Part shown: positions 1 through 64,000 of the stretch, in pieces
Position numbering within the stretch: the stretch's first letter is position 1
How the letters are laid out: each line of letters starts with the position of its first letter
Source: Candidatus Didemnitutus sp.
Lineage (GTDB): Bacteria; Verrucomicrobiota; Verrucomicrobiia; Opitutales; Opitutaceae
Direction of reading: 5' to 3'
Length of the DNA: 64,000 nt
Assembly (NCBI GenBank): GCA_017991595.1
Contig: JAGOQJ010000003.1
Span: 186,001-250,000, forward strand
Translations under genes and position numbers: made by a program
Notes under the pieces: model-generated
What the model was told of the DNA's origin: nothing
What the model saw: the letters and a program-made list of their open reading frames with translations, nothing else
Database searches by the model: none

Positions 1-1
1 C

Positions 2-2104
2 GTCACGCTCACCGCCAAACGCGATGGCTTCTACTCGCTTGCCACGCCGACGCTCGCGCAACTCGCGCTGCCGGACCTGCAGTGGGCCGTCGTGCCGGGT
101 TATTTTCAGGGGCGGGAGATCAATCCCAACCTCGTGCTCTCGCTCGTCTATGGTCACGGCTTGCCGGACCGGCCAGTCTTGGTCCGCGAGCGCTCCGCGT
201 CCACGCTCGCTTCCGTCATGACCAACCGGCAGGGCGTCACGCTCGCGGTCGCAGCCGAGCCCGGCACCGCGGCCGATCCGTGGACGCAGGACCAGAGCAC
301 GCGCCAAGTCTGGCAACTCGGCCTCTCGCACATGAACCGGCAGGGCCGGCTCTCGCCCACGCTCTACCATCCGGTGCTGGGCGAGGAGGGCTCGCAACTC
401 GCCGCGGGCGACTCCCGCACCTTCCGCTTTCGCTACGTGCTGCGCCAAGCCGACTGGTTTGCCGCGCTGAAGCACGTCATCACGCACGTCTATCGCCTGC
501 CCGAGTTCCTCGCGCTCAAGCAGCCGCCCCGCTCCCTCTCGCACCGCCTGCTCGCCTTGCACGATTACGTGGTCGACGACCGCACCTCGCTCTGGCGCAC
601 GGAGGAGTTCGGCGGCTACACGATCGGTGCGCAGGCTTATCTCGGCGGCATCCTCGGTTCCGACAAGGACGGGATGAAGAACTCCGACTACGGTGCGATG
701 TGGATGCTGGCGAAGCTCACCGACGATCCGCGCCTCGTGCGCGACCGGCTGCCCTTTGCGCGCAACTTCAAGCTCGTGCAACAGCAGCGCGAGCCCGGCT
801 TCTTTCAGGGCGCGGCGCTCGGCCAGTATTATCTCTCGAAGAGCCGGCGCTTCACGGAAGAGTGGGGCGACTACGTCGAGCCCGTGGCGCTGACCTATTA
901 CGTCATGCTCGATCTCGGCAACGTCCTGCTCTTCGCGCCCGGCGACACGGAGCTGCGCGAACGCCTGCGCCTCGCCGCCGACCGCCTGCTCGAGTGGCAG
1001 AAACCCGACGGCAGTTGGGAAGTCGCCTACGATCACCGCACGCAGAAGCCGCTCTTCACCGAGACGCCGGATCTGCGTCCGACTTTCTACGGCCTGCTCG
1101 TGGCGCACCGCATCTTCGGCGACGAAAAATACCTCGCCGCTGCCCGCCGCGGCGCCGATTGGCTGCTGAAGAACGCCGTCGAGCCCGGCCGTTTCCTCGG
1201 CGTGTGCGGCGACAACCGCTTTGCTCCTGACTTCGCCACCGCGCAGATCTCGCAGGCGCTGCTCGATCTTCACGCCATCACGCAGCACGAGCCTTACCGC
1301 GAGGCGGCCATCGCCACCGCGCGCTACTACGTCACGTCGATCTTCACGCATCCGCTCGCCACCGCGGCGAGAAAATCCGTCAAGGGCACGCCGCGTTTCG
1401 ATTGGGAGATCAACCAGTCCGGCCTCGGCTTCGAGCACGGCGGCACCATCGGCTCGGCCGGCGGCGGAGGCCCGATCCTGCTCGCGACGCACGCCGGTTG
1501 GTTCATCCGCCTCTACGCGCTCACCGGCGAGCCGCTCTTCCGCGACCTCGCGCGCGCGGGCGCGATCGCCCGCGACGCCTTCGTGGAGCGCGAGACGAGC
1601 GTTGCCTCTTATTACTGGAACAGCATGGACCGCGGCGCTGGCCCATTCCCGCACCACGCGTGGTGGCAGATCGGCTGGATTATCGACTACCTCGTTTCCG
1701 AGGCCGCGATGCGCACGGCGGGGCAGGTCTCGTTCCCGGCGGGCTTCATCACGCCCAAGGTCGGTCCGCACCGCTGCTACGGCTTCGCGCCCGGCCGTGT
1801 GCTGGGCGAGGCGGCCGAACTCGCCTGGGGTCGCGTCGAATGCGACGAGCCCGCCGTCGAATACCTCGTCGCCCGCGCGACGGACGCGCGTCGCGTCTTC
1901 GTCGTGCTGCTCAACAACCGCACCACCGCCACGCGCGCGCAGGTCAAAGTGCCGGCCGCGACCTTCGCTTCCGGCACCAGCGCCTGGACCGCGGCCCGGT
2001 TGACGTCCGGCGACGGCAACGTGACCCCACTCACCGGCGCGAACGATTCCCTGTCCGTTCCGCTGCCGGCCTTCGGTTGGAGCGTGCTCACCTTCGATTA
2101 CTGA
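2..2104 (+). CDS. Secreted-type alpha-barrel protein, 5' end outside window (partial)
   Basis: The frame is open from the first base of the window, so the N-terminus is missing and 700 residues are visible. The middle part is rich in paired helices with aromatic and Gly motifs (for example LRPTFYGLLVAHRIFG and TATARYYV-like segments). This is the look of an (alpha/alpha) toroid, as in six-hairpin glycosidases and polysaccharide lyases. The last ~100 residues look like a beta-sandwich. I cannot assign a family or catalytic residues. It is the first of six same-strand genes; the next one starts 14 nt downstream, so a polysaccharide-degrading role is inferred from context only. Confidence 0.7.
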   Translation, partial: VTLTAKRDGFYSLATPTLAQLALPDLQWAVVPGYFQGREINPNLVLSLVYGHGLPDRPVLVRERSASTLASVMTNRQGVTLAVAAEPGTAADPWTQDQSTRQVWQLGLSHMNRQGRLSPTLYHPVLGEEGSQLAAGDSRTFRFRYVLRQADWFAALKHVITHVYRLPEFLALKQPPRSLSHRLLALHDYVVDDRTSLWRTEEFGGYTIGAQAYLGGILGSDKDGMKNSDYGAMWMLAKLTDDPRLVRDRLPFARNFKLVQQQREPGFFQGAALGQYYLSKSRRFTEEWGDYVEPVALTYYVMLDLGNVLLFAPGDTELRERLRLAADRLLEWQKPDGSWEVAYDHRTQKPLFTETPDLRPTFYGLLVAHRIFGDEKYLAAARRGADWLLKNAVEPGRFLGVCGDNRFAPDFATAQISQALLDLHAITQHEPYREAAIATARYYVTSIFTHPLATAARKSVKGTPRFDWEINQSGLGFEHGGTIGSAGGGGPILLATHAGWFIRLYALTGEPLFRDLARAGAIARDAFVERETSVASYYWNSMDRGAGPFPHHAWWQIGWIIDYLVSEAAMRTAGQVSFPAGFITPKVGPHRCYGFAPGRVLGEAAELAWGRVECDEPAVEYLVARATDARRVFVVLLNNRTTATRAQVKVPAATFASGTSAWTAARLTSGDGNVTPLTGANDSLSVPLPAFGWSVLTFDY

Positions 2105-2118
2105 TCTCCGTTTTCGTC

Positions 2119-5100
2119 ATGCTTTCTTTCGCTACCCTGTTTCGCCGTGCGGGTGCTCTCGCGGGCGTTGCCTGTTTCGCGGCGGCCTTGCCGCTGGCGG
2201 TGGTCGCGGCGGCGCCGCTCACGCTGTCCAGTCCAGACGGCACGTTGCGCGGCGAGTTCGCCACGGATGCCTCGGGCGCACTCGTCTGGAGTCTGAGCCG
2301 CTTCAACCAGCCGCTGCTGGAGCCGGCACGCGTCGGCGTGACGGTCGACGGCGTGGATCTGGGCGCGGGCGTCAGCCTCGGCGAGGCCGAGCGCGGGGCG
2401 ATTGACGAGACTTATCCGCTGCACGGCGGCAAGGCGCAGGCGGTCAACCGCGCACGCACCTTGCGCGTGCCGGTGCGCAATCGCGCCGGTGCTCTGGCCT
2501 TCACGCTCGAGGCGCGGGCTTACGACGACGGCTTCGCGTGGCGCGCAATCGTGCCCGGCGCAGAAGGTCAAACCCGGCGCGTCAACGGCGAGGCGTCCAG
2601 TTGGAAGCTGCCGGTGCGCAGCCGCGTCTGGTTCTTCGAGCGGCCGAATGACTGGAAGCTCAAGAGCTACGCGGGCGAGTGGATGTCCACCCCGGTCGAG
2701 AATCTGCCCAAGATCTCCAAGGTAGGCCCCGTGCAAGGCACGCCGCTCGTGGTGGAGCTGGCGGAGCAGGGCGGTTACCTGCTGTTGAGCGAGGCTGCGC
2801 TGGCGAACTACAGCGGGTTGCGACTGCGTGCGCTGCCCGAGGGCCGCGTCGTGCAGGCCGACTTCACGGAAGGCGAGAAGGGGTTTGAAGTGCGCGGCGA
2901 GATCGTGACGCCGTGGCGGGCGACGATCGTCGTCCGCACGCTCGATCAGCTCGTCAACAGCACGCTTATCCCGAATCTCTGTCCGCCGCCCGATACACGG
3001 CTCTACGCGGACACGAGCTACATCAAGCCCGGGCGCTCCGTCTGGCGTTGGTGGAGCGCCGGCACGGGCACGCCCGCCGAGGAGCGGGCGTTCGTCGACT
3101 ACGCCGTCGAACTGGGCTTCGAATACACCATCGTCGACGATGGCTGGAAGGACTGGCCCAATGCTTGGCAGGAAATTCGCGCGATCACCGCCTATGCGCG
3201 CGAACGCCGGGTCGGCGTGCTGCTCTGGAAGGATTACAAGGACGTCGCCTCACCCGCGGACGATTGGGCACAGCTGCGCGGCTTCCTCGACGAGGTCGCC
3301 GCGGCCGGAGCGGCCGGCGTGAAACTCGATTTCCTCAACGCCGAGTCGAAGGACCGCGTCGATTTCACGCTCGCCGCGCTGCGGCTCGCAGCCGAGCGCC
3401 GCCTGCTGGTGAATTTCCACGGCGTCACCAAGTCCACCGGCGAGGCGCGCACCTTCCCCAACGAGATCACGCGTGAAGGCATCCGCGGTGTGGAGTTGAA
3501 CAAGATGCGCGAAGGCCCGATCCCGGCTTGGCACAACGCGGCGCTGCCCTACACGCGCTTCGTGGTGGGGGCGGGCGATTACACGCCGCTGGCCTACTCG
3601 CGGCCCGGCCCGACCACGTGGGCGCACCAGCTCGCCACGGTCGTGCAGTTCCTCTCGCCGTTGCAATGCATCGCCGAGCACCCGGAGATGCTGCTGCGCG
3701 ATCCCGCGACGCGCCCCGCGCTCGATCTGCTCAAGGCCATCCCCGCCACGTGGGACGAGACGCGCGTGCTGGCCCCGAGCGTCCTCGGCCAACTCTCCGT
3801 CATCGCGCGGCGGAGTGGCGAGACGTGGTTCCTGAGCGTGCTGAACGGCGACGAGCCCGTCCGCCTCGAGCGGCTCGATCTCTCCTTCCTTGGCGACGGT
3901 CGCTACCGGGCGGTGGAGCTCACGAGCCCGGAGCGCACCGGTTTTGTCCGCCGCGAGGTGGAGGCCGTCACGGCGCAGACGCCGTGGAGCCTTGCGCTCG
4001 CGGCTGGCGACGGCGCGGTGGTGCAATTCCTTCCTGCGGCCCCGGCGGTCGTCGAGGCGCAGCCGCGCACGGGTGTGCCGAATTTCCACGCCAAGGCTTC
4101 CGTTGGCGGCACCGTTCGCGTGGCCTACCTCGGCGGCAGCATCACCGCGGCGAACGGCTGGCGCACGGGCACGCGCGCCCAGTTGCAGCGGATTTACCCG
4201 CAGGCAAAGGTGGAGGAAATCTTTGCCGCGGTGCCGGGCACCGGCTCGCCGCTCGGTGTGGCGCGGTTGCAGCGCGATGTGCTCGCGCACCGGCCGGACC
4301 TGCTCTTCGTCGAGTTCGCGGTCAACGACGGCGCGCTCGACCCCGTGCGCATCGAGCGCGCGATGGAAGGCATCGTGCGCCAGACTTGGGCGCAGTTTCC
4401 GGAGTGCGACATCGTCTTCGTTTACACGATCGCGCGCGGCATGCTGCCGGATTACACGGCCGGGCGCATGAACCGCTCCGCCACCGCGATGGAGCGCGTC
4501 GCGGCGCACTACGGCATTCCCACGATCGCCTTCGGCTTCGAGGTGGCGCGCCGCGTCGCGGCGGGCGAATGGGTGTTCTCGGCCGACAAGAGCGTCGGCC
4601 TGAAGGACGCGGATGGGCGCGGCGTCTTCTCGCACGATGGCACGCATCCCAACGAGCTCGGACATGAGCTTTACACTGAGGTCGTCGCGCGACACTGGCC
4701 GACGATCGCCCAAGCGGGCCGGCGTGCGCCGCACGCTCTCGTCGCGCCACTGCGCGCGGATAACTGGGAGCGCGCCGGCATCAAGCCGATCGGGGCACTG
4801 CAGGCGTCGGCCGCCTGGAGCGAACTCGCGCCCGATGACAAACGCATCACTTTCCACGCCGGTCGGCTCGCGCCTCCGACTTGGCGCTCCGTGACCGCAG
4901 GTGCGACCGTCGAGGGCATCGTGCACGGCTCCGTCATCGGCGTGCTCGGCTACAAGAACGAGAAGAGCAGTTTTTTCCGCGTTTACGTCGACGATCTGCC
5001 GCCCGTCGAAGGCAGTTTCCGCGACCAGCCGCTCGGCCCGCAGTATCGATTGAAGTCTTGGTTCGATGCGCGCACGCACGCGCCCGGCCCGCACCGGGTG

Positions 5101-5187
5101 CGCGTCGAGCAAATCTCCGGCGCCGACGACGATCGTGAGCTGCTGCTGTCCGGCCTGTTGTTCTCCGGCGATGACGCCACTCCCTGA
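2119..5187 (+). CDS. GH97 glycosidase fused to an SGNH/GDSL esterase domain
   Basis: The predicted protein has 1022 residues with a signal peptide (1-32). The N-terminal half matches glycoside hydrolase family 97: a beta-sandwich (~35-270), then a barrel with SVWRWWSAGTG, YTIVDDGW and GVKLDF. Asp404 in the last motif sits where retaining GH97 enzymes have their nucleophile. From ~665 a separate SGNH hydrolase begins with LGGSIT (Ser674 as nucleophile) and ends with DGTHPNE (Asp840, His843). The final ~130 residues look like a carbohydrate-binding sandwich. The ATG at 2119 was chosen because it starts the signal peptide; the frame is open further upstream over the previous gene. The product probably removes both a sugar and an acyl group from one substrate. 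Confidence 0.88.
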   Translation: MLSFATLFRRAGALAGVACFAAALPLAVVAAAPLTLSSPDGTLRGEFATDASGALVWSLSRFNQPLLEPARVGVTVDGVDLGAGVSLGEAERGAIDETYPLHGGKAQAVNRARTLRVPVRNRAGALAFTLEARAYDDGFAWRAIVPGAEGQTRRVNGEASSWKLPVRSRVWFFERPNDWKLKSYAGEWMSTPVENLPKISKVGPVQGTPLVVELAEQGGYLLLSEAALANYSGLRLRALPEGRVVQADFTEGEKGFEVRGEIVTPWRATIVVRTLDQLVNSTLIPNLCPPPDTRLYADTSYIKPGRSVWRWWSAGTGTPAEERAFVDYAVELGFEYTIVDDGWKDWPNAWQEIRAITAYARERRVGVLLWKDYKDVASPADDWAQLRGFLDEVAAAGAAGVKLDFLNAESKDRVDFTLAALRLAAERRLLVNFHGVTKSTGEARTFPNEITREGIRGVELNKMREGPIPAWHNAALPYTRFVVGAGDYTPLAYSRPGPTTWAHQLATVVQFLSPLQCIAEHPEMLLRDPATRPALDLLKAIPATWDETRVLAPSVLGQLSVIARRSGETWFLSVLNGDEPVRLERLDLSFLGDGRYRAVELTSPERTGFVRREVEAVTAQTPWSLALAAGDGAVVQFLPAAPAVVEAQPRTGVPNFHAKASVGGTVRVAYLGGSITAANGWRTGTRAQLQRIYPQAKVEEIFAAVPGTGSPLGVARLQRDVLAHRPDLLFVEFAVNDGALDPVRIERAMEGIVRQTWAQFPECDIVFVYTIARGMLPDYTAGRMNRSATAMERVAAHYGIPTIAFGFEVARRVAAGEWVFSADKSVGLKDADGRGVFSHDGTHPNELGHELYTEVVARHWPTIAQAGRRAPHALVAPLRADNWERAGIKPIGALQASAAWSELAPDDKRITFHAGRLAPPTWRSVTAGATVEGIVHGSVIGVLGYKNEKSSFFRVYVDDLPPVEGSFRDQPLGPQYRLKSWFDARTHAPGPHRVRVEQISGADDDRELLLSGLLFSGDDATP

Positions 5188-5203
5188 CCCCGTTGCTTTC
5201 CCC

Positions 5204-7009
5204 ATGATGACCTACCTGCGTTCTCTTCTCTGTGTCGGCGTCCTCGGCGGTTGCGGTTTGCTGTCCGCCGCCGGGCTCGAGCTCAACCTCGCTGGCTCCG
5301 GTTGGTCTTTCGCGCTCGATCCGACCGATCGCGGCGAATCGACGCTCTGGCACCAACCCGACGCGGCGTGGGACGGCGCGAAGCCGCACGGGCGCGAGGG
5401 TTGGGATGCGGTGAGCGTGCCGCACGATTACCTCACCGATCCGCGCTATGCCTACACCGGCGTCGCGTGGTATCGCCGCTCCTTCGCCGTGCCCGCCGAT
5501 GCGGCGGACGGACGCACGTGGCGGTTGCAGTTCGACACGGTCTTTCAACGTTGTCGCGTGTGGCTCAATGGTCGCTACGTCGGCGCGCATGAGGGTGGCT
5601 ACACGCCCTTCGAGTTCTCCGTCGCGGAGCACCTGTTGCCCGGACGGCAGAACTTCCTCGTCGTGGCGGTGGACAACCGCGTGAAATTCCGCGCGCTGCC
5701 CGGCGCGCGTAGCGGGACCACGGCCAACGCCGGTCAATATCCGTGGCTCAACTACGGCGGCATCCTCGGCGGCGTGAAGCTCGTCGCGCACGCCCCGGTG
5801 TGGATCGCCGGCCAGAAAATCGAGACGCGCCGCACGGGCGACGCCTGGGAGTTGAGTGTGCGCGTCTATCTCCGCAACGACACCGCCGCTGCGCAGCGCG
5901 GGCAGGTCGCGGTGCGCGTGGCCGACACGCCGGTGGAGCTGAAAGGCGCGTATGAACTCGCGGCGCGCGCGGCCGGCTCCGTCGTGTTGCGCGCGGAGGT
6001 GCCGTCCACGGCGGTGCGTCCGTGGGAATTGTCCGCGCCGGCCGTTTACACGAGTCAGGCGACCCTCGACGAATCCACTTCCTCGCACGCAGCGAACTTC
6101 GGTTTCCGCACGATCGAGATCCGCGACGCGCAATTCCTCCTCAACGGCCGCCCGATGCGCTGGGCCGGGGCGAACCGCGCGCGCGGGCATCCCGTGCACG
6201 GCGGCATCGATCCCGATACGCTCGTCGCGCAGGACATGCAGCTGATGAAGGATGCGGGTCTCGTCTTCTCGCGCATCCAGCACACGGCGCCCGGGCGCAA
6301 CCTGCTTGATTGGGCCGACCGCCACGGGATGCTGCTCGTGCTCGAAGTTGGCATGTGGGGCTATACGTCGCCCGATCAGGCTTCGCCGGAGTTGCGCGCG
6401 CAGTTCGAGGCCGAGATGCGCGATCTGATCGCGTTGGCGCAGAATCATCCGAGCGTCGTCGGCTGGAGCCTCGGCAACGAATACGAATCGTGGACACCGG
6501 AAGGCGTCGCGTGGACGCGCGACATGGCGAAGTTCGTCAAGGGACTCGACGCCACGCGCCCGGTCACCTTTGCCGCGCTGGGTCGTGTGCTGCGTGAACT
6601 GAAGGACGGCCGGGGGCTGGGCGAGCACGCGTTCGACCACGTCGATTACATTTCGCTCAACATTTACTTTAATCCGAAGGACCTCCCGGATTTCGTCGAC
6701 CTCGTGCACGTTCGCTGGCCGGACAAGCCGGTCGCGATCACGGAATTCGGTCTCCGGGCCGATCGCGTGAAGACCGAGCAGGAGCGGCTCAAGCATTTCG
6801 ACGCCATGCTGGCGCACGTCGCCGCGCGGCCGTGGATTTGCGGCCTGTCGTTCTGGGCCTTCAACGACTACGCCAGCCGTTATCCGGGCTCGGGCGATGA
6901 CGGCTACCGGCGCTGGGGTCTCGTGGACGAGTTCCGCCAGCCCCGCGCGCTCTATGAGCACGCGGCGAAGCAGCTACGCGAGGGTTTGCCCGGTCCGGTC
7001 GCACGCTGA
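5204..7009 (+). CDS. GH2 family glycoside hydrolase (beta-galactosidase-like)
   Basis: The protein has 601 residues with a signal peptide (~1-22). Domains run in GH2 order: jelly-roll sugar-binding domain (~25-175, with FDTVFQRCRVWLNG), immunoglobulin-like domain (~180-280) and TIM barrel (~290-600). The acid/base is Glu426 in SLGNEYE and the nucleophile is Glu514 in AITEFG. It is shorter than LacZ and similar in length to beta-glucuronidases and small beta-galactosidases or beta-mannosidases; the sugar specificity cannot be read from the sequence. It starts 16 nt after the GH97-SGNH gene. ATG 5207 is an equally possible start. An exported enzyme in a polysaccharide operon. Confidence 0.92.
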   Translation: MMTYLRSLLCVGVLGGCGLLSAAGLELNLAGSGWSFALDPTDRGESTLWHQPDAAWDGAKPHGREGWDAVSVPHDYLTDPRYAYTGVAWYRRSFAVPADAADGRTWRLQFDTVFQRCRVWLNGRYVGAHEGGYTPFEFSVAEHLLPGRQNFLVVAVDNRVKFRALPGARSGTTANAGQYPWLNYGGILGGVKLVAHAPVWIAGQKIETRRTGDAWELSVRVYLRNDTAAAQRGQVAVRVADTPVELKGAYELAARAAGSVVLRAEVPSTAVRPWELSAPAVYTSQATLDESTSSHAANFGFRTIEIRDAQFLLNGRPMRWAGANRARGHPVHGGIDPDTLVAQDMQLMKDAGLVFSRIQHTAPGRNLLDWADRHGMLLVLEVGMWGYTSPDQASPELRAQFEAEMRDLIALAQNHPSVVGWSLGNEYESWTPEGVAWTRDMAKFVKGLDATRPVTFAALGRVLRELKDGRGLGEHAFDHVDYISLNIYFNPKDLPDFVDLVHVRWPDKPVAITEFGLRADRVKTEQERLKHFDAMLAHVAARPWICGLSFWAFNDYASRYPGSGDDGYRRWGLVDEFRQPRALYEHAAKQLREGLPGPVAR

Positions 7010-7017
7010 TTTTTTCC

Positions 7018-8562
7018 ATGCGTCTCTCCCACGTTCTGCACTCGATGCGATGGTTCGTGCTGTTGGCGCTCCTGCTTGGCATGAGTTCGCCGGCGTGGGC
7101 CGCGGTCCGCCTCGGCACGCCGTTTCAGGATCATGCGGTGTTGCAGCGTGACCGCGCCGTGCCCGTCTGGGGCTGGGCCGATCCGGGCGAGCGGGTGCGC
7201 GTGACCCTCGGGAAATCCGCACCAGTCGAGGCGACGGCCGATGCCGCGGGTCGCTGGCGCGTGGATCTGCCGGCTCGTTCGGCGAGCGCGCAGCCCGTGG
7301 AACTCGTGGCGGAGGGCCGCAATCGCGTCGTCGTGCGCGACGTGCTCGTCGGCGAGGTCTGGCTGTGCTCAGGGCAGTCGAACATGGAATTCCGGCTGCG
7401 CAGCGCGGCGACGGCGCGCGAGGACATCGCCGCGGCGGACTTCCCGCAAATCCGACACCTGAAGGTCGGCCGCAACCCGCGCACGACCCGTCAGGACGAG
7501 GTGCCCGCGGCATGGGCGGTCTGTTCGTCGGCGACGGCGGGTGAGTTCACCGCGGTCGGTTATCATTTCGCCCGGGAGCTGTGGCAGGCGCTACGCGTGC
7601 CGATCGGGTTGATCAATGCATCGCACGGCAACAGCCCGGTCGAGGGCTGGATGAGCGCGGAGGCGCTGGCCAGCGAGCCGGAGTTTCAGGCCGTCGCCGA
7701 TCGCTGGGCGGAGGTGCTGGCCAAGTATCCCGCCGCGCTCGCGCGTCACGAAGCGGACTTGCAGCGCTGGGAAGCCGATTCAGTCGCGGCGCGCGCCGCG
7801 GGCAAAAAGGCGCCGGCCAAGCCGGCCCGACCGGTCGGACCGAATCACCAGCAGGAGCCGTCGGCCCTGTTCAACGGCATGATCGCGCCCGTGCTACCTT
7901 ACGCCGTGCGCGGCTTCCTCTGGTATCAAGCCGAGGGCAACGCCCGGCGCGTGGCTGAATACGAGAAACTCTTCACGACCTTGATCGCCCACTGGCGCCG
8001 CGATTTCGGCGTGCCCGAGGCGCCGTTCCTGTGGGTTCAGTTGCCGGGCCTCGAAAAGATGCCGCCGACGACGACGCACGATGACTGGGTGACCATGCGC
8101 GCCGTGCAGACTTCGGCGCTGCGTCTGCCGCACACCGGTCAGGCCATCACGATCGATGTCGGCGATCGGGCGGACATACATCCGACCCGCAAGCGCGAGG
8201 TTGGCGAGCGCCTCGCGCGCTTGGCGCGTCAGCGCGTTTACGGCGAAGCGGTCGAGGACTCGGGGCCGGTGCTCCGGCACGCCGTCGCAAGCTCGGGCGC
8301 GGTGGAGTTGGAATTCGCCCACGCCGGCGGCGGGCTGCAACTCGGCGGCGATGCCGCGGCAACTTTCGAGATCGCGGGCGAGGACGGGCAGTTCGTCGTC
8401 GTCGCAGCGCCGGAGATTCTTGCGGGCGCGCGCGTGCGCCTGCCGGTGCCAGCTGGCCTGCGTCCGACCGCCGTGCGGTATGCGTGGCGCGCTTTTCCGA
8501 CGGGCTGGCTGCTCAACACCGACGGTCTCCCGGCCGCACCTTTTTCCTGCCCAATTCCATGA
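7018..8562 (+). CDS. Sialate O-acetylesterase-type (SASA) esterase
   Basis: The protein has 514 residues with a cleavable signal peptide (~1-28). After a short beta domain (~30-105) comes CSGQSNM, the SASA-family block, with Ser121 as the expected nucleophile. DIHP near the C-terminal third supplies Asp386 and His388. Despite the family name, such proteins in plant-biomass degraders usually remove acetyl groups from hemicellulose or pectin, and the neighbours favour that role. A Lys/Ala-rich stretch (~255-275) looks like a flexible loop. It starts 8 nt after the GH2 gene, and its stop overlaps the next start (ATGA), so translation is probably coupled. Confidence 0.9.
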   Translation: MRLSHVLHSMRWFVLLALLLGMSSPAWAAVRLGTPFQDHAVLQRDRAVPVWGWADPGERVRVTLGKSAPVEATADAAGRWRVDLPARSASAQPVELVAEGRNRVVVRDVLVGEVWLCSGQSNMEFRLRSAATAREDIAAADFPQIRHLKVGRNPRTTRQDEVPAAWAVCSSATAGEFTAVGYHFARELWQALRVPIGLINASHGNSPVEGWMSAEALASEPEFQAVADRWAEVLAKYPAALARHEADLQRWEADSVAARAAGKKAPAKPARPVGPNHQQEPSALFNGMIAPVLPYAVRGFLWYQAEGNARRVAEYEKLFTTLIAHWRRDFGVPEAPFLWVQLPGLEKMPPTTTHDDWVTMRAVQTSALRLPHTGQAITIDVGDRADIHPTRKREVGERLARLARQRVYGEAVEDSGPVLRHAVASSGAVELEFAHAGGGLQLGGDAAATFEIAGEDGQFVVVAAPEILAGARVRLPVPAGLRPTAVRYAWRAFPTGWLLNTDGLPAAPFSCPIP

Positions 8563-10103
8563 CCCCGCTCTCCCGTTTCCTGCGTCTGATTCCGTGCGGC
8601 CTGTTCGGCTGCGGTTTCGCGGTCGCGGCGCCGACGCCTTCCGTCAATCCGTTCAACGAGGAACTCGCACTCGTGTTCGCCGACGAATTCGAAGGCACGC
8701 GGCTCGATTCGGCGGTGTGGCAATCGCAGTCCTACGACCAAGGTCTCTCGCGCGACACTGCGCGCGGGCCGGAGAATCTCGAGGTGCGCGACGGCGAGTT
8801 GCGGTTGCATGTGCGCAAGGAGGCGCGGCCGGCCGGCCAGCGCGTGTCGCAGTGGACCGCGGGTTATGTTTACACGCGCGGCACGGTCGAGAACAACGTG
8901 CTCATCGAGGTGCGCTTCAAGCCCGGTCAGGCCACGGGCGTGAACAACGCATTTTGGATGACGAGCATCGGCGCCAAGCGCGATGAGTTGGGCGACCGCT
9001 ACGAGATCGACATCGTCGAGACGCGGCAGGATGCACGCGCCGCCGGCGCGGTCGGGCGCGGCCACATTGCGTGGCACGATTGGAAGACCTACGCCTACGC
9101 GAAGAACGCCAAGGGCGAGAGCGACCACGTCGCGCAGGGCATCCACGTGGAGCATCCCTTCGACCAGTATCAGACTTGGGCGATCTGGTATGGGGAGCAC
9201 GAGATGATCTATTTCCTCGAGGGACGTGAGATTTGGCGCGGCAAGACGCATGCGCGCTACCACGACCAATACCGCACCGGCGTCGGCAAGTTTGCGCAGT
9301 GGTTTCCGAATCTCGAAAAGGAGGCCTACGGCAAGTTCGGTCAGGACGACTGGTCGTATTTCGGCGGCTACACCGGCGACAAGATGAACATCGTCTTCAG
9401 CAACCTGCCTTGGCCGGAGGCGTGGACGCCGCTGACCGACGCCGCGCACGGCACCTACATGGCGGTGGATTACGTGCGCGTCTTCCGGCCCACGCGTCTG
9501 CTCACCGCCGCGCCGACGCTGACGTTGCTCGCCGACGCGCCGGTGCAGATTGCTCCCGGACGCGAGACGCCGCTGGCGCTGCCGAATGCCGTCCCGCTGG
9601 CGACGCGCGGCGAGTTTCCCAGCTATTTCAGTTTCAAGGCCACGCTCGCCGCCGGCGCCGAGTTGGCCGCGACGTTCAGCGCGGATGCGCAGCCGGTGTT
9701 CAGCGTGGGCGGCAGTGTCGCGACGGGCCTGCAGGCCGGTTTTGCGCAGGTGGTGCGCACCGCGACGGCTTTCCCGGCCAATCGGCGGCAGGAGCCGTGG
9801 TTCAAGGCCGGCCAGGAGATGATCTGGATCGGACGCTACACGCCGCCGCTCGAGCCAGGTGGGCGCGCGGCGCTCAGCCTGTGCGTGTTCGAACCCGCCG
9901 CGGTGCCGGAACGCGAACCCTTCTTTCACGCCAACGTCGATGCGCAGGGCAACACGAGCCTGAACAACGACTGGCAGCTCAACGCCAAGCAAACCAGCGC
10001 CGCGCGCGAGGTGCAGGGTGTGACCTTGGCCAACCGCGGCACCGCGCCACTGACCGTGCGTGAGCTGAAGTTCGGTCCCAGTTACCGCAGCGTGCGGCCC
10101 TGA
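8559..10103 (+). CDS. GH16 family endo-glycanase with C-terminal accessory domain
   Basis: The protein has 514 residues with a signal peptide (~1-24). Residues ~30-310 form a GH16 jelly roll; the signature EIDIVE is present, with Glu149 as nucleophile, Asp151 as the assisting residue and Glu154 as acid/base. GH16 members cut beta-1,3/1,4-glucans, xyloglucan, agarose, carrageenan or porphyran, and the sequence alone does not settle which. The last ~190 residues are a beta-rich accessory region, possibly carbohydrate-binding. ATG 8559 overlaps the stop of the esterase gene by four bases; the frame is open upstream, but the signal peptide fixes this start. Confidence 0.9.
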   Translation: MTPLSRFLRLIPCGLFGCGFAVAAPTPSVNPFNEELALVFADEFEGTRLDSAVWQSQSYDQGLSRDTARGPENLEVRDGELRLHVRKEARPAGQRVSQWTAGYVYTRGTVENNVLIEVRFKPGQATGVNNAFWMTSIGAKRDELGDRYEIDIVETRQDARAAGAVGRGHIAWHDWKTYAYAKNAKGESDHVAQGIHVEHPFDQYQTWAIWYGEHEMIYFLEGREIWRGKTHARYHDQYRTGVGKFAQWFPNLEKEAYGKFGQDDWSYFGGYTGDKMNIVFSNLPWPEAWTPLTDAAHGTYMAVDYVRVFRPTRLLTAAPTLTLLADAPVQIAPGRETPLALPNAVPLATRGEFPSYFSFKATLAAGAELAATFSADAQPVFSVGGSVATGLQAGFAQVVRTATAFPANRRQEPWFKAGQEMIWIGRYTPPLEPGGRAALSLCVFEPAAVPEREPFFHANVDAQGNTSLNNDWQLNAKQTSAAREVQGVTLANRGTAPLTVRELKFGPSYRSVRP

Positions 10104-10116
10104 ATTCTAGTCCGCC

Positions 10117-11439
10117 ATGAACCGTCTGCTCCGACTCGGCTGCGTGGGCTTGGTGGTGTTCGCGAGTTTGCTGGGCGCCGTCGCGCAGGCCGCGGATGTT
10201 GTCGCGCCGCAGGCGGAGCGTGCGCTTTGGGGCGGTCCGCTAGGGTTTCCCGCCGCGACGCTCGTAGCTGAGGGCGTGCAGGCGCAGGAGGACGGCGGCC
10301 GCCTAGGGCTGGAGGCCAGCGCGCCGGACCTGCACCGCGCGGTGAAATTTCTGCTGTCGGAAGGCGGCATGGACTTGGCGCGCTTTCGTCACGTCGAGGC
10401 CGAGCTGACGAATCGCGGGTCGCAGCCGGTGTTGTTCACCTTTTGGGCGATGTCCGGGCAAGGGTGGGGCGGCGTCTCCACGTTCCCGGGCGGCGATCCC
10501 GCCGGACGCGAGACGCTGGCGCCCGGTGAGACGCGGCGGTTCCGCATCGACTTGCACGCGCGTTACTCCGGCCCGGACGTGCTGACGCCGGCGATCGATG
10601 CTGCGGAGGTGCGCTGGCTGGAGCTGGTGTTCGAGCACGGCGCCAAGCCGCTGGCGGTCGAGGTCGGGGCGATCCGTGCGGTGGGCGAGGGGCTCCCGCG
10701 GCCCGCGGCGATGACGCGGCGTTACCGGGTGCCCGAGGTGGAACGCGGCGAGCCGGCGCCGGGCCGGCGCGTGGAGCGGGCCTTGCCGGGTTGGAGTGCG
10801 ACGCAGGTGCGGCACGTGCTGACCTTGCCGCGCGAGTGGCGGCCGGGCGGACGTTATCCGGTGATCGTCGAGTTCACGGGCAACCGTTTTTACCACAAAT
10901 TCTGCTACTCGACCGGCCGCACCGCGGATGGCAAACTCGCAGCGGGACTGGCTCGCGGGGAAAAATTCATCGTGTTGAACCTGCCGTTCGTGAGCGAGGA
11001 CGGGCAGCGCGAGCAGATCGACGGCTTCGGTGATGTGGCGCGCGGCGTAGATTACGCGCTGGCGGCGTTGGAGGAGGTCTGGACGCGCTTCGGTGGCGAC
11101 CGTCGCGCGGTGTTCTTCACGGGTTTCTCGCGCGGGGATTACGCGGCCAACCGTCTCGCGCTGCACGACGACCGCATCGCGGCGGTCTGGCGGGGTTTCC
11201 TGACCACGCGCAACCCCGGGGCCGCGTGGGACCCGAAAGCGGGCGACGGCTGGCGCAAGGTCGGGCTCGGCTGGAACGAGCGGGCGGCGCGGATGGGTGG
11301 GGCGGTCTGGTTTTACGAGCCGGCGCGCCTCGGGGCCGAGGTGCACGCCGATGTCGAGTTCCTCGAGGACCGTCCGAGCACGCTCGCGACGCGACGCTGG
11401 TTGGAAGTGCAGGCGGCCGCCGCGATGCTGGAGCGCTGA
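10117..11439 (+). CDS. Secreted serine esterase with N-terminal beta domain
   Basis: The protein has 440 residues with a signal peptide ending near AQA-A (~26). Residues ~30-195 are beta-rich and resemble the non-catalytic domain found at the front of agarase-like proteins. From ~225 an alpha/beta-hydrolase begins (RYPVIVEFTGNRFY) with the nucleophile elbow GFSRG, Ser338. This organisation fits feruloyl or acetyl-xylan esterases (polyhydroxybutyrate depolymerase-like). The acid and His of the triad are not certain by eye. It closes the six-gene run, 13 nt after the GH16 gene, and is the third esterase module there. Confidence 0.75.
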   Translation: MNRLLRLGCVGLVVFASLLGAVAQAADVVAPQAERALWGGPLGFPAATLVAEGVQAQEDGGRLGLEASAPDLHRAVKFLLSEGGMDLARFRHVEAELTNRGSQPVLFTFWAMSGQGWGGVSTFPGGDPAGRETLAPGETRRFRIDLHARYSGPDVLTPAIDAAEVRWLELVFEHGAKPLAVEVGAIRAVGEGLPRPAAMTRRYRVPEVERGEPAPGRRVERALPGWSATQVRHVLTLPREWRPGGRYPVIVEFTGNRFYHKFCYSTGRTADGKLAAGLARGEKFIVLNLPFVSEDGQREQIDGFGDVARGVDYALAALEEVWTRFGGDRRAVFFTGFSRGDYAANRLALHDDRIAAVWRGFLTTRNPGAAWDPKAGDGWRKVGLGWNERAARMGGAVWFYEPARLGAEVHADVEFLEDRPSTLATRRWLEVQAAAAMLER

Positions 11440-11470
11440 GCACGGACGGGGCGGATAGGCCGGGTGAGGC

Positions 11471-11485
11471 GGTCAACTGTCAACC
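11471..11485. promoter_or_regulatory. GGTCAAC motif upstream of first repeat-protein gene
   Basis: The 15 bases GGTCAACTGTCAACC lie 92 nt before the ATG of the first beta-strand repeat gene. The left half is the same as in the perfect inverted repeat before the second repeat gene and close to that between the GH3 and GH78 genes. Here the second half is degenerate. A shared regulator is an inference. Confidence 0.3.
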
Positions 11486-11497
11486 CGCGGGTCGTTT

Positions 11498-11515
11498 GTT
11501 GCCCGCGCGGGCAAC
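11498..11515. promoter_or_regulatory. Perfect 18-bp palindrome before the repeat-protein gene
   Basis: GTTGCCCGCGCGGGCAAC reads the same on both strands. It lies 62 nt before the start codon of the first repeat-protein gene and is followed by AAAAGAGA, not a T-run. It could be an operator for a dimeric regulator (LacI-type operators often have a C/G centre) or the stem of a weak terminator for the preceding operon. Confidence 0.4.
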
Positions 11516-11576
11516 GCTTAAAAGAGATCAGTTTCGCGTAGTGCGCACCGTTGCTCACCCCTCAACCCCATCCCCC

Positions 11577-13607
11577 ATGCAAAGTCCGTCCTTTCCGGTT
11601 CTCCGTCGCTTTGGCTCAGCGGGAGCCTTCCTGCTTGCAGCGTTGCTGACGCCCGCTCTCTTCGCTCAGCCGATCACGATCGTCCAGACCACTGCAGGCA
11701 CCTACAACTGGAGCACCTCCAACGGCACGCTCTGGTCCTCGGGTTCGCCCAACGGCGCCGGCGTCCTCGTCGAGCGCAACGTCACGGGCAGCAGCATCAG
11801 CATCAATCAGGATGTCGCCGGCGGCGTCACGATCGGAGGCCTCTCCCTGCTCGGCAGCAGTGCCAACTCGCTGACGATCCTGATGAACAACTCGGTGAGC
11901 AATCCGAGCGTCATCTTCAACAACAACGGCAACGGTGCGGCCATCGTCATCAACTCGACCAGCGCTGGCGCGCGCATGCAGTTCAGCAATTCCACCAGCG
12001 GCACGCTCACGCTCGCGGACGACCTGACACTGACCAACATTTCCTACGGCAGCACGGGCAGCGGTTCGTCCGCCGGCGCGATCAACCTGTTGGTGCCGAT
12101 CAGCGGCAACGGCAATCTGACCATTCACAATGCGATCAACACCTTGGACAAGGGTGCGGTCGTGCTCGGCGCCACCAACACCTTCACCGGCAACGTCACC
12201 ATCGCGTCCGGCATCACGCAATTCACCCGCTCCAACAGCTTCGGTGTGAATTCTAATCCCGTTACGCTCGGCACCACGGCGGGCGGCGATGCCAGCCTCA
12301 TCTTCAATGCGACCACGGGCGCGAACGTCTACAACAACATCACTGTCGCCTCGGGCAGCGGCGGCACGCTCCTGCTCGGCGGCACCATCAACGGCAACGC
12401 CACCACCGCACCCTCGACCCCTGTATTCCACGGCAAGCTCACGCTCAACGGCGATGTCACCCTTGTGAGCAAGAACATCGGTGCTGCCACCGTCCTGCCC
12501 CAGATCACCACTTTCAACGGCGAAGTCTCCGGCAGTGGCAATCTCACGGTCACGGGTTCGAGCTCCAGCGCGGCGGAAGTGTCGGTGCAATTGCGCGGCG
12601 CCAACACCTTCGACGGCATCACCCGCATCGAGTCCGGCGTGTTGCGCATCGGTGCCGCCTCCGGCACGAACTCGCTCGCGCTGCAGAGCAGCACGGTCGA
12701 TCTGCGCAGCGGCGACACCGGTTCGCTCCAATTCGGTTACACCACGACCTCTGGCAACGTCACCACGGCCCAGACCATCACGTCCGCGACCTTCGGTGGC
12801 CTCACCGGCTCCCGCAACCTCGCCCTGCAGAACATCGACACCTCGCCCGGCGCCGTGGCGCTGAAGGTGGGCAAGGCCGGCGGCAATACCACCTACGACG
12901 GCGTGTTGAGCGGCGCGGGTTCGCTTGAGATCGTCAACGGCGGCGTGCTCAAGCTTACGACTGCGCAGCAATACACGGGCACCACGACGGTGACGAATGG
13001 CACGCTCATCCTCAACGGCTCCACGCACGCCTCGAGCGCGCTGAGCGTGGATGCGGACGGCGTTTTGGCCGGCTCCGGCACCATCAACGGTGCGGCGACG
13101 ATCAGCGGCACGCACAGCCCCGGCAACTCGCCCGGCATCCAGACCTTCGCCAGCGACCTGACCTACAACACCGGCGCGACGGTCAACTGGGAGCTCGCGG
13201 CCAACACCGCGACGCAAGGTGATCCGACGGCGCTCTTCGACCAAGTGGTCGTCAACGGCACGTTGAACTTCGCCGGCGCGACGTCCCTGAACCTGTCCTT
13301 CAACGGTGCCGGTTCGACGGTCGATTGGAGCGATGCGTTCTGGAACAGCGAGCGGAGCTGGAAGATCTACGACAACGCCTCGCTGTCGAACTTCGGCAAC
13401 CTGTCGCTCACCTCGTCCAACTGGGCGGACGGAGTCGGCGGTCTGTTCGACACGCTGCGTCCCGGTGGCTCCTTCTCCCTGTCGGACGTGGAAGGCGATG
13501 TTTACCTGAACTACACCAACGTGCCCGAGCCTTCGACCTATGCGGCGATCTTCGGCGCGCTTGCTCTTGGTCTCGTCTGGCTGCGCCGCCGTCAGGCCCG
13601 CGGCTGA
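11577..13607 (+). CDS. Autotransporter-associated beta-strand repeat protein with PEP-CTERM tail
   Basis: The protein has 676 residues with a signal peptide (~1-30, ending near LFAQ). The body is a Gly/Ser/Thr/Asn-rich beta-helix with repeats of the type GVLRIG...TYDGVLSGAGSLEIV..GVLKLT, the autotransporter-associated beta-strand repeat. The C-terminus is a sorting signal: VPEPSTYAAI, a hydrophobic helix, then RRR. Exosortases cleave such tails, so the protein is probably exported and handed to the cell surface or matrix. The ATG at 11577 begins the signal peptide. The first ~450 residues closely match the next gene, but the C-terminal parts are unrelated. No enzymatic motif is visible. Confidence 0.88.
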   Translation: MQSPSFPVLRRFGSAGAFLLAALLTPALFAQPITIVQTTAGTYNWSTSNGTLWSSGSPNGAGVLVERNVTGSSISINQDVAGGVTIGGLSLLGSSANSLTILMNNSVSNPSVIFNNNGNGAAIVINSTSAGARMQFSNSTSGTLTLADDLTLTNISYGSTGSGSSAGAINLLVPISGNGNLTIHNAINTLDKGAVVLGATNTFTGNVTIASGITQFTRSNSFGVNSNPVTLGTTAGGDASLIFNATTGANVYNNITVASGSGGTLLLGGTINGNATTAPSTPVFHGKLTLNGDVTLVSKNIGAATVLPQITTFNGEVSGSGNLTVTGSSSSAAEVSVQLRGANTFDGITRIESGVLRIGAASGTNSLALQSSTVDLRSGDTGSLQFGYTTTSGNVTTAQTITSATFGGLTGSRNLALQNIDTSPGAVALKVGKAGGNTTYDGVLSGAGSLEIVNGGVLKLTTAQQYTGTTTVTNGTLILNGSTHASSALSVDADGVLAGSGTINGAATISGTHSPGNSPGIQTFASDLTYNTGATVNWELAANTATQGDPTALFDQVVVNGTLNFAGATSLNLSFNGAGSTVDWSDAFWNSERSWKIYDNASLSNFGNLSLTSSNWADGVGGLFDTLRPGGSFSLSDVEGDVYLNYTNVPEPSTYAAIFGALALGLVWLRRRQARG

Positions 13608-13639
13608 GCCCGCCGCATTCATTTTGGGGTAAGAATAGA

Positions 13640-13666
13640 GCGCCGGCCGGGGGGCCGGCGCTTTTT
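13640..13666 (+). terminator. Rho-independent terminator after the PEP-CTERM gene
   Basis: A perfect 9-bp stem (GCGCCGGCC / GGCCGGCGC) with a GGGG loop is followed by TTTTTC, 32 nt after the stop codon. It separates the two repeat-protein genes into different transcripts. Confidence 0.88.
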
Positions 13667-13716
13667 CGTGCCCGGGAGCGATGTCCGGCTCTGGGCCGCG
13701 GCGGACCTCCATCGCC

Positions 13717-13731
13717 GGTCAACGTTTGACC
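13717..13731. promoter_or_regulatory. Inverted repeat GGTCAA-N3-TTGACC before second repeat gene
   Basis: Perfect 6-bp arms flank CGT, 103 nt before the ATG of the second repeat protein and just after the terminator. The core TCAAC..TTGA recurs in the GH3/GH78 divergent region. It is a candidate operator; the regulator is unknown. Confidence 0.45.
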
Positions 13732-13834
13732 CAAGCCCGGTTCGCCGCCGCCGCCGCCATGGCCTATGCGTAGGGCTGTCATCCGGTCGCTGCCGGCGTC
13801 AATTTCGGTGCGGAGCGACCGCCCCCCCAACCCC

Positions 13835-16021
13835 ATGAAACGCGTCTCTTCCGCTTCCTTTCGCCGTGCGCTCCGCGCCGGCGGTGCCGTCCTTGCTGCG
13901 GGCGCCCTGGCCGCCGCCCTTTCCGCCCAACCCATCACGATCGTTCAAAGCGTTGCCGGCACCTACAATTGGAGCACCTCCGACGGCACGCTCTGGTCCT
14001 CCGGCTCGCCGAACGGGGCCGGCGTCCTCGTCGAGCGCAACGTCACGGGCAGCAGCATCAGCATCAACCAGGATGTCGCCGGTGGCGTCACCATCGGAGG
14101 CCTGTCTCTACTCGGCAGCAGCGCCAACTCCCTGACGATCCTGATGAACAACGCGGTGAGCAACCCGAGCGTCACCTTCAACAACAACGGTAACGGTGCC
14201 GTCATCGCCATCAATTCCACCAGCGCTGGCGCGCGCATTCAGTTCAGCAATTCCACCAGCGGCACGCTCACGCTCGCCGACGACCTGACGCTGCGCAACG
14301 TCTCCTACGGCAGCACCGGCAACGGCACGTCCGCCGGCGCGATCAACCTTTTGGTGCCGATCAGCGGCAACGGCAATCTCACGGTCCACAATGCAATCAA
14401 CGCCCTCGACAAGGGCGCGGTCGTGCTCAGCGCCACCAGCACCTTCGTGGGTAATGTCACCATCGCCTCCGGCATCACGCAATTCACCCGCTCCAACAGC
14501 TTCGGCGCCAGCGCCAATCCCGTCACGCTTGGCATCGCGGAAGGTGGCGATGCCAGCCTCATCTTCAACGCGACCACCGGAGCGAACGTCTACAACAACA
14601 TCACCGTCGCCGCGGGTAGCGGCGGCACGCTCCAGCTTGGCGGCATCATCAACGGCAACGCGACCACCGCGCCCTCGGTGCCTGTTTTCCACGGTAAGCT
14701 CACCCTCAACAGCGATGTCACCCTCGTGAGCAAAAACATCAGCGCCACCACGGTGCAGCCTCAGATCACCACGGTCAAAGGTGTCATCAGCGGCAGCGGT
14801 AACATCAAGGTCACCGGTTCCAGTGCCAGCGCCGCCTCCATCAGCGTGCAGATGCTGGGTGCCAACACCTTCGACGGCATCACCCGCATCGAATCCGGCG
14901 TATTGCGGGTCGGCGCCTCCGCCGGCACCGAGTCGCTTGCCCTCCAGAACAGCACGGTTGATCTCAACGCCGCGGATGCGGGCCAGCTCCAGTTCGGCTA
15001 CACCACGACATCTGCGAACGTCACCACGCCGCAGTCCATCACCAGCGCCACCTTCGGCGGGCTCACCGGTTCGCGTGGCCTGACGCTGCAGAACATCGAC
15101 GCCGCTCCCGCCGCCGTCGCGCTCAAGGTCGGCCACAGCGGCCTCGACACGCAATACGACGGCGTGCTCGCCGGCCCCGGCTCGCTTGAGAAAGTCGGTG
15201 CCGGCCAGCTGAAGCTCACCGCCGCCCAGGAATACACCGGTGCGACCACCGTGTCCGAAGGCATCCTGCTGCTGGATGCGTCCAGCAGCCTGCACGCCCA
15301 GAGTGCGGTGACCGTCGGCGCCAACGGCACGCTCACCGGCTCCGGCCGCATCGCCGGCAACCTCGCGCTCGAGGCCGGCGGTCGCATCGCCGCCACGCTG
15401 CCGGCCGATCCCGTCGCGCATGCGCCGCTGCGGGTCGACGGCTCCGTCACTTTCGCCGAGGGCGCTGCCCTCGCGCTCGCCGGCGACGAGGTTGCGGTCG
15501 GCCTGACTTGGACACTCGTTCGCGCGGGCTCGTTCGCCGGATCGCTTCCTCAGCTGGCGTTGCCCGCCGGCTGGCACGGTTCGCTCGCCGTCGTGGGCGA
15601 TGAGCTGCGCTTCACGCGACAGAATCAGGTCGCCAGCGCCACCGCGGCGTGGCGCGAACTGCATTTCGGCTCCGCCACCATCGACGCCTCCAGCGCCGCC
15701 AACGCCGATCCGGAGGGCGACGGCTGGACGAATCTCGTCGAATTCGCGCTCGGACTCGATCCGCTGGAGCCCGACGGCTCCGCGGCCGTCGCCTTGGCGA
15801 CCGAGACCGACCGCCTCACGCTCACTTTCGCGCGCCACGCCGATCCTGCGCTCACTTATGCCGTCGAGGCTGCCAACACACCGGCTGGTCCGTGGACCGT
15901 GATCTGGAGCAGCACGGGCGAGCAGAACATCGCTGGTCCGGTCACCGTTACCGACCCGGTGTCGCTCAGCGCGGGCCCCGCGCGCTTCCTGCGCGTCAGC
16001 ATCTCGACCGCCGCTTGGTAA
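13835..16021 (+). CDS. Autotransporter-associated beta-strand repeat protein, no PEP-CTERM
   Basis: The protein has 728 residues with a signal peptide (~1-32). Residues ~33-480 are nearly the same as in the preceding gene, including long stretches of near-identical nucleotide sequence, so the pair is a tandem duplication. The tail differs: instead of the sorting signal it has a beta domain and the DPEGDGWTNLVEFALGLDP motif common in secreted verrucomicrobial proteins, then a final beta-sandwich. It is probably a surface or secreted adhesin-like or matrix protein; no catalytic residues are seen. The start is the ATG that opens the signal peptide. Confidence 0.85.
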   Translation: MKRVSSASFRRALRAGGAVLAAGALAAALSAQPITIVQSVAGTYNWSTSDGTLWSSGSPNGAGVLVERNVTGSSISINQDVAGGVTIGGLSLLGSSANSLTILMNNAVSNPSVTFNNNGNGAVIAINSTSAGARIQFSNSTSGTLTLADDLTLRNVSYGSTGNGTSAGAINLLVPISGNGNLTVHNAINALDKGAVVLSATSTFVGNVTIASGITQFTRSNSFGASANPVTLGIAEGGDASLIFNATTGANVYNNITVAAGSGGTLQLGGIINGNATTAPSVPVFHGKLTLNSDVTLVSKNISATTVQPQITTVKGVISGSGNIKVTGSSASAASISVQMLGANTFDGITRIESGVLRVGASAGTESLALQNSTVDLNAADAGQLQFGYTTTSANVTTPQSITSATFGGLTGSRGLTLQNIDAAPAAVALKVGHSGLDTQYDGVLAGPGSLEKVGAGQLKLTAAQEYTGATTVSEGILLLDASSSLHAQSAVTVGANGTLTGSGRIAGNLALEAGGRIAATLPADPVAHAPLRVDGSVTFAEGAALALAGDEVAVGLTWTLVRAGSFAGSLPQLALPAGWHGSLAVVGDELRFTRQNQVASATAAWRELHFGSATIDASSAANADPEGDGWTNLVEFALGLDPLEPDGSAAVALATETDRLTLTFARHADPALTYAVEAANTPAGPWTVIWSSTGEQNIAGPVTVTDPVSLSAGPARFLRVSISTAAW

Positions 16022-16256
16022 ACGCCACGGCGGCTGCGTCGACGGTTCCATTTTTTTTCACCCGGACAAGGATTCAACCCCGTGCAGTTCATCCGGCTTT
16101 AGCTGAAATTCAGAGCAGGCTCACTTGGCGCGCTTCGCAAGAGAGGAGGGAGCGCCCGCGGCGGCTTGGTCTGGATCGGATGAGCGGGACGCGGGTTGCG
16201 ATCCTGTGGACGTTGTCGTCGGCGGACGGCAGTGTCGTCGGGTGCCGTTTCCCTTT

Positions 16257-19200
16257 ATGCGCTCCCTGTTCACCTTCGCCGCCTTGGCGGGCACGACTGT
16301 CGCGTTCGCTGCGGCGGATGAGTTCCATCGCTACACGAATTACGATCCCGATCTCGCGGCCCACACGCCGCGCGAGGCCGACTTTGTTTCGCCGAGCGGC
16401 TTCGCGCGTCCGCAGGCTTGGTGGCACTGGATCGGGGGTAATGTTTCCCGCGCCGGCATTGAGGCCGATCTGCGCGAGATGGCGGACAAGGGCTACGGCT
16501 TCGCCCGCATCTTTCACCTCAACAGCAAGGTCCCCGGACCGCTGAAGTTCAACTCGCCGGAGTGGTTCGACACTTTCCGCTTCACCGCCGAGACGGCGAA
16601 GCGCTACGGCATCGGGCTCGGCATCCACGCCTGCGAAGGCTGGTCCGAAGCGGGTGGCCCTTGGATCACGCCCGAGCTCTCGATGAAGGAGCTCACCTAC
16701 AAGCTCGTGCGCGTCACCGGCAACGGCACCGCGCAGGTCATCCCGTTGCCGGAGCTCGAGCGGAAGCGCGATTTCGTGCGCGACATCGCCGTGCTCGCCT
16801 GGCCGGCGAAGCGTCCCGCCGACCTCGCCATGCATCGCGATGTGCTGGCGAAGGTCGGACCGGCCAACGCCGACACCAAGCCGAGCCACGGCAACACCGG
16901 CGTGCTCTTTGACGGCCGCCGCGAGAAGACGATCGCCTACGCACACGACAAGACGCGCCCCGACCAGTTCTGCGGCGTGACACTCGAGTTCAAGGAGCCC
17001 TTCGAGGCCGCCGGCGTGTTCACCGAGGTGCAGTGGATGTATGAATTGCCGAAGAACATCTTTCTCGAGGCTTCCGACGACGGCGTGACCTTCACGCGCG
17101 TGTGCGAGCTGCAGTTCCGGCAGGCGGACACGTCCGCCGAGTTTCCGGCGCGTCGCGCGCGGTTCTGGCGCCTCGTCCGCTACCAGAGCCCCGATCCCAC
17201 CGAGCGCGTGCGACGCGGGGTTGTGAAGGAGCATGTGCTGACCCTCGCCGAACTCGAGCTGCTCGCGCCCGGTGAGTTCTCCCGCGCAGCCTCGCCGATC
17301 GACAATTTTGCCGCCAAGGCCGGCGTGCTCGCCACGAGCGGTGCCATCGAGGAGACCGCGCGCCCGTTTCCGGCTCCGCTCACGCTGCGGCGCGACGAGA
17401 TCCGCGATCTCACCGCCCAAGCCGAAGGCGGCGTGCTGCGCTGGACCGCGCCCGCGGGCGAATGGGTCGTCATGCGCGCCGGCTACACCACCACGGGCAA
17501 GACGAACCATCCCGCCACGCCCGAAGGCCTCGGCTTGGAAGTCGACAAGTTCGACCCGGCGGCACTCGACCATCACTTCGCGGCTTACCCGCAGCGCATG
17601 ATCGATGCGGCCGGTCCGCTCGCAGGCGACACCTTCTCGATCATCGCCACCGATTCGTGGGAGGCCGGGCACCAGAATTGGACCGAGCGTCTGCCGGAGC
17701 TTTTCCGCGCGCGCAACGGCTACGACTTGCTCGCGTGGCTGCCGGTTTACGCGGGCGAGTGCATCGAGGATGTCGCGACGACCGAGAATTTCCTCCGCGA
17801 CCTGCGCCGCACCTTCTCGGAGCTCGTGATGGAGAATTTCTACGGCCGGCTCGGCGAACTCGTCCGCGCCCGCGGGTTGCGCTACGAGACCGAGCCCGCG
17901 AGCGGCATCTTCATGCGCAGCCCGATGAACTCGTTCCGCGAGGCCGATATTCCCATGAGCGAGGTCTGGCAGGATGCGCGCGAGTCCGGCGTCGTGCCCG
18001 GCGTGCGCCACTCGGCCGCGCGCGAAGTCGCGAGCACCGCGCACTTCTACGGCAAGCAGTTCACCACCTGCGAGGCGCTCACCTCGCGCAAGGGCAACTG
18101 GGCCGAGACGCCGTGGACAATGAAAGGCACCGCCGACACCGTGCTGCTCGCGGGTTTCAATGGCACGGTCTTCCACTCCTACACGCACCAAGCCGACGAA
18201 CGCGCACCCGGTTGGCAGATGGATCCGTGGGGCGTCTCGCTCAACCGCAAGCTCCCGTGGTGGCGCTTCGCCCGCCCGTGGTTCGACACGATCGCGCGCA
18301 ACCAATACCTGCTGCAGCAGGGCAAATACGCCGCGCGCATCCTCTCGCTCTACTCGGACGAGATTCCCACCACCGGCGTCTCGCTCGAGATCACCGGCAA
18401 CTTCGCCTACGACATCATTGAGGGCGATGGCGTGCGCCGCTTCCTCAAGGTGGTGGACGGGCGTCTCGTGAGCCCCGGACGCATGGCGTATGAACTGCTA
18501 GTCGTCTCTCCCAAGACCACGCTTCAACTTGCCACGCTCGAACGGCTGCGCGATCTCGTGGCGGGCGGTGCGACCGTCTCCGCGCTCGCGAAGCCTTCCG
18601 CCCCGCCTTCGCTGCGCGGCGGTGCCGAAGCGGCGGCGCGGTGGCGCGCGCTCGTCGAGGAACTTTACGGCGACGGACGTAAGGCGGCGCGCCAGTTGGG
18701 GCGCGGCACGTTTTATGTCGGTTACACGGCGAACGAGGCCGCGGCGGCGCGTGGCATCCGCGAGAACTTCCGCTGCGTGCTCGCTGGGGCGCCCTCCACC
18801 GATCTCGGCTGGACGCACCGTGAGCATGCCGACGGCACCGAGTGGTTCTGGGTCATCAACCGCCTCCCCGATGCGCCGCGCACGGGCCTGCTGTCGTTCC
18901 GCGTGACGGGCAAGGACGTCGCACTCTGGCACCCGGAGACGGGCCGGATCGAGCGTGCGCCGGCATATTTCGAGCGCGATGGCTACACGCACGTGCCGCT
19001 CACGCTCGAGCGCATGGAGGGCGTGTTCTTCGTCTTCCGCGGCGTGCCGGCCCCGCGCGCCGTCGTGCGCGCCGAGTGGGAGGGCCGGGAACTCTTCTCC
19101 GCGGGCGGGCCGGCGGAGCGGACGGACCACACGCAGGTGGCGGACACTTTCTCCTTCGCCGTCACCGTCGCTCCGACCATCGACCGCAAGCTCACCGCGG

Positions 19201-20285
19201 CGGCGCGGCGTGGCATCGTCAGCCAGGCCGGCGAGAATTTCGTTCTCTTTCCCGAGCAGATGCACGTGAAAATGGGCGATGCGAAGCGTGCCTGCGCGGG
19301 CCTGAGCGTCGGACGCAACTCGATCGCTGTCTTCGAGCACGGCGCGGGTTTCCTGAACAGCGTGCTCGTGTGGGATCAACCCGTGCCGCCGGGCGCGCGC
19401 CTCGCCGTCGTTTACACGCGCGGCGTGCCGAGCCTCTTCGTCAACGGCCGGCCCGTCGCACGGGGCGAAGCTTCCGGTCGCATCGTGCACCCGCCGGCTG
19501 CCTTGCGGTCGTCGTTCAAGGGACGCGCAACGGACTTCACCGTGGAAGCGAAGGCCTGGTCGCCCGCCGAAGCGCTCGCGCACGGCGCACGCGCCGCGTC
19601 GGCCGACGCGCACCCAACCGATGCGCCGCGGCTGTTCGCGGACGCGACGGGCTTGGGCGCTGAGTTCATGTCGCCCGGCACGCTGCGTCTGACTCGCGCC
19701 GACGGTTCGGCGCTCGCGTTGACCGCTGCGAACGTGCCGTCCGCGCAGCGCATCGACGGCCCCTTTGCCGTGACCTTCGACCCGCAGTGGGGCGGGCCGG
19801 CAGAGCCGCAGGAATTTTCCGCGCTGACTTCCTGGACCGAATCAACCGTGCCCGGCGTGAAGCATTTCTCGGGCACCGCGGTTTACGCGAAGACCTTCGA
19901 GGTGGCGGCGGAGTCGCTCGCGCCGGACCTACGGGTGGCGCTGGCGATCGAACAGGTCGCGGAAGTGGCCGAGGTGACGCTGAACGGCGAGCGCGTCGGC
20001 GTGCTTTGGCGTCCGCCGTATCGCATCGACGTCACGCGCCACCTGCGCGCCGGGCGCAACGAACTGCGCATCGCCGTGGCGAACACGTGGGTGAACCGCT
20101 GTCTCTACGACGCGACGTTGCCCGAGGCGGAGCGGCTCACTTGGGCCAACACCATGGCTGTGCACTATCCCGATCCCGCGACGATCAAGCCCGGCGACTA
20201 TTACCCGTGGCAGGCGGGCCCGTTGCCGTCGGGCCTGATTGGCGGCATGGCGCTCACCTTCACCCGCGTCGTGCGCGCCGAGTAG
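16257..20285 (+). CDS. GH106 family alpha-L-rhamnosidase
   Basis: The protein has 1342 residues with a signal peptide (~1-20). The order of motifs is that of GH106: PQAWWHWIGGNVSRAGIEADL at the start of the barrel domain, GLGIHACEGWSEAGGPWI, DSWEAGHQNW (Glu469 is a likely active-site residue), WQMDPWGVSLNRKLPW, and a C-terminal GH2-like sugar-binding fold (LNGERVGVLWRPPYRIDVT). GH106 enzymes release terminal alpha-L-rhamnose, for example from rhamnogalacturonan II. It is somewhat longer than typical members. Together with the nearby GH78 it points to a rhamnose-rich substrate. The 235 nt upstream hold no recognisable gene; a T-run at ~16050 has no clear stem. Confidence 0.88.
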   Translation: MRSLFTFAALAGTTVAFAAADEFHRYTNYDPDLAAHTPREADFVSPSGFARPQAWWHWIGGNVSRAGIEADLREMADKGYGFARIFHLNSKVPGPLKFNSPEWFDTFRFTAETAKRYGIGLGIHACEGWSEAGGPWITPELSMKELTYKLVRVTGNGTAQVIPLPELERKRDFVRDIAVLAWPAKRPADLAMHRDVLAKVGPANADTKPSHGNTGVLFDGRREKTIAYAHDKTRPDQFCGVTLEFKEPFEAAGVFTEVQWMYELPKNIFLEASDDGVTFTRVCELQFRQADTSAEFPARRARFWRLVRYQSPDPTERVRRGVVKEHVLTLAELELLAPGEFSRAASPIDNFAAKAGVLATSGAIEETARPFPAPLTLRRDEIRDLTAQAEGGVLRWTAPAGEWVVMRAGYTTTGKTNHPATPEGLGLEVDKFDPAALDHHFAAYPQRMIDAAGPLAGDTFSIIATDSWEAGHQNWTERLPELFRARNGYDLLAWLPVYAGECIEDVATTENFLRDLRRTFSELVMENFYGRLGELVRARGLRYETEPASGIFMRSPMNSFREADIPMSEVWQDARESGVVPGVRHSAAREVASTAHFYGKQFTTCEALTSRKGNWAETPWTMKGTADTVLLAGFNGTVFHSYTHQADERAPGWQMDPWGVSLNRKLPWWRFARPWFDTIARNQYLLQQGKYAARILSLYSDEIPTTGVSLEITGNFAYDIIEGDGVRRFLKVVDGRLVSPGRMAYELLVVSPKTTLQLATLERLRDLVAGGATVSALAKPSAPPSLRGGAEAAARWRALVEELYGDGRKAARQLGRGTFYVGYTANEAAAARGIRENFRCVLAGAPSTDLGWTHREHADGTEWFWVINRLPDAPRTGLLSFRVTGKDVALWHPETGRIERAPAYFERDGYTHVPLTLERMEGVFFVFRGVPAPRAVVRAEWEGRELFSAGGPAERTDHTQVADTFSFAVTVAPTIDRKLTAAARRGIVSQAGENFVLFPEQMHVKMGDAKRACAGLSVGRNSIAVFEHGAGFLNSVLVWDQPVPPGARLAVVYTRGVPSLFVNGRPVARGEASGRIVHPPAALRSSFKGRATDFTVEAKAWSPAEALAHGARAASADAHPTDAPRLFADATGLGAEFMSPGTLRLTRADGSALALTAANVPSAQRIDGPFAVTFDPQWGGPAEPQEFSALTSWTESTVPGVKHFSGTAVYAKTFEVAAESLAPDLRVALAIEQVAEVAEVTLNGERVGVLWRPPYRIDVTRHLRAGRNELRIAVANTWVNRCLYDATLPEAERLTWANTMAVHYPDPATIKPGDYYPWQAGPLPSGLIGGMALTFTRVVRAE

Positions 20286-20323
20286 CGCGTGCTCGCGCTC
20301 CGCGGACCGCGACGCGGGGTAGC

Positions 20324-20373
20324 GGCGGTCGTCCCGACCGCCACGAGCAAGAGGGCCGTCACAGACGACGGCC
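20324..20373. repeat. Two adjacent hairpins between convergent genes
   Basis: GGCGGTC/GACCGCC with a GTCCC loop (20324-20342) is followed by GGCCGTC/GACGGCC with a 6-nt loop (20354-20373). They sit in the 120-nt space between the convergent GH106 gene and its neighbour. They may act as a bidirectional terminator or be a REP-like repeat; copy number elsewhere cannot be seen from here. Confidence 0.5.
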
Positions 20374-20405
20374 GTTACCTTGCCGACGACACCAATCAGC
20401 CGCGC

Positions 20406-21884
20406 TCACGGCGCGCTGTCCGACGCGACGTCGCGGCCGTGGCGCAGGCGGTTGAGCACGCGCCAAGTCAGGTGCGTCATCGTGTCCGGGCGCGATTCGG
20501 GCAGCCAGCGGTCGGGATAGGCGTTCCACGTTTCGACGACGATCTGCGCGGGCTGCAGGCCCAGCGCGTGGATTTCCTCGACGTAATTGAGCAGCTCGAC
20601 GCGTGCCGCATAGTTGCTCGTGCCGGTGCCGCGGTTGCTGTTGGCGAGCATGCCGAACTTCAGCGGCGCACCGGCGGGTCCGAGCCGCAGCGCTGTCACC
20701 TGCTCGTGCAAGGCCCGGTAGCGGGCCCGGTAATCGCGGCCGAGAACGACGCCGGGCTGGTCGGTGGCGGCTTCGTTCGTGAAGGCGTCGTAGGCGAAAT
20801 CCGTGATTACGCCCGTGAGCGGGACGCCGCGCTGCGCAGCGAGCGGGGGCAGGGTGGCGAGCACGTCCTCGTAAGCGCCGAAGCCCTTCGCGCCCTCGGC
20901 GTGCGGACGCGAGTTGCGCGCGGGCACGCCGGCGAAGCTCCAGCTGGAGAAGTTGGCGATGAGCTGGAACTGCAACGCGGGATATTCGGCCCGCCAGCGC
21001 TCCATCCAGCGCACGACCTGCTCAGCCGCGTCGGCCATCGTCAGGCCGGTGCGCTTGTTCTGGTGGAACATCGCGCGGTGCAGCGGGCCGTCGAGGTAGA
21101 GGAAGTCTATCACGCCGCCCGCGCCGCCGGCTGACACCGGGTCGGTGAAGCGACGCAGCACACGGTGCTGCGCGGCGAAGCTCGTCACGCCGGCGTCCTG
21201 CTGGGCGGCCGGATCGCCGAGCCGCGCGCTCGAATGAAAGACGCCGATCTCGATCGCGAGCCGGATGCGGCCCCGCGTGGGCGTCGGAGCCAGCGCGCGG
21301 GCGAACTCGCGCAATTCGGCCACGGACGCGTTCTGGATCGTCGAATAAAAGAGCACGATGCCGTCGATCTGGTCGGAAAGTTGCGGCCACTCGCTGAGGT
21401 TTTTCAACGCGAGGCGACTTTCGCCGTGCCGGGTCAGGGCCGGCGACTTGCCGGGTGCGTTGCAGATCCAGACTTCCGTGCCGGGCCAGGACCAAGTCGG
21501 CGTGGCAGGATAACGGCGCTCGAGCCGCCACGCGGTGGCCGTGGCGACGGGCGAGGCGCCGTCGGGGCCGAGCGCGCTGAGATGATACGTGACGCTGGGC
21601 GAGCCGGCGAGCGCATCGGGGTCGACGTAGCGTGTCGTCGTCGGATCGGACAATTGAATCGTGCGCCACTTCGTTTCGCCTGCGGCGCGGCGGTTGAGTT
21701 TCCAGCCGGTTACTGGTCCAGCGGGCGCGCTCCACGTGAGCACCGCATCGGGGCGGCCCGTGTGGGTGGCGGGAAAATCGGGATTGGCGCCGTAGGCCGC
21801 GCGCAAGTCGACTGGCGGAGGCGGCGCGGCGTGAGCGGCGGCGAAGAGGAGAAGGCCAAGGCCGGCGCAGGAGAGCAATTTCAT
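20406..21884 (-). CDS. Secreted protein of unknown function, Fn3-like plus barrel-type domain
   Basis: The protein has 492 residues with a signal peptide (~1-19, ending AHA). Residues ~22-120 look like a fibronectin type III domain (VLTWSAPAGPVTGWKLNRR). The rest alternates strands and helices in a way that suggests a TIM barrel (IDGIVLFYSTIQNA, IRLAIEIGVFH, FLYLDGPLHRAMF). I do not recognise the family and do not assign catalytic residues. Its start overlaps the stop of the GH3 gene by 4 bp, so the two are co-translated, and a glycan-related role is inferred from that alone. Confidence 0.8.
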   Translation of the reverse strand: MKLLSCAGLGLLLFAAAHAAPPPPVDLRAAYGANPDFPATHTGRPDAVLTWSAPAGPVTGWKLNRRAAGETKWRTIQLSDPTTTRYVDPDALAGSPSVTYHLSALGPDGASPVATATAWRLERRYPATPTWSWPGTEVWICNAPGKSPALTRHGESRLALKNLSEWPQLSDQIDGIVLFYSTIQNASVAELREFARALAPTPTRGRIRLAIEIGVFHSSARLGDPAAQQDAGVTSFAAQHRVLRRFTDPVSAGGAGGVIDFLYLDGPLHRAMFHQNKRTGLTMADAAEQVVRWMERWRAEYPALQFQLIANFSSWSFAGVPARNSRPHAEGAKGFGAYEDVLATLPPLAAQRGVPLTGVITDFAYDAFTNEAATDQPGVVLGRDYRARYRALHEQVTALRLGPAGAPLKFGMLANSNRGTGTSNYAARVELLNYVEEIHALGLQPAQIVVETWNAYPDRWLPESRPDTMTHLTWRVLNRLRHGRDVASDSAP

Positions 21885-24094
21885 GGTTGGAGTGCGGAAG
21901 AGCCCGTTACGGTCACGGTGGTCTGGAGTCCGCCGACGGAACTCGTGCCGACGATGAGGTGAAATTCGCCCGGCTCCACTGTCCGGCGCAAGGCGGCATC
22001 GTGGAGGGCGAAGTCGTCCGGTTGCAGCGTGAACGCCACGCGACGCGTCTCGCCGGGCGCGAGGTGGACGCGCTCGAAGCGGCGCAGCTCGCGCAGCGGC
22101 CGGGAGCGACTGGCCACGACATCGCGCAGGTAGAGCTGCACGACCTCATCGCCGGCGCAGGCGCCGGTGTTGCGCACCTCGATGCTGACGTGCAGCGATT
22201 CGCCGGCGGTCAGCGTGGGCTTGTCCACCGCGAGGCCCGAGAGCTCGAATTGCGTGTAGCTCAGGCCGAAGCCGAACGGGAATTCCGGAGTGTTGGGGCT
22301 GTCGATGTATTTCGAGGTCCAAAGCTTTTCCGCGGCGGGGCGTCCGGTGTTGAGCGCGGCGTAATAGAGCGGGATCTGGCCGACGCTGCGCGGGAAAGTC
22401 ATCGGCAGCTTGCCGCCGGGATTGACGTCGCCGCAGAGTACGTCGGCCACCGCGTGACCGGCTTCGGTGCCGGGAAACCACGCGAGCAGCAGCGCGGGCG
22501 TCGCGCGCACGAGCTCACCGAGCACGAGTGGGCGGCCGCAAAGCAGGACGGTGACGAGCGGCTTGCCCGTGCGCGCGAGCGCTTGGACGAGCTGCAGTTG
22601 TGCGCCGGGCAGATCGAGCGCCGTGCGGGAGGCGGCCTCGCCGCTCATGCGGGCGGTCTCGCCCACGACGGCGACGATGGCGTCGGCTTCCTGTGCGGCG
22701 GCGACGGCGGCGGCAAAGCCGGCCTCGGATTCGTCCTGCACCGATTTCAGGCCCGGCACGTAGGTCACCTCCGTCTCCGGCCCGAGCCTGGCCCGGAGGC
22801 CGGCGAGCAGGGTGACGACATCGCGTTCGCGGCCATCGCCGTGCCAAGAACCCATCGGTGCGCGGGCGTCGTCGGCCAGCGGGCCGATCACTGCGAGGCG
22901 GCGCACGGTGCGCGGGAGCGGCAGGACATCGGCGTCGTTTTTGAGCAGCACGCAGGAGCGGGCGGCGGCGCGGCGGGCCACGGCGCGGTGCTGCGGCGTG
23001 AGGAAGGCATCGCGTTCGCCGGCCTCGTCGACGTAGGGGCGAGCGAAGAGTCCGAGCTGGAACTTCGCCCGCAGCACGCGCCGGACGGCGGCGTCGAGTT
23101 GCGCCGCGTCGATGCGGCCGGCGGCCAGCAGCGCCGGGAGCGATTCCTGATAGGTGCGGCTGATCATCTCGACGTCGACGCCAGAGGCGAAGGACTGGTG
23201 CGCGGCCTCGGCCGGCGTGGCGGCGGTGCCGTGGTTAAGCAGTTCGAGAACCGAGCGCGCGTCGCTGATGACGAGCCCGTCGAAGCCCCACTCGCTGCGC
23301 AGGACCTGTTGCGTGATGAAGGGATTGGCGGAGGCGGGCACGCCGTTGAGCGCGTTGAAGCCGACCATGAAGGAGCCGACGCCGGCATCGAGCGCCGCGC
23401 GGAAGGGCGGAAAATAGACCTCGCGCAGCGTGGCTTCGGAGACGTCGGTGGTGTTGTATTCGCGCCCGCCCTCGGCGGCGCCGTAGGCGACCCAGTGCTT
23501 GGCGCAGGCGAGCATGCGGCCGGGCTGGCCGAGACGTTCGCCTTGAAAACCCCGCACGCGCGCGGCGGCAAAGAGACTTCCCAGATACGGGTCCTCGCCC
23601 GCGCCCTCGACGACGCGGCCCCAGCGCGGATCGCGCGCGATGTCGACCATCGGCGCGTAGGTCCAGCGCAAGCCGGCGGCGGTCGCCTCGGCGGCGGCGA
23701 GTGCGGCGGTCTCCTCCGCGAGCGCCGGGTCCCAGCTGGCCGCCTCGGCGAGCGGGACGGGGAAGATCGTGCGGTAACCGTGAATGAGATCGTAGGCGAA
23801 AAGCACCGGTATCCCGAGGCGGGAATTCTCCACGGCGAGGCGCTGCACGGCGTTGGTCTTCGCCGCGCCGTGTATGTTAATCAGCGAGCCGACGAGGCCC
23901 TGCTCGACCAGCACCTCGTGCTCGGGACGGTGATCGCCGCCGCCGGGAGCGGTGCCGATCTGCGTGAGCTGGCCGACTTTCTCGGCGACGGTCATGCGCG
24001 CGAGCAGCGCGTCGATCTGGGAGTCGAATTCGGCGGCGCCGGCCGTGGCCAGCGCCAGCAACCCGAGGGCGGCGGTGCGGAGTGGGGCGATCAT
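21881..24094 (-). CDS. bglX: GH3 family beta-glucosidase
   Basis: The protein has 737 residues with a signal peptide (~1-21), similar in size to periplasmic BglX. It has the full GH3 layout: TIM barrel (~25-370) with KHW (199-201) and the nucleophile Asp278 in GLVISDARS, an alpha/beta sandwich (~390-600) and a C-terminal fibronectin-like domain (~640-735). The enzyme hydrolyses beta-linked oligosaccharides, with glucose or xylose the usual non-reducing sugars. The ATG at 24094 begins the signal peptide; the frame is open further upstream. It diverges from the GH78 rhamnosidase across a 157-bp region with a strong palindrome, so both may be controlled together. Confidence 0.9.
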   Translation of the reverse strand: MIAPLRTAALGLLALATAGAAEFDSQIDALLARMTVAEKVGQLTQIGTAPGGGDHRPEHEVLVEQGLVGSLINIHGAAKTNAVQRLAVENSRLGIPVLFAYDLIHGYRTIFPVPLAEAASWDPALAEETAALAAAEATAAGLRWTYAPMVDIARDPRWGRVVEGAGEDPYLGSLFAAARVRGFQGERLGQPGRMLACAKHWVAYGAAEGGREYNTTDVSEATLREVYFPPFRAALDAGVGSFMVGFNALNGVPASANPFITQQVLRSEWGFDGLVISDARSVLELLNHGTAATPAEAAHQSFASGVDVEMISRTYQESLPALLAAGRIDAAQLDAAVRRVLRAKFQLGLFARPYVDEAGERDAFLTPQHRAVARRAAARSCVLLKNDADVLPLPRTVRRLAVIGPLADDARAPMGSWHGDGRERDVVTLLAGLRARLGPETEVTYVPGLKSVQDESEAGFAAAVAAAQEADAIVAVVGETARMSGEAASRTALDLPGAQLQLVQALARTGKPLVTVLLCGRPLVLGELVRATPALLLAWFPGTEAGHAVADVLCGDVNPGGKLPMTFPRSVGQIPLYYAALNTGRPAAEKLWTSKYIDSPNTPEFPFGFGLSYTQFELSGLAVDKPTLTAGESLHVSIEVRNTGACAGDEVVQLYLRDVVASRSRPLRELRRFERVHLAPGETRRVAFTLQPDDFALHDAALRRTVEPGEFHLIVGTSSVGGLQTTVTVTGSSALQP

Positions 24095-24155
24095 GGGGAG
24101 GGCCGCGGGGAAGGCCGACTGAGTGGGCCGGATGCAGTGTCGGCGGACAACGGCG

Positions 24156-24180
24156 GGCAGGCTCAACCGTTGACCCTGCC
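24156..24180. promoter_or_regulatory. 25-bp palindrome between divergent GH3 and GH78 genes
   Basis: GGCAGGCTCAAC, a single C, then GTTGACCCTGCC: 12-bp arms with one mismatch. The centre is 74 nt from the GH3 start and 84 nt from the GH78 start, so it lies almost midway. The core resembles the inverted repeat at 13717. It is a good candidate for the operator of a carbohydrate-responsive regulator. Confidence 0.6.
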
Positions 24181-24251
24181 GTTGCTTGCGTGGCGCGACG
24201 AAGCGCGGCGTCGTGGAGGCGCTGTCCGGTTGCCCTGCACCCCGTTTCCCC

Positions 24252-26777
24252 ATGCTCCGTCGCGATCTCCTCAAACTCTCCGCGTTGTCGCTCGCCGGCC
24301 TCGGTGTCCGTGAACTCTGTGGCTCTCCCGCCACGTCTGCACTGCCGTCAGGGACCAACGAACCGATCGGTCCGTCGCTGGAGCCGCGCGCGCGTCCGAG
24401 CGCCATGGAGGTGACTTGGGCCGCCGGCACGGGCCTGATCTGGATGAAGGGAGAGACACTCTTCTACGACAATCCGCGCAACCGATTCATGCGTTTCCGC
24501 CGGAAGTTCGACGCGCCGGCGAACGTCGTCCGCGCGGAGCTGCGCCTGTGGGCCGACACGCACTACATCGCGTGGTTGAACGGCGAGGAAATTGCGCGTG
24601 GGCCGGGTCGCAGCGATTGGAAGTGGGCGTTGTTCGACACGCATGACGTGACCGCGCGCCTGCGGCCGGGCGAGAACACGCTCGCCGTGCTGGCTCTGTT
24701 CCAAGGCTTCGGCACGGGCGGCCGGCAGAGCCTGATGCAGGCGCTGCTCGCGCACCTCGCGATCGAGATGGCGGACGGGAAGAAGAGGCACGTGGTCAGC
24801 GACACGTCGTGGAAAACGAGTCCCGCGCCCGAGTTCCAGCGCCCGACGCCGCGGCTGCACGCCACGCTCGGTTGCATGGAAGTGCAGGACCTGCGGTTGG
24901 CCGAGGACGGCTGGCAACAGCCGGCGTTCGACGACCGCGCCTGGACTCCGAGCGACTACGTGAAGCCCACGCTCGGCATGGGCCCGTGGTATTATTTTGC
25001 GCCCGAGCCGTTGCCGGCGCGCACGGTGGACGAGGTGGTGTTTCCCGCGGATGCGAAGGGCGACGAGGTGGCGTTCGCCGCGCCGCCCGTGGATGACCTC
25101 GGCGCGGTGCGTCCGCCGCTCGCGCTCGGACGGAAGGTGACCTTGCCCGCCCGGCTGTCGGGCCGCGACGTTGGCACGGCGCAAGTGATCTCGCTCGATC
25201 TCGGGCGGGATGAATGCGGCTATTTCGAAGCGGAGGTGACCGGCCCGGCCGGAGCGACGGTCGACCTGTTGTGCGGCGAGATGCTGGTCGACGGCCGCGT
25301 GCCCAAGCCCGGCACGGCGCGCGTGCACACGACGCGTTTCATCCTCCGTGGCGCTCGGCAGATGCTGCGCGTGGTCTTCAACTGGCTGGCGCTCCGCCAT
25401 GCCCAGCTGTGGGTCTGGACGCCCGGCGAATTCACGCTGCACCGCGCGACGCTGCGGCGGCTCACGCTGCCGCTCGGCGAGGGCGGGCACTTCGCGTGCG
25501 ACGACGATTTTCTCAACCGGCTCGACACGATCTGCGCGCACACCCTGCGCCTGTGCGCGCAGGACGGCATCGTCGACAGCTCCAGCCGCGAGCAGCAGCA
25601 GTGGATCGGCGACGGGCGTTTCACGGCGATGACGCTCCATCACCGGTTTGCGGCCGGGACGATCCACCGCCGGCTCATCGAGCAGGTGGGGCACGGCATC
25701 GATTGGATGGGCTCGCTCGTGCCGCGTTTTCCGACCGGCAATCTCAACGTCTCGCCGATCCCGCTTTACTCGTTGCACTGGGTGCTGGCTTTCCGCGATT
25801 ACGCGTGGTTCACCGGCGACACGGCGCTGGCGCGCGAGTGGTGGCCGATGCTGTTGCACGCGCTGCGCTGGTTCACGGCGTTCGAGCGCGAGGATGGGCT
25901 CGTCGCGAATGTGCCGCACTGGATGTATATCGATCTCGGCGAAGGTCCGCAGCCCGGCCGCGTGCCGTCGACCGGCGCGTTGAACGCGACGCTGAATTTC
26001 CATTACCTCGCGGCCACGCGCGTGGCGGCGGAGTTCGCCGCAGAGTTCGGCGATCCGGTCAACGCCCGGCATTTCCAGGCCAAGGCCCGTCGTCTCGAGG
26101 CGGCGAACCGGCGCGCGTTTTGGGACGAGGCGACCGGCGCCTATCGCGACTCGCTCGATGCGCGCGGCGGTTTCGGCACGCTGTCGGAGGGCACGAACGC
26201 CTTTGCGCTGATCCACCTCGAAGCGCCCGGCAGCGCGCGGGCGGCGCGCATCTTGGAGACGATCTTCGCGATGCCGAGCGCCGATCCGATCAAGGCGAGT
26301 CCGTTCACGACGAACGCCGTGCTCGAAGCGCTCGGCCAGCACGGTCGAGGCGAGCTGGCTATTCCGCGGCTAAAGCAACGCTATGCACCGCAGCTGGAGA
26401 CCGGCTCGACGTGGGAACACTGGCGAAGCCACCACCTCACGGAGGACGGCGTGCCCGAGGGACATTCGCTCAGCCATGCGTGGGGCGCGGGGCCGCTCGC
26501 ATTTTTCGTCAACACGATCGCGGGCATCCGTCCGGCGTCGCGCGGCTGGGAAACGGTGCGCATCGCGCCGCAACCGGCGGGACTTGCGCGTGCGGAGGCG
26601 AGCGTCGTCACGGCGCGCGGCCGGATCGCGGTGCGCTGGGAGCGCGCGGGTGGGCGCTTCGCGTTGCACGCGACGCTGCCCGCCGGTGTCACGGGCGAAT
26701 GCGTGCTGCCCGACGGCACCACGGCGGCTTTGCGCGCGGGCGAGAATACGGTGACCGGGGCCGATTCGGCGGCGTGA
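24252..26777 (+). CDS. GH78 family alpha-L-rhamnosidase
   Basis: The protein has 841 residues. The N-terminus (MLRRDLLKLSALSLAGLG) resembles a Tat signal with an RRD motif. Beta-sandwich domains (~50-400) include the rhamnosidase lectin-like fold (WLNGEEIARGPGRSDW). They precede an (alpha/alpha)6 barrel (~410-760) with SSSREQQQWIGD (Glu447) and GSTWEHW (Glu722), the two positions that carry catalytic acids in GH78. A C-terminal beta domain follows. It removes alpha-linked L-rhamnose from plant glycans or glycosides and complements the GH106 gene. The ATG at 24252 starts the signal. Confidence 0.9.
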   Translation: MLRRDLLKLSALSLAGLGVRELCGSPATSALPSGTNEPIGPSLEPRARPSAMEVTWAAGTGLIWMKGETLFYDNPRNRFMRFRRKFDAPANVVRAELRLWADTHYIAWLNGEEIARGPGRSDWKWALFDTHDVTARLRPGENTLAVLALFQGFGTGGRQSLMQALLAHLAIEMADGKKRHVVSDTSWKTSPAPEFQRPTPRLHATLGCMEVQDLRLAEDGWQQPAFDDRAWTPSDYVKPTLGMGPWYYFAPEPLPARTVDEVVFPADAKGDEVAFAAPPVDDLGAVRPPLALGRKVTLPARLSGRDVGTAQVISLDLGRDECGYFEAEVTGPAGATVDLLCGEMLVDGRVPKPGTARVHTTRFILRGARQMLRVVFNWLALRHAQLWVWTPGEFTLHRATLRRLTLPLGEGGHFACDDDFLNRLDTICAHTLRLCAQDGIVDSSSREQQQWIGDGRFTAMTLHHRFAAGTIHRRLIEQVGHGIDWMGSLVPRFPTGNLNVSPIPLYSLHWVLAFRDYAWFTGDTALAREWWPMLLHALRWFTAFEREDGLVANVPHWMYIDLGEGPQPGRVPSTGALNATLNFHYLAATRVAAEFAAEFGDPVNARHFQAKARRLEAANRRAFWDEATGAYRDSLDARGGFGTLSEGTNAFALIHLEAPGSARAARILETIFAMPSADPIKASPFTTNAVLEALGQHGRGELAIPRLKQRYAPQLETGSTWEHWRSHHLTEDGVPEGHSLSHAWGAGPLAFFVNTIAGIRPASRGWETVRIAPQPAGLARAEASVVTARGRIAVRWERAGGRFALHATLPAGVTGECVLPDGTTAALRAGENTVTGADSAA

Positions 26778-26828
26778 GCGGGCGGCGAGAGGCGAAAGGT
26801 CGGCGCGGACTGAGCGTGCCGGCCGCGG

Positions 26829-28523
26829 TCAGACGCGGAAGATCGCGCCGAGTTTCTTGCCCAGCAGGATCGTCATGCCGGCGATGGTGATGCCGAGGAA
26901 GACCATGGCCCAGACGCCGAGCGCGGAGGCGATGAACTTGCCGTCGCCGAGGAGCTGGAAGAGTTCGTAGATGGCCTTCGTGATTGGGTAATAGAGCTGT
27001 TTCTGCGCGAGGATGAGCGAGTCGGACACCTCGAGCATCGCGAACGAGAAGGCCAGCAGGCCGCCCGCGATGAGGTTGGCGAGGATGAGCGGCAGGGTGA
27101 TCTTGAAGAGCGATTTGAGCGGCGGGCAGCCGAGGTTCTGCGCGGCCTCCTCGAGCGTCTCGCTCGTCTGTTGGAAACCCGCCGCGGCCGAGCGCACCAC
27201 GTAAGGCAGGCGGCGGATGGAGTAGGCGATGATCAACAGGATGGTCGGGTCGGCGACGGGGTTGATGAAGGAGAAGAACTTTCCTTCCTGGCTCATCGCC
27301 AGGTAGCCGAAGGCCAGCACGAGCCCGGGCACGGCGAGCGGCATCATCGAGAGGAAGTCGAGGATCTGGCGGCCGCGGATCTTCGAGCGCACGATGACGT
27401 AGGCGAGCGCGATGCCGAGGATGAGGTCGATGACGGTGGAGATGCTCGCGTATTTGAGGCTGTTGGCGATCGCGGGGACGGTCAGCTCGTGACCGAGCGC
27501 GAGCTCGAAGTTGTCGAGGGTGAAGTTCTGCGGCAGGACGGTGGCATACCAATCGTTGGAGAACGCCACGGCGACGACGCCGAGGTGCGGCAGGATGGCG
27601 AGGAAGGTGACGCCGCCGAAGAGCGCGGTGCAGAGCCAGGAGCGGCCGGCCCCGAGCGAGCGCGCGCCGCCGGCGTGCGTGGCCTTGGCCATCATGGCGT
27701 AGGACTGGCGGCCGAACAGGCCCTTGCCGATGGCGTAGAACAGCACGGAGCTGGCCAGCATCACGGCCACGAGCGCATAGGGGAACGGGTTACCGCCGAT
27801 GTCCTTCAGGCCGTAGAAAATCTGCACCGACGTGACGCGCGCGTAGTCGAAGATGAGCGGCACGCCGAGGTCGGTGAACGACCAGATGAAGACGATCGTG
27901 CCGCCGGCGAAGAGGCCCGACTTGATGAGCGGCAGGGTGATCTTGAAGAATTTCCGGAAGCCGGTGCAGCCGAGGTTTTCCGCCGCTTCCTCCATGGCCG
28001 GGTCGATGTTGGCCAGCGCGGCCACGGCGTTGAGGTAGATGATCGGGTAGAGGCTGAGCGCGGTGACGATGGAAATGCCGAGAAACTGGTTGGCGCCGAG
28101 CCAGTCGAAGGTCCAACCCTCGGGCTTCAGCCCGAGCGAGATGATGAAGCTGTTCAGCGCGCCGTATTGTCCGAGGATCTGCTTGATGCCGATTGCACCG
28201 ACGAAAGGCGGCAGGATCATCGGCACGAGGATGAGCGAGCCGAGGAGGTTCTTCAGCGGGAAGACAAAACGGTCCGCGATGAACGCCAATGGCAGCGCGA
28301 TTAACAGCGCCAGGCTCGTCGTCGTGACCGCGAGGAGGAACGAGTTGCCCAAGCCGCCGAGGTAGATCGGGTCGCTCAGCAGAGCGCCGAGGTAGGCGAA
28401 GGTCAGCTTGCCGTCCGCGTCGACGAACCCGCCTTTCAGTATCTGGAAAATCGGCCAGGCGAAGAAGAGCGCGAAGAAGACGAGCGTGAGAGCAAAGACG
28501 ATCCGGGCGAAGCCTTTGGACAT
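26829..28523 (-). CDS. Fused ABC transporter permease, ferric iron/thiamine (FbpB/ThiP) type
   Basis: The protein has 564 residues and about 12 membrane segments. Two similar halves each carry an EAA loop: MEEAAENLGCTGFRKFFKITLPLI and LEEAAQNLGCPPLKSLFKITLPLI. This doubled layout is typical of the FbpB/AfuB and ThiP permeases that import ferric iron or thiamine with a periplasmic binding protein. No ATPase or binding protein lies next to it, so partners must be encoded elsewhere. The start at 28523 (MSKGF) begins the first membrane helix. It is transcribed away from the metal ABC operon. Between iron and other substrates the sequence alone does not decide. Confidence 0.85.
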   Translation of the reverse strand: MSKGFARIVFALTLVFFALFFAWPIFQILKGGFVDADGKLTFAYLGALLSDPIYLGGLGNSFLLAVTTTSLALLIALPLAFIADRFVFPLKNLLGSLILVPMILPPFVGAIGIKQILGQYGALNSFIISLGLKPEGWTFDWLGANQFLGISIVTALSLYPIIYLNAVAALANIDPAMEEAAENLGCTGFRKFFKITLPLIKSGLFAGGTIVFIWSFTDLGVPLIFDYARVTSVQIFYGLKDIGGNPFPYALVAVMLASSVLFYAIGKGLFGRQSYAMMAKATHAGGARSLGAGRSWLCTALFGGVTFLAILPHLGVVAVAFSNDWYATVLPQNFTLDNFELALGHELTVPAIANSLKYASISTVIDLILGIALAYVIVRSKIRGRQILDFLSMMPLAVPGLVLAFGYLAMSQEGKFFSFINPVADPTILLIIAYSIRRLPYVVRSAAAGFQQTSETLEEAAQNLGCPPLKSLFKITLPLILANLIAGGLLAFSFAMLEVSDSLILAQKQLYYPITKAIYELFQLLGDGKFIASALGVWAMVFLGITIAGMTILLGKKLGAIFRV

Positions 28524-28600
28524 GCAACTGCGATGTCGCCGCACGCCGGCCGGTGACTCAAGGCGGAAAGCACCGCGCTCAAACATCAGGCAACGGGCAC

Positions 28601-28622
28601 AAAATTAGGAATGACTAAGTTT
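28601..28622. promoter_or_regulatory. Candidate MntR/DtxR-type operator of the metal operon
   Basis: AAAATTAG, six bases, then CTAAGTTT: 8-bp arms with one mismatch, in a markedly AT-rich patch. DtxR/MntR-family regulators bind AT-rich inverted repeats with TTAG..CTAA-like ends. It covers the ATG at 28611, which supports the later start at 28662 for the binding protein, and it lies 78 nt from the divergent permease start. Confidence 0.5.
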
Positions 28623-28661
28623 GTTATTGAAAACGTCGCGCCGCTGCCTCTCCGTGCAGGC

Positions 28662-29561
28662 ATGTCCCGGTTGCTCGCCTGTCTTTTGCTGCTCGTCACC
28701 GTCGGCTTTCCGGCCGCGCAGGCGCGGCTGCGCGTCGTGACCACCACGTCCATCGTCACTGATCTCGTGCGGCAGGTCGCGGGCGATTTCGCCCAAGTCG
28801 AGGGGCTGATGGGGCCGGGCGTCGATCCGCATCTCTACAAGCCGACGGCGGCGGACATCGTCCGGCTGCAGCGCGCCGAAGTCATTTTCTACAACGGGCT
28901 GATGCTAGAGGGCCGCATGACGGACGTGTTCACCAAGCTCGCGCGGTCGAAGCGGCATGTCTATGCGGTCACCGAGTCGATCCCGGAGACGGAGCTGCTG
29001 CAGCCGGCGGCGTTCGAGGGACACTTCGATCCGCACGTCTGGTTCGATGTGCAGCTCTGGGCGAAGTGCGTGGGCACCGTCGTCGAGGGACTCGCCGCGG
29101 CCGACGCCGCGAACGCCGATGCCTATCGCCGCCAAGGCGAGGAGGTCCGAGCGCGGTTGGCGACGCTGCACGCCTGGGCCCGGGCGAAGGCGGAGGAGTT
29201 GCCCGCTGAGCGGCGAGTGCTGGTGACGAGCCACGACGCCTACAATTACTTCGGTCGCGCCTACGGGTTCACGGTGGTCGGCTTGCAGGGCATCTCGACC
29301 GCGACGGAGGCGGGTCTGGCCGATGTGGCGCGCCTGAGCGATTTCATCCGCACGCGCGGCGTGAAGGCGGTGTTCGTCGAGAGCAGCGTGTCGCCGGCGA
29401 CGATCGAGCGGGTGGCGCGCGACTCGGGAGCGCGCGTGGGCGGGGAGCTATTTTCCGACGCCATGGGCGAGCCGGGGCAGATCGAAGGCGGATACAATCT
29501 TGGCACCTACGAGGGCATGATTAAGCACAACCTGTCTACCATCGTGGACGCGTTGAAATGA
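28662..29561 (+). CDS. Zinc/manganese ABC transporter periplasmic binding protein
   Basis: With this start the protein has 299 residues, a signal peptide (~1-22) and the cluster A-I metal-binding fold (TroA/ZnuA/MntC). Likely metal ligands are His57 in DPHLYKP, His125 in DPHVWFD, His191 in TSHDAYNYFG and Asp266 in SDAMG; Glu240 is nearby. Three His and one Asp resemble TroA more than the Glu-containing manganese-only MntC, but zinc and manganese are not separated by this. An in-frame ATG at 28611 would add 17 residues, but it falls inside the putative operator and has no well-spaced ribosome site. First gene of a five-gene operon. Confidence 0.88.
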   Translation: MSRLLACLLLLVTVGFPAAQARLRVVTTTSIVTDLVRQVAGDFAQVEGLMGPGVDPHLYKPTAADIVRLQRAEVIFYNGLMLEGRMTDVFTKLARSKRHVYAVTESIPETELLQPAAFEGHFDPHVWFDVQLWAKCVGTVVEGLAAADAANADAYRRQGEEVRARLATLHAWARAKAEELPAERRVLVTSHDAYNYFGRAYGFTVVGLQGISTATEAGLADVARLSDFIRTRGVKAVFVESSVSPATIERVARDSGARVGGELFSDAMGEPGQIEGGYNLGTYEGMIKHNLSTIVDALK

Positions 29562-29562
29562 C

Positions 29563-30336
29563 ATGAAAACGGCACTCCGCTCCGTTGCTCTCCTCGCCGT
29601 CACCGCCTTGTCCGCGGTCGCGCAATACACCGAGACCCCCACCACCGTCGCCCCCGCCGAATGGCTGCTCGAGACCGATGTCGTCAATATCGCCTACGAC
29701 CGGCACACGCCGTGGCGTGACGGTGTGCACTACCGCTCCACTTATCTGGGCTACGTGCAACTGACGACCGGCGTCCTGCCGAACCTCGACGTGCAACTCG
29801 GCCTCGATTCCTGGCGCGAGGAGCGCGCGAGCGACGGCGTGACGACGACGCGCGCCCGTGGCATGGGCGAACTTTATCTGCGCGCCAAGTGGCAGGTCTG
29901 GCAAAAGGACGAGACGGGCGTTGCGTTGCTGCCGTATGTCGCCGTGCGCGGCACAGCGCACGAGAGCCTGCGTCCGGCGCGCACGCAGTTCGGCGTTGTC
30001 GTGCCGTGGGCCGCGCCGCTGAGCGAGACGTGGTGGTCGGGCGGGCAGGTGCAGGTCGACTGGCTCGACGATGGCGCGCGCGGACGCGAGGAGTGGTTTA
30101 CCGCCACGGTGGTGGCGGGACGCGCGCTGACGGAGACGATCGGCTGTTACTTCGAGGCGATGACGTATGCCGCTCCGGATCTGGAGCGGCGCTGGGCCAC
30201 TTTGCTCGGTGGGGGCGTCACGTGGCAGGTCAGCGAGCGGTTTTACTGGGATCTCGGCTGCATGTTCGGTTGCTCGCGCATCGCCCCGGACATCAGCCCG
30301 GTGCTCCGGTTCGGTTGGTCCTTGCCCAAGCGATGA
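29563..30336 (+). CDS. Predicted outer-membrane beta-barrel protein in the metal operon
   Basis: The protein has 257 residues with a signal peptide (~1-20). The mature part has alternating hydrophobic/aromatic strands (LGYVQLTTGVLPNLDVQLGLDSW, MGELYLRAKWQVW) and ends in LRFGWSLPKR, typical of small outer-membrane barrels of the MetA-pathway transporter type. It begins 1 nt after the binding-protein stop and its own stop overlaps the ATPase start, so it is an integral operon member. A role as outer-membrane channel or sensor for the same metal is inferred from position; no metal motif is visible. Confidence 0.75.
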   Translation: MKTALRSVALLAVTALSAVAQYTETPTTVAPAEWLLETDVVNIAYDRHTPWRDGVHYRSTYLGYVQLTTGVLPNLDVQLGLDSWREERASDGVTTTRARGMGELYLRAKWQVWQKDETGVALLPYVAVRGTAHESLRPARTQFGVVVPWAAPLSETWWSGGQVQVDWLDDGARGREEWFTATVVAGRALTETIGCYFEAMTYAAPDLERRWATLLGGGVTWQVSERFYWDLGCMFGCSRIAPDISPVLRFGWSLPKR

Positions 30337-31118
30337 ACGCCTCTGTCCTCCCGCTGGAAATTCACGATCTCACGGTCGCCTATCACAAGAAGCCGGTGCT
30401 GTGGGGTGTCGACGTCGCCGTGCCGGCCGGCCAACTGGTCGGCATCGTGGGTCCAAACGGCGCGGGCAAATCCACGTTGATCAAGGCCTGCATGGGGCTG
30501 CTGCCCGTCGCGAGCGGATGGGTGAAGTTTTTCGGCCAGCCGCTGCGCGCGGCCGGCACGAGGGTCGGCTACGTGCCGCAGCGCGAGTCGGTGGACTGGG
30601 ATTTTCCGGTCAACGTGATGGATGTGGTGCTCATGGGGTGCTACGGCCGACTCGGTCTGTTGCGCCGGCCCGGCGCCGCTGAGCGGGCGAAGGCGCGGGC
30701 CTGCCTCGATCAGGTCGGCATGCTGCCGTTTGCCGACCGGCAGATCGCGAACCTCTCGGGCGGCCAGCAACAGCGCGTGTTCCTCGCCCGCGCGCTGGCG
30801 CAGGAGGCGGAGCTCTATTTCATGGACGAACCCTTCGCGGGCGTGGATGCCGCGACGGAGGCGGCCATCATCGCGGTGCTGCGCTCGTTGCGCGACCGCG
30901 GCTGCACGCTGCTGGTGGTGCACCACGATCTGCCGACCGCGCGGAGCTATTTCGACAGCCTGCTGCTGCTGAACATGAACGTCGTGGCCTTCGGGCCGAC
31001 GGAGAAGGTGTTCACGCCCGAGCTGCTCCAGCGCACCTACGGCGGCCGGCTGACCATCCTCTCCGAGGTGGCGCATGCGGTCGGCGTTGCCGAGCGTTCG
31101 GAGAAGAGCGGATCATGA
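30333..31118 (+). CDS. Zinc/manganese ABC transporter ATP-binding protein
   Basis: The protein has 261 residues. It has the Walker A GPNGAGKST, Q-loop PQRESVDWDFPVNV, signature LSGGQQQR, Walker B LYFMDEPF and switch His in VVHHD. The Q-loop wording is characteristic of the MntB/ZnuC/TroB group. It powers import by the two permeases that follow. ATG 30333 overlaps the preceding stop (ATGA), and the same four-base overlap joins it to the next gene. The frame is open far upstream, but only this start gives the family's usual N-terminus. Confidence 0.93.
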   Translation: MNASVLPLEIHDLTVAYHKKPVLWGVDVAVPAGQLVGIVGPNGAGKSTLIKACMGLLPVASGWVKFFGQPLRAAGTRVGYVPQRESVDWDFPVNVMDVVLMGCYGRLGLLRRPGAAERAKARACLDQVGMLPFADRQIANLSGGQQQRVFLARALAQEAELYFMDEPFAGVDAATEAAIIAVLRSLRDRGCTLLVVHHDLPTARSYFDSLLLLNMNVVAFGPTEKVFTPELLQRTYGGRLTILSEVAHAVGVAERSEKSGS

Positions 31119-32548
31119 ACGCGTGGCGCAGGCTGGCGGTCCTCGGGCTCGCGCTCGGGTGCGCGGCGGTGGCGCACGCGGCGCGCGTGGGCGACGTCGC
31201 CGCGACGGACTTGGGCGAGCAGGTCGCGCGTTTCCTGAGCCTGCGCGATCCGGCGGTGCGCACCGCGGTGGCGGGCGCGGCGTTGCTCGGTGTGTGTTGC
31301 GGCGTGCTCGGCGGCTTCGTCGTCGTGCGCCGGATGGCGTTGGTGGGCGATGCGCTGTCGCACGCGGTGCTGCCGGGCGTCGCGCTGGGTTTTCTTTGGA
31401 ACCTGTCCAAGGATCCGCTGGCGATCTTCGTCGGCGCCACCGCGGCCGGCCTGCTGGGCACGGCGCTGGTGCGCGCAATCACGGCGACCACACGCCTGAA
31501 GGAGGACGCGGCACTGGGGCTCGTGCTGGCGTCGTTTTTCGCCGCGGGCGCCTGTCTCGTGACAATGATCCAGCGGTTGCCCACGGGCAACAAGAGCGGC
31601 ATCGACAAGTTTCTCTTCGGCCAGGCAGCGGCGATCAGCGGCGACGACCTCGTGCTCATGGGTATCGTGGCCGTGCTCGTGCTCGGCTTGGTGACGTGTT
31701 TCTACAAGGAACTCCTCGTGGCGAGCTTCGACGGCGCGTTCGCGCGGGCGAGCGGGCTGCCGGTGGCGTGGATCGACCGCGGGTTGATGCTGCTGCTCGC
31801 GTTCTCGGTCGTCATCGCGCTGCAGGCGGTCGGCGCGGTGTTGGTGTCGGCCATGCTCATCACGCCGGCGGCGACCGCCTACCTGCTGACCGACCGGTTG
31901 CACCGGCTGCTGGCGTTGGCGGCGGTGTTCGGCGTCGTGGCGGGCGTGCTGGGGGCGTTTTTCTCCTTCCTCGGGCACAACCTGCCGACCGGCCCCTTCA
32001 TCGTGCTGGCGTCGAGCGCGCTCTTCGCGGGCGCGTTTTTCCTCGCGCCGCGGCACGGCGTGTTGGCGCGGTGGTGGCGGCGGCGCGACCGCACGGCGCG
32101 CACCCGGCGCGAGAACACGCTCAAGTCCATCTACCGCGTGTGGGAGGAACGGGATTTCGTCGGCGAGGGCGTGACCTTCGCCGCTCTGGCCGACCGGCGC
32201 GGCGAGACGCTGGCTGAGGCGCAGGCGCAGGGTCGCGCGCTAGCCGGACACGGCCTGGCGACGATCAGCGGCGACGTGGTGCATTTCACGCCCGAGGGCC
32301 GGCGGCGCGCCGCGGAGATCGTGCGCAACCACCGGTTGTGGGAACTTTATCTCACCGACTCGGCCAACATCGCGGCCGACCACGTTCACGAGGACGCCGA
32401 GAAGATCGAGCACGTGCTCGGCGAGGACGTCGTGCGCGAACTTGAGCGGCGCTTCCGCCATGCCGAGCGCGATCCGCACGGCCGGCGCATCCCGCGCGCG
32501 AGCGAGATTCATGGCGACAGTCCCTCGCCGGGAGGAAACGCCGAATGA
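31115..32548 (+). CDS. Metal ABC transporter permease fused to a DtxR/MntR-like metal-sensing domain
   Basis: The protein has 477 residues, about 170 more than a normal TroC/MntB permease. Residues ~1-320 hold a signal-like first helix and about eight membrane helices with the family motif RRMALVGDALSHAVLPGVALGF. After a basic linker the rest looks like an iron-dependent repressor: a winged-helix-like part (~330-400), then the dimerisation/metal domain with HRLWE (His406, Glu410), HEDAEKIEH (His425, Glu429, Glu432, His433) and RDPHGRRIP. All these ligand-type positions are kept. The regulator end would face the cytoplasm, which suggests metal-dependent gating or membrane-tethered regulation. 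ATGA overlaps exist at both ends. Confidence 0.9.
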   Translation: MNAWRRLAVLGLALGCAAVAHAARVGDVAATDLGEQVARFLSLRDPAVRTAVAGAALLGVCCGVLGGFVVVRRMALVGDALSHAVLPGVALGFLWNLSKDPLAIFVGATAAGLLGTALVRAITATTRLKEDAALGLVLASFFAAGACLVTMIQRLPTGNKSGIDKFLFGQAAAISGDDLVLMGIVAVLVLGLVTCFYKELLVASFDGAFARASGLPVAWIDRGLMLLLAFSVVIALQAVGAVLVSAMLITPAATAYLLTDRLHRLLALAAVFGVVAGVLGAFFSFLGHNLPTGPFIVLASSALFAGAFFLAPRHGVLARWWRRRDRTARTRRENTLKSIYRVWEERDFVGEGVTFAALADRRGETLAEAQAQGRALAGHGLATISGDVVHFTPEGRRRAAEIVRNHRLWELYLTDSANIAADHVHEDAEKIEHVLGEDVVRELERRFRHAERDPHGRRIPRASEIHGDSPSPGGNAE

Positions 32549-33522
32549 GCGACCTGATCCCCGCCTTCGACTGGCAGCGCGTGATGGTGGATCCCTGGAC
32601 GCAGGGGCTCGGCACCTTCGGCTGGATCATGCTGATGGGCTTCGTCGCGACGGCGGCCTGCGGGCTGGTGGGCAATTACCTGCTGTTGCGCCGGCTCGCG
32701 CTGATGGGCGACGCCGTGAGCCACAGCGTGCTGCCGGGGCTTGTGATCGCGTTCCTGCTCACCGGCAGCCGCGGCACGGGCCCGATGTTCCTCGGCGCGC
32801 TGATCGCGGGTGTCAGCGCGACGGTGTTGATCGAGCTCATCCACACGCGCTCGCGCATCAAGCAGGACGCCGCCATGGGCGTGGCGTTCACCACGCTCTT
32901 CGCCGCGGGCGTGGTGCTCACGGCGCTCTATGCGGACACGATCGACCTCGACGTGGAGTGCGTGCTTTTCGGCGAGATCGCCTACGTGCCCTTCGACGAA
33001 CTCGTGACCGCCGGCAGGCTCGTGCTCGGACCGCTCTCGGTCGTGCGGATGGGCGCGGTGCTGCTGGCGGTCGTCGTGCTCATCGTCGCGTTCTACAAGG
33101 AACTCCTCGTGGCGAGCTTCGACGCCGGGCTCGCACGCAGCCTCGGCGTGAATCCCACCGCGGCGCACTTCGGGCTCATGGCGGTGCTTTCGGTGGTGGT
33201 GGTGAGCGCGTTCGAGGCGGTGGGAGCGATTCTTGTCATCGCGATGCTCATTCTGCCCGGGGCGACGGCGTCGCTGCTCGCGCACCGGTTGTCGCGCGTG
33301 CACCTGCTCACGGTGGCGCACGCGGCGCTCAGCGCGGTTGCGGGCGTGCACCTCGGCGTGTGGCTCGATTGCTCGATCGGCGCGGCGATGGTCGTGGCCG
33401 GCACGGGCTGGTTCGTGCTGGCGTGGGTGTTCGCGCCGCGCGACGGGTTGCTGGCGCAGGTTTGGCGCCGCCGGGGCGGCGCGGCCGGATCAGAACAGCC
33501 GCGCGAACAGGTCGCGGAATAG
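32545..33522 (+). CDS. Zinc/manganese ABC transporter permease
   Basis: The protein has 325 residues and about eight membrane segments, with the family motif RRLALMGDAVSHSVLPGLVIAF. It is the second, normal-length permease of the operon and presumably pairs with the fused one; TroC/TroD-type systems likewise use two different permeases. A short block, FYKELLVASFD, is shared with the first permease and is also identical over 34 nt at the DNA level. Its start overlaps the preceding stop (ATGA), and its last 33 nt overlap the convergent NCS2 gene. Confidence 0.92.
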   Translation: MSDLIPAFDWQRVMVDPWTQGLGTFGWIMLMGFVATAACGLVGNYLLLRRLALMGDAVSHSVLPGLVIAFLLTGSRGTGPMFLGALIAGVSATVLIELIHTRSRIKQDAAMGVAFTTLFAAGVVLTALYADTIDLDVECVLFGEIAYVPFDELVTAGRLVLGPLSVVRMGAVLLAVVVLIVAFYKELLVASFDAGLARSLGVNPTAAHFGLMAVLSVVVVSAFEAVGAILVIAMLILPGATASLLAHRLSRVHLLTVAHAALSAVAGVHLGVWLDCSIGAAMVVAGTGWFVLAWVFAPRDGLLAQVWRRRGGAAGSEQPREQVAE

Positions 33523-34824
33523 GTGTGCGCCGAAGATGGCCGCGAGCACGTAGATCAGCCACGAGACTTGGCGGGCGCGGCCGGTGCAGAGCGAGACGAC
33601 GGCGAAGGTCAGCAGACCCAGGCCGATGCCCTCGGCGATGCTGAAGGTCAGCGGCGTGCCGAGGATGATGAGGAAGGCTGGCGCGACCTGGTGAAAGTCC
33701 TTCAAATTCAGCTCGGCCACCGATTGGAACATGAAGATGCCGACGACGACCAACGCGGGCGCCGTGGCTACAGCCGGCATCGCGAGGATCAGCGGCGTGA
33801 AGAACAGCGCGAGCAGGAACAGCACCGCAACCGTCACGCCCACGAGTCCGGTGCGTCCGCCGGCGGCGACGCCCGAGGCGGATTCGACGTAGCTGACGAC
33901 ATTCGACGTGCCGAAGAGCGAGGAGACGATCACGCCGAGCGAGTCGGCGACGAGCGCCTTGCCCGCGCCCGGCAGGCGACCGTCCGCATCGAGCAGGCCG
34001 GCGCGTTGCGCGACGCCCACGAGCGTGCCGATGTTGTCGAACAAGGCGATGAGCAGCAGCGTGAGAACGACCGTGGTGGCTTTGACGGGGTCCTGGGCGA
34101 AATAGTTGAAATTGAGCTGGAGGAAGGTGTCGCCCATCGAGGCGGGCCACGCGACGGCCTGCTCGGGCCAGTTCGTCAGGTGGCCGCCGTGTCCGTCGGG
34201 GATGAACAGTCCGGCCAGCGTGGTGAGCAGGATCGAGAGGATGATCGCGCCGGGCACGCCGCGCGTGACGAGGATGATGGTGAGCAGGAGTCCGCCGAAG
34301 AAGAGCAACACGGCGGGCGAGCCGAGGTTGCCGTGCGTGACGAGGGTGTTGGCGTCGTCGACGATGAGGCCGCCGTTCTTCAGGCCGATGAAGGCGATGA
34401 AAAGGCCGACGCCGCACGTGATCGCCATCTTCAGCTGGTAGGGGATGATGTTGATGATCTTCTCGCGGATGCCGGAGACGGAGAGCGCGAGGAAGGCGAA
34501 GCCGTTGATGAAGACGAGGCCGAGCGCGGATTGCCACGGCACGCCGAGTCCGAGACAGACGGTGAACGAGAAGTAGGCGTTGATCCCCATGCCCGGTGCG
34601 AGCGCGAGCGGGAAATTGGTGAACAGCGCCATGATCAGCGTGCTGGCGGCGGCGGCGAGCGCGGTGACGGTGACGAGGCCCTCGCGCGGCATGCCGCCGG
34701 CGGCGAGGATCGCCGGGTTCACGGCGAGGATGTAGGCCATCGCGGCGAACGTCGTGAGGCCGGCCTGGATCTCGCGCACCGGGGTCGTGCCGTGGCGGTC
34801 GAGTTGGAAGAAGCGCGCGAGCAT
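33490..34824 (-). CDS. NCS2 family purine permease (AzgA-like)
   Basis: The protein has 444 residues and about 12 membrane segments. It carries the AzgA-group hallmarks ALAPGMGINAYFSFTVCLGLGVPWQSALG, LIALFDNIGTLVGVAQRAG and FGTSNVVSYVESASGVAAGGRTGL. Members take up adenine, guanine or hypoxanthine with protons. The start at 34824 (MLARFFQLDRHG) is the usual N-terminus; the frame continues upstream over the divergent gene. No purine riboswitch is visible in the 57-nt divergent spacer. The 3' end overlaps the metal permease tail to tail. Confidence 0.92.
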   Translation of the reverse strand: MLARFFQLDRHGTTPVREIQAGLTTFAAMAYILAVNPAILAAGGMPREGLVTVTALAAAASTLIMALFTNFPLALAPGMGINAYFSFTVCLGLGVPWQSALGLVFINGFAFLALSVSGIREKIINIIPYQLKMAITCGVGLFIAFIGLKNGGLIVDDANTLVTHGNLGSPAVLLFFGGLLLTIILVTRGVPGAIILSILLTTLAGLFIPDGHGGHLTNWPEQAVAWPASMGDTFLQLNFNYFAQDPVKATTVVLTLLLIALFDNIGTLVGVAQRAGLLDADGRLPGAGKALVADSLGVIVSSLFGTSNVVSYVESASGVAAGGRTGLVGVTVAVLFLLALFFTPLILAMPAVATAPALVVVGIFMFQSVAELNLKDFHQVAPAFLIILGTPLTFSIAEGIGLGLLTFAVVSLCTGRARQVSWLIYVLAAIFGAHLFRDLFARLF

Positions 34825-34881
34825 GGGAGAAATTGGCTTTCGACAGTGCAGGTCCGCGGCTAGAGAACGAGCCGGATTTTC

Positions 34882-35748
34882 ATGCGCGCCGTCGACGCCC
34901 ACGTCCACCTTTACCCCGCCGCGGTCAACCGCGACCCGGCCGCGTGGGCGGCGGCGAACGGCGAGCCGCACTGGGCGACGCTGTGCACGCGGCACCGCAA
35001 GGACGGACGTCCGGTGCAACTCTTCCCGGACGTGGACGAGTTGCTGCGCACGATGGACGCCGCGGGCGTGGAGCGCAGCGTGCTGCTCGGCTGGTATTGG
35101 GAAACGCCCGCCGCCTGCGCGGAGCAAAACCGTTTCTACGCTGCCTGCGTGCAGGCGCACCCGGATCGCCTGAGCGCGTTCGCCACGGTGCATCCGGGCG
35201 ACGCGGCGGCGCTGGCGGAGGTGCGCTGGGCGCACGAACACGGCTTTCGCGGGCTGGGGGAGCTGTCGCCGCACTCGCTGGGGATCGCGCTGGACGATCT
35301 GCGGTGGCGCGACGTGCTGGCGCTGGCGGGCGAACTCGCGCTGCCGGTGAACCTGCACGTCACCGATCCGGAATCGCGGCCTTTCCCGGGGCGGGTGGCC
35401 ACGCCGCTGGAGGACTTCGTGGCGCTGGCGCGCGATTTTCCGGGCACGCGGTTCATCCTCGCGCACTGGGGCGGCGGACTGGCTTTCCAGCCGCGGATGC
35501 GCGCGGCGGCGAATGTGTGGTTCGACACGGCCGCTTCGCCCTTGCTCTACGGCCCCGACGTGTGGGCGCGCGCGGTCGCGGCGGTGGGCGCGGAGCGCTT
35601 GCTCTTCGGATCGGATTTCCCGCTGCGTCTCTATCCGTCGCAGGAGGACGGCGGCGGGCTCGCGACTTTTGTCGCGACGGCAGAGGAGAATCTGCCGCCG
35701 GAGACGCGGGATCGCGTTCTGCGTGCGAATGCCGCCGTGTTGCTCTGA
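34882..35748 (+). CDS. Amidohydrolase family protein (amidohydrolase 2 type)
   Basis: The protein has 288 residues and no signal peptide. The N-terminus DAHVHLYP gives the paired metal-binding His; LPVNLHVTD and FILAHWGGG add His ligands, and LLFGSDFPLRLYP the barrel-end Asp. This is the TIM-barrel amidohydrolase-2 group (ACMSD/2-pyrone-4,6-dicarboxylate hydrolase-like), whose members hydrolyse or decarboxylate small carboxylates. The substrate is not evident. It diverges from the NCS2 permease by 57 nt and converges with the amidase, so a catabolic link is possible but unproven. Confidence 0.85.
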   Translation: MRAVDAHVHLYPAAVNRDPAAWAAANGEPHWATLCTRHRKDGRPVQLFPDVDELLRTMDAAGVERSVLLGWYWETPAACAEQNRFYAACVQAHPDRLSAFATVHPGDAAALAEVRWAHEHGFRGLGELSPHSLGIALDDLRWRDVLALAGELALPVNLHVTDPESRPFPGRVATPLEDFVALARDFPGTRFILAHWGGGLAFQPRMRAAANVWFDTAASPLLYGPDVWARAVAAVGAERLLFGSDFPLRLYPSQEDGGGLATFVATAEENLPPETRDRVLRANAAVLL

Positions 35749-35760
35749 TCCCGTCGCCGG

Positions 35761-37065
35761 TCAGCGCGCGGCCTGTTCAAGCCACCACGTGAAGACCGGG
35801 CTGTCCTCGCGGGCCGCCAGCACCTGCAGCCCGGCCGTGAGTCCGCCGGGCAAGGCGACCGGCACGGTGAGGCAGGGCAAGCCGGCCAGACTGGCGGGTG
35901 TCGTGAAGGTGAGGATGGAGCGGCGCACCTCGGGCGTGCATTGGGCTTTCGTCAGCGCGGGCAACGGCGCGCAGGGCAACACGAGAAAATCGTGCGTGGC
36001 GAAATACGCCGCGAAGCTCGCGCGGATCTGCCCGAACACCGCGCGCGCCGCCGCGAGGGTTTCCTCCGGGAGTTTGCCGGCGTCGGTGAAACGCTGCCAG
36101 ATCGACGGATCGTAGTGCTCGCGGTAAGGGGCGAGCCAGTTGCGGTGCACGTCGTGCGCTTCGCGCGTCACGGCGGCGGTGTAGGCGGCCACGGCCTCGC
36201 TCCAATCGGCCAACAGGCCGCGGCGGGTGAGTTCGTCCGCGGCGGGGCAGAAGGCGGCCGCGTGGCGCGCACAGGCGGCGTCGACCGCCGGATCGGCGTC
36301 GGGCAGGAGGTCGGTGACGCGCAGGAAAACGCCGCGTGGCGGGTGCGCGAGTGCCGTTGCCGGGCCGATCAACGCGGCGAGGACAGTCTGCATGTCGGCC
36401 GCCTCGCGGGTGAACCAGCCGGCGGTGTCGCAGGTGGGCGAGAGCGGCACCGCGTCGCGGATGAACGCATGACCTGGGATACCGCGAAAGCCATGGACGC
36501 CGCAGAACGCGGCGGGCACGCGCACGGAGCCGCCGGTGTCGGTGCCGATCGCGAAGGGCACGACGCCGGCCGCCACGAGGGCGGCCGAGCCGCTGCTCGA
36601 GCCGCCAGCGAGGCGGTCGGGGAAGTGCGGATGCGGGCAGTCGCCGAAGGTGCGGTTCTCGCCGGTGAGGCCGGCCGCGAATTCGACGAGGTGCGTCTTG
36701 CCGGCGCAGGCCGCGCCGACTGCGCGCAGCCGGCGCACCAGCGTGGAGTCGCCGGGCGTGGGGCGCGCGCGGTCGAGGAAAGCCGAGCCGGCGCGCGTCG
36801 GCACACCGGCGACATCGAAGAGATCCTTCACCAGGTAGGGCACGCCGCGCAACGGCTGCGCCCGGTCGGCCGCGTCGAGTGCTTCGGCCAACTCGCGTTC
36901 CGGACGGAGCCACGCCAGCGCGGCGGAACGCAGCGCGGCGGGCAGGGCGTCGACCCGCGCGTGCACCGCGCGCGCGGCGGCGGTGGATGACAAGGTTTGC
37001 CAAGCCGCGAGGGGCAAAGGAACTGGCGTTTTGACGGCGTTCGTGTCCACTTGCGCGCGATTCAT
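35761..37065 (-). CDS. Amidase signature family amidase
   Basis: With this start the protein has 434 residues. The amidase-signature triad is present: Lys80 in PYLVKDLFD, a cis-Ser in LAGGSSSGSA (156-158) and the nucleophile Ser180 in GTDTGGSVRVPA. The family hydrolyses amides; compact members of this sort are often compared with indoleacetamide hydrolases and AtzF-like enzymes, but the substrate is not fixed by the motifs. Start 37065 (MNRAQ) overlaps the ATG of the divergent ABC gene by two bases; a start at 37107 would add 14 residues and overlap that gene more. Confidence 0.88.
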   Translation of the reverse strand: MNRAQVDTNAVKTPVPLPLAAWQTLSSTAAARAVHARVDALPAALRSAALAWLRPERELAEALDAADRAQPLRGVPYLVKDLFDVAGVPTRAGSAFLDRARPTPGDSTLVRRLRAVGAACAGKTHLVEFAAGLTGENRTFGDCPHPHFPDRLAGGSSSGSAALVAAGVVPFAIGTDTGGSVRVPAAFCGVHGFRGIPGHAFIRDAVPLSPTCDTAGWFTREAADMQTVLAALIGPATALAHPPRGVFLRVTDLLPDADPAVDAACARHAAAFCPAADELTRRGLLADWSEAVAAYTAAVTREAHDVHRNWLAPYREHYDPSIWQRFTDAGKLPEETLAAARAVFGQIRASFAAYFATHDFLVLPCAPLPALTKAQCTPEVRRSILTFTTPASLAGLPCLTVPVALPGGLTAGLQVLAAREDSPVFTWWLEQAAR

Positions 37066-37837
37066 GGACGCAGCCACGCCCATCGTCAAACTCCACCACG
37101 TCCGCAAGCGTTACGGCGACGGGCCCGTGGTGCTGGACGGGGTCGACTTGGCGGTGCGGCCGCGCGATTTCGTCAGCCTGATCGGTCCGAGCGGCTGCGG
37201 CAAATCGACGGTGTTGAAACTCATCTCCGGCCTCAGTCCGTGGACGGAAGGCGAGGTCACCGTGCTCGGCCGGGCGCCGCGGCAGGCGCGTGACCGCCAG
37301 GCGTTCATCTTTCAGGACGCCACACTGCTGCCGTGGCTGACGGCGCGGCGCAACGTCGAGGTGCCGCTGCGCCTGCGCGGCGTCGCGGCGGCGGAGCGAG
37401 CGGAAAAGGCGCGCGGCTGGCTCGACCGCGTGGGGCTGGCGGCGGTGGCGGACTATTATCCGCGACAACTTTCCGGCGGCATGAAGATGCGCGTCTCGAT
37501 CGCGCGCGCGCTGACGCTCGCGCCGGAACTGCTGTTGCTCGACGAGCCCTTTGGGGCGCTCGACGAAATGACGCGCCAGCGGCTGAACGAGTTGCTGCTG
37601 GCGCTGCGCGAGCAGGCGGCGTTCGCCGGGGTGTTCGTGACGCATTCGGTCGCGGAGGCGGTGTTCCTTTCCAATCGCATCGTCGTGATGGCGGCGAATC
37701 CCGGGCGTTTGCACGCCGAGATCGCGGTGGATTTCCCATATCCGCGGTGCGCGGAGCTGCGCGAGCGGCCGGAGTTCCAAGCGAAGGTGAACGAGGTGTC
37801 GCGGCTGCTGCACGCGGTGGAGGAGGGCGTGCGATGA
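37064..37837 (+). CDS. NitT/TauT-type ABC transporter ATP-binding protein
   Basis: The protein has 257 residues. It has Walker A GPSGCGKST, Q-loop FIFQDATLLPWLTARRNV, signature LSGGMKMR, Walker B LLLLDEPFGALDE and the switch His in FVTHSVAEAVFL. This is the nitrate/taurine/aliphatic sulfonate and thiamine-precursor group. The start is chosen as MDAATPIVKLHHV, giving the normal length; the frame is open before it. The stop overlaps the permease start (ATGA). Confidence 0.93.
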   Translation: MDAATPIVKLHHVRKRYGDGPVVLDGVDLAVRPRDFVSLIGPSGCGKSTVLKLISGLSPWTEGEVTVLGRAPRQARDRQAFIFQDATLLPWLTARRNVEVPLRLRGVAAAERAEKARGWLDRVGLAAVADYYPRQLSGGMKMRVSIARALTLAPELLLLDEPFGALDEMTRQRLNELLLALREQAAFAGVFVTHSVAEAVFLSNRIVVMAANPGRLHAEIAVDFPYPRCAELRERPEFQAKVNEVSRLLHAVEEGVR

Positions 37838-38628
37838 AGAAGACTCCGGTCTGGCTGTTGTGGACGTTGCCGCTGGTGAGCGGCGTGGCATTCGTCGCGC
37901 TCTGGTATGCCGTGCGCGCGTGGTCCGGGCTGCAGAGCTGGATCCTGCCGGCGCCGCTGGAAATCTTCGAGGCGGCGTGGCACGAACGGGCGCGTTTGCT
38001 CTCCGCCGTCGGCAGCACCGCGCTCGGCGCGCTGGCGGGTTTCGCCCTCGCGGCAACGGGCGGCTTGGTGACGGCGCTGCTGCTGGGTGTATCGCGCGCG
38101 CTGCACGCGAGCCTTTATCCCTGGCTGCTGATGTTGCAGATGACGCCGGTGATCGTGCTCACTCCGATCATCGTGCTGTGGGCCGGGCCGGGTTTTCCGG
38201 GCATCATCACCATCACTTGGTTGATCAGTTTTTTCCCCATCGTAGCGAACACGACGCAGGGGCTGCTTTCGACGGATTTGAACCACGTGGCGCTTTTCCG
38301 CATGTGCAACGCGAGCCGCTGGCAGGAGCTCCTGCTGCTGCGCGTGCCCTCGGCGCTGCCTTATTACCTCGCCGGGCTGCGCATCGCCGCGACGCTGGCG
38401 CCGATCGGCGCGATCTTCGGCGAATACATGGTGGGCAACGCCTCTGGCGGCTCGGGTGGGCTCGGTTTCCTCGTCTACAGCTACAACACGCAGATCAAGA
38501 TCCCGGCGCTGTTCGCCACCGCGCTGACGAGCTGCCTGCTCGGTTTCGTGTTCGTGGCAGCGGTCGCATTTCTGAATTGGGCCGTGCTGCGCAAGTGGCA
38601 TGATTCCTTCGAACGCAACGATCACTGA
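37834..38628 (+). CDS. NitT/TauT-type ABC transporter permease
   Basis: The protein has 264 residues and six predicted membrane segments, normal for the BPD_transp_1 group. The EAA-type loop lies around NASRWQELLLLRVPSALPYYLAGLRIA, with GAIFGEYMVG after it. It partners with the preceding ATPase and following lipoprotein; the three are contiguous (4-bp overlap, then 1 nt). Import of a thiamine precursor or another heteroaromatic compound is likely from the binding-protein family. Confidence 0.92.
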   Translation: MKKTPVWLLWTLPLVSGVAFVALWYAVRAWSGLQSWILPAPLEIFEAAWHERARLLSAVGSTALGALAGFALAATGGLVTALLLGVSRALHASLYPWLLMLQMTPVIVLTPIIVLWAGPGFPGIITITWLISFFPIVANTTQGLLSTDLNHVALFRMCNASRWQELLLLRVPSALPYYLAGLRIAATLAPIGAIFGEYMVGNASGGSGGLGFLVYSYNTQIKIPALFATALTSCLLGFVFVAAVAFLNWAVLRKWHDSFERNDH

Positions 38629-38629
38629 C

Positions 38630-39625
38630 ATGATTCGCTCCACGCTTTTCATCCTCGCCACGCTCGGGGTGGCGCTCCTCGCCGGTTGCGGCAAAAAAGA
38701 AGCTGCATCCGCGTCCGGCGGCCCGGCGCTCGTCAAGGTTCGGTTCCAGACCGACTGGTTCCCGCAGCCCGAGCACGGCGGTTATTATCAGGCGCTCGCC
38801 AAGGGCTACTACGCGGCGGAAGGGCTCGACGTGGAGCTCGTGCCCGGCGGCCCGAACGCGCAGGTGATGACCGGCGTGGCGACCGGCCGCATGCACCTCG
38901 GCATGACGAATGGCGACGATGTGATGGTGGCGGTCGGCCGCGGCGTGCCGCTGAAAATGGTGGCGGCCGAGATGCAGCGTGACGCGCAGGGCATCCTTTT
39001 TCACCGCGAGAATCCGATCCATGAGATCCGCGATCTCGACGGGCAGACGATCATGGCGGGAGCCGGGTCGGTGTGGATCGAGTTCGTGCAGCGGAAATAC
39101 GGCATCAAGTTCAACCTGCACCCGCTGGTGGGCGACCTCGCGCGGTTCATGAACGACAAACGTTTCGTCCAGCAGTGCTTCGTGACGAACGAGCCGTTTT
39201 TCGCCCGCCAGCGCGGCGCCGAGGTCGGTGCGCTGCTCATCGCGCATCCGGGCTACGAACCGTATCGCGTGATCTTCACGAGCGACGCTTTTCTGGCGGA
39301 GCATCCCGAGGTGGTGCGCAAATTCGTGCGCGCCTCGCTCCGCGGTTGGACGGAATACCTCACTGGCGACCCCGCGCCGGCCAACGCACTGCTGCAGCGG
39401 CTGCGGCCCGAGCTTTCACCCGAGTTCTTCGCCTACAGCATCCGGGCGATGAAGGATTACCAGCTCGTGCTCGGCGATCCCGCGCGCGGCGAGAAGATGG
39501 GCCAGCTCACGGCGGCGCGGCTCAAGACGCAGCTGAGCAACCTGCGCGAACTCGGCGCGATCGAGCGCGAGCTGCGCATCGAGGACGTGGCGACGTTCGA
39601 CTTCCTGCCGCCGGAGGCGCGCTGA
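38630..39625 (+). CDS. NMT1/THI5-like substrate-binding lipoprotein
   Basis: The protein has 331 residues. The signal ends in a lipobox, LLAGCGKKE, so the mature protein is anchored by its Cys. FQTDWFPQPEHGGYYQALAKGYY and PGGPNAQVMTGVATGRMHLGM are the NMT1/THI5-like pattern, shared by binding proteins for thiamine pyrimidine precursors (ThiY), riboflavin-type compounds and others. I cannot choose among these; no TPP riboswitch is seen upstream. It is the last gene of the importer operon and converges with argA, leaving 10 nt between stops. Confidence 0.87.
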   Translation: MIRSTLFILATLGVALLAGCGKKEAASASGGPALVKVRFQTDWFPQPEHGGYYQALAKGYYAAEGLDVELVPGGPNAQVMTGVATGRMHLGMTNGDDVMVAVGRGVPLKMVAAEMQRDAQGILFHRENPIHEIRDLDGQTIMAGAGSVWIEFVQRKYGIKFNLHPLVGDLARFMNDKRFVQQCFVTNEPFFARQRGAEVGALLIAHPGYEPYRVIFTSDAFLAEHPEVVRKFVRASLRGWTEYLTGDPAPANALLQRLRPELSPEFFAYSIRAMKDYQLVLGDPARGEKMGQLTAARLKTQLSNLRELGAIERELRIEDVATFDFLPPEAR

Positions 39626-39635
39626 GGCGCGCGGC

Positions 39636-40937
39636 TCAGGCGAGCTGCTTGCGCAGCACCTTCGAGTTGCGGCCGCTCTCCTCGTAGCTCTTGAGGCGGG
39701 ACTCGGGCAACGCGTCCTTGTCGACTTCCTCGAAGCCGCAGACGGACGTGAAGAAGGTGTAGGCCTGCGTCGAGAGGGCGATGACGGTCTTCGCGCCTTC
39801 GTCCTTTGCGACCTTGCAGCCGTAATCTACCATCTTCTTGCCAACGCCGCGGTGGTGATAGAACGGCATCACGTAGAGCGAGCCGACCTCGGCGAGGCCG
39901 GGGCGCTCGGGGAAGAAAGTGACCGAGCAGCAGGCGATGATGTTCTCGTCGATCTCGAAGACGTGGAAGTTCTCGATGTTCTTCTCGATCGCCTGCTGGG
40001 TGCGGAAGACCAGCTCCTCGCGCTTCACGGCGGAGCGGGTGAGGTTGTAGATTGCGCGCACGTCGCGCTTCGTGGCCTGGCGGATCTGCTGGTATTCGTT
40101 GCCGTGGATGAGCGTGCCGACGCCTTCGTTGGAGAAAATCTCGGTGAGCAGCGCGTCGATCTGGCGGCCGTCGAGCAGGTGGACGCGCGGCGTGCCGGTC
40201 TCGATGGCCTTGACGGCGTGCGCGGCCTTGCTGCGCATGGGCTCGTTGATCGAGTCGGGGCGCTCGGCGAGGATCTCGCGGAGGCGGTCGACGTTGATCT
40301 GGTGATGGAATTTGCCGGCGACTTCGAGGCCGCGGTGGGTCGTGAAATAGATGATCTTGGTGGCGTGGAGCGCCTCGGCCAGCTCGGCGGCGAGGAGGTC
40401 GGAGTTCACGCGCAGCGGGCGGCCGTCGCGGTCGAACGCGATGGGATTCACCACGGGGACGACGCCGGAGGAGATGAGCTGGAGGATGAAGTCGCGGTCG
40501 ATGCGGTCGACGCGGCCGGTGAGCTGGTGGTCGACGCCACGGAGGATGCCGATGGGCGCGGAGCGCACGGCGTTGGTCAGCGCGGCCTTGAGGTTCTGCT
40601 GCGTGAGGTCCTCGAGGACGAGGTGCGTGACGCGGCCGGCGGCGCGGATGGCGAGGTCGAGCGTGGCGGCGTCGGTCACGCCCGTGCCGGTGACGTCGGT
40701 GATGGGCACGCCGCGGAGGACGGAGAGTTCCTCGATCTGCTTGCCGATGCCGTGGACGATGACGACCTTGATGCCGAGCGAGCGCAGCACGGCGACGTCG
40801 AGGAGGATGTTGCCGAAGTTTTCGTCCGCCACGATGGCGCCGTCGATGGCGAGCACGAAGATCTGGTCCTGGTAACGCGGGACGTATTTCAGGATGCCGC
40901 GGAGATCGGTGGGTTTGATGTCGGCGCCGGTGGACAT
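39636..40937 (-). CDS. argA: Amino-acid N-acetyltransferase (N-acetylglutamate synthase)
   Basis: The protein has 433 residues, as for classical ArgA. Residues ~20-285 are an amino-acid-kinase fold (VVIVHGIGKQIEEL, GVVPVVNPIAFDRDGRPLRVNSD), which binds arginine as inhibitor. Residues ~290-430 are a GNAT domain with the acetyl-CoA loop SLYVMPFYHHRGVGKKMV. It makes N-acetylglutamate, the first step of arginine synthesis. It is a single-gene unit as far as can be seen; no other arg gene is in the window. Confidence 0.95.
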   Translation of the reverse strand: MSTGADIKPTDLRGILKYVPRYQDQIFVLAIDGAIVADENFGNILLDVAVLRSLGIKVVIVHGIGKQIEELSVLRGVPITDVTGTGVTDAATLDLAIRAAGRVTHLVLEDLTQQNLKAALTNAVRSAPIGILRGVDHQLTGRVDRIDRDFILQLISSGVVPVVNPIAFDRDGRPLRVNSDLLAAELAEALHATKIIYFTTHRGLEVAGKFHHQINVDRLREILAERPDSINEPMRSKAAHAVKAIETGTPRVHLLDGRQIDALLTEIFSNEGVGTLIHGNEYQQIRQATKRDVRAIYNLTRSAVKREELVFRTQQAIEKNIENFHVFEIDENIIACCSVTFFPERPGLAEVGSLYVMPFYHHRGVGKKMVDYGCKVAKDEGAKTVIALSTQAYTFFTSVCGFEEVDKDALPESRLKSYEESGRNSKVLRKQLA

Positions 40938-41015
40938 GTCGGAACGCGTTTAATCGGGCATCGCCGCCCGCCCGTCAATCGGGATGTGCGGTGCGGCGGG
41001 GCCGCGGCGGTGCGT

Positions 41016-41642
41016 TCAAGGTGTGACGGTGAACGTCCACTCGGCGACGGGGCCGCGGGCGGCGAGGCGCACGCGGTAGCGGCCCGGCTCCAGTCGCTCG
41101 GTATCGAGGCCGGCCCAATAGTCGCCGTCGTTCCAGCGGGTGAGCAGGTCCTTGCCGGGCAATTTTTCGAGGCTGGGCACGAGCACGATCTCGTCGCCGC
41201 GCCGGAGCGCGTCGACATGGCCGAGTTGGAGATGCTGGTCGGTGAGTGTGCCGGAGAAGTAGATGGCGCAGGTGGCGCCGCGGGCGACGCTCTGCGGAGC
41301 GGTGACGCGGCCGATGGTGGCGAGCAGGACGGGTTTTTCGGCGAAGGCCGCCTCAAGCTCGGCACCGAGGCCGGGGGCGCCGCGGTTCACGGTGGCTGCG
41401 AGGGTGAGGGCGGGTTTCTCGGCGGGGAGGCGGAGCTCCACCGGCAGTTTTTGCCAGCCGGCGGCGAGGAGGCGCGCGGTGGTGGCGCGGTTGTTCATGT
41501 CCTCGTAGGGCCGGAAGGCGCGCCCGGGCTTGCGGTAGTAGACGTTCACGAGCGTGTAGCCGACCACGAAGAGCACGATGGCGAGCGCGATCCATTTCAT
41601 GGACCACGGCTTCGGTGACGGACGCTTGGCGGGGACGCTCAT
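41016..41642 (-). CDS. Membrane-anchored protein of unknown function
   Basis: The protein has 208 residues. A Lys/Pro-rich N-terminus and one membrane helix (~16-36) precede an extracytoplasmic beta-rich part. The final ~90 residues (IYFSGTLTDQHLQLGHVDALRRGDEIVLVPS... ending LEPGRYRVRLAARGPVAEWTFTV) look like an immunoglobulin-type sandwich. I do not recognise the family. It lies between argA and the divergent proS, 122 nt from the latter. Confidence 0.75.
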   Translation of the reverse strand: MSVPAKRPSPKPWSMKWIALAIVLFVVGYTLVNVYYRKPGRAFRPYEDMNNRATTARLLAAGWQKLPVELRLPAEKPALTLAATVNRGAPGLGAELEAAFAEKPVLLATIGRVTAPQSVARGATCAIYFSGTLTDQHLQLGHVDALRRGDEIVLVPSLEKLPGKDLLTRWNDGDYWAGLDTERLEPGRYRVRLAARGPVAEWTFTVTP

Positions 41643-41764
41643 GCCGGGACCAAAGCCGCGTGGGGGCGCGGGCTCAAGGCGGTTTCGGCGGCGCGACGCG
41701 GCCGGCCCGGGACAGCAAATTCCGTTGCAGGCGGGCGGGGGAGTTGCTTCGGTGCCGGACTCAC

Positions 41765-43519
41765 ATGAAAAAGTGGTCGCAGACTTTCATCCCCACGCTC
41801 AAGGAGAGCCCGGCCGACGCCGAGATTGCCTCGCACAAGCTGATGTTGCGCGCGGGTCTCGTGCGCAAGCTGGCCGGTGGTTTCTACACCTTCATGCCGT
41901 CGGGCCTGCGCGTGTTGCAGAAGATCATGGCCATCTGCCGTGAGGAGATGGACCGCGAGGGCGGCATCGAGCTTGCCATGCCGCACATCCATCCGGTGGA
42001 GAATTGGACCGATGGCCCGCGTTGGGCCGCGGCGCGCGAGATCATGTATCGCGTCGACCACGCCGGCGCCGGCAAGGGCCGCAGCAAGGAACCGGAGTTC
42101 GTCCTCGGGCCCACGCACGAGGAGGTCATCACGCCGCTCGTGAAGACCGAGATCACGAGCTACCGCGACCTGCCGAAGAATTTCTACCAGATCACGCACA
42201 AGTTCCGGAATGAGATCCGCCCGCGCTACGGCCTGATGCGCGCCCGCGAGTTCATCATGAAGGACGCCTACAGCTTCGACGCGACCGATGACGGCGCGAT
42301 CGAGAGTTACAACAAGATGAAGCGCGCCTACACGGCGTTCTTCTCGCGTTGCGGCCTGAAGACCATCCCGGTCGAGGCCGACACCGGCGTCATGGGCGGC
42401 AGTTTCTCGCACGAGTTCATGGTCCCGGCCCCGGTCGGCGACGACGACATCGTCTATTCCGACGCCGGCTACTCCGCCAACCGCGAGAAGGCCACCAGTG
42501 CGATCGTGCCCGCCGACCTCGCGGACGCCGCGCCCGCCGGCGCGATCGAGGAATTCGCCACGCCCGGCATCGTCACCATCGCCGCGCTCGAGGCCGCGCC
42601 TTACTCGGTGCCGGCGGACCAGCAGTTCAAGACCCTCGTCTATGTCGGCGACGGCAAGCTCTTCCTCGTCATCGTGCGCGGTTGCGACGACGTCGAGGAG
42701 GCGAAGCTCGGTTCGCTCGGCTTCCAGCTCTGGCGCGCCGCCACGCCGGAGGAAATCGAGCCCGTCATGGGGGCCAAGCCCGGTTCGCTCGGTGCCGTGA
42801 AGGGCACGATCAAGAACCCCGCCGCGCTCGCCGGCATCTTCGCCGACCACGCCATCCGCCTGATCGGCAACGGCACGACCGGCGCGAACAAGGACGGTTT
42901 CCACCTCCGCCACGTCAACGTCGCGCGCGACCTCGCGATCACGAAGTTCGGCGATTTCCGCCGCGTGCGCGAAGGAGAGCCCTGCCCGAAGTCCGGCCAG
43001 CCGCTGAAGATTGTGCGCGCCATCGAGGTCGGCCACGTCTTCAAGCTCGGCACAAAATACTCCGAGAAGTTCGGCGCGGTTTACACCGACGACAAGAAGC
43101 AGTCGCACCCGATGGTGATGGGCTGCTACGGCATCGGCATCAGTCGCACGCTGCAGGCGATCGTCGAGCAATCGAACGACGCCGACGGCATTCTCTGGCC
43201 GTGGAGCGTCGCGCCGTGGCAGGTGATCGTCGTCAATCTCGATCCGCAGGACGCCGCCGCCAGCGACGTCGCGCAACAGCTTGCCACCGCCGCCGAAGCC
43301 GCGGGTGCCGACGTGTTGATCGACGACCGCGCGGAGCGCCCCGGCGTGAAGTTCAAGGACGCCGACCTGATCGGCATCCCGCTGCGCCTCACCGTCGGTG
43401 GCAAGGGCCTGAAGGAAGGCATCATCGAGCTGAAGTGGCGCGCGCAGAAGGAAATCCGCAAGGTCCCGCTCGCCGAGGCCGCCGGTGTCATCGCCGAGGC
43501 CGTGCGCTCGCAGGCCTGA
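41765..43519 (+). CDS. proS: Prolyl-tRNA synthetase
   Basis: The protein has 584 residues, the bacterial (ProS type 1) length. Class II motif 2 lies in THKFRNEIRPRYGLMRAREF and motif 3 in MGCYGIGISRTLQAIVEQ. The insertion editing domain (~225-400, YbaK-like, FKTLVYVGDGKLFLVIVRGCDDVEE) that removes Ala from tRNA-Pro is present, followed by the anticodon-binding domain (~480-580). The start MKKWSQTFIPTLKESPADAEI is the conserved N-terminus. clpS follows 52 nt downstream. Confidence 0.97.
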   Translation: MKKWSQTFIPTLKESPADAEIASHKLMLRAGLVRKLAGGFYTFMPSGLRVLQKIMAICREEMDREGGIELAMPHIHPVENWTDGPRWAAAREIMYRVDHAGAGKGRSKEPEFVLGPTHEEVITPLVKTEITSYRDLPKNFYQITHKFRNEIRPRYGLMRAREFIMKDAYSFDATDDGAIESYNKMKRAYTAFFSRCGLKTIPVEADTGVMGGSFSHEFMVPAPVGDDDIVYSDAGYSANREKATSAIVPADLADAAPAGAIEEFATPGIVTIAALEAAPYSVPADQQFKTLVYVGDGKLFLVIVRGCDDVEEAKLGSLGFQLWRAATPEEIEPVMGAKPGSLGAVKGTIKNPAALAGIFADHAIRLIGNGTTGANKDGFHLRHVNVARDLAITKFGDFRRVREGEPCPKSGQPLKIVRAIEVGHVFKLGTKYSEKFGAVYTDDKKQSHPMVMGCYGIGISRTLQAIVEQSNDADGILWPWSVAPWQVIVVNLDPQDAAASDVAQQLATAAEAAGADVLIDDRAERPGVKFKDADLIGIPLRLTVGGKGLKEGIIELKWRAQKEIRKVPLAEAAGVIAEAVRSQA

Positions 43520-43571
43520 GCGCCGGCACCCAGTCGTGCTCATTCCCGTCCGCCCGCTTCGTTTCGCGCCC

Positions 43572-43871
43572 ATGGCCGAGACCAATCCGCATCATTCCCC
43601 GGCCGAGGCCACCGCAACCGCGACGGCCTTGCAGGACGCATGGCGCGTCGTCGTGCTGAACGACCCGGTGAACCTGATGTCCTACGTCGTGCTGGTCTTC
43701 AAAAAGGTGTTCGGCTTCGACGAGACCCGGGCACGCAAGCACATGCTCGAGGTCCACGAACAGGGCCGCTCCGTGCTCTGGGTCGGCGAACGCGAGCCGG
43801 CCGAGGCCTACGTCTTCACGCTGCAACAGTGGCATCTCACCGCGATCCTGGAGTCCGATGAAACGGGTTGA
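43572..43871 (+). CDS. clpS: ATP-dependent Clp protease adaptor ClpS
   Basis: The protein has 99 residues. After a short flexible tail comes the ClpS core: VVLNDPVNLMSYVVLVFKKVFGF, RKHMLEVHEQGRSVLWVGERE and AEAYVFTLQQWHLTAILE. ClpS delivers N-degron substrates to ClpA or ClpC; the D-P-V-N and M-L-E-V-H positions form the N-degron pocket. Start 43572 gives the normal N-terminus. Its last 14 nt overlap the next gene, implying coupled expression. Confidence 0.93.
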   Translation: MAETNPHHSPAEATATATALQDAWRVVVLNDPVNLMSYVVLVFKKVFGFDETRARKHMLEVHEQGRSVLWVGEREPAEAYVFTLQQWHLTAILESDETG

Positions 43872-44316
43872 GATCAAACTCAACCTCGACGCCGTGGCGC
43901 CGCTGCTCGATGCGGTGAAGTCCGCGGCCGACACGCTCGAGCCCCGGCTCGCCGTCGAGCCGCAGGTGCCCGAGCACGAGCCCGACTTCGCCGCCAGCTG
44001 GCGCGACGAACTGCTCGGCGGCCAGCGCAGCGATCTCGCGGTGCTGCTGGGCTTGTTCGGCAGCGAATTTTTCGCGACCGGCATCATCGTGCTGGATGCG
44101 CAGAACGGCGAATCGGTGCTGCGGGCCTGCGCGGCGGTGCGGCTGCGGTTGCGCGAGTTGCATCTTCGCGGTTTGGATGACGGCAGCCTCGAGAGCGGGG
44201 AGGTCGAGTTGGAAGAGTTGCCCGAGGCCCAGAGTCGGGCCTTCGCGGCCTACGTGTTCCTCGCGACTTTACAGGAAGTCATCATCCAGCATCTCGACCC
44301 GACGGAGATGGACTGA
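43858..44316 (+). CDS. Acidic protein of unknown function overlapping clpS
   Basis: The protein has 152 residues, is strongly acidic and mostly helical, with no signal or membrane segment. A helical core (RLRLRELHLRGLD, FAAYVFLATLQEVIIQHL) stands out. In Actinobacteria clpS is often followed by a DUF2017 gene of similar size; the arrangement here is the same, but I cannot confirm homology by eye. The 14-nt overlap with clpS suggests a linked role, perhaps in Clp-dependent proteolysis. Confidence 0.8.
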   Translation: MKRVEIKLNLDAVAPLLDAVKSAADTLEPRLAVEPQVPEHEPDFAASWRDELLGGQRSDLAVLLGLFGSEFFATGIIVLDAQNGESVLRACAAVRLRLRELHLRGLDDGSLESGEVELEELPEAQSRAFAAYVFLATLQEVIIQHLDPTEMD

Positions 44317-44409
44317 ACGCCGCGACGCGCGCGACCGGGCGATGGAATCGGCCCCGGATTTTCCGCGACGTTCGCATTTGACGGAGCAGGGGGTAGGGGT
44401 AGGGTCGCA

Positions 44410-44595
44410 CCGACACCCTGCAGTGTTCGAGGTGCCTTCAATAACTGCTCTTTGCCTTTGTGATCATTTGGGAGCTGCTTTCACGCAGCGTGGATGCCAG
44501 GCCGTAAACCGGAAGGCAGAAGCGCGGCGAGCGGCGCCCACCTTAAACTAAAAAGGACATGAGCCTTTGGGCGCACGGCACAGGTGGGGTGTCAC
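44410..44595 (+). ncRNA. ssrS: Candidate 6S RNA
   Basis: This ~186-nt stretch lies in a 307-nt gap with no plausible coding frame. The two ends pair: GACACCC (44412-44418) with GGGTGTC (44587-44593), and inside that GTGCC with GGCAC. The 5' arm carries CTGCAGTGTTCGAGG, which resembles the conserved CTG..(G)TGTTCG element of 6S RNAs, and the 3' arm has an AGCCT..GGGCGCACGGCAC pattern like theirs. The length fits 6S RNA, which binds the RNA polymerase housekeeping holoenzyme. A T-rich tract follows at 44596-44602. The ends are approximate. Confidence 0.55.
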
Positions 44596-44623
44596 TCTTT
44601 TTCCCCTAACCCGCACACACATC

Positions 44624-44980
44624 ATGGAGAGACTGCCTTACTACCAACTGTTGCACATCCTGTCGCTGCTCGTCCTCACGGCGCACACGTTCATGGCCTT
44701 CGCCAATCCCGCGCCGGAGAACCGCAAGCGCACGATGATGGTCACGGGCATCGCGGCGCTGCTGATGTTCATCAGCGGGTTCGGCATGCTCACGATCAAC
44801 AAGATCCCTTTCGGCAGCACGCCGTGGATCTGGGTCAAGACTGCCTGCTGGCTCGGCGTCGCGGCGATGGCCGGCTTCGCTTACCGCAAGGCGCACCTGC
44901 GCGGAGTGTTGAGCCTCGTGACGCTCGTGCTCCTCGCGGTCGCGGTCGCGATGGTCTATTTCCGGCCGTTCTCCGGCTGA
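44624..44980 (+). CDS. Small integral membrane protein, unknown function
   Basis: The protein has 118 residues with four predicted membrane helices (~8-25, ~38-56, ~66-84, ~92-112) and short basic loops (PENRKRT, YRKAH). It distantly recalls small SirB2-like membrane proteins, but I do not claim membership. ATG 44624 follows the candidate 6S RNA by ~28 nt and was preferred over in-frame ATG 44567, which lies inside the RNA. The polymerase gene begins 9 nt after its stop. Confidence 0.75.
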   Translation: MERLPYYQLLHILSLLVLTAHTFMAFANPAPENRKRTMMVTGIAALLMFISGFGMLTINKIPFGSTPWIWVKTACWLGVAAMAGFAYRKAHLRGVLSLVTLVLLAVAVAMVYFRPFSG

Positions 44981-44989
44981 TCCCCGCCG

Positions 44990-47164
44990 ATGGGTGAGTC
45001 GCTGTGCGGCCTGTGGATCGACGAGGCGGGCCGCGCGCACGTTTGCGTGTCGACCGCCGACGGCGGTCGCACGGAACGCCTTGAGCCGTTCCGGCCCTTC
45101 GCTTGGCTGCCCGCCGCGCCGCCCCCATCGCCCGGCATCGCGGTGGAGCCGCTGCAGGGCGCGGGCGCCTTCGCCTGGCTGGCGCATGCGGAGGGCTTGG
45201 CGGTATTTGACGACTTCGTGCGCAGCGTGCGCGACGGCGGCGGCATCGATGTGCTCAAACCCTACGAGCACCAGTGGCTCGTGCAGCGCCGGGCACGGTT
45301 GTTTGCCGACCTGCCGTTTGCCGAGCTGCGCCGCTGCCAGCTCGACATCGAGACGGCGTCGGAGGTCGAGGGCGGATTCAGCGATGCCCAGCGCCCCGGC
45401 GACCGCGTGCTGGCGATCGGCCTGCAATGCGGCGCGCGCCGCGAACTGCTCACCCTGGCGGAGGAAACCGACGCCGCCGAGCGCGACCTGCTGCTGCGTT
45501 TCAACGCGACGCTGCACGAGATGGACCCCGACGTGATCGAGGGACACAACCTGTTCAAGTTCGACCTCGATTACCTGCGCCAGCGCGGCAAGCGCCACAA
45601 GGTGCCCTGCGCGTGGGGACGCTTCGGACTGAAGGCCGAGTTCCGCAACAGCCGCATGCGCGTGGCCGAACGCTGGATCGATTTCCCCCGTTGCGACATT
45701 CCGGGGCGCGCCGTCGTCGACACCTACCTGCTGGTGCAACTTTACGACATCACGACGCGCGAGATGACGTCGTATGGCCTAAAGGACGCGGCCGTCTATT
45801 TCGGTGTCACGCCCGAGTCCGGCGCCGGGCGCACCTACATCGACGGACACGGCATCCAGGACGAGTTCCGCCGCGACCGGGCCAAATTTCTCGCCTACCT
45901 CGGTGACGATCTGCGCGAGACGAAGGGCGTGGCCGACGTGCTGCTGCCGACCTATTTCGAGCAGGCGCGCGCCTTTCCGCTCATGCTGCAGGAGGCGGCG
46001 TTGCGTGGCACGGCGGGCAAGGTGGACCTGCTCTTCCTCGAGGAGTATTACCACGCGCGCGCGGCGTGCCCGGGGCCAGTGGAAATCGCCGGGTTCGAGG
46101 GCGGTTTCACGCGCAGTTTCCAGGAAGGCGTGTTCAAGCACGTGCTGCACTTCGACGTCGCGTCGCTCTACCCAAGCCTCCTGTTGCACATCGGACGTAA
46201 CCCGCGCGGCGACACTCTGGGCGTCTTTATCCCGCTGCTGCAGCGTCTGCGCGAGTATCGTCTGAAATACAAGCAGCTGGCGAAGACCGCGCCGACCGCC
46301 GCCGAGCGCGACGAGGCGCAGGCGCGGCAGCAGACCTTCAAGATCCTCATCAATTCCTTCTACGGCTACCTCGGTTTCTCCGGCGCGCGCTTCGGCGACG
46401 GCGAACTCGCCGCGGAGGTGACGCGCCGCGGCCGCGAGCTGCTGCAGGCGCTGATCGACGAGTTCGCGCGCCTCGGTTGCACCATACTCGAGGCCGACAC
46501 CGACGGCATTTACCTCTCCTCTGCCGCGCACCATGCGAATCCCGACGCCCTGCTCGCACAGGTGCAGCAGATCCTGCCCGCGGGCATCGAGCTGGAATTC
46601 GACGGCCGCTACGACGCGATGTTCTGCTACAAGGCCAAGAACTACGCGCTGGTCGCGGACGGCCAGATCACGCTCCGCGGCTCGGCGCTGCGCTCGCGTG
46701 GAATCGAACCGTTCCTGAAGCGCCTGAGCGACGAGATGATCGCCCACGTGCTCGGTGTCAGCACGCGTTCGCCTCTCGCCACGGTGGCGGAGTTGCGCGA
46801 GAAAATCCGCGCCCGCGAACTGCCCGTCGCCGAACTCGCGAAATCGGAGGCGCTGAGCCAGAATCCCGATGCTTACGAGCAATGGGTCGCGGGCGGCGGC
46901 AAACCCCGGCGCGCCTCGGCCGAGGCCGCGTTGCAGCTGCATCCGCGGCCTCGCATGGGCGAGCGCGTGACCTATTACATTGTCGCCCGGCAGAAGGGGC
47001 AGACGGCCGACTGGCAGCGGGCGCGCCCGCTCGCGCTGCACGATCCCGTCGCCGCGCCCTACGATCCTGTCTATTATTTGGAAAAAATCGACGACTGGGT
47101 GGAACGCTATGGACGTTTCGCGGGCATCGCGCCACAAGTCGACCAGCAGCAACTGCTGCTCTGA
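44990..47164 (+). CDS. polB: Family B DNA polymerase
   Basis: The protein has 724 residues. The 3'-5' exonuclease has ExoI CQLDIET (Asp119, Glu121) and ExoII-like EGHNLFKFDLDYL. The polymerase has motif A HFDVASLYPSLLL (Asp389), motif B KILINSFYGYLG and motif C EADTDGIY (Asp503, Asp505). All catalytic acids are present, so both activities should work. It is close in length to E. coli Pol II (783). Family B polymerases occur in only part of bacteria and usually serve repair or translesion synthesis; there is no LexA-type site that I can see. Confidence 0.92.
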   Translation: MGESLCGLWIDEAGRAHVCVSTADGGRTERLEPFRPFAWLPAAPPPSPGIAVEPLQGAGAFAWLAHAEGLAVFDDFVRSVRDGGGIDVLKPYEHQWLVQRRARLFADLPFAELRRCQLDIETASEVEGGFSDAQRPGDRVLAIGLQCGARRELLTLAEETDAAERDLLLRFNATLHEMDPDVIEGHNLFKFDLDYLRQRGKRHKVPCAWGRFGLKAEFRNSRMRVAERWIDFPRCDIPGRAVVDTYLLVQLYDITTREMTSYGLKDAAVYFGVTPESGAGRTYIDGHGIQDEFRRDRAKFLAYLGDDLRETKGVADVLLPTYFEQARAFPLMLQEAALRGTAGKVDLLFLEEYYHARAACPGPVEIAGFEGGFTRSFQEGVFKHVLHFDVASLYPSLLLHIGRNPRGDTLGVFIPLLQRLREYRLKYKQLAKTAPTAAERDEAQARQQTFKILINSFYGYLGFSGARFGDGELAAEVTRRGRELLQALIDEFARLGCTILEADTDGIYLSSAAHHANPDALLAQVQQILPAGIELEFDGRYDAMFCYKAKNYALVADGQITLRGSALRSRGIEPFLKRLSDEMIAHVLGVSTRSPLATVAELREKIRARELPVAELAKSEALSQNPDAYEQWVAGGGKPRRASAEAALQLHPRPRMGERVTYYIVARQKGQTADWQRARPLALHDPVAAPYDPVYYLEKIDDWVERYGRFAGIAPQVDQQQLLL

Positions 47165-47167
47165 TCC

Positions 47168-48580
47168 ATGCGCACGCGGCTTTGCTATCTCGCGTTGGTC
47201 CTCGTCCCGCTCTTCGCCTACGGACCCTTGCTGCTGCAAGGCTACGGCACGCCGGAGGATTACCTGCGTCTCGCCGGTGGCATCGACGACACGCAAAGCG
47301 GCATCCTGCACGGCGCACTCACGGAGCTGGCCTTCTTTGCAGTGAAGGGCGTGGGGGGGCTGGCGTGGGTGCGCGGGCTGGCGGTGCTCTTCGTCATCCT
47401 GGCCGGCGTCGCGCTGTGGCAATCGCTCGAACGCGGCGGTTGGGGTGAATTGGATGCCCTGGCGGTCGCGCTTGGCACGGTGCTGCTCCCCAGCGCCCAA
47501 CTGGCTGCCAGCTGGGCCTCGGCTTGGCCGGCCGTGCTGGCCGCGCTGCTCTCGCTGGCGGGGTTCGCGGCGGCGGAGAGCGAATTGGAGGCCGGCGGCA
47601 CGCGCCGCTCGGTCGGTTTGCTCGGCGGGGTGCTGCTTTATTTCGCCGCGGCGATGTGCTTTCTGCCCAACGCGATCATGGCGCTCGTGCCGCTGGCGGC
47701 GCTGACTTTCTCGCGTCCGCTGCGCCTCGTCGGCGAACTCGGGAAATGGTTCCGCCTGCACGCCTTCCTGATGTTGCTCGGCATCGTCGGCGCGTGGCTG
47801 GTGGAGCGCTGGATGATGACTGATGCCGGCATCGCCGACCGCACCGGGCTGGCGGAGCGCCTGATCTCGCTCTTTAGCGTCGCGGTGTCTTCCAGCTGGG
47901 CGCTCTTTCTGGTCGGTGAGACCGGCGCTTGGCGCGTGGCGGGGGCGGTGCTCGCCCTCGGCGTGCTCGCCGGCGTGATCTTCGCGGCCCGCCGGCAGGT
48001 GGCCGCGGATGCGCGGGTGCAGGCGGCGTGGCTGCTGGCCTTGCTCGGCTCGTTTGCGCTTTTCGCGCTCGTGGTCGTGCTCGCGCCGCACTGGCACGCG
48101 GGCTATCGCACGATCTGGCCGCTGGCCGGCGTGGCGGTCGTGGCCGTGGCGGCCGCGGTGCGCGGCGTGGGCGACCGGCCCGGTAAGAAGCCGTTCTGGC
48201 ATTACGCCGCGCTCGGCGGCCTGGTCGCGGCGGGCGGCTTCGCGGCGGCGACCCAGCCGCTCACTCATCTCGCGGCGCCGCTGGCCGACGAATGGGGCGC
48301 GCTGCGCGGCGCCGTGCTGCGGGCCAATTTCGTCGGCAAGAGCGAAGTGACGCTCATGGTGACGCCCGCGGCGGACCGCGTCGCGGTGGTGGAACCGCAT
48401 TTTCAGGTGCGCATCGCCGACCACGCGCCGGCCGCGCAGGCCATGTTTGCCCTCGCGTTGCGCGAACGCTTCCCGGCCGGACTGCCGGGCGGAAAGGATT
48501 TGCCGGTGCGGACGGTGAGCGCGCGGCCGGAGGCGGCTCCGGAGCGGGTGGTCTTCGATCTGACCCGGAGCGGGAACTGA
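47168..48580 (+). CDS. Polytopic membrane protein of unknown function
   Basis: The protein has 470 residues with about ten hydrophobic segments up to ~345, then a soluble C-terminal domain of ~110 residues. The first extracytoplasmic loop carries DYLRLAGGIDDTQSG, and the general plan recalls GtrII/GT-C-type membrane glycosyltransferases, but the expected catalytic loop is not convincing. It starts 3 nt after the polymerase stop, suggesting co-transcription without an obvious functional link. Confidence 0.78.
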   Translation: MRTRLCYLALVLVPLFAYGPLLLQGYGTPEDYLRLAGGIDDTQSGILHGALTELAFFAVKGVGGLAWVRGLAVLFVILAGVALWQSLERGGWGELDALAVALGTVLLPSAQLAASWASAWPAVLAALLSLAGFAAAESELEAGGTRRSVGLLGGVLLYFAAAMCFLPNAIMALVPLAALTFSRPLRLVGELGKWFRLHAFLMLLGIVGAWLVERWMMTDAGIADRTGLAERLISLFSVAVSSSWALFLVGETGAWRVAGAVLALGVLAGVIFAARRQVAADARVQAAWLLALLGSFALFALVVVLAPHWHAGYRTIWPLAGVAVVAVAAAVRGVGDRPGKKPFWHYAALGGLVAAGGFAAATQPLTHLAAPLADEWGALRGAVLRANFVGKSEVTLMVTPAADRVAVVEPHFQVRIADHAPAAQAMFALALRERFPAGLPGGKDLPVRTVSARPEAAPERVVFDLTRSGN

Positions 48581-48595
48581 GCGCGCGCGGGCGGC

Positions 48596-50809
48596 TCAGC
48601 TCCAGCGCAGGTCCTGCCGGCTGAGCGGCAGTGCCCGCACGCGTTTGCCGGTGGCGGCGAAGATCGCGTTGCACACGGCCGGCGGCAGCGGGGGCAAGGC
48701 GGGTTCGCCGAGTCCGGTGGGCGGGTTCTTGCTCTGGATGAAGTGCACGTCGACCTGCGGCGTCTCGGTGATGCGCAGCAGCGGGTAGGTGTCGAAGTTC
48801 GCCTGCTGCGCGCGGCCACGCTCGAAGGTGACTTCCTGCAACCACGCACCGCCGAGACCGTCGACGATCGAGCCCTGGATCTGGTTCTCGGCGCCGCTGA
48901 GATTCATGATCGGGCCGACATCGCTGACGACGGTGACGCGATGGACCTTCAACGTGCCGTCGGGCGCCACGCTGACCTCGGCGACCTCCGCGACGTAGCC
49001 GCGGTGGCTGAAGTGAAACGCGATGCCACGGCCCGAGCCGCGCGGAAGCGGCTGGCCCCAGCCGGATTTCTCGGCGGCGAGCCGCACGCAATCCTTCATG
49101 CGCTTGGTGTCGTAGCCGGGCGCCTGCGGGTTGGCTCCGGGCACCACGCGATCCTCGCCGAGCAACGCGAGCCGGAACTCGACCGGATCGCGGCCCGCCG
49201 CGTGCGCGAGCTCGTCGATGAAGGACTGCATGACGAACGACAGCGCGTTGCTGCCTGGGGCGCGCAACGGGCCGGTGGGCACGTTGGTGTTGATGACCGA
49301 TTGGGCGACGCGGTAATTGGCCAGCCAGCGACCGGGAAACTCCGCCGGGCTGAAGCCGGCGCTGCGGCCGGGCTCGGTGTCGGAATTGAGGCCGACCGTG
49401 ACGAAGTGGTTGTGCCACGCGACGATGTCGCCGCGGGCGTCGAGTCCGGCTTTGAAATGGTGCCAGCCCGCGGGCCGGTAGTGGCCGTGTTGCGTGTCCT
49501 GCTCGCGCGTCCAGGTGAGCTTCACCGGCACGCCGGCTTTTTGCGCGATGGCGGCCGCCTCGACGACGTAATCGTTGGCCAAGCGCCGGCCGAAGCCGCC
49601 GCCGATGCGCGTGAAGCGCACCTTGATCTTGTCCTTGGCTAGGCCGAGCGTCTGCGCGACGAGGTCGAGCGCGCTTTGCGGCGTCTGCGTGGGCGCGAGG
49701 ATCTCCATGCCGCCGTCAGCGGTCGGCCAAGCCATCGCGTTCATCGGCTCGAGGGTGGCGTGGTGGAGATAGGGATAAAAATAGCGGGCCTCGACGACCT
49801 TCGCGGCGGTGGCGAGCGCGGCGTCGACGTTGCCGTCGTGGCGGACGACTTTGCCGGGTCCGGCGGCGAGTTCGGCGGCGCGGGCTTCGTAGCCGACGCT
49901 GCTTTGCTCCGCGCCCGGGCCTTCGTCCCAGACGACGCGCAGCTCACGCAGGGCCTTGAAGCTCGCCCACGTCGAATCGGCGAGGATCGCGACGCCGGGC
50001 ATGAGACCGTGGTAATTGCGCGTGCCTTCGAGCACGAAGGCGTCGCGCACGCCCGGCAGGGCCTTGAGCTGGTCGAGGTTGGCGGACTTCACCCGGCCGC
50101 CGTAGACGGGGCATTTTTGGTAAACGGCGTGGATCATGCCGGGCATCTGCTGGTCGATGCCGAAGAGAGGCTGGCCGGTGACAATGGCGGGATTGTCGAC
50201 GCCGCCGACGCGCGAGCCGAGCAGGCGGAATTCCTCCACTTCCTTCAGACGGATTTTGCTTTCGTCGGGAATGGGCAGCGTGGCGGCCTTGGCGGCGAGT
50301 TCGCCGTAGGTGAGGCGGCGGCCGCTGGCGCGGTGCACGACGGTGCCGCGCTCGGCCTCGAGTTCGTCGGGGCTGAGACCCCAGGTCTGGGCCGCGGCCT
50401 CGATGAGCATCGTGCGCGCGGTGGCGCCGGCCTTGCGCAGCGTGTCGTAGTTCATCGGCGTGGACAGGCTGCCGCCGGCGAATTGCGCGCCGAGCTGCGG
50501 GTCGAGTGCAGCCTGCTCGATGACGACGCGGTCGAAATCCACCTCCAGTTCCTCGGCGAGGATCATGGGCAGGGAGGTCTTCACGCCTTGGCCGACCTCG
50601 GGGTTCTTGGCGACGAGGGTGACGGTGCCGTCGGGCGAGATGCGGATGAAGGGATTGGGCGTGAACTGGCGCGCGGTGTCGTCGAGCGCGCCGGCGGGCT
50701 GGCCGAACGCTGCGGGCGAGGCCGCGAGGCCGAGGGCGAAGCCGCCGCCGGCGAGCGCGGTGACGCGCAGGAATTCGCGGCGCGAGAGGCCGGTGTCGGG
50801 CGGATTCAT
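48596..50809 (-). CDS. Molybdenum hydroxylase large subunit (isoquinoline 1-oxidoreductase type)
   Basis: The protein has 737 residues. It opens with a Tat signal, [15 protein letters not shown]. The xanthine oxidase/aldehyde oxidoreductase fold follows in the membrane-associated IorB layout: [43 protein letters not shown] and, near the end, [12 protein letters not shown] carrying the expected catalytic Glu. It binds a molybdopterin cofactor and hydroxylates aldehydes or N-heterocycles. It is shorter than cytosolic homologues and lacks a FAD subunit gene nearby. The start overlaps the small-subunit stop by 4 bp. Confidence 0.9.
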
Positions 50810-51285
50810 TGGGCACCTCCCGGAGTCGCGATCGCCTGCGCGGCGTCCTGGATCGCGGCGCGAATGCGCAGGTAGGTGCCGCAGCGGCAGAGGTTGCCCG
50901 CCATCGCGCCGTCGATCTCCTCGGTGGTCGGGCGCGGGTTGGATTTGAGCAGGGCGGCGGCGGTCATGATCTGGCCGGCCTGGCAGTAGCCGCATTGCGG
51001 GACGTCGTGCTCGATCCAGGCCTTTTGCAAGGGGTGCGAGGCGTCGGCAGAGAGACCCTCGATGGTGGTGATCGCCATGGCGGCGACGGTGGAGACGGCG
51101 AACTGGCAGGAACGCAACGGCACGCCGTTGAGATGGACGGTGCAGGCGCCGCAGAGACCGGCGCCGCAGCCGTATTTGGTGCCGAGCAGGCCGAGATGGT
51201 CGCGCAGGACCCACAGCAGGGGCGTGTCCGCGGGCACGTCCACAGTGCGGGCCTGCCCATTCACGTTCAGGGTATAACGGGGCAT
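50806..51285 (-). CDS. Molybdenum hydroxylase [2Fe-2S] small subunit
   Basis: The protein has 159 residues. The N-terminal ferredoxin cluster is bound by Cys in [16 protein letters not shown] and RSCQ; the second, helical cluster domain has [10 protein letters not shown] and NLCRCGTY. This is the electron-transfer partner of the molybdenum subunit encoded immediately downstream; such IorA-type subunits are exported together with the large subunit through its Tat signal. First gene of the pair, 193 nt from the divergent sensor-kinase gene. Confidence 0.94.
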
Positions 51286-51438
51286 GAGAGAAGGATGGGC
51301 TCAACCTGTGCGGCTCGTGCGCGACGTCAAGGCGGCGAGCCGCTCAAGGGCTGTCGTGCGGGCAAGGCATGTCCGGAGTCGGTGGACGCTGAATCAGGGC
51401 GATTGAGAGCTGGACGCGCTGGCAGGACTCGGGACACT

Positions 51439-51458
51439 GGCCGGCAGCAAAACCGGCC
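51439..51458. other. Hairpin in the leader of the sensor-kinase gene
   Basis: GGCCGG and CCGGCC flank an 8-nt A-rich loop, 21 nt before the kinase ATG. No T-run follows. It could slow translation or be chance in GC-rich DNA. The rest of this 193-bp divergent spacer shows nothing I can name. Confidence 0.25.
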
Positions 51459-51478
51459 TCCCGTCCCGCCTTGGACTG

Positions 51479-54400
51479 ATGTTCACGTGTCTTCGTCAGA
51501 CGTTTCTCCTGCTCTGCCTTGGCGGCAGCGCGCTGGTCGCTCACGCCCTGCACCATGTCCAGCCCGTGACGCTGGATTATCAGCTGCGGGTCTGGACGAT
51601 TGAGAGCGGCTTCCCGCACGTGGCGCCCACGTGTTTCGCGGAGACGCGCGACGGTTACCTGTGGATCGGCACGTTCTCGAGCCTGATGCGATTCGATGGC
51701 GTGCGCTTCGAGGTCATCACCGCGCCCGAGGCGCCGGCGCTGGCGAACTGCATGGTGCTCTACCTGCACGTGGCGCGCGATGGCGCACTCTGGGCCGCGA
51801 CCAGTCGCGGCGTCGGTCGCTGGGAGAACGGCCAATGGCAATGGTGGTCCGAAGCGGAGGGCGTGCCGCTCGACGTCCCGCAATCGCTGGGCGAGTGGGA
51901 GGGCCAGATTTACGTCACCTACGGGTCGCGCGCTTTCATCTGTCGCGACCGGGGCGCGTTTGTGCCGTTCGAGGCGCCGCCGGTGCCGACGGAGCGCGAC
52001 GTGGGGCTGCGCCTGCACGTGGACCACGCGGGCGTGCTGTGGGCGGTGACTTCGCAGCATCTCCACCGCTGGCAGGAAGGGCGTTGGCAGACCATCTATG
52101 CGTCCTTCGATTCGCACGAGCGGTTGGGTAGCGCCACGCCTGCTTTGCGCGGAGGATTGTGGGTGTCGGCCGCTGGACGCGTGATGCGTTGGGTGGATAC
52201 GGAATTGGTCGAGGAATTGCCGCGGCCCGCGGATTTTCTGAGTGACTACATCACCCTGCGCGAGGATGCGTCGGGCAATCTCTGGATGGGCAGCTACACG
52301 CGTGGGGCGATCCGGCATTCGCCCAATGGAGAGACCCTGCGGGTGACCATGGAGGAGGGGCTGGAAAATCAGGCGATCCTGAACGTGTTCGACGATTCCC
52401 AGGGCAACGTCTGGCTCGCGACCAATGGTGGCGGCCTCGCGCGACTGCGGCCGAAGCGCGTGCAATCGTTCGACCGGGCGGCCGGGTTGACGCAGCCGGC
52501 GGTCAACGCCGTGCTGGAGGATTCGCCGGGCAATTACCTCGTGGCGACGCACGGCGGCGGGCTGGTGCGATTCCGCGACGGGCGGTTCACGCCGTTGCAG
52601 GGCAATGAGGCTGACTTGCTGCAGCTGGCAGGGTCCTGGCCGCTGGCGCTGGAGCGTGGTGCCGACGGCGCACTGTGGATCGGCACGTTCAGCTTCGGCG
52701 CCGTGCGCATGCAGCAGGGCGCGGTGAGGGCCTTTACGCTGGCCGAGCTGGGCGACGATGTCGTCTATGCCGTGCATCCAGCGAGCGATGGTCGCACGTG
52801 GGTGGGCACGCGCAGCGGCTTGGCGGTGGTGACGGGCGAATCCGTCCGCCGCTTCGACCTCAAGGACGGCGTGCCACTGGAGCGCTTTCATGTTTTCTGC
52901 GAGCAACCGGACGGCACGGTGTGGGCGGGCGGGCGCGAAGGCGGGCTCTGGTCTTTCCGCGGCGACACGGTGCGCGAGGAACGTTTCGCCGGCGTGCGGC
53001 GGCGGATCGAGTCACTCCACTGCGACCCCGCGGGGCGGGTGTGGGTGGCCCTCTCGGAAGGAGGGCTCGCCGTGCTCCAAGGCGCGGACTGGAAAGAGGT
53101 GGACAGCCCGTCGCGGCTGCCCGCGCTGGAAGTGCTGTCCCTGCAATCGGATCGGGCGGGCAATCTCTGGCTCGGCACCAACCGGGGCTTGGTGCGCGTC
53201 GCGGCAAAATCGCTGGATGACTGGCTGCAAGGCGGGCAGGAACCGTGGGATTTCGTGCTGCTCGACAGCTCCGACGGTCTGCCGTTCGCGTTGCGCGACG
53301 GTATGGACCAGCTGCTGCGGCTGACCAGCGACGGCCAACTCGCGATCGCGACGATGCGCGGACTCGCGTTCGTGGATCCGGCGCAGGACCTGCATCCGAA
53401 GCTTCCGCCGCGCACGCGCCTGCTGTCCGCCACGCTGGATGACCACGAAATGCCTTGGCGCGAAGGGCAGCCGTTGCGGGTGCCGGCGGGCGTGCGGCGC
53501 TTCGGGTTTAATTTCACCGCCGTCGATGTCGGCACGGGTGAGACGCTGCGCTTCGAGTATCGCCTGCGCGGGCGCGACGAGAAATGGATGCTTGTCGAGG
53601 GCGAGCGGCGCGTGGAGTTCTTCGACGTGGCGCCGGGCACCTACAGCCTGACGGTGCGTGCGATCGGTCGCGACGGCCGGCGCGGCGCGGCGGCGGAAGT
53701 GAGCGAACTCATCGTCGCGCCGTATTTCTGGCAGACGGTGTGGTTCCGCTACGGCGGCATCGCACTCCTTGTCACGCTGGTGGGCGGCGGCGTGTGGCTG
53801 GCGCAGTCGGCGCGGTTGCGACGCGAGCGCGAGCGGCTGGAGAACGAGCGGCGCGTGGCCGAGGCGCAGGCGCGCGAGGAACTGGCGCGGCGCGAGCAGC
53901 AGGCCGCGGCGGCGGCGAACAAGGCCAAGAGCGACTTCCTCGCGACCATCAGCCACGAGATCCGCACGCCATTGAACGGTGTCATCGGCTCCGCCGACCT
54001 GTTGCTGGACACGCCGCTCGATGCGACGCAGCGCGAGTTCCTCGACAACCTGCGCACGAGCGCCGACGGCTTGATGGGACTGCTGAACGAGGTGCTCGAT
54101 TTTTCGAAGATCGAGGCCGGGCACGTCGTGTTGGAACAGGCGCCTTTCGAGCTGCGGCAGCCGGTGCTCGAAGCCATGGAGATCGTGCAGCCGAAGGCGC
54201 GGGAGAAGGAACTGGAACTCGTGCTGCTGTTGCCGCCGGACCTGCCGGTGATGGTGATCGGCGATGCGCCGCGCCTCCGCCAGATCCTGCTCAACCTGCT
54301 GGCGAATGCCGTGAAATTCACCGATCGCGGCCATGTGGTGATGCGCGTCGATCACGCGCCCGAGGCCGACTCCGGCCGGACGCGCCTGCGGATTGCGGTA

Positions 54401-55423
54401 AGCGATACGGGCATCGGCATCGCCACGGAGGCGCGGGACCGGTTGTTCGAGAAATTCAGTCAGGAGGACTCGTCCACGACGCGCCGCTACGGCGGCACGG
54501 GCCTCGGGCTCGCGATCTGCAAGCGGCTCGCGACGATGATGGGCGGGACGATCAGCGTGGAAAGCGCGCAGGGGCGCGGTTCGACCTTCGTGGTCGAGAT
54601 CCCGGTGCAGATTGAATTGCCCTGCATCGTCAGCCCGCAGCGCGAGTGGCGTGTGCTGGCGATCGACGATCTGGCGGAAGCGGCCGACGCGGTGCGCTGG
54701 ATCGGCGCGCGCGCCGGTATCGAGGTGCACAGTGTCGGAACGGTTGCGCAGGCGCTGCCGCTGTTGCGCGCGGGTGGTTTTCAAGCGCTGTTGGTGGACG
54801 CCTCGGTCGCCGTCCTGGAGCGAGGTGCATTGCAGGCGCTGCTGCAGGAGTTGCCGGAACGGCCGCCGGTGCTGCTGGCGACTTCCTGGGGTTTCGCGCC
54901 GGAGGATGTCGCCGAACTCCAGCCCGCCGGGGTCGTGCACAAGCCGGTGTTGCACCCTGAACATCTGCTGGAGGCTTTGACGCGTTTGCGCACGCCGGCA
55001 CAGCGCACGGCGACGGTCGAGGCGACGGCGGAGCCGCTGCGCGTGGGTCCGCATCGCGTGCTGTTGGTCGAGGACGATCCGGTCAACCTGATGATCGCCG
55101 ACCGCCTGCTGAAGTCGCTCGGCTGCGAGGTCGAGACGGCGGAAAACGGCGACGAGGCGATCGCCAAGACCGCGGCGACGCGCTACGACCTGATCTTCAT
55201 GGATTGCCGCATGCCGGTGCGCGACGGCTACGAGGCGACGACCTTGATCCGGCGGCGGGATGGGGCGCGCACGCCGCCTATCGTGGCGCTGACGGCGAAT
55301 GCCACGCTCGAGGATCGCAGCCGTTGCCTCGCGATCGGCATGGTCGCCTTCCTTACGAAACCCGTGCGGCGACAGGATCTCGCCACGGCCATCGAGAAAT
55401 TCTCCCGCCGGGCGCGCGACTGA
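51479..55423 (+). CDS. Propeller-type hybrid sensor histidine kinase with two receiver domains
   Basis: The protein has 1314 residues: signal peptide (~1-24), periplasmic two-component propeller repeats (~30-640, DGYLWIGT, GNLWMGS, GNVWLAT), Y_Y_Y domain (~650-745), membrane helix (~753-777), coiled coil (~780-815), HisKA with ISHEIRTPLNG (His826), HATPase with LLANAVKFT, DTGIGI and GTGLGLAI, receiver 1 (~1056-1170) and receiver 2 (~1190-1310, phosphoacceptor Asp1242 in IFMDCRMPV). Bacteroides hybrid systems of this build sense oligosaccharides, but they end in an AraC domain; this one does not, so it must act through another protein. Its ligand is unknown. Confidence 0.92.
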   Translation: MFTCLRQTFLLLCLGGSALVAHALHHVQPVTLDYQLRVWTIESGFPHVAPTCFAETRDGYLWIGTFSSLMRFDGVRFEVITAPEAPALANCMVLYLHVARDGALWAATSRGVGRWENGQWQWWSEAEGVPLDVPQSLGEWEGQIYVTYGSRAFICRDRGAFVPFEAPPVPTERDVGLRLHVDHAGVLWAVTSQHLHRWQEGRWQTIYASFDSHERLGSATPALRGGLWVSAAGRVMRWVDTELVEELPRPADFLSDYITLREDASGNLWMGSYTRGAIRHSPNGETLRVTMEEGLENQAILNVFDDSQGNVWLATNGGGLARLRPKRVQSFDRAAGLTQPAVNAVLEDSPGNYLVATHGGGLVRFRDGRFTPLQGNEADLLQLAGSWPLALERGADGALWIGTFSFGAVRMQQGAVRAFTLAELGDDVVYAVHPASDGRTWVGTRSGLAVVTGESVRRFDLKDGVPLERFHVFCEQPDGTVWAGGREGGLWSFRGDTVREERFAGVRRRIESLHCDPAGRVWVALSEGGLAVLQGADWKEVDSPSRLPALEVLSLQSDRAGNLWLGTNRGLVRVAAKSLDDWLQGGQEPWDFVLLDSSDGLPFALRDGMDQLLRLTSDGQLAIATMRGLAFVDPAQDLHPKLPPRTRLLSATLDDHEMPWREGQPLRVPAGVRRFGFNFTAVDVGTGETLRFEYRLRGRDEKWMLVEGERRVEFFDVAPGTYSLTVRAIGRDGRRGAAAEVSELIVAPYFWQTVWFRYGGIALLVTLVGGGVWLAQSARLRRERERLENERRVAEAQAREELARREQQAAAAANKAKSDFLATISHEIRTPLNGVIGSADLLLDTPLDATQREFLDNLRTSADGLMGLLNEVLDFSKIEAGHVVLEQAPFELRQPVLEAMEIVQPKAREKELELVLLLPPDLPVMVIGDAPRLRQILLNLLANAVKFTDRGHVVMRVDHAPEADSGRTRLRIAVSDTGIGIATEARDRLFEKFSQEDSSTTRRYGGTGLGLAICKRLATMMGGTISVESAQGRGSTFVVEIPVQIELPCIVSPQREWRVLAIDDLAEAADAVRWIGARAGIEVHSVGTVAQALPLLRAGGFQALLVDASVAVLERGALQALLQELPERPPVLLATSWGFAPEDVAELQPAGVVHKPVLHPEHLLEALTRLRTPAQRTATVEATAEPLRVGPHRVLLVEDDPVNLMIADRLLKSLGCEVETAENGDEAIAKTAATRYDLIFMDCRMPVRDGYEATTLIRRRDGARTPPIVALTANATLEDRSRCLAIGMVAFLTKPVRRQDLATAIEKFSRRARD

Positions 55424-55477
55424 GCGCGGCGGGGATGGGCAGTCGCCAAGCCCGCCTCACTGCGGCGGGGCGTGTGT

Positions 55478-55732
55478 TCACTCTTCCTCGGCGTTGCTGA
55501 AGTCGCCGGCGTCCTCGCCGTCGCCACCGGCCTCCGCTTCGAAGAAACCTTCGTTCTCGAGGATGCGCATCGTCTCGTCGATCACGGCCTTCTTGTCGGC
55601 CGCCGCGAGCGAGCGATGGTGCAGGGTGAGGTATTCCGCGATGCCGGCCTTGGCTTCCTCGCGTCGGGTCACGCCGCCGAGGAAGTCATCGGCCTGATCG
55701 CAGATCTGGTTGGCGATGACCTTCGCATTCAT
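55478..55732 (-). CDS. Small acidic protein of unknown function
   Basis: The protein has 84 residues. It is helical with a very acidic C-terminus (AEAGGDGEDAGDFSNAEEE) and no signal or membrane segment. The central stretch (DDFLGGVTRREEAKAGIAEYLTLHHRSL) has sound coding character, and the minus strand is preferred over the arginine-rich frame opposite. Start 55732 (MNAKVIANQ) is the second Met of the frame, which opens at 55765. It stands alone between two plus-strand genes. Confidence 0.65.
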   Translation of the reverse strand: MNAKVIANQICDQADDFLGGVTRREEAKAGIAEYLTLHHRSLAAADKKAVIDETMRILENEGFFEAEAGGDGEDAGDFSNAEEE

Positions 55733-55899
55733 GCGCTCAGGATAGCGATTCGCCGGCCGTTGCAAAGGCTCGGGGTGGCGCGGCGCGATTTTTGGTTGCG
55801 GGAAGGGGAAATCGGGCCTGCCGCCGCGTCTGGGCGAATGGGGTGGAAAGGCGCAAATTCTCTGTAACTTCGCGTCTGCTCCGCGGGTTAGTAGCGGGC

Positions 55900-58392
55900 A
55901 TGCCTCAACTTCCTGCCTCTGCCCCGCGCTCCGCCGGGCTCTTCACCGGCATGGCCGGTGACCTTCGCCATGCCTGCCGGCTGCTGTGGAAGAGCCGCGG
56001 CATCACCGCCACCACGCTGCTGACGCTGACGTTCTGCATCGGCGCCACCACAGCCATCTTCTCGATGGTTTATTCGCTGATGTTGAAGCCGCTGCCGTTC
56101 CCGGAGCCCGAGCGCGTCGTGGAACTCTACAGCTCGGCGAAGAAAGCCGGCCTCGACCACATGCCGGCCAACGTCCCGATGTATCTCGATTACTCGCGGA
56201 ACGCCACGTCCTACGAGACGGTCGCGCTGTGGACGCTGTTCAACGGCATGATCGGCGACGAGGGCGCCGCCGAGCGCATGAGCGGCGCGCGGGCGACGGG
56301 CGAGATCTTCGGCCTGCTGCGCGTGCAGCCGGTGATCGGCAGCTTTTTCACCACCGAACAGAACAAGCAGGGTGCGGACAAGGTGGTCGTCCTCACGGAA
56401 TCCTTCTGGCGCAGCCGCTACGGCGAACGCCCGGAGGCGGTCGGCCAGACGCTGCGGATCGACGGCGAGAATTACCAGATCGTCGGCGTGGCCCCGCGGG
56501 TGATGGAGGCGGTGGACGCGCGCGTGAAATTCATCACGGCGCTCGCGTGGCCGCCCGGCGCGGAGAATCCGCAGACCCGCTACGGCGTCGGCATCCAACT
56601 GTATGGCCGGCTCAAGCCCGGCGTCACTGCCGAGCAGGCGGACGCCGAGGCCAAGCTGATCGAAAAACGCTACGTCGACGCCTCGCCCCCGGGCGTGCAG
56701 CAGTTCGTCGAGCGCTCGGGTATGACCATGAATGTCGGCGGCCTGCAGGCCCAGCGCGTCGAGCCGGTGCGGCCGACCATGTTGCTGCTGCAGGGCGGCG
56801 TGGCCTTCGTGCTGCTGATCGGTTGCGTGAACGTGGCCAACCTGCTCCTCGTCCGCTCCAATGCGCGGCAGGCGGAACTGGCGATCCGCTCGGCGCTCGG
56901 CGCCGGGCGCGGCACGATCGCGCGGCAGTTGCTGCTGGAAAGTCTGTTGCTCACGGGGCTCGGCGCCGTGCTTGGAATCGGCCTGGCGTGGGGGGCGTTG
57001 CGGACGATCAATTTCTACACGGCCAAGATGTTGCCGCAGGCCCTGCCGGCCACGCTCGATTGGCGCGTGCTCGGCTTTGCGATCGCGCTGACGGCGGTCG
57101 TGGGCGTGCTCATCGGTCTCGTGCCGGTCTTCCACACGCTGCGCACGAATCTTGCCGAGGTGATCCAGCGTGGCTCGCGCGGCGCCTCGTCGGGCCGCGG
57201 CGTGCGCACGCTGAGCAGCGTGCTCGTCGTGGCGCAAGTGGCCGTGGCGCTCGTGCTGCTGACCGGAGCGGGGTTGCTCATTCACAGTTTCTCCAAGGCG
57301 CTCGACGTCGACCCTGGGCTGGACCCTAGGGGTGTCGTGACCGGGCGCATCGCGTTGCCGCAGGCGCATCGTGCGAGCGAGGAGGCGGCGAAGAACCTGC
57401 AGGAGCGCCTGCTGCAATCGCTGCGCGAGATTCCCGGCGTGAGTTCCGTGGCGCTCTCGTTCGCCACGCCGTTCCAAGGCGGGCTGCCGATCAACGCGTT
57501 CACACTCGAACAGGATACGCTGCCCCCGGGCTCGCCGCAGCCGGGCGCGTTTCGCGTGCTCGTGACGCCGGGCTACCTCGAGACGATGAAGCTGCGCCTG
57601 ATCGAGGGGCGCTTCTACGAGGAGGCCGACCGGGCGCCCGGGCGCGAGCACTTCGTCGTGGACGAGAGCTTTGCGCGCAAATTCTTCCCCGGGCGCTCGG
57701 CCATCGGCGGGCGCTTCGATTTCGGCGGACCGCCGGAGAAGCCGGAGGACTGGCCGACGATCATCGGCGTTGTGCAGGACGTGCCGCACAACGGCGTGGA
57801 GGAGAAGAGCGGCAATCCGTTCATCTACCAGCTCATGTCCGGCGGCCGGCCGGGCGGGTTGACGCTGTTCCTGCGCACCGACCGGAGCGAATCCGACACG
57901 ATCGCGGCCGTGCGCGCGAAGCTGCGCGCCATCGATCCGGCCATCCCGTTGTTCGACACCGGCACGTTGGAGAAGGCGATCGGCGGCTCCTACGACAGCC
58001 GCCGTGCCGTGATGCTGTTGCTCGCCGCCTTTGCTGGGCTGGCGTTGTTCCTCTCCGCGCTCGGCATCTACGGCGTGCTGGCCTACGACGTCTCGCAACG
58101 CACGCGCGAGATCGGCGTGCGCGGCGCCATCGGTGCCTCGCAGGGTCAGATCGTGACGATGATCCTGCGGCAGGGCCTGTGGAAAACGGGCCTCGGCCTC
58201 GCGATCGGTCTCGTCGGCGCGGTGCTGCTCAGTCGTTCGATGACGACGCTGCTCTTCGACGTGAAGCCGACCGATCCCGGCGTCTATGCGGCGGTGTCGA
58301 CCGTGTTGATCGGCGTGGCGTTGCTGGCGAGTTATCTGCCGGCGCGCCGCGCTGCCAAGATCGATCCGCTGGTGGCGTTGCGCGACGAGTGA
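55900..58392 (+). CDS. FtsX/MacB-type ABC permease (duplicated orphan permease)
   Basis: The protein has 830 residues with the ADOP layout (acidobacterial duplicated orphan permease): a cytoplasmic start and helix 1 (~30-60, TATTLLTLTFCIGATTAIFSMV), a MacB-like periplasmic domain, an FtsX core (~290-430), a second helix and periplasmic domain (~460-680), and a second FtsX core (~695-825) ending PARRAAKIDPLVALRDE. The characteristic GCVNVANLLLVRSNARQAELAIRSALGAGRG is present. These proteins have no ATPase gene beside them, as here. Substrate unknown; MacB relatives move peptides, lipoproteins or drugs. MPQLPAS at 55900 or MAGDLRH at 55951 may be the start. Confidence 0.87.
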   Translation: MPQLPASAPRSAGLFTGMAGDLRHACRLLWKSRGITATTLLTLTFCIGATTAIFSMVYSLMLKPLPFPEPERVVELYSSAKKAGLDHMPANVPMYLDYSRNATSYETVALWTLFNGMIGDEGAAERMSGARATGEIFGLLRVQPVIGSFFTTEQNKQGADKVVVLTESFWRSRYGERPEAVGQTLRIDGENYQIVGVAPRVMEAVDARVKFITALAWPPGAENPQTRYGVGIQLYGRLKPGVTAEQADAEAKLIEKRYVDASPPGVQQFVERSGMTMNVGGLQAQRVEPVRPTMLLLQGGVAFVLLIGCVNVANLLLVRSNARQAELAIRSALGAGRGTIARQLLLESLLLTGLGAVLGIGLAWGALRTINFYTAKMLPQALPATLDWRVLGFAIALTAVVGVLIGLVPVFHTLRTNLAEVIQRGSRGASSGRGVRTLSSVLVVAQVAVALVLLTGAGLLIHSFSKALDVDPGLDPRGVVTGRIALPQAHRASEEAAKNLQERLLQSLREIPGVSSVALSFATPFQGGLPINAFTLEQDTLPPGSPQPGAFRVLVTPGYLETMKLRLIEGRFYEEADRAPGREHFVVDESFARKFFPGRSAIGGRFDFGGPPEKPEDWPTIIGVVQDVPHNGVEEKSGNPFIYQLMSGGRPGGLTLFLRTDRSESDTIAAVRAKLRAIDPAIPLFDTGTLEKAIGGSYDSRRAVMLLLAAFAGLALFLSALGIYGVLAYDVSQRTREIGVRGAIGASQGQIVTMILRQGLWKTGLGLAIGLVGAVLLSRSMTTLLFDVKPTDPGVYAAVSTVLIGVALLASYLPARRAAKIDPLVALRDE

Positions 58393-58425
58393 TGCGCGAG
58401 ACGGCCTGCCGCCCGCAGGCCGCGC

Positions 58426-58890
58426 TCACAGCAGGCGCGGATCGAAGGCGAAGGGCTCCGGCGCGGAGAATGCGAGCTTCGCGAACGCGGGATGCTGCGG
58501 GTTGATCAGGTAATTGAACTCTCCGGGCACGACCGCGCTCGGCACGCGCAGCGCGAGGTGCGTGCCGGCGTCGAGCCAGGCGACGCCGACCGCTTGCGTG
58601 TCGGGCGGGTGGGGGAAGCGGCGCCAGTTCGCTGGAAAGCGGGTCGGCTTCTCGATGGCGCTTTCGGGCAGCGTCGCGGCCGAGAGCATCCATTTCAGGT
58701 GCAGCAGACGGTCGGGCTCGTCGGCGTTGGCCAACACTTCCACGATGGCCAAGGCGCGCGACTCGGCGCAGTAGGCCACTCGCCGTCCGGGCGGCGACCA
58801 GCGGCCGCCGTAGAGTTCGGCACCTTCGCCGGAAAAGGCTGTGGGCGCGTATTGGGCGGCGCAGAGGCGCCAGACGAGCCGCGAACTCAC
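58426..58890 (-). CDS. RES-family NAD-degrading toxin
   Basis: The protein has 154 residues, the normal size for RES domains. Conserved features are RLCAAQYAPTAFSGEGA, YGGRWSPPGRRVAYCAES, the helix LAIVEVLAN and the late motif INPQHP. Toxins of this family (Res, MbcT, ParT) degrade or transfer NAD and stop growth. Its start overlaps the antitoxin stop by four bases, the usual antitoxin-first order. Both key regions seem intact, so it is probably active. Confidence 0.92.
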   Translation of the reverse strand: MSSRLVWRLCAAQYAPTAFSGEGAELYGGRWSPPGRRVAYCAESRALAIVEVLANADEPDRLLHLKWMLSAATLPESAIEKPTRFPANWRRFPHPPDTQAVGVAWLDAGTHLALRVPSAVVPGEFNYLINPQHPAFAKLAFSAPEPFAFDPRLL

Positions 58891-59303
58891 GAGAAGACGC
58901 CGTGCTCGATGCGACCGATGAGGTTCTCGACCTCGCGCGCGCCGGGCTCGGTCTGTGCGTAATCGAGCGGCGTCTGGCCGCCGAGGGCGAGGAGCTTGGC
59001 GTTGAACCAGCCGCGGGTGTTCTCGTCGGTGCCGAAAACCTCGCGGGCGCGGTCGAAGAGGCGCATCAGCCGCGCCGCGCGCTCGCCTTCATGGACCTTC
59101 AGGCGCGCCTTCGTGGCGACGCGGCGGGCGTAGGTGCGCGGAGGAATCTGGATGAGCCGGGCCAGTTCCTCGTTGGTGAAACCCGCCTGCTTGCCGAACT
59201 GCACGATCTCGAGCACGGGCAACCCTTCCTCGACGCGATCCTTGAGCGCGTGGTTGTCGTGGAGATCGCCGGCCAGCGGAGCCTTGGGCTTGCGGGTTTT
59301 CAT
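58887..59303 (-). CDS. Xre/ParS-type antitoxin (DUF2384)
   Basis: The protein has 138 residues. An N-terminal helix-turn-helix-like region (ELARLIQIPPRTYARRV) precedes a C-terminal DUF2384 domain (ARLMRLFDRAREVFGTDENTRGWFNAKLLALGGQTPLDYAQTEPG), which binds the toxin active site in Xre-RES complexes. Start 59303 (MKTRKPK) was chosen because the longer frame runs through the operator palindromes. First gene of the pair; presumably represses its own promoter. Confidence 0.92.
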   Translation of the reverse strand: MKTRKPKAPLAGDLHDNHALKDRVEEGLPVLEIVQFGKQAGFTNEELARLIQIPPRTYARRVATKARLKVHEGERAARLMRLFDRAREVFGTDENTRGWFNAKLLALGGQTPLDYAQTEPGAREVENLIGRIEHGVFS

Positions 59304-59345
59304 GGCGGGAAGATGGGCGCGCCGGAGGCGTTTCTCAAGTGAAAA

Positions 59346-59379
59346 TGCCAAATGGCATAGTAAATAATGCCAAATGGCG
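59346..59379. promoter_or_regulatory. Tandem palindromes, likely antitoxin operator
   Basis: TGCCAAATGGCA (59346-59357) is a 5+2+5 inverted repeat; a second copy at 59368-59379 differs only in its last base. Their centres are 22 bp apart, two helical turns, so two dimers would sit on one face of the DNA. They lie 43-76 nt before the antitoxin start in an AT-rich patch. The pair fits autorepression by the Xre-type antitoxin. Confidence 0.7.
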
Positions 59380-59415
59380 ACGGATAGGCGCAGCGGATTG
59401 CCCGGGCGTGGGGAA

Positions 59416-59442
59416 TGAAAAAGGCCGGTCGTGAGACCGGCC
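59416..59442 (-). terminator. Rho-independent terminator downstream of alaS
   Basis: GGCCGGTC/GACCGGCC (59423-59442) with a 4-nt loop is preceded on the plus strand by AAAAA, so on the minus strand the stem is followed by TTTTTCATTC. It lies ~65 nt after the alaS stop and ends the alaS transcript before the toxin-antitoxin promoter. Confidence 0.82.
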
Positions 59443-59469
59443 GAGGGGATTGAGAGGTTGTCGCGGGAA

Positions 59470-59490
59470 GGGCGCAGCAAGACTGCGCCC
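59470..59490. repeat. Hairpin after alaS, REP-like
   Basis: GGGCGCAG and CTGCGCCC pair around CAAGA, followed by CCTAC, 16 nt after the alaS stop. It has no T-run, so it is probably not the terminator itself. The form suggests a dispersed intergenic element, but only one copy can be seen here. Confidence 0.4.
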
Positions 59491-59506
59491 CTACAGGAAA
59501 GACGGA

Positions 59507-62374
59507 TTATTTGAGGACTTCGGCGAGTTTGGCGGGCTCTTTGCCGCCGCCCATCGCGAAGTCGGGTTTGCCGCCGCCCTTGCCGCCGAGCTTGGCGCAG
59601 AGTTCGCTCACGATCTTGCCGGCTTGGTGGCCGGCCTTGATCGCGGCGGGCGAGCAGAACGCGACGACGCTGGCCTTGTCGCTGAACGCGGCGCCGAGCG
59701 TGACGACGCCCTCGCCGAGCTTGTTCAACACCTGGCTGCCGAGCGAGCGGAGCGCGTCGGGCGATTCGGCGGTGACGACGGCGGTGATGAACTTGAGGCC
59801 GTCCTTCTCGGTTGCCTTGGCGATGAGTTCGTCGGCGAGGCCGGCGGCGGCCTTGGCCTCGAAGGTCTTCAGCTTGCGCTCGAGCTCCTTCTGGTGGGCG
59901 AGGAGGGCGTCGAGTTTCTGGGCGACGTCCTGCACGCCGGCGTTGAGCTTGAGGCTGACGGTCTTGAGCGCGGCTTCGTGGGTGGCGACGTAGTCGAAGG
60001 CGGGCTGGCCGGCGACGGCTTCGACGCGGCGGGTGCCGGCGGCGACGGCCATCTCGGCCACGATCTTGATCAGGCCGATTTCGCCGGTGGTGGCGACGTG
60101 CGTGCCGCCGCAGAGTTCGCGCGAGTAGCCGCCGATGTCGACGACGCGGACGATCTTGCCGTATTTGTCGCCGAAGAAGGCGAGGGTGCCTTCGGGCTTC
60201 TTATCGAACTCGGTCTCGTAGCATTCGACCTTGGCGTTATCGATGACCTTCTCGTTCACGAGGCGCTCGACCTCCTTGAGCTGGTCGGGCGTCATCGCCT
60301 CGAAGTGCGAGAAGTCGAAGCGCATGCGCTCGGGCGTCTTCGACGTGCCGGCCTGGCGGACATGCGTGCCGAGCACTTTGCGCAGAGCCCAGTGAATCAA
60401 GTGCGCGGAAGAGTGGTGGCGGTTGATGGCGCGGCGGCGGACGGGATCGACCGCGAGCGTCGCGGTCGATCCGCTGCTGAGGGCTGAGGGCTGAGCGCTG
60501 AGCGCTACCTTGTGCAGGTGGCGGCCGGATTTGTCTTTAACCGTGTCGACGATCTGGAGCGTCTGGCCCGCGATCGTGACGGTGCCGGTGTCGCCAGCTT
60601 GGCCGCCCATTTCGCCGTAGAAGGGCGTCTGGTCGAACACGAGGAAGGTGTCCTTCTCGGTCTTGACGACTTCGAGGAGCGTGCCGGTGGCGGTGAGCGT
60701 GGTGTAGCCGAGGAAGGTGGTCGGTTGGGTGTCGGTGGCTTCGCCTTCGGTCGCCGCGACGATGACTTCCTTCTTCTGCGCGGCACGGGCGCGGTTGCGC
60801 TGCTCTTCCATCAGTTCCTCGAACTTGGCCGTGTCGACGGTGAGGCCGCGCTCGGTGGCGAGCAGCTGGGTCATATCGAGGGGAAAACCGTAGGTGTCGT
60901 AGAGTTTGAAAGCCGTGTCGCCAGATATTGTGGGAATCGGAATCTCAAATTTCTGAAGCTTCGCGATGAAGTCACCATTCAGGTCGAACTCGACCACCGG
61001 AGCTTCGTCGTTGTCGTGAATTCGTTCACGAACGTGCCGCTCGCCAGCTTTGATCCGATAGCACAAGGGCTTGTCGACCCACTCATGCATCAACGAGTGA
61101 GCGACTAGCTCCACCATGTCGGACCAGAACACGTCCAATCCCTTTTCCAGCGTTCGCCCGAAGCTCTCTTCCTCGCTGCGGATGACGCGCACGATCACTT
61201 CCTGCTGCTGCTTCAACTCCGGGAAGACGTGACCGAGCGACTCGACGACGGGGGCGACGAGTTGGGAGAAGTCGCCGACTTTGAAGCCGAGTTTCTTTCC
61301 GTAGAGAATGCCGCGGCGGAGGATGCGGCGGATGACGTAGTTGCGGCCGTCGTTGCCGGGCATGATGCCGTCGGCGATCGCGCAGCTCACGCAGCGGGCG
61401 TGGTCGGCGAGGACGCGGAAGGCGACGTCGATGTTCTCCTGTTCGGTGAGGCCTTCGCGCTTGGTCGGGACGGTGCCCTTGTAGGTTTTGCCGGAGAGCG
61501 CGGCGACTTTGGTGAAGAGCGGGGCGAAGACGTCGGAGTTGTAGTTCGAGGGCTCGGCGGAGAAGTCCTTAAAGCCTTTCGTCGTGGCGTAGATGCCGGC
61601 CACGCGTTCGAAGCCCATGCCGGTGTCGACGTGCTTGGCGGCGAGCGGGGCGAAGGTGCCGTCGGCGTTCGCGTTGAACTGGATGAAGACGTGATTCCAG
61701 ATCTCGATGCAGCGCGGGCTGGAGCTGTTGACGAGTTTGCGCCCCTCGGCCTCGTCGTCGGACGGGAGGAGGTTGAAATGGATTTCGGAGCACGGGCCGC
61801 AGGGGCCGGTGTCGCCCATCATCCAGAAATTGTCCTTCTTGTTGCCGTTGACGATGTGGACGGCGGGATCGAGGCCGGCGTCGGTGAAGAGCTTCGCCCA
61901 GATCGCGTAGGCTTCTTCGTCGCGCTCGGCGGGGTCGCCTTTGGATTTGTCGGGGTTGTAGATCGTGGCGAAGAGGCGCTTCGGCGGGATGCCCCAGACC
62001 TTGGTGATGAGTTCCCAGCCCCAAGCGATCGACTCCTTCTTGAAGTAGTCGCCGAAGGACCAGTTGCCCAGCATCTCGAACATCGTGTGGTGGTAGGTGT
62101 CGAAGCCGACGTCCTCGAGGTCGTTGTGTTTGCCGCCGGCGCGGATGCACTTCTGGGTGTCGGCGGCGCGGGTGTCCTTGGCGGGGCGGACGCCGGCCCA
62201 CTTGGACACGTCGGGCGTGCGGTCGCCGAGGAAGATGGGCACGAACTGGTTCATGCCGGCGTTCGTGAAAAGGAGTCCGGGCGAGTCCGGCAGGAGGGGC
62301 GACGACGGGACGATCGTGTGGCCCTGAGAGGCGAAGAAATCGAGGAAGGACTGGCGGATTTCGGCGGAGGTCAT
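59507..62374 (-). CDS. alaS: Alanyl-tRNA synthetase with an unusual insertion
   Basis: The protein has 955 residues, about 80 more than E. coli AlaRS (876). The catalytic domain starts MTSAEIRQSFLDFFASQGHTIVPSSPLLP, with class II motifs in MFEMLGNWSFGDYF and GPCGPCSEIHF. The editing domain has INRHHSSAHLIH and CGGTHV, and the C-Ala domain ends the protein. Residues ~417-483 hold about 50 extra residues between FGRTLEKGLDVF and SGDTAFKLYDTYGFPLD, where homologues have a linker of 15-20. That DNA is ~53% G+C. The reading frame is intact. Start 62374 is the conserved N-terminus. Confidence 0.96.
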   Translation of the reverse strand: MTSAEIRQSFLDFFASQGHTIVPSSPLLPDSPGLLFTNAGMNQFVPIFLGDRTPDVSKWAGVRPAKDTRAADTQKCIRAGGKHNDLEDVGFDTYHHTMFEMLGNWSFGDYFKKESIAWGWELITKVWGIPPKRLFATIYNPDKSKGDPAERDEEAYAIWAKLFTDAGLDPAVHIVNGNKKDNFWMMGDTGPCGPCSEIHFNLLPSDDEAEGRKLVNSSSPRCIEIWNHVFIQFNANADGTFAPLAAKHVDTGMGFERVAGIYATTKGFKDFSAEPSNYNSDVFAPLFTKVAALSGKTYKGTVPTKREGLTEQENIDVAFRVLADHARCVSCAIADGIMPGNDGRNYVIRRILRRGILYGKKLGFKVGDFSQLVAPVVESLGHVFPELKQQQEVIVRVIRSEEESFGRTLEKGLDVFWSDMVELVAHSLMHEWVDKPLCYRIKAGERHVRERIHDNDEAPVVEFDLNGDFIAKLQKFEIPIPTISGDTAFKLYDTYGFPLDMTQLLATERGLTVDTAKFEELMEEQRNRARAAQKKEVIVAATEGEATDTQPTTFLGYTTLTATGTLLEVVKTEKDTFLVFDQTPFYGEMGGQAGDTGTVTIAGQTLQIVDTVKDKSGRHLHKVALSAQPSALSSGSTATLAVDPVRRRAINRHHSSAHLIHWALRKVLGTHVRQAGTSKTPERMRFDFSHFEAMTPDQLKEVERLVNEKVIDNAKVECYETEFDKKPEGTLAFFGDKYGKIVRVVDIGGYSRELCGGTHVATTGEIGLIKIVAEMAVAAGTRRVEAVAGQPAFDYVATHEAALKTVSLKLNAGVQDVAQKLDALLAHQKELERKLKTFEAKAAAGLADELIAKATEKDGLKFITAVVTAESPDALRSLGSQVLNKLGEGVVTLGAAFSDKASVVAFCSPAAIKAGHQAGKIVSELCAKLGGKGGGKPDFAMGGGKEPAKLAEVLK

Positions 62375-62645
62375 GTCGGAGGACGGAAAGGCTAGAAGAC
62401 AGAGCAGGGCGGGCGGGGCGGCGAGTGAAAAGTTGGTCCGCGGCACGAGCCCGGGCGGCGCGGTGAGCGGCGCGGAAGGCGGGCGCAGGGCCGTTTTAGC
62501 CTTGAGGGTGCGGGAGCGGCGCGCATGTTTCCATGGTATTGCTGAATCGAAAGTTGCCGCTTTGGGCGGCTTTCGCGGTCACCTCCGGACAGGCTGGTTC
62601 TCTCGGTCAGGAAACAAGCGCCGCCGCGCCCTTGGGCCAGGGCAA

Positions 62646-63590
62646 GTGTCGCACTCCGTTCAACGCCCCTTGCTCTTCCCCTCGTCGTCCCCGGAAGCGA
62701 GTGCGCCGACGCGTGCGTCGGTCATCCGCCATCTTTCCCTGCTCGTGCTGCTGGCGGGGAGCTGCGTGTTGCTGGGGGGCGTGGGCTGGCGAGTCTGGCG
62801 GGCGACCGAACCGGCGCGCGTCGCGGAGGACGTGTTGCGCATCGGCTATGCGGTGGAGGCGCCCTATGCCTACGTCGATCCGACGGGCCGGGTGACGGGC
62901 GAAAGCCCCGAGATCGCGCGGATCGTCGCGGAGCGGATCGGGCGCGGGAGAATCGTGTGGCGGCAGACGGAGTTCGGCTCGTTGGTGCAGGAGCTGCGCG
63001 AGGGGACGATCGACGTGATCGCCTCCGGTCTGTTCATCACGCCCGAGCGGTCGCGGCAGGTGGCGTTTTCGCGGCCGACGTTCCGCGTGCGCGCGGGGTT
63101 GCTCGTGGCGAAGGGCAATCCGCTCGCGTTGCACTCCTACGCCGACGTGGCGGAGCGCGGCGCCCGCGTGGCGGTGCTCGCGCGCTCGTTCGAGGAGGCC
63201 TATTTCCTCGGGCGCCCGCACTGGCGCCGTGGGCAGGTGATCGCGGTGTCCGACGCGAGCGCGGGTATGCAGGCGCTCGCGGTCGGGGCGGTCGATGCGT
63301 TCGCGCTCTCGGCGCCGTCGCTGCAATGGATGATGCGGGCGGGCGGCGCGCGGGTTGGCGAGTTGGCGGAGCCCTTCGCTCCGCCGGCGGATGCGCCCGG
63401 TGCGGCGGAAGGCGGCTTCGCATTCCGCCTCGAGGATCGGGAGCTGCGCGAGGCGTGGGACCGCACTTTGGCGGACTTTGTCGGCAGCCCCGAGCATCGG
63501 CGGCTCGTCGAGCCGTTCGGTTTCACGACGGCGGAGCTGCCCGGTCCGAGCGGAGCCGGGGAGTCGTCGCCTGCACACCCTTCGAATTGA
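62646..63590 (+). CDS. Membrane-anchored solute-binding protein, family 3
   Basis: From this GTG the protein has 314 residues. One hydrophobic helix (~33-53, SLLVLLAGSCVLLGGVGW) precedes a periplasmic SBP_bac_3 domain: LRIGYAVEAPYAYVDPTGRVTGESPEIARIVAERIG and TIDVIASGLFITPERSRQVAFSRP are the family signatures. Relatives bind amino acids or related small ligands. No ABC genes adjoin; instead the stop overlaps the start of a membrane protein by one base, so a sensory role is more likely than transport. The start is weak: no in-frame ATG exists between 62373 and the signature, and TTG 62670 is an alternative. Confidence 0.72.
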   Translation: MSHSVQRPLLFPSSSPEASAPTRASVIRHLSLLVLLAGSCVLLGGVGWRVWRATEPARVAEDVLRIGYAVEAPYAYVDPTGRVTGESPEIARIVAERIGRGRIVWRQTEFGSLVQELREGTIDVIASGLFITPERSRQVAFSRPTFRVRAGLLVAKGNPLALHSYADVAERGARVAVLARSFEEAYFLGRPHWRRGQVIAVSDASAGMQALAVGAVDAFALSAPSLQWMMRAGGARVGELAEPFAPPADAPGAAEGGFAFRLEDRELREAWDRTLADFVGSPEHRRLVEPFGFTTAELPGPSGAGESSPAHPSN

Positions 63591-64000
63591 TGAAGACAAC
63601 CTCGCGACGATTTTCTCCGCAGGCGTGGCTCCTGTCCGAACCGAAGCTCTGGCTCGGTGCGGCCCTCGCGGCGGCGTTTGTCACGTGCCTGCTGTTGCTG
63701 GGCCTCTACGCCGTGCAACGCCGCGAGATCAGCCGGGCGACCGAGATCCTGCAAAGCGTGCGCACGGCGCGCATCGACCTCGCGAAGAGCGCGCTGAAGA
63801 CGCACGGCCCGGCGGCGACGGCGGAGGAACGGGCCGTGCAGGGGGAAGGCCTCGCCTTGTTCGAGCAGGCGCAGGCGCAGCTGGCGGAGAGCCTGCACGC
63901 CGGCGCGGCGCGCAGCGCCGCCGAAGACGGCACGGCTCTGACCGAGGACGAACTGGGGCGGCGCGCGGAGGCCTACCGGCGCGAAGCGCACCGCTGGCTG
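63590..64000 (+). CDS. Membrane protein, probably sensor N-terminus (partial, cut by window end)
   Basis: The frame begins ATG AAG ACA at 63590, overlapping the preceding stop by one base (TGATG), and stays open to the end; 137 residues are visible. After a short cytoplasmic start comes one membrane helix (~22-45, LGAALAAAFVTCLLLLGLYAV). A long, charged, Ala-rich helical stretch (REISRATEILQSVRTARIDLAK...) follows, as at the start of sensor kinases or chemoreceptors. The rest is outside the window, so kinase identity is inferred from the coupled binding-protein gene only. Confidence 0.6.
   Translation, partial: MKTTSRRFSPQAWLLSEPKLWLGAALAAAFVTCLLLLGLYAVQRREISRATEILQSVRTARIDLAKSALKTHGPAATAEERAVQGEGLALFEQAQAQLAESLHAGAARSAAEDGTALTEDELGRRAEAYRREAHRWL

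Follow-up and report, generated by a model that had tools for sequence, protein, structure and literature searches.

A probable 6S RNA gene beside the sirB-like and polB genes of Candidatus Didemnitutus and its Opitutaceae relatives

6S RNA is a well-known small RNA which restrains the main RNA polymerase while bacteria are at rest. We analysed a 64,000-nt stretch of a Candidatus Didemnitutus genome (hereafter the window), in which the gap between a DUF2017 gene (end 44316) and a sirB-like gene (start 44624) very probably holds the 6S RNA gene (ssrS) of this cell, at 44412-44594 on the plus strand. We put the probability of this reading at about 96%, taking it to be an ordinary 6S RNA together with the transcription and polymerase cycle proposed below.

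The 6S match, its fold and its covariation

The original prediction had placed a candidate 6S RNA, a unit of about 186 nt, at 44410-44595 and had proposed a search with the covariance model RF00013. This search was positive. The model matched the plus strand at 44412-44594 over its full length (model positions 1-187 of 187) with 68.1 bits and an E value of 2.5e-11, which is 21.7 bits above the gathering cut-off of 46.4 bits. The match starts 2 nt inside the predicted start and ends 1 nt inside the predicted end, and its length of 183 nt is inside the ~180-200 nt expected of 6S RNA (RF00013). Between 44000 and 45000, no Rfam family besides RF00013 and no riboswitch family was matched on either strand at E values up to 1. 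RF00013 was the sole Rfam family over its cut-off in the entire window, in which no tRNA or tmRNA genes were found. A single RF00013 match, and no second copy, was seen in the host genome at E values up to 10, in an assembly of 2.88 Mb in 18 contigs that is 87% complete. At the same threshold, RF00013 matches were obtained in 8 of 14 control genomes, including an archaeon, and were over the cut-off in only 4 of them. Since control genomes match too, weak matches alone mean little; the match in the window is over the cut-off.

The single-strand fold of the RNA has a free energy of -79 kcal/mol (z = -2.8), and 1 of 200 dinucleotide shuffles was as stable. With so modest a z score, the fold alone would not decide 6S identity. 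Since G+C-rich inverted repeats fold well anyway, this value would also suit a palindrome that arose by chance in a gap rich in G+C, but the E value of 2.5e-11 and the compensatory changes in relatives, described next, already refute that explanation, and we leave it hardly any probability. We aligned the 30 best of the 90 family matches, which gave 29 distinct rows. Under the Rfam structure 81.4% of the 1411 pairing cells pair, compared to 38-45% for slid structures. Changes on both sides were observed in 26 of the 49 pairs, compared to 16.8 in shuffles (0 of 500 reached 26) and 13-17 in slid structures, and the covariation score was 0.218, where shuffles averaged 0.120 and no slid structure exceeded 0.097. 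The shuffle test is inflated by the relatedness of the family rows; the slid-structure control retains this relatedness, yet this control tends to be outscored by any structure that has been fitted to one of the members. For eight of the 49 pairs, pairing fails in most of the 29 rows (columns 11-183, 19-175, 43-156, 44-155, 70-127, 72-125, 74-124 and 85-116); the majority of the eight are at the ends of helices and at internal loops. RNAalifold, run without the Rfam structure, arrived at the same general rod; it predicted 43 pairs, and 20 of these show two-sided changes.

When the Rfam structure is transferred to the window sequence, 49 pairs receive letters, of which 44 are standard and five non-standard. 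The terminal stem, central bubble and apical arm are kept by covariation, which is mostly carried by the terminal stem and the apical arm. The terminal (closing) stem pairs 44413-44430 with 44575-44592 (plus strand), that is, RNA positions 2-19 with 164-181, which bears out the long-distance pairing of the ends that had been predicted. The predicted 5' arm element, CTGnnGTGTTCG, is present exactly at 44418-44429, where the 5' strand of the stem holds CTGCAGTGTTCG. In the window 15 of 17 terminal stem pairs are standard; in relatives 6 of the 17 are changed on both sides and 85.2% of cells are paired. Beside the central bubble, the Rfam structure pairs GCTCTTTGCCT (44447-44457, plus strand) with 44554-44564. 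This strand is near-invariant (at least 90% in 10 of its 11 columns of the family alignment), as would be expected of a product-RNA template; by analogy with E. coli and B. subtilis, it would be what the polymerase copies into product RNA (pRNA). The apical arm (helices 3-6 and loop, 44470-44539, plus strand) shows two-sided changes among the relatives in 7/7 pairs of helix 4 and 7/10 pairs of helix 3. The RNA is also nearly palindromic, such that loci read backwards still align with forward ones.

Promoter-like boxes, 3' end and occurrence of the gene

Comparison of the family loci revealed a -35-like element, TTGACG (44378-44383), and a -10-like element, TAGGGT (44400-44405), on the plus strand in front of the 6S gene. 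The spacer between them is 16 nt, and 6 nt separate the second box from the 5' end of the 6S. TTGAC was found within 60 nt upstream of the 6S gene in 29 of 30 family loci. The pair TTGAC and TAnnnT, for which spacers of 15-19 nt were allowed, was present in 27 of the 30, the window included, always with 16 nt, and in these 27 it ends 5-10 nt before the first base of the model. It is missing in three loci (L010, L016 and L028). In the flanks of the same family loci, the full pattern occurred in none of 1186 control windows and TTGAC alone in 39, these windows being mostly coding DNA and the pattern having first been read off the same alignment. The pattern was likewise missing from all 30 loci that belong to the phylum's other families. 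The spacing of the two boxes is sigma-70-like, and TAGGGT agrees with TATAAT at three positions only. A generic promoter scan near the 6S gene found no promoter, because the inner bases of TAGGGT are G.

Directly behind the 6S gene is a T-rich stretch with 7 T in 15 nt (44595-44609, plus strand). At least 7 T in 15 nt were found at this place in 21 of 30 family loci, compared to 2.2% of 5165 control stretches, which are mostly coding. Terminator-like matches behind the 6S gene were at chance level (1 versus 0.7 expected). The T-rich stretch may end most 6S transcripts.

RF00013 matches are widespread in the family. Among 100 Opitutaceae genomes, 88 had a match at an E value no higher than 0.01, and in 85 the score exceeded the cut-off; in a draw of 387 genomes from the phylum the corresponding numbers were 197 and 140. 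These counts are lower bounds, as stricter filters were used and at most 23 (family) and 6 (phylum) candidates per genome were scored; at these stricter filters, the remaining 12 family genomes gave no RF00013 match at E 0.01. Two matches each were seen in two family genomes (G060 and G066) and in one genome of the phylum draw (G441), and the other genomes with a match show one. One family locus, L010:618-799 (genome G070), has a 6S match of 66.5 bits, without the family promoter pattern and without any of the neighbours described below. Its sequence differs much from the other 29 loci, and it may be a foreign contig; it was kept in all counts and left out only from the nhmmer 6S profile.

These scores bear on whether the gene in the window could be a decayed, non-functional 6S copy. 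Its 68.1 bits are well short of the 100.7 bits of the best match in the phylum draw, and five of its pairs are non-standard. In the family, however, the best matches per genome run from 42.6 to 72.3 bits over the 88 genomes, so that the window's score is near the top; moreover, it is the sole copy found in its genome and it has promoter-like boxes. We consider decay to have next to no probability. Collectively, the family match, the covariation, the promoter-like boxes and the family-wide occurrence suggest that the 6S gene is very probably transcribed and working.

Gene neighbourhood and possible read-through

The order of the locus is proS-clpS-DUF2017-[6S]-sirB-like-polB, and all coordinates given here are on the plus strand. 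Upstream are clpS (43485-43871; PF02617, E 2.9e-19; its true start may be later) and the DUF2017 protein gene (43858-44316; PF09438, 27.5 bits against a cut-off of 25). Downstream, as had been predicted, are the genes of a small SirB-like membrane protein (44624-44980) and of a family-B DNA polymerase (polB, 44990-47164; PF00136 and PF03104). The SirB-like protein matches PF04247 with 27.3 bits (E 4.3e-6), below the cut-off of 30.9, and has no NCBIfam match. The polymerase is only 724 aa long and scores 105.8 bits against the NCBI cut-off of 570 for the best DNA polymerase II model; it may be a member of a divergent group of bacterial PolB enzymes. Among 60 polB relatives, the closest one comes from a Candidatus Didemnitutus MAG (97%). 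The others are assigned to Opitutaceae, Opitutia/Opitutae and Verrucomicrobia/Verrucomicrobiota, with Opitutus, Lacunisphaera, Oleiharenicola and Geminisphaera among the genera, and one is from a MAG labelled Akkermansia muciniphila.

We examined up to 1.5 kb on each side of the 6S gene in the 30 family loci. A sirB-like gene lies behind it on the same strand in 24, DUF2017 and clpS lie before it in 22 each, a polB start lies behind it in 15, and at least one of these four genes is present in 26. None of sirB-like, DUF2017, clpS, polB and proS was recognised near the 6S gene in 30 loci representing other families of the phylum (tblastn, E 0.001). Starting from polB, a 6S gene was found upstream in 49 of the 60 loci, some of which are cut by a contig end: within 0.8 kb in 48 and at 2.4 kb in L096. 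Four of the 60 loci have too little upstream DNA (0-213 bases). In another seven (L087, L091, L092, L102, L104, L109 and L110), nhmmer found no 6S gene despite at least 0.9 kb of upstream DNA, and a recheck with all of Rfam at E values up to 1 also gave no 6S, returning seven miRNA-family matches below their cut-offs. L087 and L104 have kept the sirB-like gene and polB without a 6S gene alongside by either search.

The location of the 6S gene beside sirB-like and polB is a recurrent Opitutaceae trait, and is therefore not odd. The original prediction had called the neighbourhood unlike that of proteobacterial ssrS, and so it proved: the window 6S gene is flanked by DUF2017 and sirB-like, and ygfA (5-formyltetrahydrofolate cyclo-ligase) is not next to it. 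As described in PMC9130861, 6S neighbours are conserved within taxa and not across bacteria, ygfA being common in Proteobacteria. Since no neighbourhood holds for all bacteria in that account (PMC9130861), ygfA is no defining feature of a 6S gene.

The sirB-like start codon in the window is 29 nt behind the 6S gene. Over the 24 family loci with this gene, the start codon closest to the aligned start is 11-118 nt behind the 6S gene (median 28.5), and this distance is short, 11-32 nt, in 14 of the 24 (the window, L003-L008, L013, L016, L017, L019-L021 and L027). Such proximity might also mean that we are dealing with a leader that acts in cis on the sirB-like gene, rather than with a free regulatory RNA. 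Against this, the full 6S model is matched and no riboswitch family at E values up to 1, six of the 30 family loci showed no recognisable sirB-like gene in up to 1.5 kb behind the 6S gene, and none of the five neighbours was recognised in the 30 further loci of the phylum. A cis-acting leader is hence very improbable, if slightly less so than the two alternatives considered above, and we retain a free 6S RNA.

A gap this short leaves no room for a separate promoter, so that in those species the sirB-like promoter would be inside or before the 6S gene. This suggests that the 6S and sirB-like genes are co-transcribed. In E. coli, ssrS and ygfA are co-transcribed, and the short gap between the 6S and sirB-like genes fits such a transcription unit. 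A more far-reaching proposal is that the Opitutaceae 6S promoter drives sirB-like-polB by read-through as one unit, from which processing releases the 6S RNA; we advance it tentatively and think it rather unlikely. If it were true, a small membrane protein, and perhaps a repair-type DNA polymerase, would be expressed in one unit with an RNA of stationary phase.

Proposed mechanism and comparison with known 6S RNAs

PMC8876501 describes 6S RNA as an open-promoter mimic that occupies the sigma-70/sigma-A holoenzyme and is released once the enzyme copies a short product RNA from it. Nothing in the sequence suggests that the window 6S RNA works by a mechanism other than that of its family. By this family model, the gene would be transcribed from its own sigma-70-type promoter and the transcript would fold into a rod with a central bubble resembling an open promoter. 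On growth arrest, this RNA would accumulate and occupy the housekeeping RNA polymerase holoenzyme. Once nucleotides are available again, the polymerase would copy the strand beside the central bubble into a short product RNA, upon which the helix next to the bubble would unfold and the enzyme be freed. Read-through past the 6S gene may in addition provide the sirB-like mRNA. That the RNA is transcribed, binds the polymerase, templates a product RNA and is under growth-phase control is here attributed to the window RNA by analogy with the 6S family.

These results indicate an ordinary 6S RNA in Opitutaceae, whose gene has recognisable promoter-like boxes and neighbours particular to the family. 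This raises no new question of principle; it aids annotation and provides a non-proteobacterial example in which co-transcription of 6S can be tested. The literature searched for 6S RNA with Opitutus or Verrucomicrobia contained no paper on 6S RNA of Opitutaceae, and we do not claim that 6S RNA of Verrucomicrobiota is unpublished.

Among known systems, Ms1 RNA of Actinobacteria is likewise a structured RNA, and one that binds RNA polymerase, but as described in PMC9130861 it is ~300 nt long and binds the core polymerase, whereas the window RNA has 183 nt and matches 6S. With 6S-1 RNA of Bacillus subtilis, the window RNA shares the rod with a central bubble and the expected product-RNA cycle, as set out for 6S-1 in PMC8876501; the phylum and the gene context are different, and the likeness considered here is one of general architecture. 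The closest counterpart in kind is 6S RNA/SsrS of the Escherichia coli ssrS type (RF00013), which the window RNA resembles in its 183 nt, its terminal stem with CTGnnGTGTTCG, its central bubble and its apical arm, and from which it differs in being flanked by proS-clpS-DUF2017 and sirB-like-polB, without ygfA.
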